DNA of 64,000 nucleotides from an uncultured Pedosphaera sp. (lineage in GTDB: Bacteria; Verrucomicrobiota; Verrucomicrobiia; Limisphaerales; Pedosphaeraceae): positions 1 through 64,000 of the forward strand of contig CAIXFN010000014.1 of assembly GCA_903918755.1 (NCBI GenBank), read 5' to 3'. The stretch's first letter is position 1, and the number at the start of each line of letters is the position of its first letter. The notes under the pieces were generated by a model. That model worked only from the letters and a program-made list of their open reading frames with translations, had not been told where the DNA came from and searched no databases. Below, piece by piece: positions 1 through 64,000 of this stretch. The translations under genes and the position numbers were made by a program.

Positions 1-411
1 CCCAAACTCCCGCCCCCCACCATCAAGCGAAAAGTCGCCAAAACCACCGCCCAGGCACGGAATCGCAACTGCGATAGCTCTCCTGCGAAGGTCGACCCGT
101 GCCTGCCCCGCGGAGCTTCCAGCGAAGCGCGGGCCGCCGATCCGCCCAAACTCCAAAATAATCCCGAAACCCTTGGCCCCCAAACCTTTGCAGCGAAGGA
201 ATCCGCCCCCGCTGCCAAGGACGAAGTATTCACGGCAGCAGGAGCCTCCTTCCATGCCCCTTACCCCGACATCGACCGCTTACCCTCCGTGTACAACTGC
301 GATCCGTACGTGCCGCTACCCCCCACCTTCACGATCCGCCGATGCGATGTCGGCAATCTGGTTCGCCTGGAACCGCCAGACACCAATCCCGAAAGCACCC
401 CGTCTGGCTGA
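1..411 (+). CDS. C-terminal end of an unrecognised protein (5' end outside window)
   Basis: Reading frame 1 is open from the first base to a TGA at 409-411, giving about 136 residues with no start codon needed inside the window. The composition is ordinary for a soluble protein (Lys, Asp, Glu and Tyr throughout), unlike the Pro/Arg-rich shadow frames over the same bases. The last third contains YPDIDRLPSVYNCDPYVPLP. I do not recognise the family. It could be a chance open frame in GC-rich DNA, but the balanced composition argues for a real gene tail. Confidence 0.42.
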   Translation, partial: PKLPPPTIKRKVAKTTAQARNRNCDSSPAKVDPCLPRGASSEARAADPPKLQNNPETLGPQTFAAKESAPAAKDEVFTAAGASFHAPYPDIDRLPSVYNCDPYVPLPPTFTIRRCDVGNLVRLEPPDTNPESTPSG

Positions 412-539
412 GCTCCGCGACCCGATCGGCCAGCTAAGGCGGGTTCCCAAAGTCCCGGCCTCACCAACTTGCTGCAGTCTCCCGTGCCATCACGCGCGTT
501 CGCCATTTCACTGTCCCACCTATTGCGACCAGCGCAATC

Positions 540-693
540 GGGTTACACCATTGCCGAGCGGTGGAGCGCGGCGTTCACGCCGCTTCAACTCACCAAGACC
601 AAGCGGGCCCGGCTTTTTCAGCGCCCTCGCCAGGCGGACGCTGAAGCGAGTTGAAGCCCGCGCTCCGTCACCCTATGGCCCGAGCCGGAATAA
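540..693 (+). repeat. Long palindromic dispersed repeat, copy 1
   Basis: About 150 bases starting GGGTTACACC and running to the CGAGCC...AATA end are nearly identical to 55897-56040 on the same strand. Inside are an inverted GCGGCGTTCACGCCGC-like element and outer arms of the type GGAGCGCGG...TTCAACTC against GAGTTGAAGC..CGCGCTCC, so the transcript or single strand could fold into a long hairpin. This copy has GAGTTGA near its 3' end, which copy 2 lacks. It looks like a non-coding REP/MITE-type element. Confidence 0.8.
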
Positions 694-1285
694 ATGACTC
701 GTGGCCTCCGCGTACCCGGCAGGTTTTCCGCCTGTAGCATGCAGTTGGGTAGCGCCGCGCCGCCCCCACCAAAATACCAGTATGGATCCCGCTTCCTTGC
801 GCAATCCGAGCCCCGCTGCCTCCGCTTGGAACGCTCGCGATCTCACGTCCCGTCGCCTTCACCTTGCTTTCCCAAATGTCGAAGTCCACCTTTCGGACAC
901 TTAATACCAAATAAATCCTCCAGCTCTGCTGGAGGACTCACGAAGTTCGACAGTTACGGGATTGTGGGAAAGGGGGAAGACTGCCGTATCCTTGGGCCAA
1001 AGGGCTCGATCCTGCGGGTAGGGGTGCTGATGGCAGTATTCAGCGTCGAAATGTCGTTGGTGTGGCATTTCGGGCGACAAATCGTTGACGAATCCAAGGC
1101 ATTAGCTTGAAACCACGGGTTGGAAGAATTGCCCGAAGGGCTCAGCGGCTTTGAGCCGCCCCACCTTCGCCAAGCCTCCGGCTTTGCCGGAGGTTTCTGA
1201 CTCCAACTTCAGCCCGGCCGCCCGGCATGGAGCCCCGGCTTCCAGCCGGTCGGCGCATTCGCAAACACCCGGCCATCGCCCCCCA

Positions 1286-1303
1286 CAAACTTAATCCAGT
1301 TTC
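1286..1303 (-). repeat. Dispersed 18-bp repeat (GAAACTGGATTAAGTTTG family)
   Basis: On the minus strand this reads GAAACTGGATTAAGTTTG, identical over 18 bases to 34904-34921, and shares the core TGGATTAAGT with three more copies between 34671 and 35058. It lies in non-coding DNA. Confidence 0.7.
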
Positions 1304-1381
1304 CCGCGTGCCCCCCTCCCGTCCCCAATCCCCCGCCAATTCCACCGAATCCGTTTGGCGTCCGGTCACGGTTGGTTTATG

Positions 1382-1434
1382 GTGGCGGGTAGTTGGCCGG
1401 GAGTCCCTCCGGGGGCCGGTCGCTGACCCGCCAA
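1382..1434. repeat. Inverted repeat / hairpin
   Basis: Arms TGGCGGGT and ACCCGCCA enclose a G/C-rich inner hairpin (GGCCGG against CCGGCC-like). It is probably a REP-type palindrome and lies too far from any gene end to be an obvious terminator. Confidence 0.4.
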
Positions 1435-1525
1435 CCGGGCCGCGGATGATCGACAATGACCAACGACCAACAACCAAACTTCGAACTCTTGATCACTGAT
1501 CCTTGATTCCGATTACCCATTATTT

Positions 1526-3835
1526 ATGAATCCATTCTTGCGGACCGTTGGTGGCATGACGGGGTTGTGGTTGGCCATGTCGGCGACGGCGGTTCTATTT
1601 CTGCCTGGCGCCGCCCATGGCGCCGCCACGAATTCGGCGCCCCTCTCCGGATTTACCTCGGAAGGCGTCACCAAGGAGCGGACCCTGGAGGGCCAATTTG
1701 ATGCCGGCCTCAAACGCGAGAATTTGCGCGAATGGATGAAGAAGCTCACCGCGCATCCGCATCACATTGGATCGCCGTATGGGGTCGAAATGTCGGAATT
1801 CATCGCCGGCTTGTTCAAATCCTGGGGTTACGACACCCAGATCGAGCAGTTTGAAGTGCTGTTTCCCACCCCCAAAACACGTTTGCTGGAAATGGGCGGG
1901 GCGTCGCCATTCACCGCCACCCTCGCGGAGCCGGTGCTGGCCGAGGACGCGACTTCCGGACTCACCGCCGAACAGTTGCCCACCTACAACGCCTATTCCA
2001 TCGACGGCGATGTGACGGGTCGGCTCGTTTACGTGAACTACGGGGTGCCGAAGGATTATGAATTGCTGGCGGAGCGGGGGATTGATGTCAAAGGCCGGAT
2101 CGTGATCGCCCGTTATGGCGGGGCCTGGCGCGGCATCAAGCCCAAGGTGGCCGCGGAGCATGGTGCGATCGGCTGCCTCATCTACTCGGATCCCCGCGAC
2201 GACGGCTTTTTTCAGGGCGACGCTTATCCCCAGGGTGCTTGGCGCAACGAAAACGGCGCGCAACGCGGTTCCGTGGTCGACATGCCTCTGTTCCCGGGCG
2301 ATCCGCTGACCCCCGGGGTCGGCGCCACGAAAGATGCCCAGCGGGTGCCGCTCGCCGAAGCCGCGACTCTCACCAAGATTCCCGTGCTCCCGATTTCCCA
2401 GGCCGATGCGCTGCCTCTCCTGCGCGCTCTCGAAGGCCCCGTCGCTCCGGAGGCATGGCGCGGTTCGCTCCCCATGACCTACCATCTGGGGCCGGGGACC
2501 AACCCCGTGCATCTCAAACTGGAATTTGACTGGAAGATGGTCACCGCCCGGGACGTCGTCGCCAAATTGCGCGGCGCGGAACGGCCCGATGAATGGATCA
2601 TCCGCGGCAATCATTATGACGCCTGGGTTTGCGGGGCGGACGACCCGGTGAGCGGCACCGTGGCGATGATAGAGGAAGCGCGCGGGTTGGGCGAACTGGT
2701 CAAACAAGGCTGGAAACCCAAACGCACCATTGTTTTCGCGACCTGGGATGGCGAAGAACCCGGCTTGCTGGGCTCCACCGAATGGGCCGAGACCCACGCT
2801 GAACTGCTCAAAGAAGTCGGCGCCGTCTATGTGAACAGCGACAGCAACGAACGCGGCTTCCTGCATGCCGGTGGTTCGCACACTTTGGAGAAATTCATGA
2901 ATGAAGTCGCCCGGGACGTCACCGATCCCGAACGCCAGATCTCGGTCCGGGAGCGTCTGCGGTCGCATGAACTGGCGCACGCCGGCACCGCCGAACGGCG
3001 CGAATTGCGCAATCATTCGGAAATGCACTTGGAGGCCCTTGGTTCCGGTTCCGATTTCAGTCCCTTCCTCCAACATCTGGGAATCGCCAGCCTCAATCTG
3101 GGTTATGGCGGCGAAGGCGGCGGCGGTTCTTATCATTCCATTTTCGATTCCTACGACCACTTTGTCCGGTTTTGCGATCCTGAGTTTGATTACGGCATCA
3201 CGCTCGCCCAAACCGCGGGTCGGGTGGTGTTGCGCCTGGCCAACGCCGATGTATTGCCCTTGGACTTCGGTGCCTTTTCCGAAGCGGTGACCCGTTACGC
3301 GGGGGAGGTGGCGAAGTTGGCGGATGAACTCCGGGAGGAGACCCGGGAAACGAATCGTTTGTTGCAGGACAAGACCTTCGAGCAGGCGGCCGATCCCCGG
3401 GAAGTTTACGTGGCCCCCGCTCCGAAGGCAGCGGTGCCGTTCCTGAATTTTGCCCCGCTGCAAAACGCGGTTTCCAAATTGCAGGAAAGTGCCCGCCTGT
3501 TTGCCACCGCCACCAAAGATCTGACCGGTCGGGAAGCGGAATTCCCGGTGCTGAAAGTCCGCACCCAACTGGATTCCATCCTCATGAAAATGGAGCAACT
3601 GCTGCTCCGTTCGGAAGGCTTGCCCCGCCGTCCGTGGTACCAACACTCCATTTACGCCCCCGGCTTCTACACGGGTTATGGGGTCAAAACCCTGCCGGGC
3701 GTGCGGGAGGCGATCGAAGAAAGGAATTGGCCGGAGGCCATGGACCAGATCGAAGTGACGGCCAGGATCCTGGAAAAATACGCGGAGGAAATCGACCGCG
3801 CCCGTGGTATTCTGGAAGCCCCGCTGGGTGAATAA
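1526..3835 (+). CDS. Exported M28-family metallopeptidase, glutamate carboxypeptidase II / NAALADase-like
   Basis: This 769-residue protein starts with a signal peptide (about 1-32, ending HGAA). It is followed by the architecture of the glutamate carboxypeptidase II / transferrin-receptor group: a protease-associated region (about 160-230), the M28 catalytic domain (about 335-560) and a helical dimerisation domain at the C-terminus. The two-zinc site is visible: GNHYD (His363), ADDP (Asp373), DGEE with the general base and bridging Glu410/Glu411, NSD (Asp439) and SYHS (His537). These line up with His377, Asp387, Glu424/425, Asp453 and His553 of the human enzyme. The likely role is exoprotease or dipeptidase activity in the periplasm or outside the cell. 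The substrate cannot be read from sequence. Confidence 0.92.
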   Translation: MNPFLRTVGGMTGLWLAMSATAVLFLPGAAHGAATNSAPLSGFTSEGVTKERTLEGQFDAGLKRENLREWMKKLTAHPHHIGSPYGVEMSEFIAGLFKSWGYDTQIEQFEVLFPTPKTRLLEMGGASPFTATLAEPVLAEDATSGLTAEQLPTYNAYSIDGDVTGRLVYVNYGVPKDYELLAERGIDVKGRIVIARYGGAWRGIKPKVAAEHGAIGCLIYSDPRDDGFFQGDAYPQGAWRNENGAQRGSVVDMPLFPGDPLTPGVGATKDAQRVPLAEAATLTKIPVLPISQADALPLLRALEGPVAPEAWRGSLPMTYHLGPGTNPVHLKLEFDWKMVTARDVVAKLRGAERPDEWIIRGNHYDAWVCGADDPVSGTVAMIEEARGLGELVKQGWKPKRTIVFATWDGEEPGLLGSTEWAETHAELLKEVGAVYVNSDSNERGFLHAGGSHTLEKFMNEVARDVTDPERQISVRERLRSHELAHAGTAERRELRNHSEMHLEALGSGSDFSPFLQHLGIASLNLGYGGEGGGGSYHSIFDSYDHFVRFCDPEFDYGITLAQTAGRVVLRLANADVLPLDFGAFSEAVTRYAGEVAKLADELREETRETNRLLQDKTFEQAADPREVYVAPAPKAAVPFLNFAPLQNAVSKLQESARLFATATKDLTGREAEFPVLKVRTQLDSILMKMEQLLLRSEGLPRRPWYQHSIYAPGFYTGYGVKTLPGVREAIEERNWPEAMDQIEVTARILEKYAEEIDRARGILEAPLGE

Positions 3836-3850
3836 CCCTCGACCGCCAAG

Positions 3851-3870
3851 CGGTGCCCCTCGGGGCACCG
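3851..3870. terminator. Hairpin between convergent genes
   Basis: CGGTGCCCC and GGGGCACCG form a perfect 9-bp stem with a 2-base loop. It sits 16 bases after the peptidase stop and 23 bases beyond the stop of the convergent propeller gene. There is no T-tract, so it is a possible bidirectional terminator or a REP remnant. Confidence 0.5.
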
Positions 3871-3892
3871 CCCCACCGCGGAATTGTCCGGA

Positions 3893-4915
3893 CTATTGTC
3901 CGTAAACCAGGACCTTGAAGGCCGCCGTCGCCCCACCCGCGCGGGGGCGATTGGCCAGGTAAAGCTTGTGGGTCTTGGTATCCAGCGTCATCGTGCGCGC
4001 TCCCTTTTCAGTTTTCAGGGTTTGCACCACCGTCAGCTTTTCCGGGCTGTCCTCGTGCGCCACCGTCACTGTCCCCTCGTCGCCATTGGAGCTGAAGGCC
4101 AGTTGGGTCCCGGGATCGAAGGCGTTGGCATCCACGCCGCCACCAATGGGCACGCTCGCCACGATCTTGCCATTGGTCGAGTCGATCATCGGCATCAATT
4201 TGTTATGGCAGCCGATGAAGATGCGATGGTGCGCCACATCCAAGGCCAGTCCGGATGCTTCCTCTCCCGGGGCAATGGGCCAATGCCCAACCACGGTGTG
4301 GGTTTTGGTGTCCAGAGCCAGGATTTCGTTTTTGTCCTCAATATTGCAGTACACCCGTCCCGCAGCGGGGTCGGCGGCGGCAAACTCGGGTTTGCCGGAG
4401 AGGGGGATGGTCGCCACCACTTCGCCGGTCTGGGCGTTGAACACCGTGGCGGAATTGCCGCGACCATTAAATGTGTAAACTTCTTGGTGGCCCGGTTCAT
4501 ATAAAATGGCGTCGGGGTTCTGGCCCGTCGCCACCTTGGATTTGGTCTGCAGGGTCTTCAGATCCACGATGCTGGCCTTGTTTTCCCGCCCATTGCTCGT
4601 GAAGGCCAGGCCCAGTTCCGGGGCGATGGCGATGCCGTGCACTCCCGGTGTGTCGGTGATTTCCCCCACCACGGTGTCCTGATCCACATCGATCACCACC
4701 ACTTTGGAACCATGGCTGACGTACAGCCGCCGCCCGGCGGGATCGACTGAAAGATAATCCCAATTGCCTTCGCCACCCACGGCGATTTCCTTGAGCAAAT
4801 GGTAGCTACCCGCCGGTGCATCAGCGGCGGTGGCGGTGGCAGTGAGGAGAGTGCCGTCATGGCCGAGCAGGGTGCCGGCCAATAGGCCCAGAATGGTTCC
4901 CGGGAAGGGTTTCAT
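3893..4915 (-). CDS. Exported YncE-like beta-propeller protein (YVTN repeats)
   Basis: The chosen start is the ATG at 4915, giving 340 residues beginning MKPFPGTILG. An in-frame TTG at 4954 only adds a non-signal extension. A signal peptide (about 1-30) is followed by repeated blades of the YVTN/YncE type, for example GRRLYVSHGSKVVVIDVD, LGLAFTSNG, QEVYTFNGRGNSATVFNAQTG and HKLYLANR. These proteins are seven-bladed propellers, often periplasmic, whose ligand is usually unknown. The neighbour at 1526 is convergent and the next gene rightward is divergent, so this is a single transcription unit. A dyad at 4964-4981 is a candidate operator. Confidence 0.85.
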   Translation of the reverse strand: MKPFPGTILGLLAGTLLGHDGTLLTATATAADAPAGSYHLLKEIAVGGEGNWDYLSVDPAGRRLYVSHGSKVVVIDVDQDTVVGEITDTPGVHGIAIAPELGLAFTSNGRENKASIVDLKTLQTKSKVATGQNPDAILYEPGHQEVYTFNGRGNSATVFNAQTGEVVATIPLSGKPEFAAADPAAGRVYCNIEDKNEILALDTKTHTVVGHWPIAPGEEASGLALDVAHHRIFIGCHNKLMPMIDSTNGKIVASVPIGGGVDANAFDPGTQLAFSSNGDEGTVTVAHEDSPEKLTVVQTLKTEKGARTMTLDTKTHKLYLANRPRAGGATAAFKVLVYGQ

Positions 4916-4963
4916 AGGTGATGGGATAATTGTCGATTGCCCCGGCCATGGCAATCGCGGTCT

Positions 4964-4981
4964 GATGACATTTTTGTCATC
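4964..4981 (-). promoter_or_regulatory. Candidate operator dyad upstream of the YncE-like gene
   Basis: GATGACATTTTTGTCATC has perfect 7-bp inverted arms around a 4-base centre and lies 49 bp upstream of the ATG at 4915. The symmetry and position fit a dimeric repressor site. No regulator gene is nearby to assign it to. Confidence 0.4.
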
Positions 4982-5348
4982 CCGGCGTGACTGATCCCGT
5001 CATCCCCGGGGCGGGATTTGAAAAAATTTCACCCGTTTTGCTGATTTTTGAAAGATGATACCCGGAATCTACGTATATATCCGTGGATGGGCGTGATCGG
5101 ATGGGTGTTTTTGGGCGGGACAGCGTTCTGGGATAGGCGAGGCTGACGCGGGTTGGGTTGGATCACTGGTTATCATCATTCCACCAATCCGGAACTCAAT
5201 TATTCTTGCCACAAATGGGCCGCTTGCGGCGTCTGTCCATCACGTTCCTCCGCTTGGGCAGTGGGGCAAAAAGAACTTGCGGCAGCGTGCGGCTTGGCGT
5301 CAATATCTGGCATTTACATACGGTAAAACCATTTGAATATTGCTCTTT

Positions 5349-5894
5349 ATGATTAAAGCCATCGGAAAAATGACGCTCGCCGGCCTTTTGGCGGCGATCG
5401 TTCTGGGCGTGCCCGTGGGGGCCTCGGCTCAGGATGCCACCCTCCTCGCTGCCAGCACCAACGCTCCGGCCACCGGCACGAACAGTATCGCCAAGCCGAA
5501 AGCCAAAAGCCACGCCAAGACCAAGAAAGCCGCCGCCACCGACCCGACCGCCAAGGCGGCCAAACCTGCCAAGGCGGGCAAGGCCACGAATTTCAGCGGC
5601 AAACTGGCCGCCATTGACAAACAGGCCAAGACCATCACGCTGGATGATAAGGACAAACGCGTTTTTCAGATGACCTCGGAGACCAGGATCTTGAAAGGGG
5701 TCAAGGGGGATGAAAAACCTGCCACGCTCGAAGACGGCACCGTCGGGGAACACGTCACTGGCTCTTGGCTCAAGTCCGAAGACGGCAAGATGAATTTGAA
5801 GAGCCTTTATTTTCGCGGTGAGGCCGCTCCGAAAAAAGCCGGGAAAAAAGCTGCCGCCAAAACCACTGAGGCCAAGCCCGCTGGCGACAAGTAG
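5349..5894 (+). CDS. Small exported Lys/Ala-rich protein of unknown function
   Basis: The start is taken at the ATG at 5349 (MIKAIGKMTLAGLL); a TTG 9 bases upstream adds only three residues. The 181-residue product has a signal peptide ending near ASAQ (about residue 28). A low-complexity Lys/Ala/Pro stretch (about 45-78) follows, then a small beta-rich domain (about 80-150) containing FSGKLAAIDKQAKTITLDD, and a second Lys/Ala-rich tail. The central part resembles small OB-like secreted domains of the DUF5666 kind, but I cannot assign it firmly. The basic tails suggest binding to an acidic polymer; this is inference. Confidence 0.75.
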   Translation: MIKAIGKMTLAGLLAAIVLGVPVGASAQDATLLAASTNAPATGTNSIAKPKAKSHAKTKKAAATDPTAKAAKPAKAGKATNFSGKLAAIDKQAKTITLDDKDKRVFQMTSETRILKGVKGDEKPATLEDGTVGEHVTGSWLKSEDGKMNLKSLYFRGEAAPKKAGKKAAAKTTEAKPAGDK

Positions 5895-5909
5895 CCGCTC
5901 GGCTCCGGA

Positions 5910-6980
5910 TCAGCGCCGCCACCAACTGGCTTTGCCAGTTTTGGCGGCGGGCAGGGCGACCTGCTCATCCAGTGCTTCGCCCTCCGTCCCTGCCCCCGCC
6001 TCCGTGGACTGGCGGATGAGCAGTGCGCTCCGTGCGAGCGTCAGTGCCATGATGAATTCGTCGTAGGTCTGAAAGCGCTCCGCCGGCTCCTTCGCCATCG
6101 CCCTCACCAGGGCGTCACTGCACGCTTGGCTGATTTCCGGAACCACCTCATTGGGTGGCGTCAGGGGAGTGTGCACATGGGCATAGACCACTTCCTCCGC
6201 CGTGTCTGCCTCAAACGGCACGTGGCCGGTCAGGGCGTGGTACAACGTTCCCCCCAGGCTGTATAGGTCGGACAGGAAGGTCTCTGCTTCCCGTTTGATC
6301 TTTTCCGGAGCCACGTAGTACGGCGTGCCCCAGATCCCTTCCTCCGGGTTATGTTCTGCCTCCGCTTTGCGGGCCAGCCCAAAATCAATCAATTTGGGCT
6401 CATTATCCGCATTGAAGAGAATGTTGCCCGGTTTGATATCCCGGTGCAGGAAGCCATGCTTGAGCGCCAGGTTGAGTGCGGACGCCACCTTCTCCCCCAC
6501 ATCCAGCACATCCAGTTCCGGTAACCGCTTCTGGGTATCAATCCGGCTGTCCAGACTGCCCCGGTCGGCCAGTTCCATGACGAGGTACTTCTGCCCATCC
6601 TGCTCGTCAAAAGTATATATATGGATGATGTTGGTATGGTTCAACGAAGCGCACGCGCGCGCTTCCCGGTAAAAGCTTTCCAACGCCATCGGTTCCGCTG
6701 CCATTTCCGCCTTCATGACCTTCAGGGCCACTTCTCGCTCCAGGGCCAGATCGTAGGATCGATAAACTGTTCCCATTCCCCCGGAGGCTATGACGGCGCG
6801 CAACTCAAATTGACGCAACCGCATGGGAATCATGATCGGCTGGTTGCATTTGGAACACAGGACCGTGCTCAGGGGGGGGAGGTCACCGGAAACAAAGGCC
6901 CGGGCATTACAGCTTGCGCAGGGAATCATGCGCAGCTGCTTTCGTTCGTCGCTGGTAACGCTACTCACGTTTGATAACAT
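5910..6980 (-). CDS. Hanks-type Ser/Thr protein kinase with N-terminal zinc ribbon
   Basis: The ATG at 6980 (MLSNVSSVTS, 356 residues) is chosen over a GTG at 7001; AAGGA lies 12 bases upstream of the ATG. A short Cys4 ribbon comes first (C21xxC24, C42xxC45), then a complete kinase domain (about 58-320). Its key parts are the glycine loop SGGMGTVY, Lys87 in VALKV, the HRDIKPGN catalytic loop (Asp181), DFG at 199-201 and an APE-type motif (VAPEK). There is no membrane segment, so the enzyme should be cytoplasmic. The target is unknown. Its 3' end overlaps a strong hairpin shared with the convergent gene at 5349. Confidence 0.92.
   Translation of the reverse strand: MLSNVSSVTSDERKQLRMIPCASCNARAFVSGDLPPLSTVLCSKCNQPIMIPMRLRQFELRAVIASGGMGTVYRSYDLALEREVALKVMKAEMAAEPMALESFYREARACASLNHTNIIHIYTFDEQDGQKYLVMELADRGSLDSRIDTQKRLPELDVLDVGEKVASALNLALKHGFLHRDIKPGNILFNADNEPKLIDFGLARKAEAEHNPEEGIWGTPYYVAPEKIKREAETFLSDLYSLGGTLYHALTGHVPFEADTAEEVVYAHVHTPLTPPNEVVPEISQACSDALVRAMAKEPAERFQTYDEFIMALTLARSALLIRQSTEAGAGTEGEALDEQVALPAAKTGKASWWRR
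5914..5949. terminator. Bidirectional hairpin at convergent gene ends
   Basis: Nested inverted arms CGCCGCCA/TGGCGGCG and AACTGGC/GCCAGTT surround a TTT loop. The hairpin overlaps the last codons of the kinase gene (GKASWWRR) and follows the stop at 5894 by 19 bases. There is no long T-run. Confidence 0.5.
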
Positions 6981-7122
6981 AGCATTTTGCGTTCCTTCCA
7001 CAAGTCCGGAAGCAAGTTTGCGTTGGTCGTTGAATGATTCCTCACTTTCGCCCTTGCGCGTTCGCGTCCCAGCGCCCTCCGGTGGTCTTCCGCTGCGCCC
7101 TGCGCACGCGAAAAGGAAACAT

Positions 7123-7152
7123 TTGACGCCTCCACCCTCCGCGTGCTATTGT
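7123..7152 (+). promoter_or_regulatory. Candidate sigma-70-type promoter for a short transcript
   Basis: TTGACG at 7123-7128 and TATTGT at 7147-7152 are separated by 18 bases. Transcription would start near 7159, which fits a short transcript ending at the terminator at 7308-7341. Confidence 0.45.
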
Positions 7153-7158
7153 CCGGCG

Positions 7159-7341
7159 TCGTGAAAAACCTGATTTCGAATTGCCAATCGCAAAGTCTGT
7201 CGGCCGTTACGGTCGCCGGATCAATGCTTTGCTTCTGGCATCGTTGTTCCGGTTCCGGCAGGCGCGGGGGAGGGGGATTCTAAACAATTCACCCAGGAAT
7301 TTTCCAAAAACCCGCGATTGCCAGTCAATCGCGGGTTTTTT
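7159..7341 (+). ncRNA. Candidate small RNA or attenuated leader, about 180 nt
   Basis: The region is bounded by a promoter-like pair (7123-7152) and a strong intrinsic terminator (7308-7341), with no convincing ORF between. It contains small hairpins (for example around GGCCGTTACGGTC) and a G-rich stretch near 7262-7277. The terminator lies 66 bases before the ATG at 7408, so this could be an independent sRNA or a leader that ends transcription early under some condition. I could not match it to tmRNA, SRP RNA, RNase P RNA or confidently to 6S RNA. Confidence 0.45.
7308..7341 (+). terminator. Strong intrinsic terminator
   Basis: AAACCCGCGATTG (7308-7320) pairs perfectly with CAATCGCGGGTTT (7326-7338) across a 5-base loop, followed by a T6 run. 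A-rich bases on the other side would let it act leftward too. Confidence 0.85.
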
Positions 7342-7407
7342 GTTTAACTGGCGTCCTCGTTGGGGGGCGCTGAAATCAAACCAGAAGATGAAAGCAAGCA
7401 AGCAGAT

Positions 7408-7743
7408 ATGAAAACCACTAGTAAAGCAGTGCCGGCCCGGTTCGCACCCGAGATCGGATTTGAAGTGCCCACCCTGAATTTTCGGGCGGTGCAGGCGACC
7501 CGGTTCGACCGGCTCCAGGAGCGGTTGCTCCAGGAAGCCATTGCCACCCTGGCGGACCCGGTCCTCAACAGCGGATTGCGGCAGGCCGCCAATGACGCGG
7601 CGGCACTCGCCTGGGGGACGGAGTTGCCAATCCTGTTCTTCCCTGAACTGTTCGCCGAGAAAATCCGGGCTGCCCGGCGCCAGGGACGGCGGCAGCAGGA
7701 AGTTCACCGGCGCAGCACCCCACTGATGCGGGAGGCCGCATGA
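7408..7743 (+). CDS. Small conserved-type hypothetical protein
   Basis: The 111-residue protein starts at the ATG at 7408 (MKTTSKAVPARF); the open frame extends upstream to 7360 but overlaps the leader side of the terminator. It is soluble and helix-rich, with a PILFFPELFAEK motif and a basic tail. I do not recognise a domain. It is followed without a gap by a 45-codon ORF that overlaps its stop (ATGA), suggesting a two-gene unit, possibly controlled by the upstream terminator. Confidence 0.6.
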   Translation: MKTTSKAVPARFAPEIGFEVPTLNFRAVQATRFDRLQERLLQEAIATLADPVLNSGLRQAANDAAALAWGTELPILFFPELFAEKIRAARRQGRRQQEVHRRSTPLMREAA

Positions 7744-7877
7744 CCCGGGTTGTGGTAATGGCGGAAATGCCGGGCCGGAGGGCCAATTCCACTGGCGGAA
7801 TCCGCCGTTGGACCTGGCTCCCCGGTGCCGGCCGGGTGGCGGAAAACTCGTTGGCGCGCAAATTAGGCATTGCTTAG
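7740..7877 (+). CDS. Possible 45-residue protein coupled to the upstream gene
   Basis: ATG at 7740 overlaps the TGA of the preceding gene as ATGA, and the frame runs to a TAG at 7875-7877. The sequence begins MTRVVVMAEMPGRRANSTGG and continues with RRWTWLPGAGRV and a basic C-terminus, SLARKLGIA. The overlap and the Trp-rich WTWLPG core argue for translation, but the ORF is short and no family is recognised. Confidence 0.4.
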   Translation: MTRVVVMAEMPGRRANSTGGIRRWTWLPGAGRVAENSLARKLGIA

Positions 7878-7911
7878 CCGCTCGAATCGGCGATGATGAA
7901 GCGGAACTGAT

Positions 7912-7988
7912 CGGAGCGTAGCTCAGCCTGGTAGAGCACTTGGTTTGGGACCAAGACGTCGCAGGTTCAAATCCTGTCGCTCCGACCA
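7912..7988 (+). tRNA. tRNA-Pro (anticodon UGG)
   Basis: A 77-base cloverleaf with encoded CCA: acceptor arms CGGAGCG (7912-7918) and CGCTCCG (7978-7984), discriminator A, then CCA. The anticodon stem CTTGG/CCAAG closes loop TTTGGGA with anticodon TGG and G37, as expected for proline. The T-loop GGTTCAAATCC is standard. Confidence 0.96.
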
Positions 7989-8086
7989 TTTTCTCTCTTG
8001 CACCCAAAGGCAGCTCTTCCGCGATCCGGGTCAACTCGGCCCGCGCGCACTTTCGCGAGGGATTTTGCTGGTTGCCCATACGAAGG

Positions 8087-8115
8087 TTGACGAATCCGCT
8101 CGATTGCCGTCTAAT
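8087..8115 (+). promoter_or_regulatory. Candidate sigma-70-type promoter
   Basis: TTGACG at 8087-8092, a 17-base spacer and TCTAAT at 8110-8115 give one mismatch to consensus in each box. It would produce a leader of about 90 bases for the permease starting at 8213. Confidence 0.55.
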
Positions 8116-8212
8116 TCGCGCCCGGTTTGAAAAATAAAAGATTCTTTCCAGGAATGCGGAATCGGTTGCCCGCGCCAAGCCTCTCAATGTTCATTGCCCG
8201 CCTGCCTGCCCT

Positions 8213-10066
8213 ATGAGCCAACTTGAGGGCCATCGGCCGCGCAATGTCGGATGGGGACGGGCTGCCGCACTCCTGTACGGTGATTGGGGGACGAGCAAAG
8301 CCTATGTCATCGGGTTCGCCTTCGTCGCGGCCCAATTCTCTTCTTTCCCCATCATCCTCGCAGTGTGCGCTTTCACTGGTTTGGTCGGTTACAATTACGT
8401 GATCGTTTGCAAACACTTCCCGGACGGCGGCGGCGTTTATTCCGCGGCCCGGGATATGAGCCGGGTGCTGGCCGTCCTTGGTTCCCTCTTGTTGATGGCC
8501 GATTTCATTGTGACCGCGGCCCTGAGCGGTTGGGATGGCATGCTTTATTTGCAGGTACCTCACGAATACGTAAAAATAGCCACCTTGGCGCTTTTGATCC
8601 TGATGGGTGCCATCAATTATTTCGGTCCGAAGCACAGCGGCAGCCTGGCCGTGACTCTCGCTGTTCCCATGGTGTTCGTCGTTTTTCTGATCATTGGCCT
8701 GAGCCTGCCTCATTTGACGCTCGCAAATCTGTCTCACGAACGGCAGTTCTTTTCCAAAACCAACTGGGTGGCGTTCGTTGGCGTCATCCTCGCCTTGAGC
8801 GGCGTGGAAGCCGTGGCCAATCTGACCGGGGTCTTGAAGCTGGATCCTGGCTGCGAACTGTCGAAACCCAGCGTGGCCAAGACCGCTCGGAAGGCGATCC
8901 TTCCGGTCGCTTTCGAAGTCGTGGTTGGCACCGCGCTGCTCGGGTGGGCGATGCTTTCTCTCCCTCGCAAATTGGGGGCTACCATCGATAAGCGGCATGA
9001 GACTATCCTAAACTATTTGGGCGAATATTACGGCCAACTGACCTGGGACAGTCATCACCTGCATTTGTTTGGCTGGACCGGCGCGCAATTTGGCGACCAT
9101 CTCGGTAAATTTATCGGCATCGTGGTGGGCTTGCTTCTGTTGAGCGCGGTGAACACCGCCATGGGCGCCATGATCGGTCTCGGTTACATGCTTGCCCGGG
9201 ACGGCGAGATGCCCAAATCCTTCACGCGCCTCAATAAGCACGGCGTGCCTTGGGCTCCCCTGGTCATCGCCGTGGGGCTGCCCTTTTTGCTGACCTTGGT
9301 GACCGATGACCTGGATTCCCTGGCGGATATGTACGCCATTGGGGTGGTCGGGGCGATCGCCGTCAATCTCGGCTCTTGTTGGTATAACAAAAAGCTTGGC
9401 TTGAATTGGTACGAACGGAGCGTGATGGGAGTCACCTTCCTCATGTTGTGCGCGGTGGAGGTCACCATTGCCAAGACGAAGCCGGCGGCGTTGTTTTTCG
9501 CGGTGTTTGTGGTCGGGATTGGCTTTGCCCTCCGCGCGTATTCCATGAAGCGGGCCGGCTTGCAAACCATCACCTTGAAACGTGAATTGGCGGAAGCCGT
9601 CGTGCCGGAACGCTGGGAAAGCTTGCGGATCAATCTCAAGAGCGAGCAGTCCATCATGGTTGCCGCCCGCGGGATTACCCGCGTGTTGCGCTTTGCCCTG
9701 GAGGAAGCGCGGCTGCGCAAGGGGCCGTTGTATGTCTTGTATGTCAAGGAAGTGGCGGTGGCGGTGCCGGGGGGCGCGACATCAGGAACCGAACGGCCGC
9801 GCTGGCAGGAGGATCGGAAAGCGGCCGAAATCATGTACGGCATGCTGGAGTTGGCCCGGGATTTGGATGTCCAGGTCATCCCTGTCTATTCCGTGAGCGA
9901 TAATCCCGCCGTGTCCATTCTCGATCTTTCCGCCACGTTGGGCATCGATATTTTGATTCTGGGAGCATCGCAACGCCAGACGCTGGCTTCTTTGTTGAAG
10001 GGCAATATTGTCACGGAAGTGGCCAAGGATCTGCCGGATAATATCGAGTTGCTCATTCACGGCTAG
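8213..10066 (+). CDS. APC-superfamily permease with C-terminal UspA-like domain
   Basis: This 617-residue membrane protein has about twelve hydrophobic segments over residues 20-450, in the pattern of amino acid/polyamine/organocation permeases (early GDWGTSKAY, then SGVEAVANLTG in the middle). A soluble C-terminal region of roughly 130 residues (from about 478) ends with DILILGASQRQTLASLLKGN, a universal-stress-protein-like nucleotide-binding loop. Such tails are known on some APC and Na+/H+ carriers and probably regulate activity through ATP or cyclic nucleotides; this is inference. It lies just ahead of the PII/APC pair and may be part of the same nutrient-transport region. The substrate is not predictable. 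Confidence 0.87.
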   Translation: MSQLEGHRPRNVGWGRAAALLYGDWGTSKAYVIGFAFVAAQFSSFPIILAVCAFTGLVGYNYVIVCKHFPDGGGVYSAARDMSRVLAVLGSLLLMADFIVTAALSGWDGMLYLQVPHEYVKIATLALLILMGAINYFGPKHSGSLAVTLAVPMVFVVFLIIGLSLPHLTLANLSHERQFFSKTNWVAFVGVILALSGVEAVANLTGVLKLDPGCELSKPSVAKTARKAILPVAFEVVVGTALLGWAMLSLPRKLGATIDKRHETILNYLGEYYGQLTWDSHHLHLFGWTGAQFGDHLGKFIGIVVGLLLLSAVNTAMGAMIGLGYMLARDGEMPKSFTRLNKHGVPWAPLVIAVGLPFLLTLVTDDLDSLADMYAIGVVGAIAVNLGSCWYNKKLGLNWYERSVMGVTFLMLCAVEVTIAKTKPAALFFAVFVVGIGFALRAYSMKRAGLQTITLKRELAEAVVPERWESLRINLKSEQSIMVAARGITRVLRFALEEARLRKGPLYVLYVKEVAVAVPGGATSGTERPRWQEDRKAAEIMYGMLELARDLDVQVIPVYSVSDNPAVSILDLSATLGIDILILGASQRQTLASLLKGNIVTEVAKDLPDNIELLIHG

Positions 10067-10193
10067 GGGATTGTGGGAAATCTGGCGGGCTGTATAAAAC
10101 AAAACAGCACCGCAGCGCTGTTGGGCGTAATCTGATTCGGCCATTGCAGGCTAAATCATTGGACTTCAATCGTTAAGGCGGTCTTCTTCAATC

Positions 10194-10210
10194 TTGGCAC
10201 TACCCCTGCT
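10194..10210 (+). promoter_or_regulatory. Sigma-54 (-24/-12) promoter for glnK1-permease
   Basis: TTGGCACTACCCCTGCT matches the RpoN consensus (TGGCACG-N4-TTGCW) with the GG and GC doublets at the correct 10-base interval. The GC doublet is at 10208-10209, so initiation is expected near 10220, leaving a leader of about 125 bases before the PII gene. The leader contains a perfect 9-bp inverted repeat, GATTGGTGC (10234-10242) with GCACCAATC (10304-10312). Confidence 0.7.
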
Positions 10211-10252
10211 ACGGGTCTCCCCAGCCACATTCAGATTGGTGCGTTAGGTTGA

Positions 10253-10684
<432 letters not shown>

Positions 10685-10739
10685 TAACCGGCTAACAACC
10701 AGCACACAAACCAACAGCTAAGACGATCCAACAAAAAAT

Positions 10740-12740
10740 ATGACTAAACAAGAATCATCGGTGCCAAGCGGGGGAAAACCCGCGACCACGGGCACGCTCG
10801 GGCTGACGGGCTTGACCATTAATGCCATGGCGCTGATCGCGCCCGGGGCGTTCCTATGGTTGACCTTCCAAATCCAGTCGCTCTACGGCGCACCCATGGC
10901 CGGCGCGGCGATGTGGGGCGGTATCTTACTCGCGCTCCTGCTCTGTTTTGCCACCGCGGTGAGTTATGCGGAACTCTCCAAGATTTATCCCGGGGCCGGT
11001 TCCTCGTACTTGTATGCCGAGCAGGCCTTTCTGGCGAAGACCCATGCCTACAAATTTGCGCGCGTCGCGAAGTTTTTCACTGGATGGGCGAGTCATTTGT
11101 ACTATTGGGTCTATCCGGGTTGCATGGTTGGCGTAACGGCGATTCTCTCCGGTTACCTGCTCAACCAGTTCTTTCCCGATACTTTTAGCGGTACTTACAA
11201 TAGCCCGCTGTTCATGTTTCTGTTCTGTATTGTGTTCGCCCTGGGCGTGGCTTACATCGCCTACCGTGGCGTGACCGGCACGACCGGCGTGAACATGGCC
11301 ATCAACGCCATTCAAATCCTGGCGCTCGTGGTCTTCTCTTGCATCGCCATCGCCTATCGCCTCCAGCATCCGCAGGATTCCGTGGGTTGGCATCTTTCCG
11401 GCGGCACCGCTATTACCTATCAGGTCGATAGCACCGTGGTGAATGACGACAAGGGCAAGCCCGTTCAGGACACCTTTGCGGATGGTTCGCCCAAAGTGGA
11501 CGACAAGGGCAAGCCTGTTTTCAAGACGCAGGATCGCACGGTCGCCAAGGAAGATTTGACCAACAAGGACATTCCCCTTCCCACGAGCTTTGCGGAAGGT
11601 GATCCGTATCCTGTGCTGAAGAAGGACGCCGCCGGCAAATTGACGCTCGACAAGGATGGCAAGGCGATTCCTGAACCGTTCACGGTGAGCTACAAGGCCG
11701 ACGAAGCCGTTACCGGCAAGGCGGGCGATGCCAAGGACCCCCAAACGTTTAACTTCCATGCGGATGGCCCCTCGGTCATCAAGCCGCACGGCATCAGCTA
11801 CCTTTTCATTCAGGCTTGCATTGCGATTCTGATCCTCGTGGGTTTTGAATCGGTAACCGCGATGGGTGAGGAAGCCCGGAATGCCAAACGCGACGTTCCC
11901 CGCGCTGTGCTGCTCTCCCTCGGTATTCAAGGGTTGGTTTGCTATCTATTCGAATATTTCGCCGCCAACTACCTCCTGCACAACGGTTACACCCTGCCAA
12001 ATGCCGCTGCCTCCGGCGCACCTTTGGGTGACATGATGGTGCTGACGGGTTCCTGGTTGTTTGGCAGTTACGCGGCTGGCAAGGCCTTCATGCTGGTGCA
12101 GGCCTTCACGGTCTTCCTCGCGTTGATCGGCACGACCCTCTCCTGCCTCAGCACGGGTGCCCGGGTGACTTACGCCATGGGCCGCGACGAGGAAGTTCCT
12201 TCGCACTTTGGTTTGGTCCACGGCAAAACCCTCTCCCCCCACCGGGCGATTTGGACGCTGGCCATCATCTCTGCTGTGCTCGGTATTGCGACCGTGGTGA
12301 TCTACCTCGGCGGTACCTCCCCGGCGGCGTTGGAAGCCAAATATGCACACAGCATTTGGTACAGTTTCGGCATCTTCGCGCCGGAAACCTACGCCAAGCT
12401 GCCGAACACCCTGGTCATCATTACGCTGATCAGCAATTTCGGCACTTTCCTGCTGTATATGATCACCTGTATCATCGCGATTGTTGCCTTCCGTGAACAT
12501 CACACCTTCCACGGTTTCAAACACGTGGTGGTTCCCGTATTCGGTTTGATCGCCAATCTGGCCTGCATGTTGTTCTACCTGGTTGGTCCGTTCACGGTCA
12601 GCGGCATGAGCTGGAAGGAACCTTATATCGCCCTCGGTGTGGCGGCGGCCTGGGGTATTTATGGTCTTATCTACTTCAAGTCCCGCAGTTCGAAACTGGG
12701 CAAGGAGATGATCCTCACCCAGAAACCCGCGGTCAGCTGA
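10740..12740 (+). CDS. APC-family amino acid permease with a large hydrophilic insert, coupled to PII
   Basis: The 666-residue carrier has the APC signature near the N-terminus (TGLTINAMALIAPGAFLW) and roughly twelve membrane segments. Between the fifth and sixth predicted segments lies an insert of about 130 hydrophilic residues (about 215-345). It is rich in Asp/Lys and has repeated DDKGKP / DKDGKA units and calcium-loop-like acidic turns. In the LeuT fold this loop faces the periplasm. The second half contains GFESVTAMGEEARNAKRDVP, typical of the glutamate/GABA and related carriers. Being downstream of PII under a sigma-54 promoter suggests uptake of a nitrogen-containing compound. The insert is unusual for the family. 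Confidence 0.88.
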   Translation: MTKQESSVPSGGKPATTGTLGLTGLTINAMALIAPGAFLWLTFQIQSLYGAPMAGAAMWGGILLALLLCFATAVSYAELSKIYPGAGSSYLYAEQAFLAKTHAYKFARVAKFFTGWASHLYYWVYPGCMVGVTAILSGYLLNQFFPDTFSGTYNSPLFMFLFCIVFALGVAYIAYRGVTGTTGVNMAINAIQILALVVFSCIAIAYRLQHPQDSVGWHLSGGTAITYQVDSTVVNDDKGKPVQDTFADGSPKVDDKGKPVFKTQDRTVAKEDLTNKDIPLPTSFAEGDPYPVLKKDAAGKLTLDKDGKAIPEPFTVSYKADEAVTGKAGDAKDPQTFNFHADGPSVIKPHGISYLFIQACIAILILVGFESVTAMGEEARNAKRDVPRAVLLSLGIQGLVCYLFEYFAANYLLHNGYTLPNAAASGAPLGDMMVLTGSWLFGSYAAGKAFMLVQAFTVFLALIGTTLSCLSTGARVTYAMGRDEEVPSHFGLVHGKTLSPHRAIWTLAIISAVLGIATVVIYLGGTSPAALEAKYAHSIWYSFGIFAPETYAKLPNTLVIITLISNFGTFLLYMITCIIAIVAFREHHTFHGFKHVVVPVFGLIANLACMLFYLVGPFTVSGMSWKEPYIALGVAAAWGIYGLIYFKSRSSKLGKEMILTQKPAVS

Positions 12741-12756
12741 GTTAACTGTTTCTCGC

Positions 12757-12795
12757 AACCCGGCCGTCCGTTGTTTCAGCGGGCGGCCGGGTTTT
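12757..12795 (+). terminator. Intrinsic terminator after the PII-permease unit
   Basis: AACCCGGCCGTCCG pairs with CGGGCGGCCGGGTT (one G-U pair) across a 9-base loop and runs into TTTT. It closes the unit 17 bases after the permease stop. Confidence 0.8.
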
Positions 12796-12870
12796 CTTTC
12801 CTCCCTCCAGTGGCCGGGCTGCGGCCATTCAGGACTTCCGTTCATCAGCTTCTTTACCTATCGTGCGCGC

Positions 12871-14634
12871 ATGAAAGTGAAATGTTTTCAACTCTCCAGC
12901 GTGGGAGTCGTCCGTGACCACAACGAGGACTACATTGAGTTCTGGGGTCCGGATGATTTTCAGTTGCTCCAGTCGCTGGGCAGTATCGCCATTCTGGCGG
13001 ATGGCGTCGGGGGAGAGGGCAATGGCGAAGTGGCGAGCCGGATGGCGGCCGAAACGGCACTGAGCATCTTTAAACAAACCAAGCCCGAAACCACCCTCAC
13101 GGATGTCGTCCGTCAGATCTTCGACGATGCCTCCGCAAAGATTTTTCAGGCGGCCCAACATGGAAAAACACGGATGTCCACCACCCTGCTTACCGCCATT
13201 TTTCGCCACGATAAGGTGACCGTGGCCCATGTCGGTGACTCCCGTGCCTATCTGATCCGGGCCGGTAAGATCAAACGGCTGACCACGGATCATTCCTACA
13301 CCGCCCTGCAGGTGAAGTTGGGCCTGCTGCTGGAACGTAATGCCATGACGAGTCCGCATCGCTCGATTCTGACCCGCAGTGTCGGTTCCGAACCCATGTG
13401 CCACTACGACATCATCACCGAGAGTCTCCAGCAGGGCGACATTGTCTTGCAATGCTCTGACGGCTTGTACGGTTGGGTATTGGATGATGAAATTTGCGAA
13501 ATCGTGGTCAAATTCCATCCCGGGGAGGCCTGCAAGCGGCTGATCGCCTTGGCGGAAAAACGGCAGGCGGGTGACAACGTCACGGTCCAGATTGTGCAAG
13601 TTTGGGATGTCGATCATCGGACGACGCCGGCCGGTGCCGGTGCCACCCCCGGGCGGACGGCGGGGAAGGACATCGCGGTGGGAAGTTTGCTGGATGAGCG
13701 GTTCGAAATCACAGATGTCATCGCGAAGAGCGGGATGGCCTCGCTTTATAAGGCCAATGATCGGCAGAGCGCCGGGTCGGTGGCCATCAAGATTCCACTG
13801 CTGCAAATTGAAAGTGATGCGGCCGGCTTTGAGCGGTTCAAGCGGGAGGAGGAAATCGGTCTTCGCCTCGACCACCCTTATATCCTGAAAATGGTAGCGG
13901 TTGAAAAGAAGAGCCGACCCTACCTCGTTATGGAGTATTTGGACGGGCAGACGCTCAGCGAGTTGTTGAAAAGCGTCAGCCCGTTGCCGGAACCCGATGT
14001 GGTGAAAATCTCCAGTCGCATTTGCACGGCGCTCGGCTACCTGCATGACAACGGCGTGGTGCATCGGGATTTAAAGCCCCAAAACATCATGCTGTGCAAT
14101 GATGGCACGATTCGGATCATGGATTTCGGCATTGCCCGGGCTACCAACGCCCGCCGATTGACCTTTGTGGGGTTCAGTCCGGCTATGGGTACCCCGGATT
14201 ACATGGCGCCCGAGCAAGTCAAGGGCAGTCGCGGGGATGAACGAACCGACATCTACAGTCTTGGCGCGATTTTGTACGAGATGACCACGGGGGAACCGCC
14301 CTTCGGTGGGGACAGTCCTTACGTCATTATGAACGCCCGCGTCACTGGCGATCCGGTGGCCCCTCGCAAACACAATCCCAAGCTGACGCCGGTAATGGAG
14401 GAAATCATCTTGCACAGCATGGAGCGGGACCCCAAACGGCGTTATCAATCCGCGATCGCCATGCGCAATGAGTTGGAAAATTACGAGACGGTGGAAATGA
14501 CGAATCGCGCCGGCCATCTCCAGGCGCCGCAAATTTGGAAATCACGTTTCCGCATGCTGCCGATCATCATCGGCTTCATTGTGCTTCAAATTGCCATTTT
14601 CCTGTTTTTCATGCTCCACTTTAAGCACAAGTGA
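12871..14634 (+). CDS. PP2C phosphatase - Ser/Thr kinase fusion with C-terminal membrane anchor
   Basis: One 587-residue chain joins two opposing activities. Residues 1-245 are a PP2C/PPM phosphatase with metal-binding aspartates in LADGVGGEG (Asp44), HVGDSRAY (Asp123), CSDGLYG (Asp197) and GDNVT (Asp235). Residues 275-545 are a Hanks kinase with Lys307 in VAIKI, HRDLKPQN (Asp400), DFG (418-420) and MAPEQ. The glycine-rich loop is degenerate (IAKSGMASLYKA). A single membrane helix (about 559-581) ends the protein with a short basic tail, so both domains should be cytoplasmic. It stands between the two PII units, and a role in nitrogen signalling is suggested only by position. Confidence 0.92.
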   Translation: MKVKCFQLSSVGVVRDHNEDYIEFWGPDDFQLLQSLGSIAILADGVGGEGNGEVASRMAAETALSIFKQTKPETTLTDVVRQIFDDASAKIFQAAQHGKTRMSTTLLTAIFRHDKVTVAHVGDSRAYLIRAGKIKRLTTDHSYTALQVKLGLLLERNAMTSPHRSILTRSVGSEPMCHYDIITESLQQGDIVLQCSDGLYGWVLDDEICEIVVKFHPGEACKRLIALAEKRQAGDNVTVQIVQVWDVDHRTTPAGAGATPGRTAGKDIAVGSLLDERFEITDVIAKSGMASLYKANDRQSAGSVAIKIPLLQIESDAAGFERFKREEEIGLRLDHPYILKMVAVEKKSRPYLVMEYLDGQTLSELLKSVSPLPEPDVVKISSRICTALGYLHDNGVVHRDLKPQNIMLCNDGTIRIMDFGIARATNARRLTFVGFSPAMGTPDYMAPEQVKGSRGDERTDIYSLGAILYEMTTGEPPFGGDSPYVIMNARVTGDPVAPRKHNPKLTPVMEEIILHSMERDPKRRYQSAIAMRNELENYETVEMTNRAGHLQAPQIWKSRFRMLPIIIGFIVLQIAIFLFFMLHFKHK

Positions 14635-14725
14635 AGTAAGAAGTTGCGTCAGTGGTAATTCCTCACCCTGATCAACCACGCACTTCAAATGGCTAATTCT
14701 TTGCAGTGCGATCATTTCAACGCAG

Positions 14726-14749
14726 TGTGAATCATTTTCACAATGTGAA
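14726..14749 (+). promoter_or_regulatory. Candidate activator site upstream of the sigma-54 promoter
   Basis: TGTGAATCATTTTCACA (14726-14742) is a dyad with 6-bp arms, followed directly by a third half-site, TGTGAA (14744-14749). It lies about 80 bases upstream of the -24 box, a usual enhancer distance for a bacterial enhancer-binding protein. It does not match the enteric NtrC consensus. A further palindrome, CAACATGTTG, is at 14770-14779. Confidence 0.4.
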
Positions 14750-14800
14750 TGAACTTGTTTAACATTTTACAACATGTTGATACTAAGGGTAATGTGTTGA

Positions 14801-15202
<402 letters not shown>

Positions 15203-15251
15203 TTTGAAAGTTTATCCTTCAACCAAGCAACTCAACCTACAGTCCGGATCA

Positions 15252-16796
15252 ATGAATAGATTATTGCAAATTTCCTGCCTGACAGCGGCCCTCTTGTTCG
15301 GAGCCGCCCTCCCGCGAGCGTTCAGCCAAACCGCCACCAACATCGCCGCCGCCGCGCCCGCCGCGGTAACCACCAAGGCCGACCCAAATGTGGAACAAAG
15401 GCTGGCGGATTTGGAAGCCTACCTCAACAATGTGGGCCGCGGTTCTGATGCGGCTGATGCTAAGGTCAAATCGAAACTGGACGGAGTTCCCGGCCCCGGT
15501 CATAACGCCTTCCAGATGATCTGCACCGCGCTGGTGCTGTTCATGACGCTTCCCGGTCTGGCGCTGTTTTACGGCGGTTTGGTTCGCAAGAAGAATGTGC
15601 TCTCGGTGTTGGCGCAGTGCCTGGGCATCGCCGGTCTGGTCTCGATTCTTTGGTGGCTGTGCGGTTATAGCCTGGCGTTTCATCGGGGGACCAACGGTAT
15701 CCTGGGTTCGTTGGATTGGAAGTTCCTTGCGGGCGTGGATTCAACTCCCAATACCGATTACAGCTATTGGGTTTCCCACAATATTTACTCAATGTATCAG
15801 TTGATGTTCGCCATCATCACCCCGGCACTCATCATCGGCGCGATCGCGGAACGGATGAAATTTTCGGCGATTTTGCTGTTCGTGACGCTCTGGATGTTCG
15901 TGGTTTACTTTCCGTTGGCCCACATGGTTTGGGGGATTGATGGTCTGATGAACGGGGTGTGGAATCCCAAGGCCTCCATCAAGGCGATTGATTTCGCTGG
16001 TGGGACGGTGGTGCACATGTCTTCCGGTTGGTCCGCGCTGATTCTGTGCCTGATCCTCGGCAAGCGGCTGGGCTTCGGGAAGGAACCCATGACGCCGCAC
16101 AGCATGGTGTTGTGCATGGTCGGTACTGGCATGCTCTGGGTGGGTTGGTACGGATTCAACGCCGGCAGTGCCGTTGCCGCGGATGTGATTGCCGCCAACG
16201 CATTCACGACCACCACGCTGGCAACCGCGGTGGCCTGTTTTGTCTGGGGAGTCGCGGAATGGCTGCTGCGGGGCAAGCCGAGCGTGCTTGGTTTCTGTTC
16301 CGGTGCGGTGGCCGGTCTCGTGGTCATTACGCCCGCTTGCGGTTTTGTGACCGCCAATGGCGCGGTCTTGATCGGTATCGCTGCCGGTTTGGTGCCGTTC
16401 TTCGCGGTCTGGAAATTGAAAGCCATGCTGGGTTACGACGACGCGTTGGATACTTTCGGCGTGCATGCAGTCGGTGGCACCATGGGGGCATTCCTGACCG
16501 GGATTCTGGCCACGGGCGATGCCAATGGCAATTTGAAGAACAATCTCGCTGACGTTGGCGGCAAACTCGATCTGGCCAATGCGGCCACGCAAAACGGCCT
16601 CGCCAAGATCGTCACCGATCACATGCTCTGGCTCGAGCAATTGAAAGCCATGGCCTTGACGCTCGCTTTGTCGATCGCGGGCACCATTGTAATCGCGTTC
16701 ATCGTGAAGGCGGTCGTGGGACTGCGGCCGAGCGAAGAAGTTGAAACTGCGGGACTCGACCTGGCGGAACACGGCGAAGAAGGTTACACGCCTTAA
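15252..16796 (+). CDS. amtB: Ammonium transporter AmtB
   Basis: The start is the ATG at 15252 (MNRLLQISCLTAALL), giving 514 residues. A cleavable signal peptide ends near AFSQ, as in other AmtB proteins, followed by an extra N-terminal stretch of about 65 residues before the first channel helix (NAFQMICTALVLFMTLPGLA). Eleven membrane segments follow. The twin pore histidines are visible in GGTVVHMSSGWSAL and DTFGVHAVGGTMGAF. The protein conducts ammonium across the inner membrane and is gated by GlnK. It is co-transcribed with glnK2 and ends at a strong terminator. Confidence 0.95.
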   Translation: MNRLLQISCLTAALLFGAALPRAFSQTATNIAAAAPAAVTTKADPNVEQRLADLEAYLNNVGRGSDAADAKVKSKLDGVPGPGHNAFQMICTALVLFMTLPGLALFYGGLVRKKNVLSVLAQCLGIAGLVSILWWLCGYSLAFHRGTNGILGSLDWKFLAGVDSTPNTDYSYWVSHNIYSMYQLMFAIITPALIIGAIAERMKFSAILLFVTLWMFVVYFPLAHMVWGIDGLMNGVWNPKASIKAIDFAGGTVVHMSSGWSALILCLILGKRLGFGKEPMTPHSMVLCMVGTGMLWVGWYGFNAGSAVAADVIAANAFTTTTLATAVACFVWGVAEWLLRGKPSVLGFCSGAVAGLVVITPACGFVTANGAVLIGIAAGLVPFFAVWKLKAMLGYDDALDTFGVHAVGGTMGAFLTGILATGDANGNLKNNLADVGGKLDLANAATQNGLAKIVTDHMLWLEQLKAMALTLALSIAGTIVIAFIVKAVVGLRPSEEVETAGLDLAEHGEEGYTP

Positions 16797-16841
16797 GTCA
16801 TTTAGATCATCCGGATCCCTCCAGGACGACTTGTTAAGCAG

Positions 16842-16874
16842 AAGCGGCGCGAATTAATTCGCGCCGCTTTTTTT
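16842..16874 (+). terminator. Intrinsic terminator after amtB
   Basis: A perfect 28-base palindrome (16842-16869, arms AAGCGGCGCGAATT and its complement) is followed by a T7 run. It also faces the 3' end of the leftward cys operon (stop at 16920). Confidence 0.9.
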
Positions 16875-16919
16875 GGATAAAGTGACGGACGTTTGCAGCC
16901 GTAATCGCGCCCGGTGAAA

Positions 16920-18818
16920 CTAGATCGAGATGTCCGTGTCCTCATCCCGGACATGGAGATAATCCATGATGCGGGCCACCGCCTCCGTTGGGGTTAGTTG
17001 ATCGGTGGGCAAGATGAGTTCGGGATTTTCCGGCACTTCATAGGGGGCGCTGATTCCCGTGAATTCCTGGATTTGATTCGCCCGGGCTTTGGCATACAGG
17101 CCCTTGGGATCACGTTGTTCACAAACGGCCAGCGGCGCATTGACGTAAACTTCGATGAACTTGCCGCCGGCCTGATCAAAGAGGCGACGCACCAGTTCCC
17201 GATCCGCGCGGTAGGGGGAGATGAAGGCGGTGATGCAAATGACGCCCGCCTCGGCGAATAGTTTGGCGACTTCACCCACCCGGCGGATGTTTTCCTTGCG
17301 GTCCTCGGGGGAGAAAGCCAGATCCGCGCACAACCCGTGGCGGATGTTATCACCATCAAGCGTGTATGCTTGCCGGCCGGCGTTGAAGAGCTCCCGCTCC
17401 AATTCAGTGGCGAGCGTGGACTTGCCGGAGCCCGAAAGGCCGGTCAGCCAGATAACGCAGCCCGGATGACCATTGCGCGCCGAACGCTGTTTGGCGGTGA
17501 CTTTGCCGAAGCTCCAATAAAGATTGTCGCTCTTCGGATGCCCTTCGGAGGAGCGGCGGGGGTATTTTCCCGGGGCGACGATGCCGCCACCGGCCACTTC
17601 AAATCCGTCGACAATGACAAAGCGTCCCGTGGCGGCGACTTCAGCGTGGGTATCAAAGGCGACTGGTCGGCGGGTCCGGAGGGTGATTTCCGCGACTTCA
17701 TGGCGGGCCACGCTGGTGGGATTTGGCCGGGCGACCGTTTCGAGTGTGGCGGCGTCGATGACGCGGTGGATGGCGGCCAATTCGACTTCGATTTCCTGGG
17801 TGGCCAGTTTGAGCTTGTAGAGGCGACCTTGGGCGAATGGGGCATGGCCCAGCCAGAACAAACGGGCTTGGAACTGTTTCAGTTCATACGGGGCCGCGGA
17901 TTCCAAGGCCGCCACGGCACCCCGCTCCACAAAGACCTGTTCGGTGAGGGTAATGCCGATGGACTCCCCAGCTCCCGCGCGATCGGTGGCCGGGGCGTGC
18001 CAGCGTTCAATGGTCTTTACCGTGCTGGACTTGTTGCCCGGGCAGAACACGAGACGGTCACCCACCCGCAGAACGCCGGCTTCCACCCGGCCGGCCAGGA
18101 TTCGGCGATCGTCAAAGCGGTAAACGTCCTGAATGGGGAAGCGCAGGGGTTGGTGTTCGGGCGGTTGTCCGACGTGAAACTGGTCAAGGGCGGCCAACAC
18201 CGTTGGTCCCGTCCACCAAGGCATATTCGGACTGAGGGAGGCAATGTTGTCACCGTGTTTGGCGGCAATCGGTATGAAGAGTTTGGGCTCGACGTCGATC
18301 GTTTTCAGGAAGGCCCGGTAGTCCCGTTCGATCGCCGCAAAGCGCTCCTGACTGTAGCCTTGCAAATCCATTTTGTTCACCAGCACCGCAATCTGGCGGA
18401 TCCCGAGCATATTCAACAAATAGCCGTGCCGGCGGGACTGTTCTTGGATCCCTTCGTTCGCATCGATCAACAGCAGGGCGGCTTCCGCGCTGGCCGCCCC
18501 GGTGATCATGTTCTTGAGGAATTCCTTGTGGCCCGGCGCGTCGATGATGACGTATTGGCGCTTCGCGGTCTGGAACCAGATTTGCGTGGTGTCAATCGTG
18601 ATATTCTGGTCGCGCTCGGATTGGAGGGCGTCCATGAGATTGGCCCATTCAAAGGGCACTCCGCGGCGCTCGGCAACTTGCTGTAACTGTTCCAGCTTGC
18701 CTTCGGGCAGCGAGCCGGTGTCATGGATCAGGCGGCCCACGAAAGTGGACTTGCCGTGGTCCACATGGCCGACAATCACGATTTTGAGTTGTTCGGTGGG
18801 TGTGGCGGTCAGGGTCAT
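16920..18818 (-). CDS. cysNC: Bifunctional sulfate adenylyltransferase GTPase subunit / APS kinase (CysNC)
   Basis: This 632-residue fusion begins with an EF-Tu-like GTPase domain: G1 GHVDHGKS (about 17-24), the G2 region ITIDTTQ, G3 DAPGHKEF and G4 NKMD, followed by beta-barrel domains to about 425. The C-terminal part (about 440-632) is APS kinase with Walker [12 protein letters not shown] and the [10 protein letters not shown] region. CysN couples GTP hydrolysis to APS synthesis by CysD; the kinase phosphorylates APS to PAPS. It follows cysD by 32 bases and is the last gene of the operon. Confidence 0.95.
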
Positions 18819-18850
18819 AAGAAAATTTGGTGCAGCGGTTGGCGTTGGGC

Positions 18851-19663
18851 TTACATGTAACCGTCGCGGCGGAGCTTCTCGAAGGCGTCTTCGCTCTCCT
18901 TATCCTGGGCGCGGCCGGAGCGCTCGGAGGTTTTGGTGCCACGCAATTCCGTGATAATTTCCGGCACCGTCCTGGCTTGGGATTTAATGGGAAAGGTGCA
19001 GGGAGCACAACCAAGGCTGCGATAGCGCTCGCCTTTTTCATTCGCAAAATACAGCGGAATCACGGGGATGTTTTCGCGGTGGATGTATTCCCAAATATTG
19101 AGTTCCGTCCAGTGCAGGAGGGGATGGATGCGGATGTGGGTACCCTTTTCATAGTCTGTCTTGAATTGGTCCCACAACTCCGGCGGTTGGTCCGCCACAT
19201 TCCACTCCATGTTCTTGTCCCGCGGGCTGAAATAACGTTCCTTGGCCCGCGTCGGTTCCTCGTCCCGACGCACTCCGACGATGACCCCGGTGAAGTGATG
19301 TTCATCCAGCACCTGCTTCAGGCCGTCTTTTTTAAGGGTTCCACAGCATTCCACGCGCGTGGCCTTGCCATTGGGATAAGTGACACCACTCGCGAGTACC
19401 GGCGCATTTTTGCCCACAACCAGTTGCAAATTCCACTCTTTGACCAAACGGTCGCGATACTCAATCATGGAGGCGATCTTGTAAGTGGTATCCACATGCA
19501 CCAGCGGGAAAGGCACATGACCGAGAAAAGCTTTGCGTGCCAGCCACAGTAGGACGGTGGAATCCTTGCCGATGCTCCAGAGCATCGCGAGGTTTTCAAA
19601 TTTGTTAAAGGCTTCCCGCAGGATGTAGATGCTCTGGTTTTCCAGTTTTGATAGGTAGTCCAT
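18851..19663 (-). CDS. cysD: Sulfate adenylyltransferase subunit 2 (CysD)
   Basis: This 270-residue PP-loop ATP sulfurylase subunit begins [19 protein letters not shown] and contains the modified PP-loop [17 protein letters not shown] and the downstream [14 protein letters not shown] and [11 protein letters not shown] segments. It makes APS from ATP and sulfate together with CysN. It lies 39 bases downstream of cysH and 32 bases upstream of cysNC on the same strand. Length matches the family, and it ends with the expected basic [20 protein letters not shown] tail. Confidence 0.96.
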
Positions 19664-19702
19664 GCTGCTATTTAAGTTGCTTCAAATCGGTTTTCGGCCG
19701 GT

Positions 19703-20488
19703 TCAAATTTCGAAATTGGTCTTTTTGGACATGAAGGTATGAATGCCGCATTCCACCTTGCTGAAGCCGGTCCAACGCCCCGCCCGCTCGTTATCGCCGA
19801 CGGCGGTACGGTGGGTGCAGGGTTGGCAGCCGATGGAGCGATAACCCTGGTCATGCAGGGGATTATAAGGAATTCCATGCTGGCGGATATAATCCCAGAT
19901 GGCGGTGCGGGTCCAATTGGCCATCGGGTTCAATTTGACAATATCCCGGGAAACGGGGTGTCCCTCCAGAGTGTAAAGTTCAATGATCCCGACATTTGCC
20001 CGGGTGCTGGATTGTTCACGTCGGAGGCCGGTGATCCAGGCGTCCAAATCCGCCAGGCGGCGTTGGAGCGGCATGACCTTGCGTACCGTGCAACAAAGAT
20101 CCGGGTCCCTCAACCAAAGATCCGGGCCCATGGCTTCGGTCTGTTCCGCGACGGTGAGGTCAGGCAGCAAGGCTTCGATCTTTATGCATAGAAACTCCTC
20201 CAACCGCTGCTTCACTGCCAGGGTTTCCGGAAACAACAAGCCGGTATCCAGAGTGAAGGTGGGAAAAGGCAGCCCCGCCTCGCGGGCGAGATGCAGCATC
20301 ACGAGTCCGGCGCCTTGAAAGCTTGTGCCAATGGCTGCCCGGTTGCCGAAATAGTTCCATGCCCAAGTCAGGATTTCGGTCGTGGATTGGCTTTGAAAAC
20401 GCTGGTCCAATTCTGCGACCTCGGCCGGGGTCAGGGGCGGTAGTCCGATGCCGGATAGTTCCGGCGCGTTGATGGATTCGGTGCTCAA
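19703..20488 (-). CDS. cysH: Assimilatory adenylylsulfate (APS) reductase, CysH family
   Basis: The start is uncertain. I choose TTG at 20488 (261 residues), 5 bases after the cysI stop; another TTG at 20563 would overlap cysI by 70 bases. A PP-loop-like SFQGAGLVMLHLA replaces the usual SGGKDS region, as in this family. Four cysteines, DLCCTVRKV and GCQPCTHR, are the CC...CxxC signature that binds a [4Fe-4S] cluster and marks APS rather than PAPS reductases. The catalytic cysteine is in KVECGIHTF near the C-terminus. It reduces APS to sulfite for the CysI step. Confidence 0.9.
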   Translation of the reverse strand: MSTESINAPELSGIGLPPLTPAEVAELDQRFQSQSTTEILTWAWNYFGNRAAIGTSFQGAGLVMLHLAREAGLPFPTFTLDTGLLFPETLAVKQRLEEFLCIKIEALLPDLTVAEQTEAMGPDLWLRDPDLCCTVRKVMPLQRRLADLDAWITGLRREQSSTRANVGIIELYTLEGHPVSRDIVKLNPMANWTRTAIWDYIRQHGIPYNPLHDQGYRSIGCQPCTHRTAVGDNERAGRWTGFSKVECGIHTFMSKKTNFEI

Positions 20489-20493
20489 TGAGG

Positions 20494-22203
20494 TCAGGCG
20501 GGATTTGCGGCAGGGGCGACGGAATGCGATGCCTCCAATTCCGGCAAAACGACTCGATTGCAAAAATCCCCGAAGCGTTCAGCGCTGGTGCGTTCTTTGG
20601 CAAAGCGTGTGAACAAGGTGCGCAACTCGGCGTCGATGTCCTCCAGTTTGACACTCTCTTTGTAGAGGCGGTTCAGCCGGGTGCTGGATTGATTGCCACC
20701 CAGATACAACTGATATTTGTTGGGGGCGCGACCGACAAAGCCGATTTCGGACATCATGGATCGGGCGCAGCCATTGGGGCAGCCCGTGATGCGGACGATG
20801 ATTTCCTCATCCGGGATCCCGGCTGCGGCCAATTCCTGCTCGACCCGGTTCAAAATATCCGGCAGTGCCCGCTCCGATTCCGCGAGCCCCAAGCCGCAGG
20901 TCGGCATCGAAGGGCAGGCCATGGAGGTTTGGCGAATGAGGGAGGCTTGATGGTTCAGGGTGATCCCATTTTCCGCCAGGATCGCGTTAATACCTTCGCG
21001 GGCACTGGAGGGGACATTGATCAGCAGAAGATTCTGCGAGGGGGTGAGCCGGATTTCCAGGCGATATTCGGTGGTGATCTGCCGTAATGCAGATTTGAGC
21101 CGGATGGTTTCCGTGTCTTTGACGCGGCCGGCTTCCACGTACAAGCCAAGGAAGTGGCGGCCATCGGCCTGCTGATGCCAGCCAAAGAGGTCGCCTTGGC
21201 GCGTGAACTCAAAAGGCCGGGCTGGTTCCAAGTCAAAACCAAGCCGTTCGCGCAATTCCCCACGGAACCAGGCGACTCCTTTTTCCTCCAAAACGTATTT
21301 GAGCCGGGCGTGTTTGCGGTTCGTTCGATCACCAAAATCCCGGTGGACGGTCAGCACCGCCTGCGCAACCTTGATCAGATGTTTGGGCGGCAGGAAGCCG
21401 ATAACGTCAGCAAGCCGAGGGTAGGTTTGGATGTTCCCGTGGCTCATCCCCAAGCCGCCACCGACGAGCAAATTGTAGCCAAGCAATTCTCCCCTCTCGA
21501 TAATCGCGACAAATCCCAAGCAGTTGGTAAAAACATCGACATCATTCAGGGGAGGGATGGCAAAAGCCGCCTTAAATTTGCGCGGAAGATAAACTTTTCC
21601 GTAAAGCGGGTCGACGAAGTCTTTGGCAGCCGCATCGTCCAGATTGAGAGTTTGACCTTCCACCCAAATTTGATGGTAAGCCGGCGTCTGCGGAAGCAGC
21701 GCGTCCGAAACCCGTCGGGCATCAGCTTGAACGTGTTCGACAACTGAGTCCATCGCCGGAGTGGGCGGGGCCATGACATTGCGGTTGACATCGCCACAAG
21801 CCGCGAGGGTCGTGGCCAAAGCTTCGTTGATGCCCTTCATCAGCGGGCCGAGGCCGGATTTGACCACGCCGTGAAATTGAAAGCCTTGCCGGGAGGTGAT
21901 CCGTAGCGTGTTGTTGCCGTAGGTGGAGGCCAGTTGGTCAAATACCAGATAATGGTCGGGAGACACCACTCCGCCGGGTAAACGTCCCCGGACCATGAAG
22001 ATGTATTCCTTGGCGACTTTGCGTTTGTCGCGGTCATCCTGCTGGTAAATCCCGTGAAATTTCAGAAATTCGTAGTCGTCATCCGAAAATCGGTCAAGCG
22101 CCGGGTTGGTCAGTGTCTGGGCAATAGTACCCGCTAGCGTGGGTGACGCTTGCTTCAGACCCTCGTTGCGGGTCAATTTGGCCGGAGCAGCAGATTCAAT
22201 CAT
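20494..22203 (-). CDS. cysI: Sulfite reductase hemoprotein (CysI-like)
   Basis: This 569-residue siroheme enzyme is the first gene of the cys operon. It has the duplicated nitrite/sulfite reductase fold with RITSRQGFQFHG and the cluster ligands ACPSMPTCGLGLAESER and GCPNGCARSMMSEIG (Cys-x5-Cys and Cys-x3-Cys). It reduces sulfite to sulfide with six electrons. The long N-terminal half with PLYGKVYLPRKFK supports sulfite over nitrite use. No CysJ flavoprotein gene is nearby, so electrons may come from elsewhere or from ferredoxin. The stop codon nearly abuts the cysH start. Confidence 0.95.
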   Translation of the reverse strand: MIESAAPAKLTRNEGLKQASPTLAGTIAQTLTNPALDRFSDDDYEFLKFHGIYQQDDRDKRKVAKEYIFMVRGRLPGGVVSPDHYLVFDQLASTYGNNTLRITSRQGFQFHGVVKSGLGPLMKGINEALATTLAACGDVNRNVMAPPTPAMDSVVEHVQADARRVSDALLPQTPAYHQIWVEGQTLNLDDAAAKDFVDPLYGKVYLPRKFKAAFAIPPLNDVDVFTNCLGFVAIIERGELLGYNLLVGGGLGMSHGNIQTYPRLADVIGFLPPKHLIKVAQAVLTVHRDFGDRTNRKHARLKYVLEEKGVAWFRGELRERLGFDLEPARPFEFTRQGDLFGWHQQADGRHFLGLYVEAGRVKDTETIRLKSALRQITTEYRLEIRLTPSQNLLLINVPSSAREGINAILAENGITLNHQASLIRQTSMACPSMPTCGLGLAESERALPDILNRVEQELAAAGIPDEEIIVRITGCPNGCARSMMSEIGFVGRAPNKYQLYLGGNQSSTRLNRLYKESVKLEDIDAELRTLFTRFAKERTSAERFGDFCNRVVLPELEASHSVAPAANPA

Positions 22204-22212
22204 AAGCGTTTA

Positions 22213-22224
22213 ACTAATATTAGT
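22213..22224 (-). promoter_or_regulatory. Palindromic operator candidate of the cys operon
   Basis: ACTAATATTAGT is a perfect 12-bp palindrome lying just downstream of the -10 box and overlapping the expected transcription start, 10 bases before the cysI ATG. A second palindrome, AACGCGTT (22232-22239), lies in the -10/spacer region. This placement fits a sulfur- or iron-sulfur-responsive repressor. Confidence 0.5.
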
Positions 22225-22226
22225 AG

Positions 22227-22254
22227 AGATTAACGCGTTTTAGCGACTTGTCAA
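22227..22254 (-). promoter_or_regulatory. Sigma-70-type promoter of the cys operon
   Basis: On the minus strand a consensus TTGACA (22254-22249) is followed after 16 bases by TAATCT (22232-22227). The leader to the cysI ATG would be under 20 bases. Confidence 0.6.
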
Positions 22255-22384
22255 AACGAATTTGTGCGGTAGTCGGGCGACAAAACGCCCCGGACCGCCG
22301 CGTGGCGGGCAATTCCGCTTGCGCTTTAAGCCCTCCTGCCTAAACTAGAAGTACAGAACAGTCCACGTCAAATCAAACGTTAGC

Positions 22385-23593
22385 ATGGATCAGCGGAAGC
22401 TCTATTATTTCGACAATAACGCCACAACGCGGGTTGCCCCGGAAGTGGTCGAGGCGATGTTGCCATTTTTGACCGAATCCTGGGGGAATCCGTCGAGCGC
22501 GTATGGTTTCGGCCGCGGGGTGGGGCGCCACCTCGATCGGGCACGGGCTCAAGTCGCAGCTTTGCTCAATGCCGAACCGCGGGAGATCACCTTTACGAGT
22601 TGTGGCACCGAGAGCAACAACACGGCCATCCACTCCGCCCTGGTGACGCAGCCAGGAAAGCGGCACATCCTGACGACGGCGGTGGAGCATTCCGCGACGC
22701 TGAAATTCTCCCAACATCTGCAAAAGCGCGGGTATGACGTGACGTTCCTGCCGGTGGAATCCGACGGAACGCTGGATATACACCTGCTTGAAAAGTCGAT
22801 CCGACCGGATACCGCCATCGTTTCGCTCATGTGGGCGAACAACGAAACCGGGGTACTTTTTCCCCTGGAAGAAGTGGCGGCCATCTGCCGGAGCCGCGGT
22901 GTGCTGGTCCATACGGACGCGGTGCAAACACCCGGAAAACTCAAACTGGATGTGCGGGAACTTGGGGTGGATTTTCTTTCGCTTTCCGCGCATAAGCTGC
23001 ATGCCCCCAAGGGGATTGGAGTGCTCTTTGTGAAGCGACGAACGAAATTCCAGCCTTACGTGGTGGGAGGGGGGCAGGAATTGGGGCGCCGTGGGGGCAC
23101 GGAAAACGTCCCGTATATTGTGGGATTCGGTTGCGCCGCGGAGATGGCCCAAGGGCATTGGGAGGAGGAAAACACCCGGGTGCGGGCGTTGCGGGATCGG
23201 CTCGAAAAGGCCATCCTCAAAACCATCCCAGGCACCGTGCGCAACGGCAGCCGGGACACACGCCTTCCCAATACGAGCAATCTCGCTTTTGAAGGGGTGG
23301 AAGCGGAGGGGGTTTTGATGTTGCTAGACCAGTTGGGGATTTGCGTTTCCAGTGGTTCCGCCTGCACGACCGGGTCTCTGGATCCTTCGCATGTCCTCAC
23401 GGCAATGGGGCTCACGCCGGCGCGCGCCCGGAGTTCAATTCGATTGAGCCTCGGCCGGTACACGACCACGGAAGAGGTTGATTACGTGCTCAAGCATTTG
23501 CCCGGAGTGATCGCCAAGCTACGCGCGGCCTCACCGCTTAAATTGGAGGTTCCTGCCCGGGCCGTGCAGCCTGCCGTTCCGTCCCTCCGCTGA
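22385..23593 (+). CDS. Cysteine desulfurase (NifS/IscS type)
   Basis: The 402-residue PLP enzyme begins MDQRKLYYFDNNATTRVAP and contains the pyridoxal lysine in SLSAHKLHAPKG, the TAVEHSATL and ANNETGVLFP segments, and the mobile-loop cysteine in SSGSACTTGSLDPSHV with the class I spacing. It removes sulfur from cysteine for Fe-S clusters or thio-modifications. It is transcribed divergently from the cys operon across a 181-base region, linking sulfur assimilation with sulfur delivery. A weak promoter (TTGCGC, 16 bases, TAAACT at 22319-22346) lies upstream. No IscU or NifU follows. Confidence 0.94.
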   Translation: MDQRKLYYFDNNATTRVAPEVVEAMLPFLTESWGNPSSAYGFGRGVGRHLDRARAQVAALLNAEPREITFTSCGTESNNTAIHSALVTQPGKRHILTTAVEHSATLKFSQHLQKRGYDVTFLPVESDGTLDIHLLEKSIRPDTAIVSLMWANNETGVLFPLEEVAAICRSRGVLVHTDAVQTPGKLKLDVRELGVDFLSLSAHKLHAPKGIGVLFVKRRTKFQPYVVGGGQELGRRGGTENVPYIVGFGCAAEMAQGHWEEENTRVRALRDRLEKAILKTIPGTVRNGSRDTRLPNTSNLAFEGVEAEGVLMLLDQLGICVSSGSACTTGSLDPSHVLTAMGLTPARARSSIRLSLGRYTTTEEVDYVLKHLPGVIAKLRAASPLKLEVPARAVQPAVPSLR

Positions 23594-23600
23594 CCGATTG

Positions 23601-24452
23601 TCAGGTGGCGGGAACGAAGCGCTGGCCAAGGAGGGCGCCGAGGAAAAGGAGAATGAACAACGCCGCAAAATCGCGGCGGCAGTCGGCCACCGCCAGCAAA
23701 TCCACCCAGGCAATGCCAGCGAGCAGGCCGGAAACCGTGCGGCCAATATTCCGGTCGGTATGCCCGAAGGTATAGCGCAGGCAACGAATGATCCAAAGGG
23801 CGAGGACCCCGGAAAGCAACCAGGCGGTTTCGCGGAAACGATCGGCATTCGCCAGCAAGGCCAGGGCGATGGGGGCGCCCAGGAACAGGCAAGGCCAGTA
23901 ACGGAGCGCGCCCCGATTACTTTCCTTACGGGCGATATAGCTCAGGCCCACAATGTAGGCGGCGAGGGCGAAGGCACTCCAAACCGCCAGGCCAGTCAAA
24001 CCGCTGGCTCCAGCGGACGCGGCCACCAAATAAAGAAAAAAACGGCAACTCGCCATCAAAACCGGGGACAGGGTGATTGCCTTGTGAACGGCATCGTAAA
24101 CCAGAATGGCCGCAACCAGAAGCAATCCCAACAAGGCGGTGGTTCGACCCGCCGGAATAAGGGCTAATTCCCCCAAAGCCAGCAAGCCCAACCCAATCAG
24201 CCAAACCATCTTCAGGTCAATCGCGCCGGATGGCACCGGGCGCTCCCGGCGGAATTGGGAGTCAAAATCCGCATCAAAAGCATCGTTCAGGTACATTCCG
24301 CCCAAGTAAAGCAGGGTGGTGCCAAACAAAACCCCGAACAACCGGCCCACATTCTGACCTCCGCCCAGCCACCAAGCGGCCAGACAGTTCGACCAAACCG
24401 TGGGCAGGTTGGAGGTGCGACCCAAAACCAATAATGTGCGTAGCGACGGCAT
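23601..24452 (-). CDS. UbiA-family prenyltransferase
   Basis: This 283-residue polytopic protein has about eight hydrophobic helices. The first Asp-rich motif, MYLNDAFDADFDSQFRRERP, is the NDxxDxxxD diphosphate/Mg site of UbiA enzymes. The second is reduced to the YTFGHTDRNIGRTVSG region. Members transfer prenyl groups to aromatic acceptors (quinone, haem, tocopherol) or to glycerol phosphates. The acceptor cannot be told here, and no quinone or haem genes are adjacent. It ends 7 bases beyond the end of the convergent desulfurase gene. Confidence 0.88.
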   Translation of the reverse strand: MPSLRTLLVLGRTSNLPTVWSNCLAAWWLGGGQNVGRLFGVLFGTTLLYLGGMYLNDAFDADFDSQFRRERPVPSGAIDLKMVWLIGLGLLALGELALIPAGRTTALLGLLLVAAILVYDAVHKAITLSPVLMASCRFFLYLVAASAGASGLTGLAVWSAFALAAYIVGLSYIARKESNRGALRYWPCLFLGAPIALALLANADRFRETAWLLSGVLALWIIRCLRYTFGHTDRNIGRTVSGLLAGIAWVDLLAVADCRRDFAALFILLFLGALLGQRFVPAT

Positions 24453-24629
24453 GTCCCGCCAATCCTAACAGCGGGTTGGCCTGCGCGTCGAGCCTTTGAC
24501 CGTGCGCAAGCGGAGACCCTCAAGCCTCCGGCGGTCAAAAAAACCCGCGCTTGAAATAGGGCGAGTTCAAACTAAAATGAAAGCGTGTCGGTTCGTGCCG
24601 GCAAGAATTTCGCAGCGAGAACCAGAACC

Positions 24630-25340
24630 ATGGCGACAAACCACTTATCCGCGCAGTCGTTTGAGGCAATGCGCAGTCAGGCTGAAGCAGGCGACGCGGC
24701 GTCGCAATGCTACCTGGGAATTTGCTATCAGACCGGAAACGGAGTGCAACAGGATTACACCGAGGCGGTCAAATGGCTGCGGCGGGCGGCGGAACAAAAT
24801 GATAGCTCGGCGCAATGCTACCTGGGTGTTTGTTACCAAGCGGGTCTCGGCGTGCCCCAGGAGATGGGGGAAGGGGCGCGTTGGTTTCGTGAGGCGGCGG
24901 AACAGGGCGATCCCGCAGCCCAATTCAATCTGGGGGTTTGCTATGAAATGGGCCAGGGAGTGCCGCAAGATCTTGCCGAAGCGGTCAAGTGGTACCATCA
25001 GGCTGCCGAACGCGGGGAACCTCAGGCCCAATTTAACCTCGGGGTGTTTTACGAGACCGGGCAGGCGGTGCCGCAGGATTATTTCGAGGCGGCGCGATGG
25101 TATAAACTCGCCGCCGAGCAGGAAGTGGCGCCTGCCCAGTGTAATTTGGGTCTTTGTTACCAAACTGGCCACGGCGTTATCCGGAGCGATTCCGAGGCCG
25201 TGAAGTGGTTTTGCCGCGCGGCCAAGCAAGGGGACAAGACCGCCCAGCACAATTTGGGGCTGTATTATGCCAGTCTCGAAAATGCCACATCGGAATCCGA
25301 GACGGAGGCTGAAGGAGAGGGAACCGAGACCGCGGGCTGA
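24630..25340 (+). CDS. Sel1-repeat (TPR-like) protein
   Basis: Starting at ATG 24630 (MATNHLSAQSFEAM), the 236-residue protein consists of six or so 36-residue Sel1-like repeats of the form AQxNLGVCYExGQGVPQDxxEAxKWYxxAAEQG, clear from about residue 17 to 218, with an acidic tail. There is no signal peptide. Such solenoids act as adaptor or scaffold proteins; no specific partner is indicated. Confidence 0.9.
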   Translation: MATNHLSAQSFEAMRSQAEAGDAASQCYLGICYQTGNGVQQDYTEAVKWLRRAAEQNDSSAQCYLGVCYQAGLGVPQEMGEGARWFREAAEQGDPAAQFNLGVCYEMGQGVPQDLAEAVKWYHQAAERGEPQAQFNLGVFYETGQAVPQDYFEAARWYKLAAEQEVAPAQCNLGLCYQTGHGVIRSDSEAVKWFCRAAKQGDKTAQHNLGLYYASLENATSESETEAEGEGTETAG

Positions 25341-25371
25341 AGCTTTTCACTCGGGGGAATTCGCGCGCGAT

Positions 25372-26169
25372 TCAAGGCTCCGGAGTCTTGCCTTTGGAAG
25401 CTTTCAAACGGGCCAAACCAACGCCAACACGGCGGCGCAATTGACCCCGGAGTTTGGTCAGTTTTCCGGGAGGGATGGGGCGTTCAAGGATGTAACGTCG
25501 ATGGGGGAGGCTTGAGCGGGCCAAATCCTCCGGGGTGGTGTTCTTTCCGTGGACACCGGGATTTAGATCCAGACCGATTTTTTGGTACAAATGCTGCACA
25601 AATGCCGAGCAATAAAGTGCCCGGTCTTGGGCCAGCAAATTAGGGCGACCCCGCAAGCGTGGCTCACGGAGGGCTAGCAAAGTGCCCGCCAGTTCCCGAA
25701 CCGAATAGCCGGTCCGGTCCGCGACCAAATTCAGCCCCTCGCGCAACAGAAGGTTTAATTGCTCTGCAGTAAGGCCGAAGTCCAGTATGGCAAGAGTCTG
25801 ATAAAATCCCTCGTCGTAGTACTTTTCGAGGCGATTTTCCTGCACACCTAAGTGGACGTGCTTGCGATGGAATTGCAGGTCCGATTCCAGCACCCATTGA
25901 AAGCCGTCCACACGGTAGCCTTGAACGATAAAGGCATGAGACCAAGAGCCCCATCGTCCGGCCGGATCAAGATGGCGTTCGGCGCGCTTAATGGCGCGGT
26001 CAATCAGCGTTTCCCCAGCCGACAAGCCGATGCAGCCGGGAAGCGAGTATTTTTCAAGAAACTCGCGATTGGATATTCCGGTGATAATTGCAGTGGTCCC
26101 GGAGCGGAGGTCAGGGACGGGTTCCGATGATCCTACGACGCGAGGTTGCGGCGGTTTATCGGCTGGCAT
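25372..26169 (-). CDS. Putative papain-like (YiiX/NlpC-P60 type) cysteine hydrolase
   Basis: The 265-residue soluble protein carries a histidine motif first (GSWSHAFIVQGYRVDG, about residue 75-90) and a cysteine motif later (ALYCSAFVQHLYQKIG, about 185-200). This is the order seen in permuted NlpC/P60-like enzymes such as YiiX, which cleave amide bonds in peptides, lipids or cell-wall pieces. No signal peptide is evident. The basic C-terminus (about 225-265) is not conserved in my memory of the family. The assignment rests on motif order and context residues only. Confidence 0.6.
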   Translation of the reverse strand: MPADKPPQPRVVGSSEPVPDLRSGTTAIITGISNREFLEKYSLPGCIGLSAGETLIDRAIKRAERHLDPAGRWGSWSHAFIVQGYRVDGFQWVLESDLQFHRKHVHLGVQENRLEKYYDEGFYQTLAILDFGLTAEQLNLLLREGLNLVADRTGYSVRELAGTLLALREPRLRGRPNLLAQDRALYCSAFVQHLYQKIGLDLNPGVHGKNTTPEDLARSSLPHRRYILERPIPPGKLTKLRGQLRRRVGVGLARLKASKGKTPEP

Positions 26170-26422
26170 AGTTTGGGGCTAAGCCTACCGTGGCCGCCAA
26201 GAAATGCTAGTTTTTTGCGTGTCTCCTCGAAGCGGGCAGCCCTGATCCGGGGCGGTGGAAGGGGAAAGGAAATAACCAAGGAGGCAAAATCAGATGGGCT
26301 GATGGGCAGCAAAACAGAAGATCACAGGTGAGCAAATGTTGTGTGCCGCGAAACGCACAGTTGACCCGCACAGTGGGGTGCGATAATCTGCACCAATCAG
26401 ACCGGTCCAACAAACGCACAAC

Positions 26423-27298
26423 ATGTGTAGTATTATGCAAATGAAATTGAAGAACCAGACCCCGGCGGGGCGGCGAGGGTTCACGCTCATCGAATTGCTC
26501 GTGGTCATTGCCATCATCGCGATTTTGGCTGCGATGCTGCTTCCCGTGCTGGCCAAGGCCAAGGAAAAGGCCAACCAAACGTATTGCATGAACAATACGA
26601 AACAGTTGATGCTTGCCATGCGCCTCTACGCCGATGACAACACCGATCTCCTGCCTCCAAATGTTGATAACGGCGGCATCCGCGGGCAGTGGGTCAGCGG
26701 TGACATGACCAACCCCAACGATGCGACGAACACGACGTTGTTGGCGGATCCGAAGCAAGCCCTGCTGGCGCCATATTACGGCAAGAATGTCGGGATCTAC
26801 AAATGCCCGTCGGACAAAAGTTCGGTCACGATCGCAGGGATCAAGGTTCCGCGGGTGCGCAGCATTTCGATGAGCCAGGCGGTGGGGACGAAGAACGATT
26901 CGCAGCAGGCGGTGGATGGCCCTTGGTTGGATGGCGCACACGGCCATTATTTGAATGAAACCTGGTACACCTATGGCAAGATGAGCCAGATCAAGTTTCC
27001 CTCCCCTTCCGGCCTCTGGGTGCTGACCGATGAAGATGAATTGAGCATCAACGATGCCGGGCTTGCGGTGCAAATGGTTTCCCGGGCTTGGATTGATTAT
27101 TTTGCCACCCACCACAATTTTGGCGTGGGTATTGCCTTTGCCGATGGTCACTCGGAGATTCACAAATGGCTCGACGGCTCGACCAAGTGCCCCAGTAATG
27201 TCGGTCAGACAACGGCGAAAACCCGCATTGATATCAACTGGGCTCAATTCCGGACTTCAGCCAATATCAAAAATCCTTTCGCGGCACTGCCGCCGTGA
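26423..27298 (+). CDS. Pseudopilin-like secreted protein (prepilin leader, H-X9-DG type)
   Basis: The 291-residue protein has a prepilin-type N-terminus, [20 protein letters not shown], cleaved before Phe by a prepilin peptidase. A C-terminal [20 protein letters not shown] motif is of the H-X9-DG type found in many planctomycete/verrucomicrobial copies. In-frame ATGs at 26423, 26435 and 26441 are all possible starts; the last gives the shortest leader. Such proteins are numerous in this phylum, and their exact roles (surface or secretion-associated) are unknown. It is followed by a strong terminator. Confidence 0.9.
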
Positions 27299-27357
27299 GT
27301 CGGTTCATTGGGTGCCTGATGGTTTTTGGCGGGGCGCTCGATTTAGTATTTCGCAAT

Positions 27358-27389
27358 AAAGGAGAGGCTACCCGCCTCTCCTTTTTTTT
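27358..27389 (+). terminator. Intrinsic terminator
   Basis: GGAGAGGC and GCCTCTCC arms with a TACCC loop are followed by T8. It closes the pseudopilin gene. Confidence 0.9.
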
Positions 27390-27440
27390 CGGGCCGTCAA
27401 AATCTTGCCAGAAAGGCGGGTGGCGACTAGTGTGCCGAAG

Positions 27441-28274
27441 ATGAAGAGAATTATCTGCAACTGGAACACGCTCGTGCTTTGGGTGGTTCTGGGGGTACTG
27501 ACAGGGGAAGGCGTGGCGCGGGGCGACACGCCTTTGACGGCGGATGAAATCATTCGTCGCACGGTGGAACGGTCGGAAACCGCGGAGGAACGGGAGGCTG
27601 CCAGCAATTACCAATTTCGCAAGCGAACCGTGACGGAGGAATTGGACAGCAAAGGCCGCATCACCACGCGCAAAGAAAAGTTGTACGATGTGCTGGTCCA
27701 GGCGGGGCAGTCCAAGGAAAAGTTGGTGGAGGTGAATGGCAAGGCGCTTCCCCCACGCGAGTTGAAGAAGCAGGCGGATCATGATGCGGCGGAGCGGGCC
27801 AAGTATTCCAAAGAGAAACCGGCGAGGAAGCACAAGGGACAGCCAAAAGAAAAGCTGGCGACGGAGGAATTGACCGCGCGCTACCATTTCACTCGGCTGG
27901 CGGATGAGACCGTGAATGGCCGGGTGACCTTGGTGCTGGCATTTGAACCGAAGAGCGGCAAGCTTCCCGAGCATGAACTGACGGACCGTTTTCTCAACCA
28001 GATGGAGGGGAAAGTCTGGATTGATGCCGAAGAGTTTGAGTTGGCGCGTGCGGACATTCATTTGCGCGCGGAGATCACGCTTTGGGGCGGAGTTTTGGGC
28101 AAGTTGCGGCGCTGCGAGTTCTCCTTTTCCCAAGTTCGGGAAGCGGATGGGATCTGGGTGGAAGCGGCGTCCAAGGGCATTTTCGAGGGGCGAAAATTGC
28201 TGGATAGTATGACCATCAAGTCAACGACCGAGGTTTCCGATTTTCGGCCGCTCAGTGCCACTCCGGAGCCTTGA
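27441..28274 (+). CDS. Exported protein resembling outer-membrane lipoprotein-sorting (LolA-like) family
   Basis: The ATG at 27441 (MKRIICNWNTL) starts a 277-residue protein with a signal peptide ending near ARGD. The mature part has a basic, coiled stretch (about 95-145) and a beta-rich C-terminal half with GKVWIDAEEFELARADIHL and IKSTTEVSDFRPL. This pattern is seen in LolA/LolB-like half-barrel proteins that carry lipids across the periplasm. No lipobox cysteine is present. The family call is tentative. Confidence 0.65.
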   Translation: MKRIICNWNTLVLWVVLGVLTGEGVARGDTPLTADEIIRRTVERSETAEEREAASNYQFRKRTVTEELDSKGRITTRKEKLYDVLVQAGQSKEKLVEVNGKALPPRELKKQADHDAAERAKYSKEKPARKHKGQPKEKLATEELTARYHFTRLADETVNGRVTLVLAFEPKSGKLPEHELTDRFLNQMEGKVWIDAEEFELARADIHLRAEITLWGGVLGKLRRCEFSFSQVREADGIWVEAASKGIFEGRKLLDSMTIKSTTEVSDFRPLSATPEP

Positions 28275-28317
28275 ATCATTGACACCCCCCGGCAATGGGG
28301 GTCATCTTTGCCCCGCA

Positions 28318-28719
28318 ATGGCCAAAAAGCAAAAGCTGGATCTGACGCCGAGTGGGGTCGCCCTCCACAACCCGTTTGCCGCGCTGGAAGCCGCCGGTTT
28401 GCCGCCGGGTAGCGAGCCCGAGGCCGTCCGCGCACCCGTGGCGACAAGCGCCTCCGGCGTGCCCAAGCCGGGCAAGTTGGGGCGGGTGGTTTTGCGGAAA
28501 GAGAGGGCCCATCGCGGCGGCAAGACGGTGATTGTGATTCATGATTTTGCCCCACACATTGGCGGACGTTATATTGATGACCTTGGTTCCCGCCTGAAAG
28601 CGGCCTGCGGTTGTGGTGGTACGACCCGGGATCGGACCATCGAAATTCAAGGCGACCAGCCCGCCCGCATCCGGACGATGCTCGAACAGGAAGGCTTCCG
28701 CGTAGCCGGAGTTTCCTGA
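28318..28719 (+). CDS. SUI1/eIF1-family translation factor (YciH-like)
   Basis: The ATG at 28318 (MAKKQKLDLTPSG) gives 133 residues: a flexible N-terminal half and a SUI1 domain (about 55-133) with RGGKTVIVIHDF, KAACGCGGTTRDRTIEIQGD and the final EGFRVAGVS. Bacterial YciH acts as an initiation-fidelity factor on the 30S subunit. It is followed at 30 bases by a YhbY-type ribosome-associated protein, so the two may act together in ribosome function. Confidence 0.92.
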   Translation: MAKKQKLDLTPSGVALHNPFAALEAAGLPPGSEPEAVRAPVATSASGVPKPGKLGRVVLRKERAHRGGKTVIVIHDFAPHIGGRYIDDLGSRLKAACGCGGTTRDRTIEIQGDQPARIRTMLEQEGFRVAGVS

Positions 28720-28749
28720 ATTCCCGAGCGACACAACTTTGCAAAATTC

Positions 28750-29055
28750 ATGAATACTGTTCCCCTGACCAATGCCGAAATCCGGGCGCTCAAAGCCCGG
28801 GCGCAACGATTGCCCGCCGCCTTCAAACTCGGCAAAGCCGGCCTGAGTGAGGGCTTTGTGAAAAGCATCGACACCGCTTTTGCTTTCACGGATCTCATCA
28901 AGGTCAAGTTTGTCGAGTTCAAGGAGGAGAAGAAATCCCTGGCACCGGATCTGGCCGAGAAAACCGGCAGCCGGTTGATTATGCGCGTGGGCAACGTGGC
29001 GGTCCTGCACCGACGGATGCCGACGGCCGAACCCGCAGGGCAGCCCGCCGAATGA
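28750..29055 (+). CDS. yhbY: YhbY (CRM-domain) RNA-binding protein
   Basis: The 101-residue protein is a single CRS1-YhbY (CRM) domain: LKARAQRLPAAFKLGKAGLSEG with the GKxG loop, then IKVKFVEFKEE and the closing LIMRVGNVAVLHR. YhbY associates with pre-50S ribosomal particles. Its stop overlaps the trpF start by 4 bases (ATGA). Confidence 0.93.
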   Translation: MNTVPLTNAEIRALKARAQRLPAAFKLGKAGLSEGFVKSIDTAFAFTDLIKVKFVEFKEEKKSLAPDLAEKTGSRLIMRVGNVAVLHRRMPTAEPAGQPAE

Positions 29056-29684
29056 GCGCGGTGGTCAAGATTTGTGGTATTACCGGACCTGCTGACGGCA
29101 TCGCCGCTGCGGAGGCCGGGGCGGATGCTCTGGGATTAATGTTTTACGACCAGAGTCCGCGCCGGGTGTCCATGACCGCGGCCGCGGAAATCGCTCGCGA
29201 GGTGCCGCCGTATATCATCAAGGTCGGGGTATTTGTGGATGCGTCCGAAGAGCTCGTGATGCGGGCAATTCAGGAATGCGGATTAAACGTGGTGCAGTTT
29301 CACGGCGCGGAAACCCCGGAGTACTGTGCGTCTTTCCCGGTAATGACCATCAAGGCATTCCGGGTGCGGGGACAGGAAACTCTCGCGGAGCTGCCGGAAT
29401 ACGCTACGGATGCTTGGTTGCTCGACGCTTATGCGGCGGATAAGCTGGGCGGGACCGGGGCCAAGTTCAATTGGGAATTGGCGCGGGACGCAGCGCGATT
29501 GGGCCGACCGATTTTTCTCGCCGGTGGTTTGACGCCGGAGAATGTCGGTGACGCGATCCGCCAGGTGCGTCCCTATGCGGTGGATGTTTCCAGCGGCGTG
29601 GAATCAGCACCCGGGCGGAAGGATGCGGCCAAGGTCCGGGCTTTTGTGATCGCGGCGAAACAGGCCTCGCAAGCAGCGGGTTGA
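29052..29684 (+). CDS. trpF: Phosphoribosylanthranilate isomerase
   Basis: The 210-residue TIM barrel begins SAVVKICGITGPADGIAAAE with the catalytic Cys, and includes LGLMFYDQSPRRVS, VQFHGAETPEYC, LLDAYAADKLGGTGAKFNW with the catalytic Asp, FLAGGLTPENV and VDVSSGVESAPGRKD. It catalyses the Amadori step of tryptophan synthesis. Other trp genes are not in the window, so the pathway is split in this genome. It overlaps yhbY by 4 bases. Confidence 0.96.
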   Translation: MSAVVKICGITGPADGIAAAEAGADALGLMFYDQSPRRVSMTAAAEIAREVPPYIIKVGVFVDASEELVMRAIQECGLNVVQFHGAETPEYCASFPVMTIKAFRVRGQETLAELPEYATDAWLLDAYAADKLGGTGAKFNWELARDAARLGRPIFLAGGLTPENVGDAIRQVRPYAVDVSSGVESAPGRKDAAKVRAFVIAAKQASQAAG

Positions 29685-29717
29685 TGCCGCTTGCGGGGTG
29701 GGGCCGCGCCCTTTAAC

Positions 29718-30710
29718 ATGCGGTTGCATATGGCCAAAGCTCCTCCCACACGCTTGTTTGTCGTCCTCCTGCGCGAGGTTTGCGCCTCGATGGGGATCAA
29801 GCTGCGGGCGCACCACGGTGACTGGCTGCTGACACTCCGCCAGGGGACCCGGACCGAGCACGTGTTTGGTTACGATTTCAGCCTCAATTCCGCGGCGGCG
29901 CAGCAAATCGCGCGGGACAAGTCCGCCACCTATTCCGTGCTGGCGGATGCCCGGGTTCCGGCGGTGGAGCACCACTTGATCATGTCGCCCACCCTGCCGG
30001 ATTACATGCCGGCGGGGGGGAACTGGGCGCGATTGTTGGAACTCTTTGAGCAGTGGGGGCGGGACCTGGTGGCCAAGCCGAATGAAGGCACGGCCGGGCG
30101 TGAAGTCCTCCGATTACGGAATCAGGTGGAGCTGGAGCGGGGGATCCATCAATTGCTGGGCAAAGCGCGGGCGTGCGCGGTGTCGCCGTTTCTTGCGATC
30201 CGGGACGAGTACCGGGTCCTTATGCTGGACGGAGAAGCGCTGCTGGTTTACCGCAAATTGCGAGCGGCGGTGACAGGTGATGGGCGGCGCCGGGTGACGG
30301 AATTGCTGGCGGAGTGGCTGGAATCTGGCGGAGCGGGTGGCGCGGTGGCGGAGGCGAAATTGAAAGCGTTGGGCAAGATGGAGCTGACAGCGGCGGAATT
30401 GGACCGGGTGCCGGTCCCGGGGGAGTTGGTGGCGATCAATTGGCGGCACAATCTGGGGCAGGGCGCGGTGGCGGAAGCATTGACCGGGGAGGCGCCGGAG
30501 CGCGTTCAACTGGTCAAGCTGGCCACCAAGGCCATGGCAGCCCTCCGCCTACGGGTGGCGTCGGTGGACATTGTGGTGACGGCCAATGGCGGGGGGCGGA
30601 TTCTGGAGGTGAATTCCGGCATCATGATGGAACATTTCGGGTTGGTCGAACGGGCGCGGGCGACGGCAATTTACCGGCGCATCATCGAGGCCGTGTTTGC
30701 CAAGAATTAG
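29718..30710 (+). CDS. ATP-grasp ligase-like protein 1
   Basis: The product (330 residues from ATG 29718; ATG 29730 and 29691 are alternatives) resembles RimK/glutathione-synthetase-type ATP-grasp enzymes. It has a pre-ATP-grasp domain (about 1-90), an ATP-binding half with RDLVAKPNEGTAGREVLRL, a central AVSPFLAIRDEYRVLMLDGE block, and the metal-binding GGRILEVNSGIMMEHF at the end. It would join a carboxylate to an amine through an acylphosphate. The substrates are unknown. It lies directly upstream of a second ATP-grasp gene, and the two are likely a pair. Confidence 0.82.
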   Translation: MRLHMAKAPPTRLFVVLLREVCASMGIKLRAHHGDWLLTLRQGTRTEHVFGYDFSLNSAAAQQIARDKSATYSVLADARVPAVEHHLIMSPTLPDYMPAGGNWARLLELFEQWGRDLVAKPNEGTAGREVLRLRNQVELERGIHQLLGKARACAVSPFLAIRDEYRVLMLDGEALLVYRKLRAAVTGDGRRRVTELLAEWLESGGAGGAVAEAKLKALGKMELTAAELDRVPVPGELVAINWRHNLGQGAVAEALTGEAPERVQLVKLATKAMAALRLRVASVDIVVTANGGGRILEVNSGIMMEHFGLVERARATAIYRRIIEAVFAKN

Positions 30711-30716
30711 GAGCGT

Positions 30717-31727
30717 ATGTCGCGCAAAGCCTTCATGCCCGCGATCCTGCGACGCATCGCCCCCCGACTGGGCGCGCGAGTTGTGCTGGAACCAGAACAT
30801 GGTTTTGTGGGAGCGATCTATTTTCGCAATGGCCGGAAATCCCTCTTCTGGGATAACAAGTTCAATCTCAACCCGGTGAGTTCGGTGAAAATTGCGCAGG
30901 ATAAGGGTTACACCCACTTCTTTTTGGAAGAGGGGGGATTCCGGGTGCCGCGCGAGTTGACCGTGTTTGCCCCGGCCTTTCAGCGACATGTGCCGCGGCG
31001 ACGCGGATTGGCCGCCGCGGCGCAATTTGCCAAGTCCCTCGGCTATCCCGTTTTTGTGAAGGCATTGCGCCGCAGCCAGGGGGAGATGGTGTACCGGGCA
31101 ACGGATCGGGCGGAACTTTGGTCCCGATTGCGGGATGTGTTTCAGCAGGACCGGATGGCGATTGTCCAGGAGACCTGCCGTGGTCGTGATTACCGGTTGG
31201 TGGTATTGGATGGCGAAGTCATCTCCGCTTACGAGCGCGTGCCGCTGACCATCACTGGGGACGGAAAGCAGACCGTCCGCCAATTGCTCGCAGCAAAGCA
31301 GGATCGGTTTATCAAAACGGGTCGCGACACGATCATTCCCTGGAAGGATGAACGCTTGCTGCGGTCGCTGGTGGAACAGGGGCTGACCTGGCGGTCGGTC
31401 ATTCCCGCGGGGAAGTTGGTGCCGCTACTGGAGGTGGCGAATTTGTCCTTGGGCGGCGATACCGTTGATGTGACCGCGGAGTTGCACCCGACGGTGGCGC
31501 AACTGGCGGCGGCCGTCGCCCGGCATATGGGGCTGCGCTTTGCCGGGGTGGATGTGATGATGGCGGATGCCACCCGGCCGCTCGGGGATTACCGCATATT
31601 GGAAGTCAATTCCGCCCCGGGACTGGATCATTATGCCTACGCTGGTCGGCGGCAGCGCGAGCTGGTGGATGGCCTTTATCGCAAGGTGCTGGAGGCGGTG
31701 GAACGCGGGCCGGGGGACGGCAGGTGA
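30717..31727 (+). CDS. ATP-grasp ligase-like protein 2
   Basis: The 336-residue protein follows the first ATP-grasp gene by 6 bases, with an AGGAGCG ribosome-binding site inside the end of that gene. It has ATP-grasp features: GYPVFVKALRRSQGEMVYRA, a RDYRLVVLDGEVISAYERVPLTI segment split between lysine and nucleotide-binding strands, and DYRILEVNSAPGLDHY for metal binding. It resembles the ATP-grasp half of cyanophycin/glutamate-cysteine-type ligases (ITGDGKQTVRQLL is typical). Tandem ligases suggest a two-step small-peptide or amino-acid polymer synthesis; the product is not predictable. Confidence 0.85.
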   Translation: MSRKAFMPAILRRIAPRLGARVVLEPEHGFVGAIYFRNGRKSLFWDNKFNLNPVSSVKIAQDKGYTHFFLEEGGFRVPRELTVFAPAFQRHVPRRRGLAAAAQFAKSLGYPVFVKALRRSQGEMVYRATDRAELWSRLRDVFQQDRMAIVQETCRGRDYRLVVLDGEVISAYERVPLTITGDGKQTVRQLLAAKQDRFIKTGRDTIIPWKDERLLRSLVEQGLTWRSVIPAGKLVPLLEVANLSLGGDTVDVTAELHPTVAQLAAAVARHMGLRFAGVDVMMADATRPLGDYRILEVNSAPGLDHYAYAGRRQRELVDGLYRKVLEAVERGPGDGR

Positions 31728-31755
31728 CGGGCGGACCGCAGCAGTGGAGCAACCA

Positions 31756-32517
31756 CTAGGGATGGGAGCGCCGGATGCGCAGGAGCAAATCATGCAACCC
31801 GGCGCGCGATGATTCTGTCGGCAGTTCCGGCAAGCGGCTCTGGTCGTGGGCGGTTTGCAATTCCGCCCGGAGCCGTTCGTACTCGCGTCGGTGGAAATCC
31901 AGATCCGCATCGTTCAGGATGGATTGCTCCGGGCCGCTGAGCTTCCGCGCAATCAAGTCGGGGATCTGCGGGAGTCCAAATGACTGGTTCAAGGTAACCA
32001 GGTTCGCCTCAATCTTGCCCGTCTGCATCAGCCAAATGCCGGTGAGTAAGACACGGTAAACATAAAGCAGTGGTTTGACCCGGTGCGGCTCCTCCTTGAG
32101 GAAGAGATGCCACTGGGTTTCGGCAAAGCCGAAATAATGGTGGGCGTGATGCCGGGTGATGCAACCAATGGCGAGTTGCTTCAATTCCTCGTGCTCAGGT
32201 GTCGCGAGAACCACGAGCGGGGAATAGAGTTGCTCCAAAACGTAACCGTTCTTCTTGAGCAAGAGGCCGAAGAATTTGCGGACATCGTGGCTGACGATGT
32301 CCATTTCGAGGCCGTCAATGATCCGGGAATCCTGGACCGTCTCTTCACCTTCTTCCAATCCGATGATACGGTCGAGCGGGAGGATGTGCGACCCACGCAA
32401 ATCGAAGTCCGAATCCGGCGAGGGAAAGCCATAAAGATGCGCGCCACTGATAGTGGCAAACAGCAGCGGGTAAGGCTGGGCGGCGACAATGCGGTGCAGG
32501 CGGGGATCGATGATCAT
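31756..32517 (-). CDS. RlaP-type nucleotidyltransferase-like protein 2 (C-terminal pair member)
   Basis: The 253-residue protein has a DNA-polymerase-beta-like start, SGAHLYGFPSPDSDFDLRGSH, with the GS-type loop and two acidic residues (DSDFDLRG) that bind metal and NTP. A helical C-terminal region with the HYFGFAETQWHLFLKEE and LLYVYRVLLTGIWLMQTG segments follows. RlaP-like proteins (pfam10127) are found in phage and bacterial genomes; some are linked to RNA repair, but a function is not established. It follows its paralogue by 57 bases in the same operon. Confidence 0.82.
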   Translation of the reverse strand: MIIDPRLHRIVAAQPYPLLFATISGAHLYGFPSPDSDFDLRGSHILPLDRIIGLEEGEETVQDSRIIDGLEMDIVSHDVRKFFGLLLKKNGYVLEQLYSPLVVLATPEHEELKQLAIGCITRHHAHHYFGFAETQWHLFLKEEPHRVKPLLYVYRVLLTGIWLMQTGKIEANLVTLNQSFGLPQIPDLIARKLSGPEQSILNDADLDFHRREYERLRAELQTAHDQSRLPELPTESSRAGLHDLLLRIRRSHP

Positions 32518-32574
32518 ACGGTAATCGGCGATGATTGGTCCGGGGCAGTTCGCGCAAGCTTTTGCGGCACAGGT

Positions 32575-33504
32575 TCAGGTGGCTGGCAGTCGGGCGGCCG
32601 TCTGCCGGGCGCGAATCAGAAAACGGTTGGCGGCTTCATAATCCGGGCGTTCGGGAAGCCGGGTTTCGGCAAAAGCCAAAGCGAAATCCTGGTGGAGTTC
32701 CTGGCGCCAAGCCTCCACTTCGGCCCATGGAATCGCGCCGCTTTTGATGGCCAACAGGCGGTCGCGATGGGCTTCCTGTCGGAGGGGGATGGTGGCGGTG
32801 CGGAGCGCCGCCGCCCCCGCCAAAAGGAGGCGGATCAAGTGCATGGCATGTTTCCACCGCACCTCACCGTGGTTGCGCCGATCCTGCTCAATCTTTTTAA
32901 ATTGGGAGAGCGCATACCCGTTGAAGGTCTGAAAGATCATCTGCGAAAGAAAGCCCGTCCGGATTGCCACCAGTTCCGCTCCCAACGGGGTGGACATTTC
33001 GACAAGCGGCGAATAAAGGCACTCCAAGATGTTGGGATTGGCTTTGAGGGCGAGTAGGAGGAATTTTTGCAACTCCCAGTAACAGCTTTGGCTGGCGTGA
33101 TCCTCAAACTGTTCGGGCGCTCCATAAAGTGACCATTGCAGATGCGCCGGGGCCAGGTAGATGCCGCGGCGATCGGTGTCCGAGTCGTCATGGTCCAGGC
33201 CATAGGCCCGCGAGCCGACAATGCAACGCAGGATAATGTGGTCCTCCAGTTGAAAGTGCGACTCAGATTCGGAGTTTCCGAGCCGATCCTTGAAATGCTG
33301 CAGGACTTCAAATTGACCGGCAGCCAGGGCGGTTTCGAATCCATCCGGGAAACGGATAAGAAAACGTTCTCCGGGATTGGTCGGACTGCGGGTGATGACG
33401 CCCACCGCTCCGCGGGGATGAACCAGCGAATTATTGGTGCCGCGGACTTCCGCCAAGGACACCACCTGGGTGCCCGCGGAAAAATTCTGGGGCTGGTGGG
33501 ACAT
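32575..33504 (-). CDS. RlaP-type nucleotidyltransferase-like protein 1
   Basis: The ATG at 33504 (MSHQPQNFSAGTQVV) gives 309 residues; the longer open frame to 33942 is out-of-phase sequence of the next gene. A small N-terminal region of about 90 residues precedes the catalytic part with IVGSRAYGLDHDDSDTDRRG, the GSxxYG and DxD metal-binding motifs. A helical domain with LLLALKANPNILECLYSPL follows. One base separates it from the upstream gene's stop, so translation is probably coupled. Confidence 0.85.
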   Translation of the reverse strand: MSHQPQNFSAGTQVVSLAEVRGTNNSLVHPRGAVGVITRSPTNPGERFLIRFPDGFETALAAGQFEVLQHFKDRLGNSESESHFQLEDHIILRCIVGSRAYGLDHDDSDTDRRGIYLAPAHLQWSLYGAPEQFEDHASQSCYWELQKFLLLALKANPNILECLYSPLVEMSTPLGAELVAIRTGFLSQMIFQTFNGYALSQFKKIEQDRRNHGEVRWKHAMHLIRLLLAGAAALRTATIPLRQEAHRDRLLAIKSGAIPWAEVEAWRQELHQDFALAFAETRLPERPDYEAANRFLIRARQTAARLPAT

Positions 33505-33505
33505 G

Positions 33506-34567
33506 CTATTTCTTAAAAATGGCGCGGGCGTCGGCGGAGGGATCGAATTCGGTGCGCGGATAAAGGGTGAAGGTGGTGCGGAGGCTTTTTTTGTCGCCAA
33601 TGGCCATTTTACTGAGGGGGCCAAGCAGCTCGAGTTCCACGTAGGGAGCCTCGTCCGGGTTGGTATAAACCTGTGAGCTGGTGTTCTGATCGGGATAAAC
33701 CGCACCGGCCACCCGCTGGATTTCGATGAGCAGGCTGTTCGTCTTCCCCACCCAGAGCAACTTTTCCCCGGCCACGCCAATCTTGTAGGATTTTTCCTGG
33801 TCCCGCTGGAGGAAAATCCGGTCCTCATCGAGCCACAGATTCGGGGGGCGGTTGCCGGAGATGCCCGCGACACCGTTGGTGGGGGCCGGGAGATACACGC
33901 CGACGGGGTCCTGCAATTGGGTGATGGTCCAGACCGCGACATTGACGTTGGTGCCGCTCACTTTTTCGAAGGTCGTATCGATGGTGAGCCGGGGGAGTTG
34001 GGGATCCAAAGCGATTTGGCGGCTGACCCGGATGCCGTAATGCGAATCGACGGGTGAGACGATGGTCACGCCGGCCGGGGAGATGGTGGCCGTGTACGTG
34101 GTAGCGTCGAATGCGGTGGGGGGCGGCCACCCGATGCCGGTCATCCTGGGCCACTCATCCTGCGGTGCCGGCCAGCTTTTGTCGCCGCCGAAATTAGACC
34201 ATTTCGAGGGATCGGCCAGACGACCACGGCCGCTGAGCTTGGGGTTTTCCCAAAATGGCCCGGCGTTGGTCTTGAATTGAAATTGCATGACGCGGCCGAT
34301 GCCGGGGACGATGACCGCTTCGACGAGCGGGTTGGCAAGGATGATGGAGTTCGTCCAGCCGTGGTAGGGGGTATTTGTTATAGTGGCCAGCGGAACCGGG
34401 GGAACGGTTTGGGCTGCGGCGGTGGAGATAAACGTCAGGCAAAATGTCGTGATGAGCACGGTGGCGATGGCGAGGCGGGACGGGAGTGAGCCATGGGTTA
34501 ACGGAACAGCCACTCTGGGCAAAGCGGGAGGGACGGGAGCGCGCAGGGTTGCAGTTGCATTAGCCAT
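33506..34567 (-). CDS. Exported DUF4380-type protein
   Basis: The ATG at 34567 (MANATATLRAPV) gives 353 residues; a TTG at 34609 is possible but less likely. A hydrophobic signal segment (about 30-55) ends near AAAQ after an unusually long N-terminal region. The rest is a beta-sandwich-type domain with MQFQFKTNAGPFWENPKL and VWTITQLQDP, which fits the DUF4380 family of secreted proteins related to carbohydrate-binding or aldose-epimerase-like folds. It is the first gene of an operon with two RlaP-like proteins, a combination I do not recognise. Confidence 0.75.
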   Translation of the reverse strand: MANATATLRAPVPPALPRVAVPLTHGSLPSRLAIATVLITTFCLTFISTAAAQTVPPVPLATITNTPYHGWTNSIILANPLVEAVIVPGIGRVMQFQFKTNAGPFWENPKLSGRGRLADPSKWSNFGGDKSWPAPQDEWPRMTGIGWPPPTAFDATTYTATISPAGVTIVSPVDSHYGIRVSRQIALDPQLPRLTIDTTFEKVSGTNVNVAVWTITQLQDPVGVYLPAPTNGVAGISGNRPPNLWLDEDRIFLQRDQEKSYKIGVAGEKLLWVGKTNSLLIEIQRVAGAVYPDQNTSSQVYTNPDEAPYVELELLGPLSKMAIGDKKSLRTTFTLYPRTEFDPSADARAIFKK

Positions 34568-34670
34568 TCGTAAAGCATTGGGGAGACCCGGGAAACGGGG
34601 CAATAGCAAATTTGTGAGGATGCCGTCCAGGGGTTGGCGGCCGTCGCCCGGGTCGAACTCGAAAAGGAAG

Positions 34671-35058
34671 TTGGATTAAGTGTCCGAAAGGGCGACGGAC
34701 GGCTTTCCGGGGAGATTTTGACAGGGGCAGGATATCATGAAACTGGATTAAGTTGGATTCGCCTGGACTTGGTGGGCAGGCGGCGGACTTTGGCGTTGGA
34801 GCTGGTGACTGATGTTATCGATAAAGTAAAAACTTCCTCACTTCAGCTGCTACAAGGGGAGGGGAGTGGCCGTTTCGGAATCCTCAAGCTGGTGGGATTA
34901 CCTGAAACTGGATTAAGTTTGTTTAACCTGGACTCGGGGTTAATCGGCGGGTTTTGGGGTGAAGGCAAACCGGCAGGTGGGAGGACGTGATGGCGCCCTG
35001 CGCGCACCTGCCGGTGCCTTGGTTGCACCGGTCCAGCGCGGGATCCTGGATTAAGTTG
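34671..35058 (+). repeat. Cluster of four TGGATTAAGT repeats
   Basis: Copies at 34671-34681, 34739-34754, 34904-34921 and 35046-35058 share TGGATTAAGT; the two middle copies also share the preceding GAAAC. The 34904 copy is identical over 18 bases to the distant minus-strand copy at 1286-1303. Confidence 0.75.
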
Positions 35059-35209
35059 TCAAAGAACGGCTCCTGGTGCCGATTTGTCGGCCGGCGAAAG
35101 TCAAAATTCGGGCAGCGGTCGATGCCGGAATTCCTCCCATGGACGGCAACGACATTTCCAAGCCGACGCGTCCAGCGGATAAAAGGTAGCCCGGAATTTG
35201 GCGGAACGT

Positions 35210-35226
35210 ATTCCTACGATAGGAAT
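35210..35226. promoter_or_regulatory. Dyad, possible operator
   Basis: ATTCCTA-CGA-TAGGAAT has perfect 7-bp arms and lies 128 bases upstream of the ATG at 35354. It may be a repressor site or a small hairpin. Confidence 0.3.
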
Positions 35227-35353
35227 TTAGGGCTGATTTTTCCGCAGCCAGCGATGGGTCGGGATACTGGATTGGTGAACCGACGCAAAGTGCGGTGGGT
35301 GGGCAGTCCGATTGGCGCTCGCGTTACGAGGGGAAGAAGCGTATGCTAAAATT

Positions 35354-35806
35354 ATGAATTTACAAATCGCGGTGTTGTGTGACGCGGCGACGGACTCGGC
35401 CGGGAAATTGAGCTTATTGGGCGCGTTCGACACGATTCAGACGGCCCAGTTGCCGGCGCTTTATCCCCAATGTTCCGTGGCGCTGCGGATGATGTTCAAC
35501 AACGGCGAGGAGGGGATGCACACTCTGCGGCTCAGTTTTGTGGATGAGGACGGGCAATTGGTGATGCCCAGCATGGAATTACCCATGCCGGTGGAGGTGC
35601 CGGCGGATACTCATTTTGTGACCCGCAATCTGATTGTGAACATCCAGCAGCTCAAATTTGCCAAGCCGGGACTTTATTCTATCGATATCGCCTATGACGG
35701 GCGTCAAGAGGCGGGGATTCCGCTCATGGTTCGGCACACTCCGGGGGGCGCCAATGTGATGACAGGGCAAATCAGTCCCGGGTTCCCCTTTTCCGGGCAG
35801 ATGTAA
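35354..35806 (+). CDS. DUF6941-like protein of unknown function
   Basis: The ATG at 35354 (MNLQIAVLCDAATDSAGKLS) gives 150 residues. The sequence resembles a small verrucomicrobial family, from memory DUF6941, with the LLGAFDTIQTAQLPALYPQC start, a beta-rich middle, TRNLIVNIQQLKFAKPGLYS and a DGRQEAGIPLMVRHTP segment. There is no signal peptide. Its function is unknown. The only neighbour feature of note is the dyad upstream. Confidence 0.7.
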   Translation: MNLQIAVLCDAATDSAGKLSLLGAFDTIQTAQLPALYPQCSVALRMMFNNGEEGMHTLRLSFVDEDGQLVMPSMELPMPVEVPADTHFVTRNLIVNIQQLKFAKPGLYSIDIAYDGRQEAGIPLMVRHTPGGANVMTGQISPGFPFSGQM

Positions 35807-35842
35807 GCACCTGCCCGGAGTCGGGAAAAGGGAACCGGGCGA

Positions 35843-36637
35843 TCACAAAAGGCTGGCAGAGTCGGTGTCGAGCAGCAGGGTGGCGTGAGGGGAGGTGCGG
35901 AGGACGGAGGCCGGACACGCGGGGCTGATGGGACCCAAGAGTGCATTTTTGACGGCGACGGCTTTGCGCTTTTCGGGGCAAAGGCACAGGAGTTTGCGCG
36001 CGGAGAGCAGCGTGGGAATGGTGAGGGTCAGCGCGTACTGGGGGACGGCGTCGAGGCCGGGGAAATGGCCTTCGCCGACTTGCTGCAGACGGCAGGCGTC
36101 ATCGAGTTTCGCAATGGTGACGGCGCGGCGGTCCGAGAAATTGGCAATGGGGGGATCATTAAAGGCCAGGTGACCGTTTTCACCGACGCCGAGGCAGCAG
36201 AGATCGATGGGTTGGGCTTGGAGGAGGGCGGAATAACGATCGCATTCATCCATGGGCAAAAGGGCATCACCTTCAAGATAGTGGAATGCGCGCGGATGGA
36301 GTCGGGCCGTGACGCGTTCGCGCATGTAGCGGCGGAAGCTGGCCGGGTGGTCGCCAGAGATGCCGAGGTACTCATCCATGTGGAACAGGGTGATGCGGGA
36401 CCAATCGACCCCGCCGAGGCGGTTCAATTCTTCCAGAAATTTGATTTGGGAATTTCCCGTGGCCAGGATCACCGCGGCGGAGCCTTGGGCGGCGAGGACA
36501 GCCTGCAGATGGGCCTGGGTAATCCGGGCAACGGATTGCGAGAGATCCGAGCGGTTAGCGTAAACCTGGACGGTGAGGGCGTCGGTGGTAAAGGATTTGA
36601 CCGGTTGGATGGCCGGCGTGGTGGTGGCGGTGGTCAT
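35843..36637 (-). CDS. nagB: Glucosamine-6-phosphate deaminase (NagB) family
   Basis: The 264-residue protein has the NagB/RpiA/SOL fold: ILATGNSQIKFLEELNRL at the phosphate site, LFHMDEYLGISGDHPASF with the catalytic Asp, and CLGVGENGHLAFNDPP with the active-site His. The closing glutamate of E. coli NagB (FNEP) is aspartate here. It converts glucosamine-6-phosphate to fructose-6-phosphate, feeding amino sugars into glycolysis. No nagA or transporter is adjacent. Confidence 0.9.
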   Translation of the reverse strand: MTTATTTPAIQPVKSFTTDALTVQVYANRSDLSQSVARITQAHLQAVLAAQGSAAVILATGNSQIKFLEELNRLGGVDWSRITLFHMDEYLGISGDHPASFRRYMRERVTARLHPRAFHYLEGDALLPMDECDRYSALLQAQPIDLCCLGVGENGHLAFNDPPIANFSDRRAVTIAKLDDACRLQQVGEGHFPGLDAVPQYALTLTIPTLLSARKLLCLCPEKRKAVAVKNALLGPISPACPASVLRTSPHATLLLDTDSASLL

Positions 36638-36776
36638 GTTGGCTAGATTATATGGCTAACAAAGTTGCGGTACACTAAACAGGAGGGAGGGGGCGTGGCA
36701 AGAAGGGTGTCAGGCTGGGCAGCGCCGCTAGCCGAGCCATTTCGGCGGCCACATCAGCAAGTCGAATAACGCGTGC

Positions 36777-37877
36777 TCAGGCCGTGAAAGGTTGGAAAGG
36801 TAGCGTTACGACTTGGGCGGGGGATTCGCCGGCGGCGCTTTGGAGGGTGAGGATCGTGCCGATGGCGTTGGCTTCTTTGCGGACGTAGGCGAAGGCGAAG
36901 TTAGCGTGGAGCGTGGGGGAGGCGAGGGCGCTGGTGATGACGCCCACTTCGTGGCCGGCGTGGAATAGGCGGTCGCCTTTGAGCGGGAGGGTGGTCAGGT
37001 GGTCCGCGAGGCGCAGGCCGCGAAGGGCCTTGGCGACCTGGCCGTAAGTGCGGATGCGGGCGATGACTTCCTGGCCGATATAGCAGCCCTTGGAATAGCT
37101 GATGGCACGGGATTCCAAACCGGTTTCGGGGGCCAGATTGGTGGCATCCATGTCGAGTCCAAAGCGGGGGATACCGGCTTCGAAGCGGGCAGTTTCCCAA
37201 GCCTGCCAGCCGCAGGGGCGACCACCGACGGCGCGGACGGCCGCGACCAATTGGTCCCAAACCGCGGACAGGGCAGCGGTGGGGATGAACAGGTCGAAAC
37301 CAGATGTTGAGAAGCGTGGTTGTTTGACGAGATAAAGGTCGCCCCAGACGGGGTGGGAGAGGGAGGCAAGCGTTAGCGGGCGGGCGGGCAACTCTACCCC
37401 CAAGTTAAGGCGCTTGATGACCTCGGCGGCGAGGGGGCCCTGGACAGATAACGAGCCATAGTGGGGGGCGGCATCCAGGATCTGGACATCGTCAGCGATG
37501 ATGAATTTTTCCAGGCGCTGGCTGACCTCCGGGGTCAGGCCGGGTTCGAAATCGAGGAGTAATTCATCCGCGAGGGCGAAGATTTGGAGATCGGATTCCA
37601 GGCGGCCCTTGGCGGTGACGAGGGCGGCGTAGCAGCCGGTGCCGGGGCGCAGATCCTTGACGTTATTGGTGACCTGGCCGTGGAGGAAACGCGCGCGATC
37701 CGCGCCGGTGAGGCAGAGGCGGGAACGGTAGCCGAGGTCGGCCAGGCCGGCGGTGGCCCGCAGGGCGGCGTGTTCGGCGGCGGGGTCGCCGTAATGCTCC
37801 ACGACTTCGCAGCCATTGACGGCGAGAAACCGAGCCGCCAAATCCTGATGGAGTTCGTGCAGTGGTAGAGCGTCCAT
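36777..37877 (-). CDS. ygfZ: YgfZ-type folate-binding protein (GcvT-like)
   Basis: From ATG 37877 (MDALPLHELHQDLAARF) the protein has 366 residues. The N-terminal folate-binding fold related to GcvT is followed by the diagnostic KGCYIGQEVIARI motif with its conserved cysteine, and a small C-terminal barrel. YgfZ supports repair or assembly of some Fe-S enzymes using tetrahydrofolate. The open frame extends upstream to 37991 but with unlike composition. Confidence 0.93.
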   Translation of the reverse strand: MDALPLHELHQDLAARFLAVNGCEVVEHYGDPAAEHAALRATAGLADLGYRSRLCLTGADRARFLHGQVTNNVKDLRPGTGCYAALVTAKGRLESDLQIFALADELLLDFEPGLTPEVSQRLEKFIIADDVQILDAAPHYGSLSVQGPLAAEVIKRLNLGVELPARPLTLASLSHPVWGDLYLVKQPRFSTSGFDLFIPTAALSAVWDQLVAAVRAVGGRPCGWQAWETARFEAGIPRFGLDMDATNLAPETGLESRAISYSKGCYIGQEVIARIRTYGQVAKALRGLRLADHLTTLPLKGDRLFHAGHEVGVITSALASPTLHANFAFAYVRKEANAIGTILTLQSAAGESPAQVVTLPFQPFTA

Positions 37878-37939
37878 GGGTTGATTATAACGGGGAAGAG
37901 GGGGGGCGGAAGCGGAATTTTGGGCTGGCTCGCGGCCGG

Positions 37940-39088
37940 TTAGCAGAGGGCCTGACCGGAAGTGGCGTCGAAAAAGCTGGCCATGGACCACGGAAAAGAA
38001 AGGTTCACGGTGGCGCCAGTTGGCGTGGGTGCCGTTCCGGCCGACCGGAGCGTAAAGGAGTGGCCGGCCGAGCGGAGTTGCCAGTGGGTTTCGGCCCCGA
38101 GGTGATCGACGGCTTCCACTCGGGCGTAAAGGAGGGCGCTTTCCGGGGCGGCCCGCGAGTCCATTGGAGCGGGGGAAAGATGTTCGGGTCGCACCCCGAG
38201 GAGGAGTGGTCGGTCGGCGTGGGCAGCCAGGGCGACGGAGCGGGAGGCGGGAAGGGCCAGAGTGAAGGGTTCGCCAGCGGCGGCGGCGGGAGCATCCAAG
38301 GTTTCGACAAACACGGAGGTGTCGTTCCTGGCGATAAGAGTGCCTCGGAAGAAACTCATGGGGGGAGAGCCGAGGAAGCCTGCGACAAATCGGTTGGCTG
38401 GCGAATGGTAAAGATCGAGGGGCGGAGCGACCTGGTGGATGGTGCCGGCCTGCATCACGGCGAGTCGATCGCCGAGGGTGAGGGCTTCCACCTGATCGTG
38501 CGTCACATAGATCATGGTGGTGCCGAGTTGGTGATGCAGGGCGCGGATCTCGCGGCGCAATTGGATGCGAAGGGTGGCGTCCAGGTGCGACAGGGGCTCG
38601 TCGAACAGGAAAATGGCGGGCTGGCGGACAATGGCCCGACCGAGCGCGACGCGCTGACGCTGGCCGCCGGAGAGTTCACGGGGGAGGCGCCCGAGGCAGT
38701 CGGTGAGCTGCAAAAGGGTGGCGGCCTCGTGGATGCGTCGGGTGATCTCCGGGCGGGGCAGGCCGCGCACGCGGAGGCCGAAGGCCAGATTTTCAAACGC
38801 GGTCAAGTGCGGGTAAAGGGCATGGCTTTGAAAGACCAAGGCGAGATTGCGGTCACGCGCAGCGACGCCGTTGAGCGAGCGGCCGTCCAGGGAGATGTCT
38901 CCCGAGGTGGGTGCTTCCAGACCGGCGAGGAGGCGGAGCAGCGTGGACTTGCCGCAGCCGGAGGGGCCGGTCAGCACGAGGAATTCGCCGTTCGCCACTG
39001 TCAGGTTGGCGCGATCCAAAGCGAGCACGGGCGCGCCGCGGGGCACGGAAAATACCTTGGTCAAATTGTCGATGACCACCTGAGCCAT
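37940..39088 (-). CDS. Sugar-type ABC transporter ATPase (UgpC/MalK family)
   Basis: The 382-residue protein has Walker A GPSGCGKST, the signature LSGGQRQRVALGRAI, Walker B IFLFDEPLSHLD and the H-loop THDQVEALTLGDR. A C-terminal OB-type regulatory region (about 240-382) follows, as in MalK/UgpC. It powers uptake of sugars or glycerol-phosphates. The membrane and binding proteins are not adjacent, so it may serve several importers in trans. Confidence 0.93.
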   Translation of the reverse strand: MAQVVIDNLTKVFSVPRGAPVLALDRANLTVANGEFLVLTGPSGCGKSTLLRLLAGLEAPTSGDISLDGRSLNGVAARDRNLALVFQSHALYPHLTAFENLAFGLRVRGLPRPEITRRIHEAATLLQLTDCLGRLPRELSGGQRQRVALGRAIVRQPAIFLFDEPLSHLDATLRIQLRREIRALHHQLGTTMIYVTHDQVEALTLGDRLAVMQAGTIHQVAPPLDLYHSPANRFVAGFLGSPPMSFFRGTLIARNDTSVFVETLDAPAAAAGEPFTLALPASRSVALAAHADRPLLLGVRPEHLSPAPMDSRAAPESALLYARVEAVDHLGAETHWQLRSAGHSFTLRSAGTAPTPTGATVNLSFPWSMASFFDATSGQALC

Positions 39089-39189
39089 GGGGCAGTCTTC
39101 CAGCGACGCGCGGGGGATGTCGAGAGTGGTTTTTGGGGGCTTGCAGATGGTCTAATCTTACGGCATGCTAATACACACAAATTAAGAAA

Positions 39190-40179
39190 ATGAATACTAC
39201 TCCCATCCGGGTCGCGGTTACCGGAGCCGCCGGCCAAATTGGCTACTCACTTTTGTTTCGCATCGCGTCCGGCGCGATGTTTGGTCCCAACCAGCCCGTG
39301 ATTCTCCATTTGATCGAGATCGAGCCCGCGCTGCCGGCGCTGGGCGGGGTGGTGATGGAGTTGGAAGACTGCGCGTTTCCGCTACTCAAGGGAGTGGTGC
39401 CGACGGCCAGCCTGGCGGAAGGCTTTGGCGGGGTGAACTGGGCGTTGCTGGTTGGCAGCGTGCCGCGGAAGCAGGGAATGGAGCGCAAGGATTTGCTGGG
39501 GATCAACGGGAAGATTTTCATCGGTCAGGGCCAGGCGATCGAGAAGAACGCCGCGAGCGATGTGCGCATCCTGGTGGTGGGCAATCCGTGCAATACGAAC
39601 TGCCTGATTGCCATGAGCAACGCGCCGGGGGTGCCGCGGGATCGCTGGCACGCCATGACGCGCCTGGATGAGAACCGCGCGAAGTCGCAACTCGCCAAAA
39701 AAGCCGGGGTCGATGTGACCACGGTAACGAACGTGGCGATCTGGGGCAATCATTCCGCCACCCAATATCCGGATTACACCCACGCGAAGATTGGCGGCCG
39801 GCCAGCGGCGGAAGTCATTACCGATCACACGTGGTTGCAGGGGGATTTCATCAGTTCCGTCCAGCAACGCGGGGCGGCGATCATCAAGGCGCGGGGGCTT
39901 TCCAGCGCGGCGAGCGCGGCCAACGCCATTGTGGACAGTGTGGCTTCGATCGTCACGCCGACCGCGGCGGGCGACTGGCACAGTGTATGCATTCCGACCG
40001 AGGGCAGCTACGGGATTGAAGCCGGTTTGATCTCGTCCTTCCCGGTGCGCAGCAATGGACAGAAACTGGAGATTGTGCAGGGATTGCCGGTGGACGAATT
40101 CAGCCGCGGCAAGATCAATCTGACGATCAACGAATTGAAGGAAGAGAAGTCGTTGGTGGCGGAATTGCTGCCGAAATAA
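39190..40179 (+). CDS. mdh: Malate dehydrogenase
   Basis: The 329-residue NAD(P)-dependent enzyme has [17 protein letters not shown] for the nucleotide, [17 protein letters not shown] and [12 protein letters not shown] with the substrate-binding arginines, and the catalytic His in [15 protein letters not shown]. The sequence groups with the cytosolic/bacterial MDH type rather than the lactate-dehydrogenase-like type. It interconverts malate and oxaloacetate in the TCA cycle. The next gene on the same strand starts 21 bases later. Confidence 0.95.
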
Positions 40180-40200
40180 AAGGGCCGCCCCGACAGACCG

Positions 40201-40842
40201 ATGACCATGGATGATCTGCCCGCGCGATTGGAGCTGACGTGGTGCGCTCCGCAAGCTTCCCGGCGCGATATTGAAACCCTGTGCGCGGCGGCGCGCGCCG
40301 GGGGGCTGTACGGGGTGGTGGTAAACACCTCGCGGGTGGAGCTGGCTTACACCCTGCTGGAAGCCAGCGGGCTGAAGGTGGTGGCGTTGGTAGGGCATCC
40401 GTTGGGGGCGGCGGAATCGGATGCCAAACGGTATGAGGCCGAACTGGCGGTGGACCTGGGGGCGCATGAGATTGACTACGTTCCTAATCTTGGGCGCCTG
40501 CGGGACGGGGACCACCGGTTGGTGTTGCGCGAAATCATGGACGTGGTGGAGGCGGCGGAGGAACGTCCGGTGAAGGTGATTCTGGAAACTTCGTTGATGA
40601 CCCGGGATGAGATGGTGGCGGTGTGCCGGATGGCGCAGGAGGCGGGCGCACAATTCGTGGGAACCGGAACGGACTTTCACACGCCCAACGTAACCGTGGA
40701 AGAGATCCAGATCCTGCGGGAGGCGGTGGGGCCAGGGATGGGGGTGAAAGCGGCCGGGGGCGTGCGCGAGGCGGGAATGGCCCAGGCCTTGATTAACGCG
40801 GGGGCGACGCGAGTGGGGATGCGGGCGACCGGATTAACTTAG
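40201..40842 (+). CDS. DeoC/deoxyribose-phosphate-aldolase-like protein lacking the Schiff-base lysine
   Basis: The 213-residue TIM barrel (ATG 40201 or 40207) has the DeoC layout: YGVVVNTSRVELA, EIDYVPNLGRLRDGDH with the conserved Asp, VKVILETSLMTRDEM, and the second lysine in GVKAAGGVREAG. The Schiff-base lysine strand, FIKTSTGF in aldolases, reads FVGTGTDF here, so the catalytic lysine is replaced by glycine. Either the protein has lost aldolase chemistry or works by another mechanism. It is likely co-transcribed with mdh. Confidence 0.85.
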   Translation: MTMDDLPARLELTWCAPQASRRDIETLCAAARAGGLYGVVVNTSRVELAYTLLEASGLKVVALVGHPLGAAESDAKRYEAELAVDLGAHEIDYVPNLGRLRDGDHRLVLREIMDVVEAAEERPVKVILETSLMTRDEMVAVCRMAQEAGAQFVGTGTDFHTPNVTVEEIQILREAVGPGMGVKAAGGVREAGMAQALINAGATRVGMRATGLT

Positions 40843-40939
40843 GCAGGAACGGACGGCGGAGAACGCCACCGGACGGTCGGGAAATTGGCGAGGGAATCGA
40901 GCGGTCGGGGGTTGCGGCGGGCCGTGGTCGGAAGCTTGA

Positions 40940-41875
40940 TCAGTCCGGACCCTGGGCCAATCGTAGCGTGTTTTTCAATGTGTTGACGCTGCCCATCTGC
41001 AAACGCTGCGCAATCCAGGCCAGGGTCATCGTTGTCTCCCGTCGTAATCGCAGCGCGATTTGGGCCTTTTTTGCATGAGTCTTGGGATTTCTGGTCAAGT
41101 CATCCTCAGACCACTTGCGTCGCGTCAGTTCCTCCAGAACCAAGCGCCCGGCTTTCTCCTCCTCGCCCTCCTGCAACTCCGCTCCGTAATGATGCGCCCC
41201 GCGCCGCTCATTAACCTGAGCCAGGAGTTCCTTCCGAAATTCCGCTTCCCCCAGGCACCAGCCGCGCCGTATCGCCGCCCACGCTTCCGGTTGATCACCC
41301 GCGCGCCGCCGGTCTTCCATCCGCTGTGCAAACGCCTTCCGTCCTGCCGGGCTATCCTGGGGAATGCCGTGTTCGCCCAGCAGGCGATCCACTCGCAGCC
41401 ACTCGGGGCGACGGGAAGGGCTCTTGAGATATTCGGGAAAGCTGCTCCAGGCATACTCTCGCAGTAGTTCTTCCGCGCGCAGCAAATTGGCCCGCACCGG
41501 ATTCAGGTGCACGTAATCACAAACCGTCTTCAGATACCCTGGCGTTGTGCTGTCCACCACCAGAGCTTTGTAACGCCCGCTGAATAGGTGGCCGCAAAGA
41601 TCATGCCGGCGATTGAACCGGCCGGTGTAGGTGCCAAGCAACCATTTCATCCCGGTCACCAGATTGGCTTGGGGCGTTTCGACGACGAGATGAAAGTGAT
41701 TCGGCATGAGGCAATACGCATGGACCTGCCAATTGGTTTTGGCGCAAACCTCCGCCAGCGTATCCGTAAAACATTGGCGATCGAGGTCATCGCGGAAAAT
41801 CGCATCGCGATGATCGCCGCGGTTCATGACATGGTAAACAGCGCCGGGGTACTGAATTCGCAACTTGCGCGCCAT
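40940..41875 (-). mobile_element. REP-associated tyrosine transposase (RAYT, Y1_Tnp)
   Basis: The 311-residue gene product has the Y1/IS200-like core: RIQYPGAVYHVMNRGDHRD at the start, the HUH motif NHFHLVVETP, and the catalytic tyrosine region KTVCDYVHLNPVRANLL. A long C-terminal extension of about 150 residues carries a helix-turn-helix-like MTLAWIAQRLQMGS. RAYTs are domesticated single-strand transposases that excise and spread REP palindromes. REP-like units at 41883-41984, 45384-45446 and 46194-46250 lie nearby. Confidence 0.93.
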
Positions 41876-41882
41876 AGCTGAA

Positions 41883-41984
41883 GGGTATTATCGCCATGCC
41901 GCGAAGGGTGTCAAGGCGGTATTGGCTAATAATCCGGACTGACCCCTTTGGTTGAAAGAGTGATTAATAGCCGGGACTGACCCC
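41883..41984 (+). repeat. REP-like unit beside the RAYT gene
   Basis: A core GGTATTATCGCCATGC (41883-41898) lies 8 bases outside the RAYT start codon and is followed by two AGCCGGGACTGACCCC-type tails: AATCCGGACTGACCCC at 41930-41945 and the full AGCCGGGACTGACCCC at 41969-41984. The same order (core, then tail) is repeated near 45390 and 46200. Confidence 0.6.
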
Positions 41985-42020
41985 TATGAAAGATTGAGCA
42001 GGTAGCAGGCTTCGTAAGGA

Positions 42021-43400
42021 TTATGGCAGGAGGAAGGCCCGATAAAAGGTGGTGGCGGAATTGGGCAGGCCCGGCCAGCGGGCCAGGCCGTTGGCGGCGG
42101 AGGCGGACACGGGGTTGCCTACGTTCATCCAGACGCCGCCCAGATCTGAGGTGGACTGGAGTTGGTAGTTTCGCCCGGGGAGGCCGACCAGGGCAATGCT
42201 GGTGCCTTGATCGGTGACCTGGATGGTCAGGTTGCCGATGGATCCGCCACCCGGCAGGGCGATGCCGACGGAGACCGTGCCCAACGCTGTTTGACCGTAC
42301 TGGTCCTGGATCTGGTAGGTAAAGCTGTCATTGCCGCCGGGATCCGGGACGGGCGGGAGGTAGGTAATCGTGTCACCGGAAACCGAAACGATTCCGGCTA
42401 AGGCGGTGTTGGTGGCGGGCAGTCCCACAAAGCTGACTCCGGGGGTGTCGTTGGCCAACAACCGGGCCAAGGGAAACTGATTGGTCTGGCCGTAGATCCG
42501 GGTTACCAGGTCAGGGTTGGCCACGGGCGGCGGGCTGACGATCAAGGAAAGGGAAGTTTTGGTCGCCAGGAAATTGGCGTCCACAGCCTCCACCCAGATG
42601 AGGTAAGGACCGCCCGGAGGTTGCGCATTGGTGAGGGTGAGTTCGCCGGTGAGAGCGTTGACGGATAATCCGCCAGTGTAACCGCCGGTGTCCGCCACAG
42701 CCACATGATCCAGGGTGCCGGAAATCGATAGTTGGCTGGGGGGGATGGAGCGGGAAGCGCCCGGTGCCACGATAATGCTGGCCGGGTAACCCAGCGAGGG
42801 GGGGGGGACGGCGAGGCTGCCCGGGTTTGAACCGGAACTACTTACCTGATCCCAATTCACTCGCAAAATGGTGGTGGGTACCCCACTGGCGCTGAAGGAA
42901 GTGACATTCCAATCAATCCGGGCGTATTGCAAGGTGACGCTTTCCTGCAGCTCATTGGTGGCATCCATCACCCACGCCAGGGTTTGAATGGCCGCGTTGG
43001 ACAAAGTGGCATGGTAGAGGGGGGCTTGGAAGTTGCCCGGAATTCCCGCCGGCCGCAGGGCAAATTCCGCGGAAAATGGCAAGCCCGCGGCGCATTTTTG
43101 GAGGAGGACCGGCGAAACCGCATCCACTGGTTTGCGAAAGGAAAGCGCGGTAAAACCAGTCCTGCCCGGGTAGATGCCGATGGTGGTGGCAACGGAATTG
43201 GTGGTGCCGTCACTCAAGGCGCTGATGGCAATCCAACCGCGGGTTCCCGGGAATTGCGGATCCGGGGAGGAACCAGTCAGCGGCGTGGCGGAGCCGGGGG
43301 AGAAAAGCCGGATGAAGCCCGCATCGACCGTTTGCGCCCAGGTCAAGCCCGGGCCGGCAAAGAGCAGCAACGCCCAGACAAGTTGGGGCAGAAACCTCAT
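42021..43400 (-). CDS. Exported Hcp-like protein fused to Ig/cadherin-type repeats
   Basis: The ATG at 43400 (MRFLPQLVWALLLFAG) gives 459 residues with a signal peptide ending near TWAQ. The first 170 mature residues resemble the Hcp tube protein of type VI secretion: GWIAISALSDG, SFRKPVDAVSPVLLQKCAAG, then VTLQYARIDWNV. They are followed by a putative-Ig-type domain (SISGTLDHVAVADTGG) and a cadherin-like VANPDLVTRIYG/SFTYQIQDQYGQTALG domain, then a C-terminal WMNVGNPVSA repeat common in verrucomicrobial secreted proteins. Hcp proteins normally lack signal peptides, so this is an exported relative. Confidence 0.7.
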   Translation of the reverse strand: MRFLPQLVWALLLFAGPGLTWAQTVDAGFIRLFSPGSATPLTGSSPDPQFPGTRGWIAISALSDGTTNSVATTIGIYPGRTGFTALSFRKPVDAVSPVLLQKCAAGLPFSAEFALRPAGIPGNFQAPLYHATLSNAAIQTLAWVMDATNELQESVTLQYARIDWNVTSFSASGVPTTILRVNWDQVSSSGSNPGSLAVPPPSLGYPASIIVAPGASRSIPPSQLSISGTLDHVAVADTGGYTGGLSVNALTGELTLTNAQPPGGPYLIWVEAVDANFLATKTSLSLIVSPPPVANPDLVTRIYGQTNQFPLARLLANDTPGVSFVGLPATNTALAGIVSVSGDTITYLPPVPDPGGNDSFTYQIQDQYGQTALGTVSVGIALPGGGSIGNLTIQVTDQGTSIALVGLPGRNYQLQSTSDLGGVWMNVGNPVSASAANGLARWPGLPNSATTFYRAFLLP

Positions 43401-43428
43401 CGTGAAACCGGGCAGATGGCGGAGATGA

Positions 43429-44067
43429 TTAAGGAGCTGACACGCCATTCCACGAAGCGCTTTTGATCCGATCCCAGCCTTGCTTGATGGTTGGTCCCGC
43501 CGAGCCGTCCGGGTTTTGCGAGGTGAAATACAAGGCCATGGCGCCATATTGGAAGGAAACATTCTCCGTCAAATCATTGCCATTGGCGGGCAGGGAAAAG
43601 CCTTGGGTCTGAGCGGCCACCAAACCGAGGGAGATTTTGAAAAAAGCAAAGGGATTGCCATCCACCCCGGTGCGGGTGAAGACGATGTTCACGAAATCGA
43701 AGGTATTACCCGCGGCAAGGTATTTAAAAAGCGGGGGTGACATGGCATCGACGAGCTTCTGGATGTTCAGGGGATCAAAATTGACCTTGCCCCCACCGGC
43801 ACCGCCGGTGGGGAGGGGCACGGTTTGCACCACATCCACGCTCATGGCGGGAAGTTGAAACCAGCCCTGGGCCGCCGGGAAATTCGTATTCGTGCTGTCG
43901 CCGGGGGGCAGGGTGACGGCGTTGGGGTTGGTGGGAATGTATTGAATATAGGCCTGAACTCCCGCGCGTCCGGTGAGAGGCAGGGCGAGCGAGCCGCAGG
44001 CGATCAGCAGCAAAGCCAGCAGTGCGCGGGCACGAAACGGTCTGATGATGTTGGGGCGACTATTCAT
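43429..44067 (-). CDS. Exported Hcp-like protein
   Basis: From ATG 44067 (MNSRPNIIRPFRARALL) the 212-residue protein has a signal peptide ending near GRAG, then an Hcp-like beta-barrel. Matching blocks include PAAQGWFQLPAMSVDV, NIQKLVDAMSPPLFKYLAAG, FAFFKISLGLVAAQ and ENVSFQYGAMALYF. It lies 28 bases upstream of the larger Hcp-like fusion and is in the same operon. Both carry signal peptides, and no TssB/C/K/VgrG genes are near. A free-standing exported tube or adhesin is possible; this is inference. Confidence 0.7.
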   Translation of the reverse strand: MNSRPNIIRPFRARALLALLLIACGSLALPLTGRAGVQAYIQYIPTNPNAVTLPPGDSTNTNFPAAQGWFQLPAMSVDVVQTVPLPTGGAGGGKVNFDPLNIQKLVDAMSPPLFKYLAAGNTFDFVNIVFTRTGVDGNPFAFFKISLGLVAAQTQGFSLPANGNDLTENVSFQYGAMALYFTSQNPDGSAGPTIKQGWDRIKSASWNGVSAP

Positions 44068-44339
44068 GGTGCATTCTTTCGGAGGCTCTTTGCAGATTCT
44101 GACGAATAGTGCAAAAAGACTAATTTGCGATTTTAATGGCGGGCGAAATCTGCTGCATTTGGCAAATCCTGTCAATCTTCGGTGGTGGGGCACTGTGCAG
44201 GTAAGGAGTTTTGCCGGAAAACCAAAGCGGCAGATCAGCAGGCGTGGCGGTCGGAATAGCAAATGAAGCCGCTGGAATGTCTTGGGGGGCGCGAGGCTGC
44301 AAATTCACCTAGGGTGAGGGGGCGGTGGCCTGTGATTCA

Positions 44340-44705
44340 TCATTCGCGGAGAGTGGCCGAGATTGTACAGTGACGATTAATCTTCCCCAGCGAGAAACAA
44401 TTCTCATTGAACAGAAATTCCGTCTGACACTGAGAGTTGTGACTAAAAGCTGGGACCCCTTGCCGGTCCCCGGGGTTGCCGGCGAACGTGGCGCTATTGC
44501 CGGCCACCCATCTCCCATCCACCGTTCCGCTCACCCACCAATCGGAAGTGGTGGTATCCCAATTGCCCGAACCGCCGCTGCCGGGGGAAGCGTGGTGGTT
44601 GGCCGGGTCCCAAAAGGCCTGGCCGGTGGCGGGGCGGCTGCCGAGCAAGCCCGTGGTCAGGAGCAGCGAACCGGTGAAAAGGGGGAATAATCGAGGGATG
44701 CGCAT
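44340..44705 (-). pseudogene. Truncated autotransporter-associated beta-strand protein
   Basis: The ORF from ATG 44705 (MRIPRLFPLFTGSLLLTTGL) has a signal peptide and then the opening of autotransporter-associated beta-strand repeat proteins: FWDPANHHASPGSGGSGNWD, TTSDWWVSG, RWVAGNSATFAGNPGD. After about residue 80 (near 44466) the similarity ends abruptly in unlike sequence (RQGVPAFSHNSQC). Family members usually run to many hundred residues, so this is a 5' remnant. Confidence 0.6.
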
Positions 44706-45498
44706 ACAGGGGTTGATTGGTTAGCAGGTGCGGTGCCAAGGGGTCGGGATCCGTCGTGCCGAAACCTGGGATTGGGGGTGCGGTGTGACAATTCCATGAG
44801 ACTCATTCGCGGCAATCGTTGATTCGGCTGCTGAACTTTGCCAGTGCAAACCGCAAAATTGGCCAGAAAGCGCGTGCGACGGCCAGCGAACGATCTGGTC
44901 GAAAGCATTGGAGCATTGCGCGAGCGGAAGGAATTTGAGCTGCCGGAGGGCGGGGTTGGGGCCATGTCGGGTCCGGACGAAGCGGGCGTGGAGATGGGGA
45001 AAGGGGGCACGGTGACTACTCGGACTGTAAAAGTTATAGCTTTGCAAGCCCGGCAGAAGTCATCGAGGCTTGCCTGGTCATTGTCCAAGGTGGGATGGAT
45101 CGGTCTTTATCATCTCGCGGAATGGCGAAGCCTGCACCGGTTCGCGGGTGCCAACGATTAATCCTACGGATTTTTTGAGTCAATCAACGGTGGTGGCACG
45201 ATCGCAGAAACCAATGTGTTCTTCGATTCTCCGTCTTTTGGGCCAGATGATTAGCGCAATTCTGGATGCTTTCTAAAGAACTGATGGATAGCCGGGACTG
45301 ACCCCTTGCCTATTTGAGCCGGTTGATGGCGCGATATGCGGCAGCGAGGTGCTGAATGTTTAACTTGCGAGATTTACCAGATCGGCATTATCGGAACGCA
45401 GCGGTGTTTGGCAACGGATCATTGCCGAACAGCCGGGACCGACACCTTGGTTATTTCGCTGATGGGCCGCCGCGTTGCGTCCGTTTGGGTTCTGAACC
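44706..45498. other. Intergenic region with a REP unit, no clear gene
   Basis: Open frames on both strands (for example about 44838-45161 plus) have no recognisable features and low coding character. An isolated AGCCGGGACTGACCCC tail is at 45290-45305 and a REP unit at 45336-45446. Confidence 0.4.
45336..45446 (+). repeat. REP-like repeat, copy R1
   Basis: About 105 bases resembling 46159-46250: it contains GAGGTGCTGA, the core GGCATTATCGGAACGC (45384-45399) and the tail AGCCGGGACCGACACC (45431-45446). A further tail-only copy, AGCCGGGACTGACCCC, lies at 45290-45305. Confidence 0.6.
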
Positions 45499-45834
45499 TC
45501 AATCCTTGGCCAATGAATGGGTTTTGTCGGACGGGGGCAAATCCTTCGCTCCGACCAGGTGATGCGTAGGGGATGGTCGGATGGGCGCGGTTTTGCCGGC
45601 TCCTTCCGCACCTGGATTGTCCGCATCGGGGAATATTGGGCTCCGTTCAACGCCTCTGATTGCCAACCAACCAAGCATTCCAAAAAAGAGACTTCCTGGT
45701 AATGCCGCCAACCCAAATACCCAGGTCCCCTCGTAACAATGAATACAAAAGACGAGGAAGGAAAGAATCGCCAGAAGAAGGAAAACAAATCCGCAATTTC
45801 TGGTTGAACGAGCGATGGTTTCAAATGAGCGCAT
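45499..45834 (-). CDS. Small membrane protein of unknown function
   Basis: From ATG 45834 (MRSFETIARSTRNCG) the 111-residue protein has two hydrophobic helices (CGFVFLLLAILSFLVFCIHC and WVFGLAALPGSLFFGMLGWL) and a polar C-terminal tail with GVERSPIFPDADNPG. No family is recognised; the composition is clearly coding and membrane-type. It lies in a repeat-rich stretch. Confidence 0.55.
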   Translation of the reverse strand: MRSFETIARSTRNCGFVFLLLAILSFLVFCIHCYEGTWVFGLAALPGSLFFGMLGWLAIRGVERSPIFPDADNPGAEGAGKTAPIRPSPTHHLVGAKDLPPSDKTHSLAKD

Positions 45835-46374
45835 AAAAATGCCAGTAAACAAATGTTAGACCCTATTATACTTCATCGGCAAGAATCCGCAAAATCGATT
45901 CGCAGAGCTTTGTTGGGTTCGACGCAATTTGATTGTATAGAAAAATATATTCTGCCCTGTTATGCAGGTCGAAATGCAAACGCATTGGGCTGATGACCAA
46001 CAGCTTGCGACGCTGGCAAGATTCCGCAACGCAGACGTCGTCCGACAGCGGTGAGGTTTTTCAGGAGCTGCCTGCTCGTCGCAGAAAGTTGATTCAAGAA
46101 GGGCTTTAGATTGCTCGCGGAAAGGCTCACCCAGCTCATGCTGTGGTGTGCGGGACCGAGGCGCTGAGTTCACAATTTGCGCTATATCAGAAGGGCATTA
46201 TCGGAACGCCGTGGCATGTGGTAATGCATGCTTGACAGATAGCTTGGACCGCTTAGCGGATTTCAGAGAGGATGCGGCGGATGCCCAATATCTGGTAAAT
46301 TTGCGCTGGCGGTGTCGAGCGTGGCCGCAATGCCGCTCGACTACCGCCGGCGTACGTGTAATATTCCTGCTAGT
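45835..46374. other. Low-GC intergenic stretch with a REP copy
   Basis: Less G/C-rich than its surroundings. The only structure seen is repeat copy R2. The ATG-proximal 100 bases should contain the promoter of the LamG gene at 46375. Confidence 0.4.
46159..46250 (+). repeat. REP-like repeat, copy R2
   Basis: Resembles R1: GAGGCGCTGA, the same 16-base core GGCATTATCGGAACGC (46194-46209) and a diverged tail AGCTTGGACC (46241-46250). Confidence 0.6.
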
Positions 46375-47391
46375 ATGTTCATCCGCAGAAAACAATTCTC
46401 CCACAACCTTGCCGCCGCAGAGCCCGCGGCGCCGCAAAAAGCGAGATTCCCATCCGTTCTGTGTGCGATCAAGGGTGCTATGCTTGGAGCCTTGATCTGC
46501 GCCGGCGCATTGGGCCTGAACCACGTTTACGCCCGCGATGGCTTGCAAGTGAGCTTGGAACTCTCGAATTCCGCTCCGGTGATCTTCTGGAGCAACCCGG
46601 TTGCCCGATTGCAAATCGCGCCGACCGTCGCCGGCGGTTGGAGCACCTTGAGCAACGCGGTCAGTCCTTACACGGTTCTGGCCACGAATTCCGCTGCCTT
46701 CTTCCGGCTGCGTTTGGATTGCACTCCGCCGACGTTGGGCCTGGTCTCCTGGTGGCCGGGTGATGGAACTGCCGCCGACCTCATCGGTACCAACCACGGC
46801 ATATTGAACGGCGGCGTCATGTTTACAAATGGCCAGGTCCGCCAGGCATTCAGCTTTGATGGCACCACCGGTTGGGTGGCAGTTCCCTCCGCAGACTCCT
46901 TCAATCCCACCGGCCCGTTCAGTGTTGAATGTTGGATCAAGGGGAGTCCTTCGCAATCGTCCCCGCAAAGTCTGATTGTGGACAAATCGCATGGCTTTGT
47001 TGATGGCACGGGCTGGGGGCTGCAAACCGCTCCCAACGGAGTTGGAAAAGCGCAGTTTTTTTATGGAGTGGGCAGCGTTGCGACTCCTTTTCCTTTGGTC
47101 TCGACCGTGAGCAGTGTCCTGGATGATCAATGGCATCATCTCGCGGGCGTCTGGACTGGTGCTCAATTGCAAATCTACCAGGACGGGTTGCTGCAAGACA
47201 CCTTGAACCAGACCACGCTCCCGGCCAACAACTCGCGGGAGGTGGAGATCGGCCGCTCTTGGGGCGGCGGCACACCCACCCGCTTCTTTCGCGGTTTGAT
47301 TGACGAGGTCACCTATTACAACCGGGCACTCTCTTCGAACGATGTCGCCGCGATTTTTAATGCCGGTGCCGCGGGCAAGTGCAAACCATAG
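46375..47391 (+). CDS. Exported LamG/concanavalin-like protein
   Basis: The ATG at 46375 (MFIRRKQFSHNLAAAE) gives 338 residues with an N-terminal signal/transmembrane segment (about 33-55). A region with WSTLSNAVSPYTV and FFRLRL is followed by a LamG domain (about 120-330): LVSWWPGDGTAADLIGTNHG, FSFDGTTGWVAVPS, FSVECWIKG, WHHLAGVWTGAQLQIYQDG, and FRGLIDEVTYYNRALSSNDV. Such domains bind sugars or surface polymers. Repeats flank its upstream side. Confidence 0.82.
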   Translation: MFIRRKQFSHNLAAAEPAAPQKARFPSVLCAIKGAMLGALICAGALGLNHVYARDGLQVSLELSNSAPVIFWSNPVARLQIAPTVAGGWSTLSNAVSPYTVLATNSAAFFRLRLDCTPPTLGLVSWWPGDGTAADLIGTNHGILNGGVMFTNGQVRQAFSFDGTTGWVAVPSADSFNPTGPFSVECWIKGSPSQSSPQSLIVDKSHGFVDGTGWGLQTAPNGVGKAQFFYGVGSVATPFPLVSTVSSVLDDQWHHLAGVWTGAQLQIYQDGLLQDTLNQTTLPANNSREVEIGRSWGGGTPTRFFRGLIDEVTYYNRALSSNDVAAIFNAGAAGKCKP

Positions 47392-47470
47392 GGAATCCGC
47401 AGTAATTCCGTGACCTTCGTTCCGTTTCTTAACGTCGCTTTTCTAAGGGAAAAGGAGGAAGGTTACGGCT

Positions 47471-48166
47471 CTACTCAATCACCCCCAAGTCGCGAAGTTC
47501 TTGCAACTCGCCCAATAATTTGTCGACTTGATGCTTTGGGCCGGTACGAGGGGCGACGAGGACGCGGTCGGGTTCGCCGGTGGCGAGGAAGCTATCGATG
47601 GCGAAGGGCCAGAGCCGGTTTGCGGGTCTCAGGCGGGAACGCCAGGCGGGGGCCAGGGCGCGCTCGCGGGTGACGACCATTTGGGTTGCGGGGTCGCGGC
47701 GGATCAGATGGGCGGGGATGCCGGTGATTTCCAGCAGGCGAAATTTGGCGCGAGAGATGTCGAGGGCCCATTCGACGTTCTGGTAGAACTTGTCCCGGAA
47801 TTCATCGAAAGGGCGCTGGGTGCGCTCGGAAATGTCAACGTGATGGACGTGGCAGTTGATTTTGATTTTGCCGATGCGCCCTGAAAAAGTGACCTGATCG
47901 AAGACGGTGCCCCACAAGATTAACAAGCTGTCGGTGATCAAGCCGTCTATTTCAACGTTCTTGAGGATGGCGGGTCCGATGCAGGACGCGGAGATCTGGC
48001 AGTTCTGGAATCGGGCGTTGCTGATGACAGACCGCTTTTGAATGGCGGTGGTCAGGGATAACGCGCAATTGTGGAATTCACAGTTGAGGCAGGTGAGATC
48101 GGACAGGGCAAGACCATTGCCGCGATCAATGAGGGAGTGGAACAGTCGATTACAATACTCGGTCAT
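47471..48166 (-). CDS. Hypothetical protein with pentapeptide-like N-terminus
   Basis: The 231-residue protein begins MTEYCNRLFHSLIDRGNG and has short repeated beta-type elements over residues 20-110 (LTCLNCEFHNCALSL, SNARFQNCQISAS, LKNVEIDGLI, FDQVTFSGRI). These look like a pentapeptide-repeat or right-handed quadrilateral helix. The rest, with PFDEFRDKFYQNVEWALDIS and a basic loop, is not recognised. There is no signal peptide. Confidence 0.6.
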   Translation of the reverse strand: MTEYCNRLFHSLIDRGNGLALSDLTCLNCEFHNCALSLTTAIQKRSVISNARFQNCQISASCIGPAILKNVEIDGLITDSLLILWGTVFDQVTFSGRIGKIKINCHVHHVDISERTQRPFDEFRDKFYQNVEWALDISRAKFRLLEITGIPAHLIRRDPATQMVVTRERALAPAWRSRLRPANRLWPFAIDSFLATGEPDRVLVAPRTGPKHQVDKLLGELQELRDLGVIE

Positions 48167-48223
48167 GGAGAGGCGAGTTCCCGGGTATTGGCGCGGCGAA
48201 TTTCTTGGCCGGTTTGGCCTTCT

Positions 48224-49309
48224 TTACTCCCAGTGGAGGGTGAGGATTTGGATGTCGTTGGGGGTGTTGCGGTGGAGGAGGGCGTAGTAGCGGCGTTTGC
48301 TGAGGCCGACTTCGACGTCCACCTGGACTTCAAAAGTGGTGCTGCGGACGGTGCAGTAGGCGCCGATGGCCTGGGCGCCCTGGTTGCTCAGGCCGGCGTT
48401 GACCAATTGACCCACGGATTGCAAGGGCATGTCGTCTTCGGTGCCGTCCTGGCCGTCGGGACCGGAGCGGAGGCGGAGGATGTCGGCGGCGACGCTTTCG
48501 CTGACGCCGGGGATCATTTGCAGGACATTCTGGGAGGCGGTGTTGATGTTGATCAGGCCGCTGGAAACGGGGGTGAAGATGTCGGCCAGGCCCGCGCTGA
48601 CGATGCCGGTGGTGGGGAGCAGACTGTTGTTGCGGCCGGTGGGTTGCGATTGCTGGAACATCGTGGGGGGATGGTCGGCGGCGTTGGGTCCCCAGAAAAC
48701 ATCCGGGGTGACGCCCTTGATGAAGAGGAGTTCCGAGATGTCGTCGATGGGGCCGTTTTTGGCGTAGTAGGGCGGATTCAGGCTTTGATAGTAATCGCTC
48801 TCGGCGCCGTTGGGGTGGGTGGTTTCGTCGACATCGATCCAATCCTGGATGGAACCGATGATGATGGGCACGTCGGCGCCGTCCACGCCGAGGAGGCGCA
48901 GGGTCTGGCCCAGCAGGACCTCGTTGTTGCGGATGGAGTTGATGTTGAATTTGCGCTCGTTGTCGATGATTTTGACGGAGAAATGACCGTGGCCGAGAGT
49001 GACGTCGGTGAGGGAAATACTGGACAGGATATCGTTCGTGCCGCCCGGGCCGCCGGCCCATTTCTGGTTGAGGGAATCGTATTGGGAGTTGGGCAGCTTC
49101 ATCTGCTGGCCCAGGACGTAGCGGGCCATTTCAATGCCGGAACGGCCCATCCATTCCATTTCGGTCTCGTTGTTGGCGTTCATGGCGAGCTTGGTTTCGA
49201 CCTTCATGGAGGAGGCGAAACCACCGGCCAACAAACCGAGAATGAAGATGCAGACCATCACGATGATGATGGCCATGCCGCGGGGACGGCGTTGGAGGCG
49301 GATTTTCAT
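48224..49309 (-). CDS. gspK: Type II secretion minor pseudopilin GspK
   Basis: The ATG at 49309 (MKIRLQRRPRGMAIIIVMV) gives 361 residues with a prepilin-type hydrophobic N-terminus lacking the usual Glu-rich context, as in GspK. The mature part has FSVKIIDNERKFNIN, NINTASQNVLQMIPGVSES (the helix-hairpin-helix-like GspK signature) and LRSGPDGQDGTEDD. GspK caps the pseudopilus tip with GspI and GspJ. It overlaps the gspJ stop by 4 bases (ATGA) and is the last gene of the unit. Confidence 0.9.
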   Translation of the reverse strand: MKIRLQRRPRGMAIIIVMVCIFILGLLAGGFASSMKVETKLAMNANNETEMEWMGRSGIEMARYVLGQQMKLPNSQYDSLNQKWAGGPGGTNDILSSISLTDVTLGHGHFSVKIIDNERKFNINSIRNNEVLLGQTLRLLGVDGADVPIIIGSIQDWIDVDETTHPNGAESDYYQSLNPPYYAKNGPIDDISELLFIKGVTPDVFWGPNAADHPPTMFQQSQPTGRNNSLLPTTGIVSAGLADIFTPVSSGLININTASQNVLQMIPGVSESVAADILRLRSGPDGQDGTEDDMPLQSVGQLVNAGLSNQGAQAIGAYCTVRSTTFEVQVDVEVGLSKRRYYALLHRNTPNDIQILTLHWE

Positions 49310-50184
49310 TGGAGAGGTCCCCCTCCTTTGCCAAAGCGGCCGCCAACCGGGGGCTGGGGATTGCCCGTGCCGCCGACGCCACCGCCAGTTCCACCCGCGC
49401 CGCCGGCACCACCGGCGCCACCGGGTCCGGGGCCGCCACCGGCTCCGCCCGGTCCGCCGGCTCCGAATTGGTATTGCGCGAGGACGATGGAGGAAGGGAG
49501 GGCCACGGTGGTGACGCGGACTTCCTGGGGGTGGGAGGAAAACTTGTCCAGCCGCCCGAGGCCGAGCGTGATGCGCATCATTTTGGGCAGTTGATTGGTG
49601 GAGACCCACTCGGAAATCCAGTCGCCGGTGCGGGGATCAAGGAATTCGAGGCCGAAGTTGGTCACGTCCTTGGCGAGGACCAGGGGATGCTGCATTTCAT
49701 CCTTGTCCGGGTCCATGAAGATGGGGCTTTGGCGCAGGACGAGTTGCTTGGAGGAATCGGGCCCGGGTTCGACCGCGAAATTGACGCGCCGGAGTTCGAG
49801 GTCACCAAATTTGCCGCTGCGCGGAAAGGATTTCGGGAGGCGCGCGGCGAAGCTGAGGGTGGCCATGTCGCCCTCGGAATCGGCGAGGAAGGCGTAATAT
49901 TTGGGGTTGCTGGCGAACATGCAGGCGGAGAGGAGGGAATCCTGCAGGGCGTGCATGCTGATGCGGGTGCGCTGGGCGGCGGCGGCGGCGTCCAAGGCGA
50001 CCTTCGAGCCCTTGATGATGGCGTACCAGCTGGAATAAATGGCCACCATGATGATGCCGAGCAGGGCCAGGGCGACCATGACCTCCAGCAGGGTGAAGGC
50101 GAGGGAGCGGCGCGGGCGGGCGGGCTTCGCGGGGAGATCGGAGTCGTCGCGCGAAAGCGGATGAGCAGAAATCAGTGGTTTCAT
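49306..50184 (-). CDS. gspJ: Type II secretion minor pseudopilin GspJ
   Basis: From ATG 50184 (MKPLISAHPLSRDDS) the 292-residue protein has the prepilin leader RRSLAFTLLEVMVALALLG and GspJ-like middle features (RISMHALQDSLLSACMF, YYAFLADSEGDMATLSF, VRVTTVALPSSI). It ends in an unusual Gly-rich tail of about 50 residues (from about 240) that looks like a low-complexity extension. Overlaps with gspI and gspK by 4 bases each. Confidence 0.87.
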   Translation of the reverse strand: MKPLISAHPLSRDDSDLPAKPARPRRSLAFTLLEVMVALALLGIIMVAIYSSWYAIIKGSKVALDAAAAAQRTRISMHALQDSLLSACMFASNPKYYAFLADSEGDMATLSFAARLPKSFPRSGKFGDLELRRVNFAVEPGPDSSKQLVLRQSPIFMDPDKDEMQHPLVLAKDVTNFGLEFLDPRTGDWISEWVSTNQLPKMMRITLGLGRLDKFSSHPQEVRVTTVALPSSIVLAQYQFGAGGPGGAGGGPGPGGAGGAGGAGGTGGGVGGTGNPQPPVGGRFGKGGGPLQ

Positions 50185-50660
50185 CGCGGGTTGCCGAGGG
50201 TGGGGGTGGAGCCGAGGCCGCCAAAACTCATGCCCTGCGGGGAGTCGGGACGATAGAACAGGACGCTGATATGGGATTCGTTGGCGGCACCGCCATGCCG
50301 GCGATAAACCGCGACGTCCACCTGGAACAGGCCGTTGCTGGCCACCTGGGTGATCTGGCGGGTCCACTCGTAATCGGGGTAGATGTCCCCGAAATTGCCG
50401 GACTCGGAGCCTTCGTAAAACTTGTTGGTGAGGGAAAGTTCACCGAGCACCATTTCGGGGTCCACCTGGCTCTGCTGCAACAATTTGGCGTTGCGGATGT
50501 TGGTGGAAACGAGGGACAAGATGGCGAAAATGGCCATGAAGAAGATCGCCATGGCGATCATGACCTCCATGAGAGTGAACGCACCTTCGGGAGTCAACCG
50601 GCGGCACCGGGAGCCGGGGCGGGAGAGGAGCCGACGGGAGTTGGCGGAGGGCGTGGTCAT
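50181..50660 (-). CDS. gspI: Type II secretion minor pseudopilin GspI
   Basis: The ATG at 50660 (MTTPSANSRRLLSRPG) gives 159 residues with a prepilin cleavage region, PEGAFTLMEVMIAMAIFFMA, then GspI-type sequence with IRNAKLLQQSQVDPE and ITQVASNGLFQVDVAVY. It partners GspJ and GspK at the pseudopilus tip and overlaps gspH and gspJ by 4 bases. Confidence 0.86.
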   Translation of the reverse strand: MTTPSANSRRLLSRPGSRCRRLTPEGAFTLMEVMIAMAIFFMAIFAILSLVSTNIRNAKLLQQSQVDPEMVLGELSLTNKFYEGSESGNFGDIYPDYEWTRQITQVASNGLFQVDVAVYRRHGGAANESHISVLFYRPDSPQGMSFGGLGSTPTLGNPR

Positions 50661-51292
50661 GGGAAAGGGCCGACATCCGGGAGGCCGGTGACGAGTTCGA
50701 GGGAAATCTTGCGCCATTCGCCGTTGTCGCCATGCAGGACGAGGGTGAATTCATCACTGGTGCCATTGCCGTAAAACCGGACGACAGCTTCCTCGGTGTC
50801 CTTGCGTTCGACAAAATTCACGTCGAGCATTTCGATCCGGACACTTTGGGGGATTTGGGCGGTGGCCCCGGTGCCCATTTGATGCGCGCCGATCATGGCG
50901 GCGGGATCGGGCGTTTCCCCCGAGCCGGAGGGCGTGGCGGCGGACATGTCAGCCAGTTTCTTCCGCGGGGGCGGGTTGGAATTGCGGTTGGCGAATTGAT
51001 CGAACTGAGTTTGGGGGGTGCGGTCCACCACGGGGGCCGGGGTGCTGATGGTCAGCCGGCCATCGCCGGGACGGATATGCAACTCCACGACATTGCCCTT
51101 CATGATGGCGCGAGAACGGGCTTCGAGGCAAATGCTCACGACATCCGAGACCGTGGTGGCGAGGGATTCCTTGCGCACCATGCGGTAAATGGCGGGGATG
51201 CCGATGCTCATGACCAGGCCCAAAATGGCGACCACCACCATGATCTCGATCAAGGTGAAGCCGCGGGCCACGTGAGAGCGGGAGGGGCGCAT
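50657..51292 (-). CDS. gspH: Type II secretion pseudopilin GspH
   Basis: The 211-residue protein begins MRPSRSHVARGFTLIEIMVV with the classical Gly-Phe cleavage site and Glu+5. The GspH/FimT-type C-terminal half is present (VRIEMLDVNFVERKDTE, VVRFYGNGTSDEFTLVL). Its start overlaps the gspF stop by one base and its stop overlaps the gspI start by 4 bases. Confidence 0.87.
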   Translation of the reverse strand: MRPSRSHVARGFTLIEIMVVVAILGLVMSIGIPAIYRMVRKESLATTVSDVVSICLEARSRAIMKGNVVELHIRPGDGRLTISTPAPVVDRTPQTQFDQFANRNSNPPPRKKLADMSAATPSGSGETPDPAAMIGAHQMGTGATAQIPQSVRIEMLDVNFVERKDTEEAVVRFYGNGTSDEFTLVLHGDNGEWRKISLELVTGLPDVGPFP

Positions 51293-52584
51293 CAGCGGGA
51301 AATGTTGGAGGTCATGGCGAACATGGCGGAGAGCACGCTGAGCAGGAGGAACGCGACACCGGCGGCCATGACGACAATCATGACCGGTTCGATGAGGTCC
51401 ATCATGACCTTCAGGGCGATGGCCAGTTCGTTTTCGTACGTATCGGCGATGTTTTGGAGGGCGCCGGGCACATTGCCGGTTTCCTCGCCGATCTTGAGGA
51501 GGTCAATCATCAACTGCGGGAAGATTTTGCTGCGATGCAGCGGTTGGGCGATGGTTTTGCCGTCGGTGACCTCCTCGCGAGTCTTGGCGATGGCTTCCTT
51601 GACGATGCGGTTGGGGATGATCTGCTCGGAGATTTCAAGGGCGGTGAGGACCGGGACGCCGTTTTCCAGGAGGGTGGAAAGGGTGCGGGCGAATTGGCCG
51701 AAGAGATTCAATCGGACCGCCTTGCCGAAGACGGGCGCGTTCATCATCCAGCTGTCGATCTTGCGTTTGCCCGCTTCAGTGGCCTGGAAGCGCTTGAACA
51801 CGGCCGCCGAAATGCCCACGACCAGGAGCATGAGCCACCAATAATCGCGAAAGACATTGCTGATGCCGATGAGGATGCGGGTGGCCAGGGGCAGTTCGAT
51901 CTGCATGCCGTCGAAAATCTTCATGAAGGTGGGGAGCATCTTGGTCATGAAGAAAAACATGATCAGGACACCCACCCCGGCGACGAAGGCGGGATAGATG
52001 AGGGCGGAGCTGAACTTGGACTGGACCTGGGCGAATTTCTCGAAATGATCGGCCAGGCGGCGGAGCACATCCACGAGGGCGCCGCTCTGTTCCCCGGCGC
52101 GGACCATGTTGACGTAGAGATTGGAAAAAATGATGGGCTGCTTGGCCATTGCGTCCGAGAGGCTCTTGCCTTCCATGACATCCTGCTTCAGGTCCTTGGT
52201 GACATTCGAGGGAATCCCTTTGGACTCCAGGTGGGTCATGCTGTTCAGGGCCACCGTGAGGGGCATGCCGGACTTGAGCAGATTGGCCATCTGCTGGGTG
52301 AAGGTGGCGAGTTCCTGGAGTTTGGGCTTGCGGGGGCGGTTCAGGTAATCGCGGATGGGGCGGGGCAGCATGACGCTGAGGTCGCGCTTGCCGGCCTTGG
52401 GTTCCGCCTCGGCTTTGGCGGCGGCGGCGGCCGCAGCGGCACTGCCCTTCACCACGTCCACCATGATGGGAAACAACCCCATGCGCTCGATCTGCACGAG
52501 CGCGGCGGCGCGGTCCGCGGCATCCAGGGTGTCGGAAACCGTCTGGCCGGTGCGCCGGCGCGCCTTATATGCAAATTGTGCCAT
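51292..52584 (-). CDS. gspF: Type II secretion inner-membrane platform protein GspF
   Basis: The 430-residue protein begins MAQFAYKARRRTGQTVSDTL and has the duplicated GspF domain: FTQQMANLLKSGMPLTVALN in the first half, QFARTLSTLLENGVPVLTAL in the second, with three membrane helices. A low-complexity Ala/Lys linker lies near 48-66. GspF links the ATPase to the pseudopilus. No gspE, gspD or prepilin peptidase is in the window, so the system is split or uses genes elsewhere. It is the first gene of the five-gene unit. Confidence 0.93.
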   Translation of the reverse strand: MAQFAYKARRRTGQTVSDTLDAADRAAALVQIERMGLFPIMVDVVKGSAAAAAAAAKAEAEPKAGKRDLSVMLPRPIRDYLNRPRKPKLQELATFTQQMANLLKSGMPLTVALNSMTHLESKGIPSNVTKDLKQDVMEGKSLSDAMAKQPIIFSNLYVNMVRAGEQSGALVDVLRRLADHFEKFAQVQSKFSSALIYPAFVAGVGVLIMFFFMTKMLPTFMKIFDGMQIELPLATRILIGISNVFRDYWWLMLLVVGISAAVFKRFQATEAGKRKIDSWMMNAPVFGKAVRLNLFGQFARTLSTLLENGVPVLTALEISEQIIPNRIVKEAIAKTREEVTDGKTIAQPLHRSKIFPQLMIDLLKIGEETGNVPGALQNIADTYENELAIALKVMMDLIEPVMIVVMAAGVAFLLLSVLSAMFAMTSNISR

Positions 52585-52651
52585 ACGCTAAACTGTGAGG
52601 ATTATATCACCGGAGCGAGCCAAAAGTTGCGCCGCGCCAGCGGAGAGACTT

Positions 52652-53482
52652 TCAGGCGACGGCTGCGGCGGGCAGGACCTCGTTGACGCTGCCGCGCCGG
52701 TAGCCTTGCAAGTCGAGCGTCACCTGTTGATAACCAAGGGCTTTCAGGGCGGTCGCGACCTGGCCGGGAATGCCGTCCACGAGCAGGCGCGGCAATTCGG
52801 AGGGGCCGACCTCGATGCGGGCCAATTGCCCCGTCTTCAATTCATGATGCCGGACGCGGACATCGTAGAAGCCGAGGTCGCGGAGAACGTTTTCCGCCTG
52901 TTCGATCATCGCGAGCTTTTCCGGGGTGACGGCTTCGCCGTACGGGATGCGAGAACTGAGGCAGGCCATTTGGGGTTTGTCCGCGGTGGGGAGGCCGAAA
53001 TGCGCGGAGAGTTCCCGGATTTCCGTCTTGGTCAAGCCGGCCTCCTTGAGCGGGGCGCGGACGGCAAATTCGGTGGCGGCGCGGGCGCCGGGACGGAAAT
53101 CCCCGACATCGCTGGCGTTTTCACCGTAGGCCAAGACGGCAAAGCCGCCGGAGCGGGCGAGCGGTTCCAATTCGGTGAACAGCTCATGTTTGCAGAAATA
53201 GCAGCGATTGGCGGGATTGGCGAGGTAGTCAGGATTGGTAAATTCCTGGGTTTGCACGACGCGGACCGGAAAAGCGAATTGGGCGGCCACGGCAAGGGCG
53301 TCGTCGAATTCCCGGCGGGGTAGGCTGGGGGAGTCCGCGATGGCGGCCAGGGCTTTGGCCCCGAGGACTTCATGGGCCACGAAGGCCAGAAAAACCGAAT
53401 CGACACCTCCCGAGTAGGCCACAAGGCAGGAGCCATACGAGCGGAGGAGGTCGCGCAAGTGGTTCAGTTTTTCGACATTCAC
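52652..53482 (-). CDS. larE: LarE-type ATP-dependent sulfur transferase
   Basis: The GTG at 53482 ([16 protein letters not shown]) gives 276 residues; the frame extends to 53641 but into sigma-gene sequence. A PP-loop SGGVDS (24-29) binds ATP, and cysteines in [10 protein letters not shown] and [11 protein letters not shown] match LarE. The three-cysteine pattern is that of the form using a [4Fe-4S] cluster for sulfur transfer, rather than single-cysteine sacrificial LarE; this is inference. LarE builds the nickel-pincer cofactor. LarA/B/C are not here. Confidence 0.9.
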
Positions 53483-53595
53483 CGGGCAAATTTGCCATTC
53501 TTCGAGCGGCTTGTCGAGCCGGGCGGGCGGGCGGGGAAAGGTGGGGAAAAATATTTTTGTCCGGTTTGGCGGTCCGGCGGGTTCTAATAGGTGAA

Positions 53596-55020
53596 ATGAG
53601 CGGGATGGAAAGCGCCGCGGCGCTGCGGGAATATGTGGCAACGGGATCGGACCAGGCCTTCGGGCAACTGGTGGCGCGGCATTTCGACCTGGTGTATTCG
53701 GCGGCTTTGCGGGTGGTGGGGGGTGACGCGCACCTCGCGCAGGACGTGGCCCAGGCAGTCTTTACGGATTTGGCGCGCCAGGCGGCGGGCTTGCCGGCGG
53801 GGGTGGTTTTGGGCGGATGGTTATACCGGCACACCTGTTTTGCCGCCGCCAAGGCGGTCCGAACGGAGCAACGGCGGCGGGCGCGGGAAAGGCAGGCCAT
53901 GGAATTTAAAGAGCAGAATGAGGGGGCGGCCGTGGAATTGGCCTGGCAGCAACTGGCGCCGGTGCTCGAAGAGGCGATGCGGCAGCTGAATGAAACGGAT
54001 CGCGATGCGCTGGTGCTGCGGTACTTCGAGCATCAGACGTTTCGCGGGGTGGGGGATGCGCTGGGAACCAGTGAGGACGGGGCGAGGAAACGGGTGGACC
54101 GGGCGCTGGACCGGCTCCGGATATTTTTTGGCGGGCGAGGTTTGACGGTATCGGCCACCCTGCTGGCGGAAGTTTTAAACAGCCAGGCGGTGGTGAGCGC
54201 TCCGGTGGGCATGGCGGCGAGCGTGAGTGCCGCGGCCCTGGCCGGGGCCGCGGCGGGAAGTGGGGGGATTTCGGTGACCTTGTATAAAATTATGCTGATT
54301 ACGAAAACCAAACTGGCGGGGGGCGCGGTGCTGGCGGCACTGGCGGCAACCATTGTGATTCAGTCTCAAAACACCGCCCGTTTGCGGGCGGAGCAACAGG
54401 CGCTCACGGCGCAAATTCGGCAACTGCAAGCGGACCGCGAGGCGGCCGCAAAGCCAGTGGCGGCGGCGCCACCCGTGGCGGAGCCAGCCGGGTTGAGTCC
54501 GGACCAGCAGCGGGAATTGCTGCGCCTGCGGGGGGAGGTGGGCGGATTGCGCCGGCAGGTGAGCGCGGAAAAAGCGGGCATGGAGCGGGAGCGCGACGCG
54601 CGGCAGAAGTTCGCCGCCGATCCGGTGGCGGCGCAGGTGGCGGCCAAGGAACTGGCGATCGCCAAGATGAATTATGGCAAGGAGTGGGCGCTGGCGTTTC
54701 TTATGACCGCCAACGATTTCAACGGGCAATTTCCGACGAATTTTGATCAGGCTACGCCGTATCTGCAAAACAAGGGGAAGGGACAGACCAATCTCACGAC
54801 GGAACAATTCGAAATCACCTACCAGGGTATGATGGATGCCATGGATAGCCCCAGTGCCACCATCTTAATCCGCGAGAAAGAGGCGGTGCAGGATCCGGTT
54901 TCCGGCAAATGGGCTCGAACTTATGTTTTTGGCGACGGGCACGTGGAGATTCACAGCGAACCGGACGGGAATTTTGAGACCTGGGAAAGCACCCGGATTC
55001 AGAAGCCAACAGTTAAATAG
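53596..55020 (+). CDS. ECF-type sigma factor with C-terminal membrane helix and extracytoplasmic domain
   Basis: The ATG at 53596 ([16 protein letters not shown]) gives 474 residues. Region 2 (about 18-85, [36 protein letters not shown]) and region 4 (about 125-178, [20 protein letters not shown], then a helix-turn-helix) are complete. Then follow a linker (about 185-230), a membrane helix (about 238-257), a coiled-coil-rich Ala/Gln stretch (260-330) and a C-terminal domain with [18 protein letters not shown]. The last part resembles the DGH-type end of pseudopilin-like proteins. Such tails occur on verrucomicrobial ECFs and may sense envelope signals. Confidence 0.9.
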
Positions 55021-55028
55021 CCTTCGTC

Positions 55029-55754
55029 ATGGGAAAGTTTTGGCGAACGGGCGAAGTAATTGTGGGGACGGGACTGGTGATCGGCCTGGTCATGCAATAT
55101 CAGGCGAAACGGAAGCAACAGGAGGCGGTGGCGGAATTACGCCGGCAGGCGGAGGAGTTGGCGGCGTCGCCGCAGCCGGTGGCGACCCAGCCGGTAAAGT
55201 TGCCGGCGGCCCCGGCGAGGGTTGAGGCGGCCAAAGCGGAACGGCAGGCGGAATTGGAGCGGTTACGGGCGGAGGCGGAGGCTTTGAAGCGGCAACGGGC
55301 GGACATTGCCGGCCAGCGCGCGGCGGAACTGGCGCGCAGTCAGGCACTGGCGGCGGAGCAGGCGGCGGCGGGCGACAGTTTCACCCGGGAGTGGGAGGAG
55401 AAAGCGCAGCATTTTCAGCATTGGATGCAGGTTTTTCTGCTCTACTCGGAGGAAGTGAAGGGGCGCGCGCCGGCGGATTTTCAGCAATTGCGCGAGTTGC
55501 TGCCGGCGGAGGCGAGAGCGGAGACGGATCTGATGGCCCGGAACTTTGAATTTGTTTACCGGGGCGCGTTGGCGGATCTGCCCAATCCCCATCAATATAT
55601 GGTGTTGCGTCTAACAGCCCCGGTCCAGACTCCGGGGAAGGGCACCTGGCTGAAACTTTATTTCATGGGGGATGGGGAAGCGCATGCGGAGTCGTCCCCG
55701 GATGGGAATTTCACGGTGTGGGAAAGGCAGCATCAACCGCCGCCGGCGAGGTGA
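55029..55754 (+). CDS. Membrane-anchored coiled-coil protein sharing the sigma factor's C-terminal domain
   Basis: The 241-residue protein starts 8 bases after the sigma stop. An N-terminal membrane helix (about 8-24) and a coiled coil (about 30-115) lead to a C-terminal domain with YFMGDGEAHAESSPDGNFTV. This matches the sigma factor's [16 protein letters not shown] end and the topology that follows the sigma part, but sigma regions are absent. It may be a duplicate of the sensor portion that modulates the sigma factor; this is inference. Confidence 0.75.
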   Translation: MGKFWRTGEVIVGTGLVIGLVMQYQAKRKQQEAVAELRRQAEELAASPQPVATQPVKLPAAPARVEAAKAERQAELERLRAEAEALKRQRADIAGQRAAELARSQALAAEQAAAGDSFTREWEEKAQHFQHWMQVFLLYSEEVKGRAPADFQQLRELLPAEARAETDLMARNFEFVYRGALADLPNPHQYMVLRLTAPVQTPGKGTWLKLYFMGDGEAHAESSPDGNFTVWERQHQPPPAR

Positions 55755-56152
55755 GGGGGGGACTTTCGACCATTTGCGGAAGTGAAGCCGAGGTTTGAAC
55801 AAGAGCCGACAGATAACAGAGAGGGAAAGGGATTTCTCTGGTTCCAACACCTTTGGCGGAGGAGAAATTTGTGTTCTTATTGAGACCCGTGCAAGAGGGT
55901 TACACCGTTGCCGAGCGGTGGAGCGCGGCGTTCAGGCCGCTTCAACTCACCAAAACCAAGCGGGCCCGGCTTTTTCAGCGCCCTCGCCAGGTGGACACTG
56001 AAGCCCGCGCTCCGTCACCCTACTGCACGAGCCTGAATAGAGGCCGCCCTCACCCTGCCCAGTGGCTTCCCAAGCCCGCCACGATTCACTTTCCCCGTGA
56101 AAGACGTTCTCTGCGAGAAATGTGGTCCCAAGCCCGCCACGAATTGGGTGCC
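55755..56152. other. Repeat-filled intergenic region
   Basis: No gene. It holds the second copy of the long repeat (55897-56040) and a short direct repeat CCCAAGCCCGCCACGA at 56069-56084 and 56127-56142. These border the broken vapC toxin start. Confidence 0.5.
55897..56040 (+). repeat. Long palindromic dispersed repeat, copy 2
   Basis: Nearly identical to 540-693, with a short deletion (GAGTTGA-type bases missing) in the distal arm and a few substitutions. It lies next to the disrupted toxin gene. Confidence 0.8.
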
Positions 56153-56266
56153 TCATAGGGGACGATCGCTTCGCGATTCGTGGTGCCCCGAGGAGAGGGG
56201 TTTGCGGCATTCAGCCGTGGGGGAGTAACCTTGCTCAAGAACTTGTTCGCTAGTGTCCAGAATCAT
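56153..56266 (-). pseudogene. vapC toxin remnant
   Basis: ATG at 56266 overlaps the antitoxin TGA as ATGA. The first six codons read MILDTS, the usual start of VapC PIN-domain toxins with its first acidic residue. The reading frame then continues in sequence unlike any PIN domain (EQVLEQGYSPTAE) and stops at 56153, giving 37 residues. The rest of the toxin (normally about 130 residues) is missing. Confidence 0.55.
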
Positions 56267-56496
56267 CGCAAAGCCTCCGGCCATTCCTCGGCGGACAGGG
56301 TTTCCGTCGGATCGTATCCGATCAGAATTTTTCGCAAGACCGGATGGGTTCGGGAGCGTTTGTGGGGGCGGTGCGGTACCAGATCGGCCACCGGGACCCC
56401 GTTGCGGCAGATGGTGATCACGTGACGGTCCTGCACCAATTTGGCCAGCAGGCGGGAAAGATTGGTTTTAGCTTCATGGACACTTACCCGGTTCAT
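56263..56496 (-). CDS. Phd/YefM-type antitoxin
   Basis: The 77-residue protein from ATG 56496 (MNRVSVHEAKTNLSRLLAKL) is a typical Phd/YefM antitoxin: a DNA-binding N-terminus with VHEAKTNLSRLL and HVITICRNGVPVADL, then a flexible C-terminal toxin-binding tail (ETLSAEEWPEALR). It should repress its own promoter. Its partner is only a remnant, so it is an orphan antitoxin here. Confidence 0.88.
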   Translation of the reverse strand: MNRVSVHEAKTNLSRLLAKLVQDRHVITICRNGVPVADLVPHRPHKRSRTHPVLRKILIGYDPTETLSAEEWPEALR

Positions 56497-56620
56497 GGGA
56501 AGTATTTTAGCCCAGCGATTTTGGTTCGTCAAAAGCCTTGGAAGCGGCCGAGCGAGCCAACCGCGGCGGGGAGCGCGGGGAACCGGCCTGCCGGCCAATT
56601 CCCCGCGCGTCGGTTGCTGC

Positions 56621-57247
56621 CTAATTGATGGCCGCGGGGGACATCGCGCCGACGTGGTTGTCCATGAAGACGACGTTCCGGCCGGGTTGGGGCGAGCGGG
56701 GGTGGAAGGTGTCGTAGTCCACGAAGAGCGGGGTGGTGGTGGGCTCGAAGCGCAAATGGAAGGTGCCGTTGGTGGAGGTGGTGCCTTCCGGCCCGATGCG
56801 GATCATGACGAACTGGTGCTCGGCGGAGATGGTTTCATCCATGCGATGGCCGTTGAGGGTGGTGTCCCACTGATAACTGGAGCCCTCGGAATTGTAGCGG
56901 CCGGTGTTGTCCGCGGGGCATTTGAAGACGCCGACGGAGTTGGTGCCGGGGTTGGTTTTGCCCACATACGGCCCGAGGACATCGCAAATGCGCGGGAGGG
57001 GCGCGGCGGGGTCCATGGGCAGGGTGGGGAGGAGTTCGGCGCTCGGGAGGAGGTTGTTGTTGTCATCCGTGTAGGAACGGGTGGCGATGCCCAACTGCCG
57101 GAGCTGGCTGAGGCAGGCCGTGTTGCGGGCGCGGTCCTTGGCCCGGGCCAGGGTGGGGAGCAAAAGGGCGGCCAGAATGCCGATGATGGCAATGACGACC
57201 AGGAGTTCCACGAGCGTGAAGGCGCGGCGGGAAGGGGTACGGTTCAT
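56621..57247 (-). CDS. Pseudopilin-like secreted protein
   Basis: The 208-residue protein starts at ATG 57247 ([20 protein letters not shown]) with a prepilin-type leader. It ends with [14 protein letters not shown], of the H-X9-DG class. There is a FKCPADNTG segment typical of the group. No secretion genes are directly adjacent, but the Gsp unit is 4.7 kb away. Confidence 0.9.
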
Positions 57248-57278
57248 GGCGGGTATTTTTCTTGGGGTGGGTGAAGAC

Positions 57279-58421
57279 CTACTTCGCGGGGCCCTGCATT
57301 TCGCGCATTTGACGGGCGCGGAGGACCTGCTGTTCGGGAGTGAGTTTGCCAATGCCGCCAAGCTCGTTGCGTTTGCTTTCGGCCTGCATGGCGGCCATGG
57401 GGTCATTGGTGCCGTTCCGACCTTTGCCCTGGGGCATATCCAGGCGCATGGTCATCATCCCGCCGATCGGGGGCTTCTCGAGGGTGTAATACGTGGCGTA
57501 TTGGCCGTGGACCTTGGCGGCGGCAGCGGTGGCGGTTTGGCGACTGGCTTTGGTGGGGATTTCATCCCCGAGTTGCGGGCTGAGCCGGGTGACCATAGCC
57601 AGGCGTTCCTGGCTCCAATGATCCTCCTCAATCACCGCGCCGTCGGGGCCGGTTTTGGTCACCGTGACGTGTTCGCCATCGGCATCGGAGACCGTGCTGG
57701 TCGTGGTGGTGGAGGTGACGGCCCCGTCGGCCCCCTTGGCCATGCGAACCATGACACGTTTCTGGACATGATCCATGTCGCCACCGTGCCCGCCGGGACC
57801 AGGACCGGGGCCCCCGCGACGAATGACAAAGGCACCCTTAGGGGCATCGCCGGGGGCGATATTGACATCGTCCGTATTCAGGACAACCGCGCCCGGGGGC
57901 AGTTGGTCCTTGAGCAATTTTTGCAATTCGGCGGGGTTTTCGATGACCGCGCCGCCTTTGTCATCCCCCAAGACAATCCGGCCGGGACCGCCGCCCCCCG
58001 CGGCGAGTTTGGAAAAATCGACGGGCTCGGATTTGGCGAATTGGGGTGCGAGGTTGGTCCAGCCGGCGGCTTCGAGGGAGGTGCCGCCATGCAGGGTGCT
58101 TTCGAATTGACCGAGGGCGCCCGGGGAATCGTAAACGGCATAGGTGCGGCTCCAGCGGGCGCCGACCTGTTCCGCGATTTGGGCCAGCACATTGGTCAGG
58201 GGCAAGTTGTTGCAATCGAGGGTGATTTTGCCGTCCAATTTGGGATCAATCTGAAGGTGGTCGCGAATCTGGTGGGCGATTTTATTGCTTACTTCCGCGA
58301 GCGGGGCGTTGCGGACGTGGAGCGTGATAAAGTCGTGGCGGGCGAGCCAGACGCCGCGGCCATACCAGGCGGCACCGGCGAGGGCCAAACCAGCGCCGAG
58401 GGCAAGATACGTTGATTTCAT
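57279..58421 (-). CDS. Membrane-anchored STN-domain protein
   Basis: The 380-residue protein has an N-terminal membrane helix (about 5-20) and a secretin/TonB short N-terminal (STN)-like domain (about 31-98): [20 protein letters not shown], then [21 protein letters not shown] Gly/Asp-rich middle and a repeated [13 protein letters not shown] stretch follow, then a conserved-looking C-terminal part ([28 protein letters not shown]). Such domains occur in secretins and signalling receptors, but no channel domain follows here. Function unknown; it precedes a pseudopilin gene 31 bases downstream and may be in its operon. Confidence 0.78.
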
Positions 58422-58694
58422 AGTTGGATAATAATTCGTGGTTACAGCGGGGACAATTCATCCCGGCGGGCGCCATTAAAGTTCATTCCGACTGGATCCG
58501 CCGCTGGAAAGCAACCAACGGAAGATAATTTGGGATGAAGGCGGTCAGGGGCGGGACGAACGGCCGCCCGGACTGGCGGCCGATGGGTCAACAATGGGCA
58601 TCTTCACCCTTGCGGGGGAAACCGGGACTTGGCACCCTTGGCGATGGTAAAGTGCGGTCAATCCCAGCATAAAATTGCGAAATACTTTTCTTTT

Positions 58695-60068
58695 ATGAAC
58701 TCCTTATCCGACCTTTTCCGTTGCCCGCCCAGGGGCCGTCTGGCCATCCTGGCAACCTTGCTTTTGAGTGGTCCGGCGTTGGCCGCGCCGCTGGTCAACT
58801 GGCCGCAGTTTCGCGGGCCCGGAGCGTCCGGGGTCTCCCCCGACGCCGTGCCCCTGACGTGGAACATGGAGACGGGGGAAAACGTTCGGTGGGAGACGCC
58901 CTTGCCGGGACTGGGCCACGCCAGTCCGATCATCTGGGGGGACCGGATTTACGTCGCCACGGCGGTGAAGCCCGGGGCCAAACCGGAACTGAAGGTGGGA
59001 TTGTATGGGGACATCGGGTCCTTCAATGAGAAGGAAGCGCACCAATGGCGGTTGTTGGCTCTGGATAAGCGCAGCGGAAAGATTTTGTGGAACAAGCTGG
59101 TTTACGAAGCGATTCCCCGGACACCACGGCATACGAAGGCCACGCATTGCAATTCCACGCCGGCCACGGATGGGGAGTATGTGGTGGCGTTTTTTGGGTC
59201 GGAGGGCTTGTATTGTTTCGGCATGGACGGCGCGCCGCGCTGGCACAAGGACCTGGGAAAGTTGGATGCGGGTTTTTACGCCGTGCCGAATACGCACTGG
59301 GGCTTTGCCAGTTCGCCGGTTCTTTACCAGGGCAAAGTCATCATCCAATGCGACGTGGCGAAGGAGCAATTTCTGGCGGTGCTGGACGAGCGGGATGGCA
59401 AAGAATTGTGGCGGACGAAGCGCGCGGAGGTGCCGACCTGGAGCACGCCGCTGGTGGCCACCGGGGCAGGGCGCACGCAAATCATTGCGAATGGTTGGAA
59501 GCAGATTGCGGGGTACGATTTCGCCACCGGCAAGGAATTCTGGCACCTGAAAGAGGGCGGCGACATTCCCGTGGCCTCGCCCGTTCTCAGCGGGGACATG
59601 GCGATCCTGACCAGCGGGCATGGGACGAGCCGGCCGATGCGGGCAGTGCGCCTGGATGCGACCGGCGACATCACTCCGGAGGAAGTCGGCGGCACGAATC
59701 AGGCGATTGCCTGGTCCCAACCGCGGAAAGGCAATTATCTGGAAACTCCCATTGCCGTGGGTGAGTTGGTTTGGGGCAGTCTCGACGGCATCATCACCTG
59801 CTTCGACCGGCAGACCGGCAAGCTCGAGTACAGCGAGCGGCTCGGGGGTGGGGGCCAAGGGTTTACTGCCTCGCCCGTGGCGGCGAAGGGCCGGATATAT
59901 TTCACCGGCGAGCAAGGGAACGTGTTCGTGGTGCCGGCGGCGGCCAAATTTAGCGTGCTGGCCACGAATAAGATCGACGGAATTTGCCTGGCGACACCGG
60001 CGATCTCCGAGGGGGCTTTGTATTTTCGCACGACGGAGAAGCTGATTGCCATTGGGAGCAAGCGTTAA
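58695..60068 (+). CDS. Exported PQQ-like beta-propeller protein
   Basis: From ATG 58695 (MNSLSDLFRCPPRGRLAILA) the 457-residue protein has a signal peptide ending near ALAAP, then PQQ-type (pyrrolo-quinoline quinone-like) propeller blades: WPQFRGPGASGVSPDAVPLT, DRIYVATAVKPG, LLALDKRSGKILWNKLV, GTNQAIAWSQPRKGNYLETP and CFDRQTGKLEYSERLGG. The QFRGP start is typical of verrucomicrobial and planctomycetal outer-membrane-associated PQQ-like proteins. Whether it binds a cofactor cannot be told. Confidence 0.88.
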   Translation: MNSLSDLFRCPPRGRLAILATLLLSGPALAAPLVNWPQFRGPGASGVSPDAVPLTWNMETGENVRWETPLPGLGHASPIIWGDRIYVATAVKPGAKPELKVGLYGDIGSFNEKEAHQWRLLALDKRSGKILWNKLVYEAIPRTPRHTKATHCNSTPATDGEYVVAFFGSEGLYCFGMDGAPRWHKDLGKLDAGFYAVPNTHWGFASSPVLYQGKVIIQCDVAKEQFLAVLDERDGKELWRTKRAEVPTWSTPLVATGAGRTQIIANGWKQIAGYDFATGKEFWHLKEGGDIPVASPVLSGDMAILTSGHGTSRPMRAVRLDATGDITPEEVGGTNQAIAWSQPRKGNYLETPIAVGELVWGSLDGIITCFDRQTGKLEYSERLGGGGQGFTASPVAAKGRIYFTGEQGNVFVVPAAAKFSVLATNKIDGICLATPAISEGALYFRTTEKLIAIGSKR

Positions 60069-60094
60069 CGGGTGGGGGACATCCGAACCAATTT

Positions 60095-60964
60095 ATGGGC
60101 ATGAAACTGATATATCTGGCCTTGGCACTGGTGAGCCTGAATCAAGCGGGGGCGCAAACGAATTCCGAACTGGGGAAGGACCGGTTTGTGAAAGTGGGCG
60201 GAGGGGTGAAGATTCATTGCCTGGAGAAGGGGGAAGGTCCGGCGTTGTTGTTCGTGCCAGGCTGGACGATGCCGGCGGAGATCTGGGAATACCAGATACG
60301 GCATTTCTCGCACCATTACCATGTGGTGGCGATGGACCCGCGTTGCCAGGGATCATCCACGATCACGACCAACGGGCTGAACCCGCTGGCGCGGGCGGGG
60401 GATATCAAGGCGGTGGTGGACGGGTTGAAACTCGGGCCGGTGGTGCTGATCGGCTGGTCCATGGGGGTGGCGGAGGCGGCGGCGTATGTGGACCAATTTG
60501 GGACGAAGGGCATTAGCGCGATGGTGCTGGTGGATGGGATGGCAGGCTTTTCCCTGCCGCCCGGCACGGATCCGGAGGAAATGCAGTTTCTGAAACAACT
60601 GCGCGAGGACCAGTCCCCGTTCGTGGACAAATTTGTGCGGGGGATGTACCGGCAACCGCAGAGCGAAGAGTATTTGAAGCGGGTGATTGCGGCCGCGCTC
60701 AAAACGCCGGCCGCAAGCGCCAGCGCATTGATGGTGGGCGTTTTCAAGCAGGACCGGCGGGCGGTGTTGAAGCGGATCGATGTGCCGACGTTGCTGGTCA
60801 TGTCTACGATTCCCCAGGCGACGCGGGACGAGTTGCAGAAAAGCATCAAAAATTCGACATTGGAGGTCTTCGATCAGGCCGGGCATGCTTTGTTTGTGGA
60901 CCAGGCGGCCCGGTTCAATCAGGTGCTGGAAGCTTTTCTGAAAACAAATCACATTGGACAGTGA
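60095..60964 (+). CDS. Exported alpha/beta hydrolase
   Basis: The start is ATG 60095 or 60101 (MKLIYLALALVSLNQAGA). The 289-residue protein has a signal peptide and an alpha/beta hydrolase fold: GPALLFVPGWTMPAEIWEYQ with the oxyanion region, the nucleophile elbow IGWSMGVAEAAAYV (GWSMG), VPTLLVMSTIPQ with the likely acid region, and the catalytic His in AGHALFVDQ. The substrate is unknown. It starts shortly after the propeller gene on the same strand. Confidence 0.88.
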   Translation: MGMKLIYLALALVSLNQAGAQTNSELGKDRFVKVGGGVKIHCLEKGEGPALLFVPGWTMPAEIWEYQIRHFSHHYHVVAMDPRCQGSSTITTNGLNPLARAGDIKAVVDGLKLGPVVLIGWSMGVAEAAAYVDQFGTKGISAMVLVDGMAGFSLPPGTDPEEMQFLKQLREDQSPFVDKFVRGMYRQPQSEEYLKRVIAAALKTPAASASALMVGVFKQDRRAVLKRIDVPTLLVMSTIPQATRDELQKSIKNSTLEVFDQAGHALFVDQAARFNQVLEAFLKTNHIGQ

Positions 60965-60988
60965 GGAGGCAAAATTCTCGGAAAACTA

Positions 60989-61753
60989 ATGAAGCTTAGA
61001 AAACACCGGTGGATTTGGGCGGTATGTTTGGGGGTGCTTTGGGCCGGCGGTGGGTTGATCGGGGGGGCGCGCGCGCAATCGGATCCGGCGCACGAAGCCA
61101 AGGGGGTGGTTCGGCCGGTGGCGTGGCCGGGCGGGGTGGTGCCGTACGACGTGAGCCGGTTGACGGCGGCGCAACAGGAAATGGTGCGCCGCGCGATGGA
61201 GCGCTGGGAGGCGACGGGGGCGCAAATTTCTTTTGTGCCGCGGAGCAACCAGGTGGAATACGTGAATTTCACCGGCCAGACGGAGGCGGGCAATAACACG
61301 AGCCACGAGGGCTACCGGCGCGGCGCGCGGTGCGATGTCAACATCACGGCTTTCTGGTGGCGGCAGGGAGAGTGGATGCCGGCGCATGAATTGGGGCATG
61401 CGTTGGGATTTTTTCATGAACACGCGCGGTGGGACCGGGATCAGTTCGTGACGATCCATTACGAGAACATCAAGCCGGGGCGGCAATTCGACTACGATTG
61501 GGTGGCGCGAACCAACTGGATTTTTGCCAGCGGTTCCTACGATTACCGGTCCATCATGCATTACCGGACCTGCTGGGCTTCCAAATGTGAGTCCGAATGT
61601 CACGATGGGAAAGGGGATAGTCCCTGTGCGGTGATCGATCCGATCGGGACCAATTACGATGGGGTGATCGGGCAGTGGGGGGACAACCAAATCAGCGCCG
61701 GGGATGCGGAAAAGGCGCGGGGGGCGTATGGGGTGAAAAAGGCAGGGCGGTGA
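60989..61753 (+). CDS. Exported astacin-type (M12A) zinc metalloprotease
   Basis: The 254-residue protein starts with a signal peptide ending near GARAQ. It has the long astacin zinc motif HELGHALGFFHEHARWDRD (His x3 plus Glu), preceded by PVAWPGGVVPYDVS, and the Met-turn SIMHY (in YDYRSIMHYRT). Length equals a minimal astacin catalytic domain. It is a secreted endopeptidase, sitting behind two other exported proteins. Confidence 0.95.
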   Translation: MKLRKHRWIWAVCLGVLWAGGGLIGGARAQSDPAHEAKGVVRPVAWPGGVVPYDVSRLTAAQQEMVRRAMERWEATGAQISFVPRSNQVEYVNFTGQTEAGNNTSHEGYRRGARCDVNITAFWWRQGEWMPAHELGHALGFFHEHARWDRDQFVTIHYENIKPGRQFDYDWVARTNWIFASGSYDYRSIMHYRTCWASKCESECHDGKGDSPCAVIDPIGTNYDGVIGQWGDNQISAGDAEKARGAYGVKKAGR

Positions 61754-61762
61754 AAGCGAAAA

Positions 61763-61795
61763 CCGGCACTGGACTCCAAGGAGCCCCAGCGCCGG
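61763..61795. terminator. Imperfect hairpin between convergent genes
   Basis: CCGGC...TGG..TCC and GGA..CCCAGcGCCGG form an imperfect inverted repeat around AAGG in the 62-base gap between convergent genes. Without a T-run; possible bidirectional terminator. Confidence 0.35.
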
Positions 61796-61815
61796 CGATC
61801 GAGGTGGGCGGTTAA

Positions 61816-62697
61816 TTACTGCCCCAAAGGCAGAGCGGCGCGGACGCGGTAGAAACGGCTCGCAGCGCCGGTGTCGCTGAGGTTGCGGGTCGTGGCAGTG
61901 CCGTCCGGCGTGATGAGACCGAGCCCGCTGTCGGTCCAGTTCGGTGGGGCGAGGGTGGTCGCTTTTTCAATATAATAAGCGCGCGTGGGCACGGTGGCCC
62001 AGGTGAGCGCGGCGTGCAAACCATCCGCGCTGAGGGCCTGGGTGAGAATTCGCAAGGTGTCGGTTGGGTCGTTGGGATTGGTGCCGGCGACATAGTCCTG
62101 GGCGATGGTCATGCCTTTGCCAGTGGGGTCGGCGCTCGGATTGAGGCCCAGATGGCCAAAGTAGGAGAGTTCCCAAGCCACGGGCAGGCCGTTGGTGTCG
62201 AGAGCCCCGGGGGAGAGGGAGTCGGTTTGCAGGGTGCCAAACGCGTTGGTGAGGGGAATCCAGCCGCAATTGGCGCTCCACAAATTGCCGCGCAGCACGC
62301 CCGTGCGCAGGTCCACGGTGGGATTACCGGTGGCTTCGAAATTGATCCAGCCAATGTTGGGGGAATAAGCGAAGCCGCGGAGATTGCCGAGGCCGTCGTG
62401 GTTGATGCCAAAATCGGTGGCGGAATTGTTCTGGTAGCGGATGCCGTTGGCGGGGCTGCCGTTGCCGAGATTGATCCAGCCGACGTTGCCAGCGTAGATA
62501 TAACCCGAGCAGATGTAATTGCCGATGACCGCGCCGTGGTTGGTGTCGCCGGTCCAGTCGGTCCAGCCGATATTGGCGCCATAGGCGTAGCGGTTGACGG
62601 GGTCGGTGGTCGTACCCGCTGAGAGGCGGGGCGCGAGCGGCAAGCTGGCGAGGAGGAGCAAACCGGCGAGGAGCCGGCGCCTGAGGAGGGGGTTCAT
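61816..62697 (-). CDS. Exported GWINF-repeat protein with EF-hand-like C-terminus
   Basis: From ATG 62697 (MNPLLRRRLLAGLLLLASLP) the 293-residue protein has a signal peptide and a repeated surface motif: RYAYGANIGWTDW, YIYAGNVGWINLG, FAYSPNIGWINFE, LWSANCGWIPLT. This is followed by a dockerin/thrombospondin-3-like GLNPSADPTGKGMTIAQDYV and a C-terminal FYRVRAALP domain found in several verrucomicrobial secreted proteins. Its role is unknown, perhaps surface attachment. Confidence 0.8.
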   Translation of the reverse strand: MNPLLRRRLLAGLLLLASLPLAPRLSAGTTTDPVNRYAYGANIGWTDWTGDTNHGAVIGNYICSGYIYAGNVGWINLGNGSPANGIRYQNNSATDFGINHDGLGNLRGFAYSPNIGWINFEATGNPTVDLRTGVLRGNLWSANCGWIPLTNAFGTLQTDSLSPGALDTNGLPVAWELSYFGHLGLNPSADPTGKGMTIAQDYVAGTNPNDPTDTLRILTQALSADGLHAALTWATVPTRAYYIEKATTLAPPNWTDSGLGLITPDGTATTRNLSDTGAASRFYRVRAALPLGQ

Positions 62698-62728
62698 AAA
62701 TATTTTCCGGGAACGAGACCGGGGCCGC

Positions 62729-64000
62729 TTAGGGCATGTTGTATTTGTAAACCGCCGAGACCGGGAGGCCCGAGGCGCTGGTGCCCACGCTGCTGTTGGC
62801 GATGCGCGTCTGCAGACCGGTGCCGGAGGTGCTGGCACCCACGCAGGTCAGGGCGATGTTGGTGGCGATAATGCCCGTGCCGCTGACGCTGGTGCCGTAG
62901 GAATTGTTCGCAATGGAGGCGGCCAGGCCGGCGCCGGCGGCATAGCTTTGGGCATAGCAATTCATGGCCGAAACGCAATTCATGGCGGTGCCGGGGCCGT
63001 GACTGGTGGCGTTGCAGTTGATGGCGGCGTGGGCAATGAGACCGAAGGTGCCCATGTACGCATCACCCGAGCAACCGGTGGCGGTCTCCGCCTGCAGGCC
63101 GATGCCCGTGGAGGTTTCGCCGTTGCAATTCTCGGCGTTATACGCCTGCAAACCAGTGCCGGCGTCACTGCTGCCGTAGGAATTCTGGGCGGTGAAGGCG
63201 AAGACGCCCTGAACGCTGCCGATGCCATACGACGCGGTGACGGTGAATCCGCTGACACCGTAACCGTACTGATGGGACGCCTCGCCGTAGCAATTGATGA
63301 CCTGGTCGCCATAGGTGCCATAGTTCCCCTTGAGGGTGGTACCGTAACTGTTCTGGACGGTCTGGCCATAGATGCCGTAGCCGGCCTGGGCATCGCCCCG
63401 GCTGTCGGAGATTTCATTGGCCTTGATCGCATCCCGGCCGGTGGCGGTCGCCGAGCAACCCCGGACGCTGTCGGCCTGAATGCCGCTGCCGCCGACCGTG
63501 TTGACGGTGCACCGTTCCACCAGACTTCCGGAATTGGGGAGGTTGATGCCGTCGTAAACCAAACCGGTGATGTTGACATCGGAGACCCGGAGATTGACCG
63601 GGGCGGCCTGGGGAGAGCCATCGTTGAGGGGTTGCGGCACGGCGATGCCATAACCGAAACCCGCGCCGACGAAAAAGTTGTTCAGATCATTGGTGACCCC
63701 GCCCTGGATGGCGCCGTTATAAATGGCGATGTTTTTTTGGTCGCGGTTCACCTGGATGGCGGCGTTCGTGTTGGCGGTGTCAGAGCCGCTGTAGAGCAGG
63801 GCGAAACCGTTCAAATCCAAGGTGACGCCACTGGCGGCGATGGTGATACCAGGACCGGCGGGAACGACCAGATTAGCGGTGAGGTAATACGCGCCAGGAT
63901 TGGCGATCACAAAGTTGGGAGTGCTGATGGCCGTGCGGGGCTCGATCTGATCGAGCGATTTCATGGTCGGAGCCGGGGCGCCGGGCGGGGTGAGGCTGCC
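62729..64000 (-). CDS. Right-handed beta-helix repeat protein (5' end outside window)
   Basis: The open frame does not start at the ATG at 63964: upstream codons to the window edge read GSLTPPGAPAPT, the proline-rich junction that precedes MKxLxQIEPRT in many proteins of this type. So the gene continues outside and is cut. At least 410 residues of parallel beta-helix follow, with NPGAYYLTANLVVPAGPGI, ITIAASGVTLDLNGFAL and many NxYG / GTG turns. Such proteins are carbohydrate-related or adhesive surface proteins; a signal peptide should lie beyond the edge. Confidence 0.85.
   Translation of the reverse strand, partial: GSLTPPGAPAPTMKSLDQIEPRTAISTPNFVIANPGAYYLTANLVVPAGPGITIAASGVTLDLNGFALLYSGSDTANTNAAIQVNRDQKNIAIYNGAIQGGVTNDLNNFFVGAGFGYGIAVPQPLNDGSPQAAPVNLRVSDVNITGLVYDGINLPNSGSLVERCTVNTVGGSGIQADSVRGCSATATGRDAIKANEISDSRGDAQAGYGIYGQTVQNSYGTTLKGNYGTYGDQVINCYGEASHQYGYGVSGFTVTASYGIGSVQGVFAFTAQNSYGSSDAGTGLQAYNAENCNGETSTGIGLQAETATGCSGDAYMGTFGLIAHAAINCNATSHGPGTAMNCVSAMNCYAQSYAAGAGLAASIANNSYGTSVSGTGIIATNIALTCVGASTSGTGLQTRIANSSVGTSASGLPVSAVYKYNMP

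Follow-up and report, generated by a model that had tools for sequence, protein, structure and literature searches.

A membrane-tailed ECF sigma factor and its sigma-less sibling in Limisphaerales: a candidate self-inducing pair

How might a sigma factor be controlled when its own C-terminal tail ties it to the membrane, and what could be the role of an adjoining gene that encodes the same kind of tail without a sigma part? The question is raised by two forward-strand genes in the window analyzed here, a stretch of 64,000 nucleotides that is part of contig C14 of a 7.19 Mb genome (G000). The reading that we prefer, to which we assign a probability of about one half, is that the sigma factor would be tethered to the membrane and self-inducing, its release being set by mixed coiled-coil dimers formed with the sibling.

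The first gene (53596-55020, + strand, ATG at 53596 and stop at 55018-55020) encodes a protein of 474 amino acids, P0001, and is preceded immediately 5' of its ATG by AGGTGAA, which by eye is ribosome-site-like. By its domains P0001 is an ECF (group 4) sigma factor, with Pfam matches above cut-off to region 2 (Sigma70_r2, PF04542, aa 25-94, 53668-53877), only just so at 24.8 bits against 24 (E 1.9e-5), and to region 4 (Sigma70_r4, PF04545, aa 127-175, 53974-54120, E 4.2e-10), as well as an NCBIfam match to TIGR02937 of 58.6 bits for a cut-off of 42.9; neither region 3 nor region 1.2 is among the six Pfam families listed. Beyond region 4 the alignment delimits an Ala/Gly-rich linker (aa 185-233, 54148-54294) that is without a confident fold and in which P203 is invariant across 24 aligned proteins. 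Hydropathy, which peaks at 2.04 near aa 240-256 in a 17-residue window, then locates a membrane helix (about aa 239-257, 54310-54366); after it come a coil signature (aa 307-319, 54514-54552) agreeing with the motif described below at 8/8 positions and a pilin-like head (aa 347-474, 54634-55017) delimited from a structure model together with structure and profile comparison. A C-terminal membrane helix after region 4, as in ECF48, ECF52 and ECF53, is therefore present. No zinc-finger or anti-sigma domain between sigma part and membrane is found among the six Pfam families listed at E 1, nor in P0001 among the 25 listed of 57 NCBIfam families, and no SnoaL-like extension of the ECF41 kind is matched among the Pfam families listed. 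In the full-length structure model (pTM 0.37) the sigma part and the head are confident, with predicted helices at 245-288, 302-340 and 343-374 and then the head to 474. The linker is not confidently docked onto the sigma part, and because aa 201-260 are poorly predicted (pLDDT <50) the model shows no inhibited state. Pfam, hydropathy and structure model agree with the domain plan given by the sequence-only reading, namely a sigma factor with regions 2 and 4, a membrane helix, a coiled coil and a C-terminal head.

Eight nucleotides, an operon-like spacing, separate the sigma stop from the ATG (55029) of the second gene (55029-55754, + strand), which encodes the sigma-less sibling P0002 of 241 aa. 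Its hydropathy peak begins at aa 5-10, marking a membrane helix (about aa 8-26, 55050-55106), and is followed by the coil signature ELERLRAEAEALK (aa 75-87, 55251-55289, 8/8 positions) and by a head (about aa 113-241, 55365-55751) that BLASTP and a head tree show to be kin to that of the sigma factor, with MGDGEAHAESSPDGNF near its C-terminal end. P0002 has no Pfam or NCBIfam match above cut-off. Its tail is 30-32% identical to the sigma tail by BLASTP (E 1e-22) and 32-33% identical in genome searches, a likeness far beyond chance; together with the helix and the coil signature this bears out the earlier view of the adjoining gene as the same tail minus sigma. We rejected an anti-sigma role for the sibling, as there is no domain ahead of its helix: fewer than ten residues precede it, and no cytoplasmic anti-sigma domain is listed for it.

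On the minus strand around the pair lie a frame, divergent from the sigma gene, that we take to be LarE-like (52652-53641), two genes presumably related to type II secretion (50657-52584), one a GspH-like prepilin and the other a GspF-like membrane protein, and a frame that we assume to resemble a Phd/YefM antitoxin (56263-56598). Converging on the pair, also on the minus strand, is a pseudopilin gene (56621-57406) with a match to the prepilin motif TIGR02532 and a sub-threshold match to GspG (TIGR01710, E 4.8e-11). Among frames of at least 100 aa between 44000 and 64000 only the pair and frames overlying it matched any of four fetched loci (L114, L086, L096, L092). Since no other frame did so, the flanks share only the pair, and a conserved wider neighborhood was rejected.

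The structure model of the tail consists of long helices and a small head (pLDDT 83.8, pTM 0.60). The top match of the head among solved structures is the type IV pilin PilA4, with Z 6.3 and rmsd 9.0 over 114 aligned residues, which is below the level taken as proof of fold; the remaining pilins score Z 2.4-3.7, no better than unrelated entries such as Cbl domains, and Foldseek returned nothing for the head at E 0.001 or better. Profile comparison gave a pseudopilin match of 95.5% probability (E 1.4e-8) over 33 columns, with two control profiles below 1%. The head thus resembles extracytoplasmic pseudopilins, in a match that is weak and partial. Like type IV pilins and type II pseudopilins, the tail combines a long helix with a small sheet and is similar in the first part of the head, but the prepilin cleavage motif TIGR02532 is not among the six families listed for the sibling, and P0001 begins with sigma region 2, so that a prepilin N-terminus is not found there either. 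Two other assignments were rejected: a known Pfam domain, for which 21 fusion tails gave 65 weak families (best E 1.1e-4), the 25 listed of them looking like coiled-coil matches, and a known solved relative by sequence, for which there were 23 matches, mainly within the coil (best E 9e-4).

In order to gauge recurrence, tailed sigma genes were counted in 80 fetched regions wherever 700 nt or more of downstream sequence was present. Among rank-chosen regions 13 of 49 sigma genes with the same head have a sigma-less membrane-coil gene directly downstream (11/47 when two pairs met in widened regions, L101 at 10730 and L137 at 4213, are dropped), and 36/49 do not. In partly hand-picked regions the downstream sibling is found at 5/11 sigma genes with this head. 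For sigma genes with other heads the counts are 3/5 and 6/7, which are biased as these loci were mostly located through the sibling's head. With picked loci included and the window's own pair left out, the total is 27 pairs from 21 genomes belonging to 13 families. For nine of these pairs the earliest start of the sibling lies -3 to 4 nt from the last base of the sigma gene. A sibling-type gene also occurs upstream of seven sigma genes, several of these between two sigma genes, L107 being a clear upstream case. Conservation of the pair, which had been suggested as a check, therefore came out divided: the pair recurs, and its second gene is not obligatory. The sibling is a real, recurrent yet optional partner.

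The sibling query found matches in 32/116 genomes, its own included, mostly within larger open frames. The pairing recurs even though sigma-less membrane-coil genes are few, about 5 to 20 per genome, a figure that includes tailed sigma genes. A model of the 21 fusion tails, searched with at most nine candidates scored in nearly every genome, matched 259/293 genomes of the order at E 0.001, which is to be taken as an upper figure because weak matches may be ordinary pseudopilins, these also being touched by the head model. In a draw of 194 genomes from the phylum the sole match at 1e-20 was the window's own genome. The relatives are metagenome genomes, most of 28 loci being labelled Verrucomicrobia, Verrucomicrobiales or Limisphaerales, the last an order of Verrucomicrobiota. 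Sigma genes of this class also occur in clusters with tandem sigma-less tails (L101 and L150 in genome G143, L123 and L146 in G105), that of L101 holding up to four such sigma genes.

The heads of the partners vary. Pilin-like, DUF4878, TPR-like and secretin-like types are found. DUF4878 narrowly exceeds its cut-off in L092 and L181, the latter without a sigma neighbor, and is weaker elsewhere; TPR_19 (E 0.007) and PF00263 (E 0.0012) are both below cut-off. Two membrane-coil proteins of the window's own genome, L184 on contig C35 and L185 on C52, have C-terminal parts that look secretin-like by eye; L185 has no secretin match, and it is a similar protein in L097 that gives the sub-threshold PF00263 match. 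By the head model the sibling lacks the sigma's head in 8 of 18 pairs that have this sigma head, so that the idea of a duplicated sensory half does not hold as a general rule. The same count bears on the proposal that the sibling does no more than compete, as a decoy tail that captures the sensory ligand or a protease so that the sigma factor stays silent. The related heads of the window pair and its operon-like 8 nt spacing would suit a decoy, but partners with different heads would not compete for the same ligand, and we regard this explanation as quite improbable.

How old the two tails are was assessed from a head tree made by a quick method (93 rows, 126 columns), in which 44 of 90 inner branches are open and gain and loss are indistinguishable. 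In it the sibling of the window clusters with its counterpart from a genome of the same genus (SH-aLRT 99; 42% identity over 118 head columns), and the window sigma tail with the sigma tail of that same genome (SH-aLRT 90). As each half groups with its counterpart, the two kinds of head parted before those two genomes did, and a recent local duplication of the tail is rejected. The word duplicated, as used in the sequence-only reading, is then correct as common descent of related tails and incorrect as a recent local event. Sigma and sibling labels change 16 times on the tree, at least five of these by starred branches, against 24 in shuffles, and two further supported sibling clades contain four siblings from three families (SH-aLRT 95) and seven from five families (SH-aLRT 99). 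From this tree the pairs appear old in several lineages and to have arisen or been rearranged more than once. A decaying duplicate without function could account for the low identity of 30-33% to the sigma tail, but the frame is open, the motifs are conserved, the same-genus counterpart exists and the two clades span three and five families, leaving decay as a very remote prospect.

What the partners keep in common is the membrane helix together with a coil motif, ELxRLRxEVxxLR, whose register runs g-a-b-c-d-e-f-g-a-b-c-d-e, where E occupies g and R or K occupies e. Positions g and e' of a parallel coiled-coil dimer would face each other. Agreement at 7 or 8 of 8 positions is found in 74/79 sigma tails, 29/32 siblings with the head and 9/12 siblings with other heads, for a shuffled mean of 4.6-4.8, a count that is partly circular since the motif was part of the model by which the proteins were located. 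In the window's own genome the coil model finds ten genes at E 0.001, comprising four tailed sigma genes, the window sibling, two genes of a cassette described below and three lone genes (L179, L185, L191). The motif is not specific to sigma control, as these three have no sigma match in fetched flanks of about 4.5 kb. In three sigma-less membrane-coil genes (L180, L183, L192) the longest frame opens with LWVQLPPRAP, a sequence that may be read-through of an adjacent tRNA gene.

According to the mechanism that we propose, the C-terminal helix of the sigma factor would anchor it in the inner membrane, and the coiled coil and the pilin-like head would project out of the cytoplasm. The sibling tail, encoded in the same operon, would pair with the sigma tail in mixed parallel coiled-coil dimers, so contributing another sensory head and making sigma-sigma dimers rarer. 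Once the heads received a signal the sigma domain would be freed, most simply by a cut near the membrane, and the freed sigma factor would use a promoter before its own gene, giving more sigma and more partner and hence self-induction with built-in damping. In a 19-residue window the membrane helix exceeds 1.6 in 18 of the 24 aligned proteins. The proposed topology is made less certain by P0001, in which the linker is as hydrophobic as the membrane helix (1.71 vs 1.59 in the same window); linkers above 1.6 occur in 7/24 proteins, that of the window among them. Nor is there much difference in net charge between the two sides of the helices of 41 siblings (mean 1.59 vs 1.05).

The window's own genome holds an unfused version as well (G000:C107, L174), one of five found in eight genomes of the family, in which a free sigma factor is followed by two membrane-coil proteins. 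Its first gene encodes a free ECF sigma factor of 181-188 aa. The product of the second is a membrane protein in which about 55 residues lead up to the helix; a coil comes next, and then a pseudopilin-like head that the head model matches in 4/5; DUF1559 is matched below cut-off in two of three scanned (E 0.004 and 0.013). The N-terminus of this second protein gave E 1.8e-4, 0.043 and 0.002 with the anti-sigma model NF052375 in the three of five second proteins scanned, from three related genomes, all below its 100-bit cut-off. The third gene product, again of the membrane-coil kind, has a head that by eye is DUF4878-like, with a match in one of two scanned (E 0.003, below cut-off). The two membrane-coil partners are thus a recurring pair, in a gene order (L174-L178) comparable to that of classical ECF and membrane anti-sigma pairs, whereas in the window the sigma factor is covalently tailed and the sibling has fewer than ten residues before its membrane helix. 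The weakly anti-sigma-like N-terminus of the second protein bridges the fused and unfused designs, so that the difference from classical anti-sigma factors claimed earlier stands for the window pair, in which no anti-sigma domain was found, and is softened by the cassette in the same genome.

These partners are relevant to another explanation, in which the sigma tail would act alone as a homodimer and the sibling would merely be a target gene, acting elsewhere, for example in envelope or secretion. The 36 same-head sigma genes without a downstream sibling would be understandable on such grounds, as would sigma-less coil proteins without sigma neighbors, and according to PMC3426412 neighboring genes are the only detectable targets of ECF41. 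Yet the sibling retains membrane helix and coil motif whatever its head, and the unfused cassette repeatedly contains two partners of this kind; we consider a mere target gene a credible though improbable alternative.

Self-induction as we propose it would require a promoter. A promoter-like element, ATTTTTGTCCGGTTTGGCGGTCCGGCGGGTTCTAA, lies at 53553-53587 (+ strand), ends 8 nt before the sigma start, follows the pattern TGTCCGGTTT-N8-GGCGGGT and has the best weight-matrix score of the 64 kb (39.1). By a count of spaced trinucleotide pairs TGT-N16-CGG occurs in 43/85 upstream regions versus 5.8 expected, and 59 of 69 loose element matches sit 23-45 nt before the approximate start, the other ten elsewhere. 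In a two-fold test, with a weight matrix trained on one half of the loci and applied to the remaining ones, 71/84 upstream regions scored above 14 versus 1/84 reversed controls (75 vs 7 at a threshold of 12 and 66 vs 0 at 18), a test that is not wholly independent as the collecting pattern was drawn from all loci and some are from sister genomes. Over 129 loci (1.14 Mb), which include the training set and some overlap, there are 107 raw matches above 18 versus 6 in reversed sequence, and 85 distinct matches at class sigma genes with 12 elsewhere. Away from sigma genes the 49 matches above 14 hardly exceed the reversed control of 41 and by this scoring are at control level. At a threshold of 12 the element is found at 92/108 class sigma genes, in loci with the same inclusions, and at 0/10 short free ECF-like genes. 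With up to three mismatches it occurs twice in the window's own genome, here and before a tailed sigma gene on contig C31 (control 0), and a looser pattern gives seven rows at six sites, two of them at tailed sigma genes, versus four in the control. Of seven other long-tailed sigma genes of this genome that were fetched with flanks, all outside the training set, five score above 12 and three above 18. We infer that P0001 reads the element at 53553-53587.

Alternatively, the element could be an operator of another regulator that the sigma factor does not read. Close copies in the own genome are confined to two tailed sigma genes, which leaves a wider regulon unexplained and would sit well with an operator. 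Several features argue otherwise: the element lies right before the start codon, its TGT(C) box is 16 nt from a second conserved block, in a layout comparable to the ECF41 promoter TGTCACA-n16-CGTC (PMC3426412), and none of the ten short free ECF-like genes of these loci gave a match to it. An operator seems to us unlikely.

Attachment of a sigma factor to the membrane through its own tail has precedents, few of which have been studied. As described in excerpts of PMC8999054 and PMC5826349, the actinobacterial groups ECF52, ECF48 and ECF53 (SCO4117) have a C-terminal membrane region, with an outside domain in ECF52, and release by proteolysis is expected. P0001 shares with them an ECF sigma factor with a C-terminal membrane region, but they carry a zinc-finger, likely anti-sigma, domain, none of which was found in P0001, and the excerpts mention for them neither a coiled coil nor an adjoining sigma-less tail, both present in the P0001 pair. 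IutY (ECF243) of Pseudomonas putida is likewise, in the excerpt of PMC8999054, a sigma factor fused to a membrane regulatory part and cut to free sigma, but there the fused part is a membrane anti-sigma factor of iron-starvation signalling, while the P0001 tail joins a coil to a pilin-like head. ECF41 has a C-terminal extension in place of an anti-sigma factor, a TGTC-type box and a conserved promoter motif at its own locus (PMC3426412); P0001 resembles it in extension, TGTC-type box and conserved element at its own locus, but ECF41 tails are SnoaL-like (PMC8999054, same excerpt), whereas the P0001 class has a membrane helix and other heads. Literature titles and abstract openings contained no Verrucomicrobial membrane-tailed ECF factor with a sigma-less partner; the main ECF re-classification was outside their reach, so absence in print is not thereby established. 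What the Limisphaerales class adds is the adjoining sigma-less tail gene, the swapped sensory heads and the conserved element at the sigma gene, with fused and unfused designs held in one genome. Two questions become open to direct test: does coil pairing between sigma and partner determine activity, and can the transcription driven by a sigma factor be devoted mainly to the circuit that controls it?

More tentatively still, and rather doubtfully, the pair may belong to an order-wide mix-and-match family of self-transcribing ECF sigma factors and sigma-less partners that share one coiled-coil code (acidic g, basic e'). Paralogous tails with different sensory heads would form mixed membrane dimers, the same class of promoter element would lie at each sigma gene, and sigma-less partners would set thresholds.

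A minor observation concerns contig C83 of the own genome, where a short-tailed sigma gene of 338 aa (L208, 4154-5170) has a prepilin-type (pseudopilin) gene on the same strand about 22 nt behind it, an arrangement that we considered as a link to secretion.
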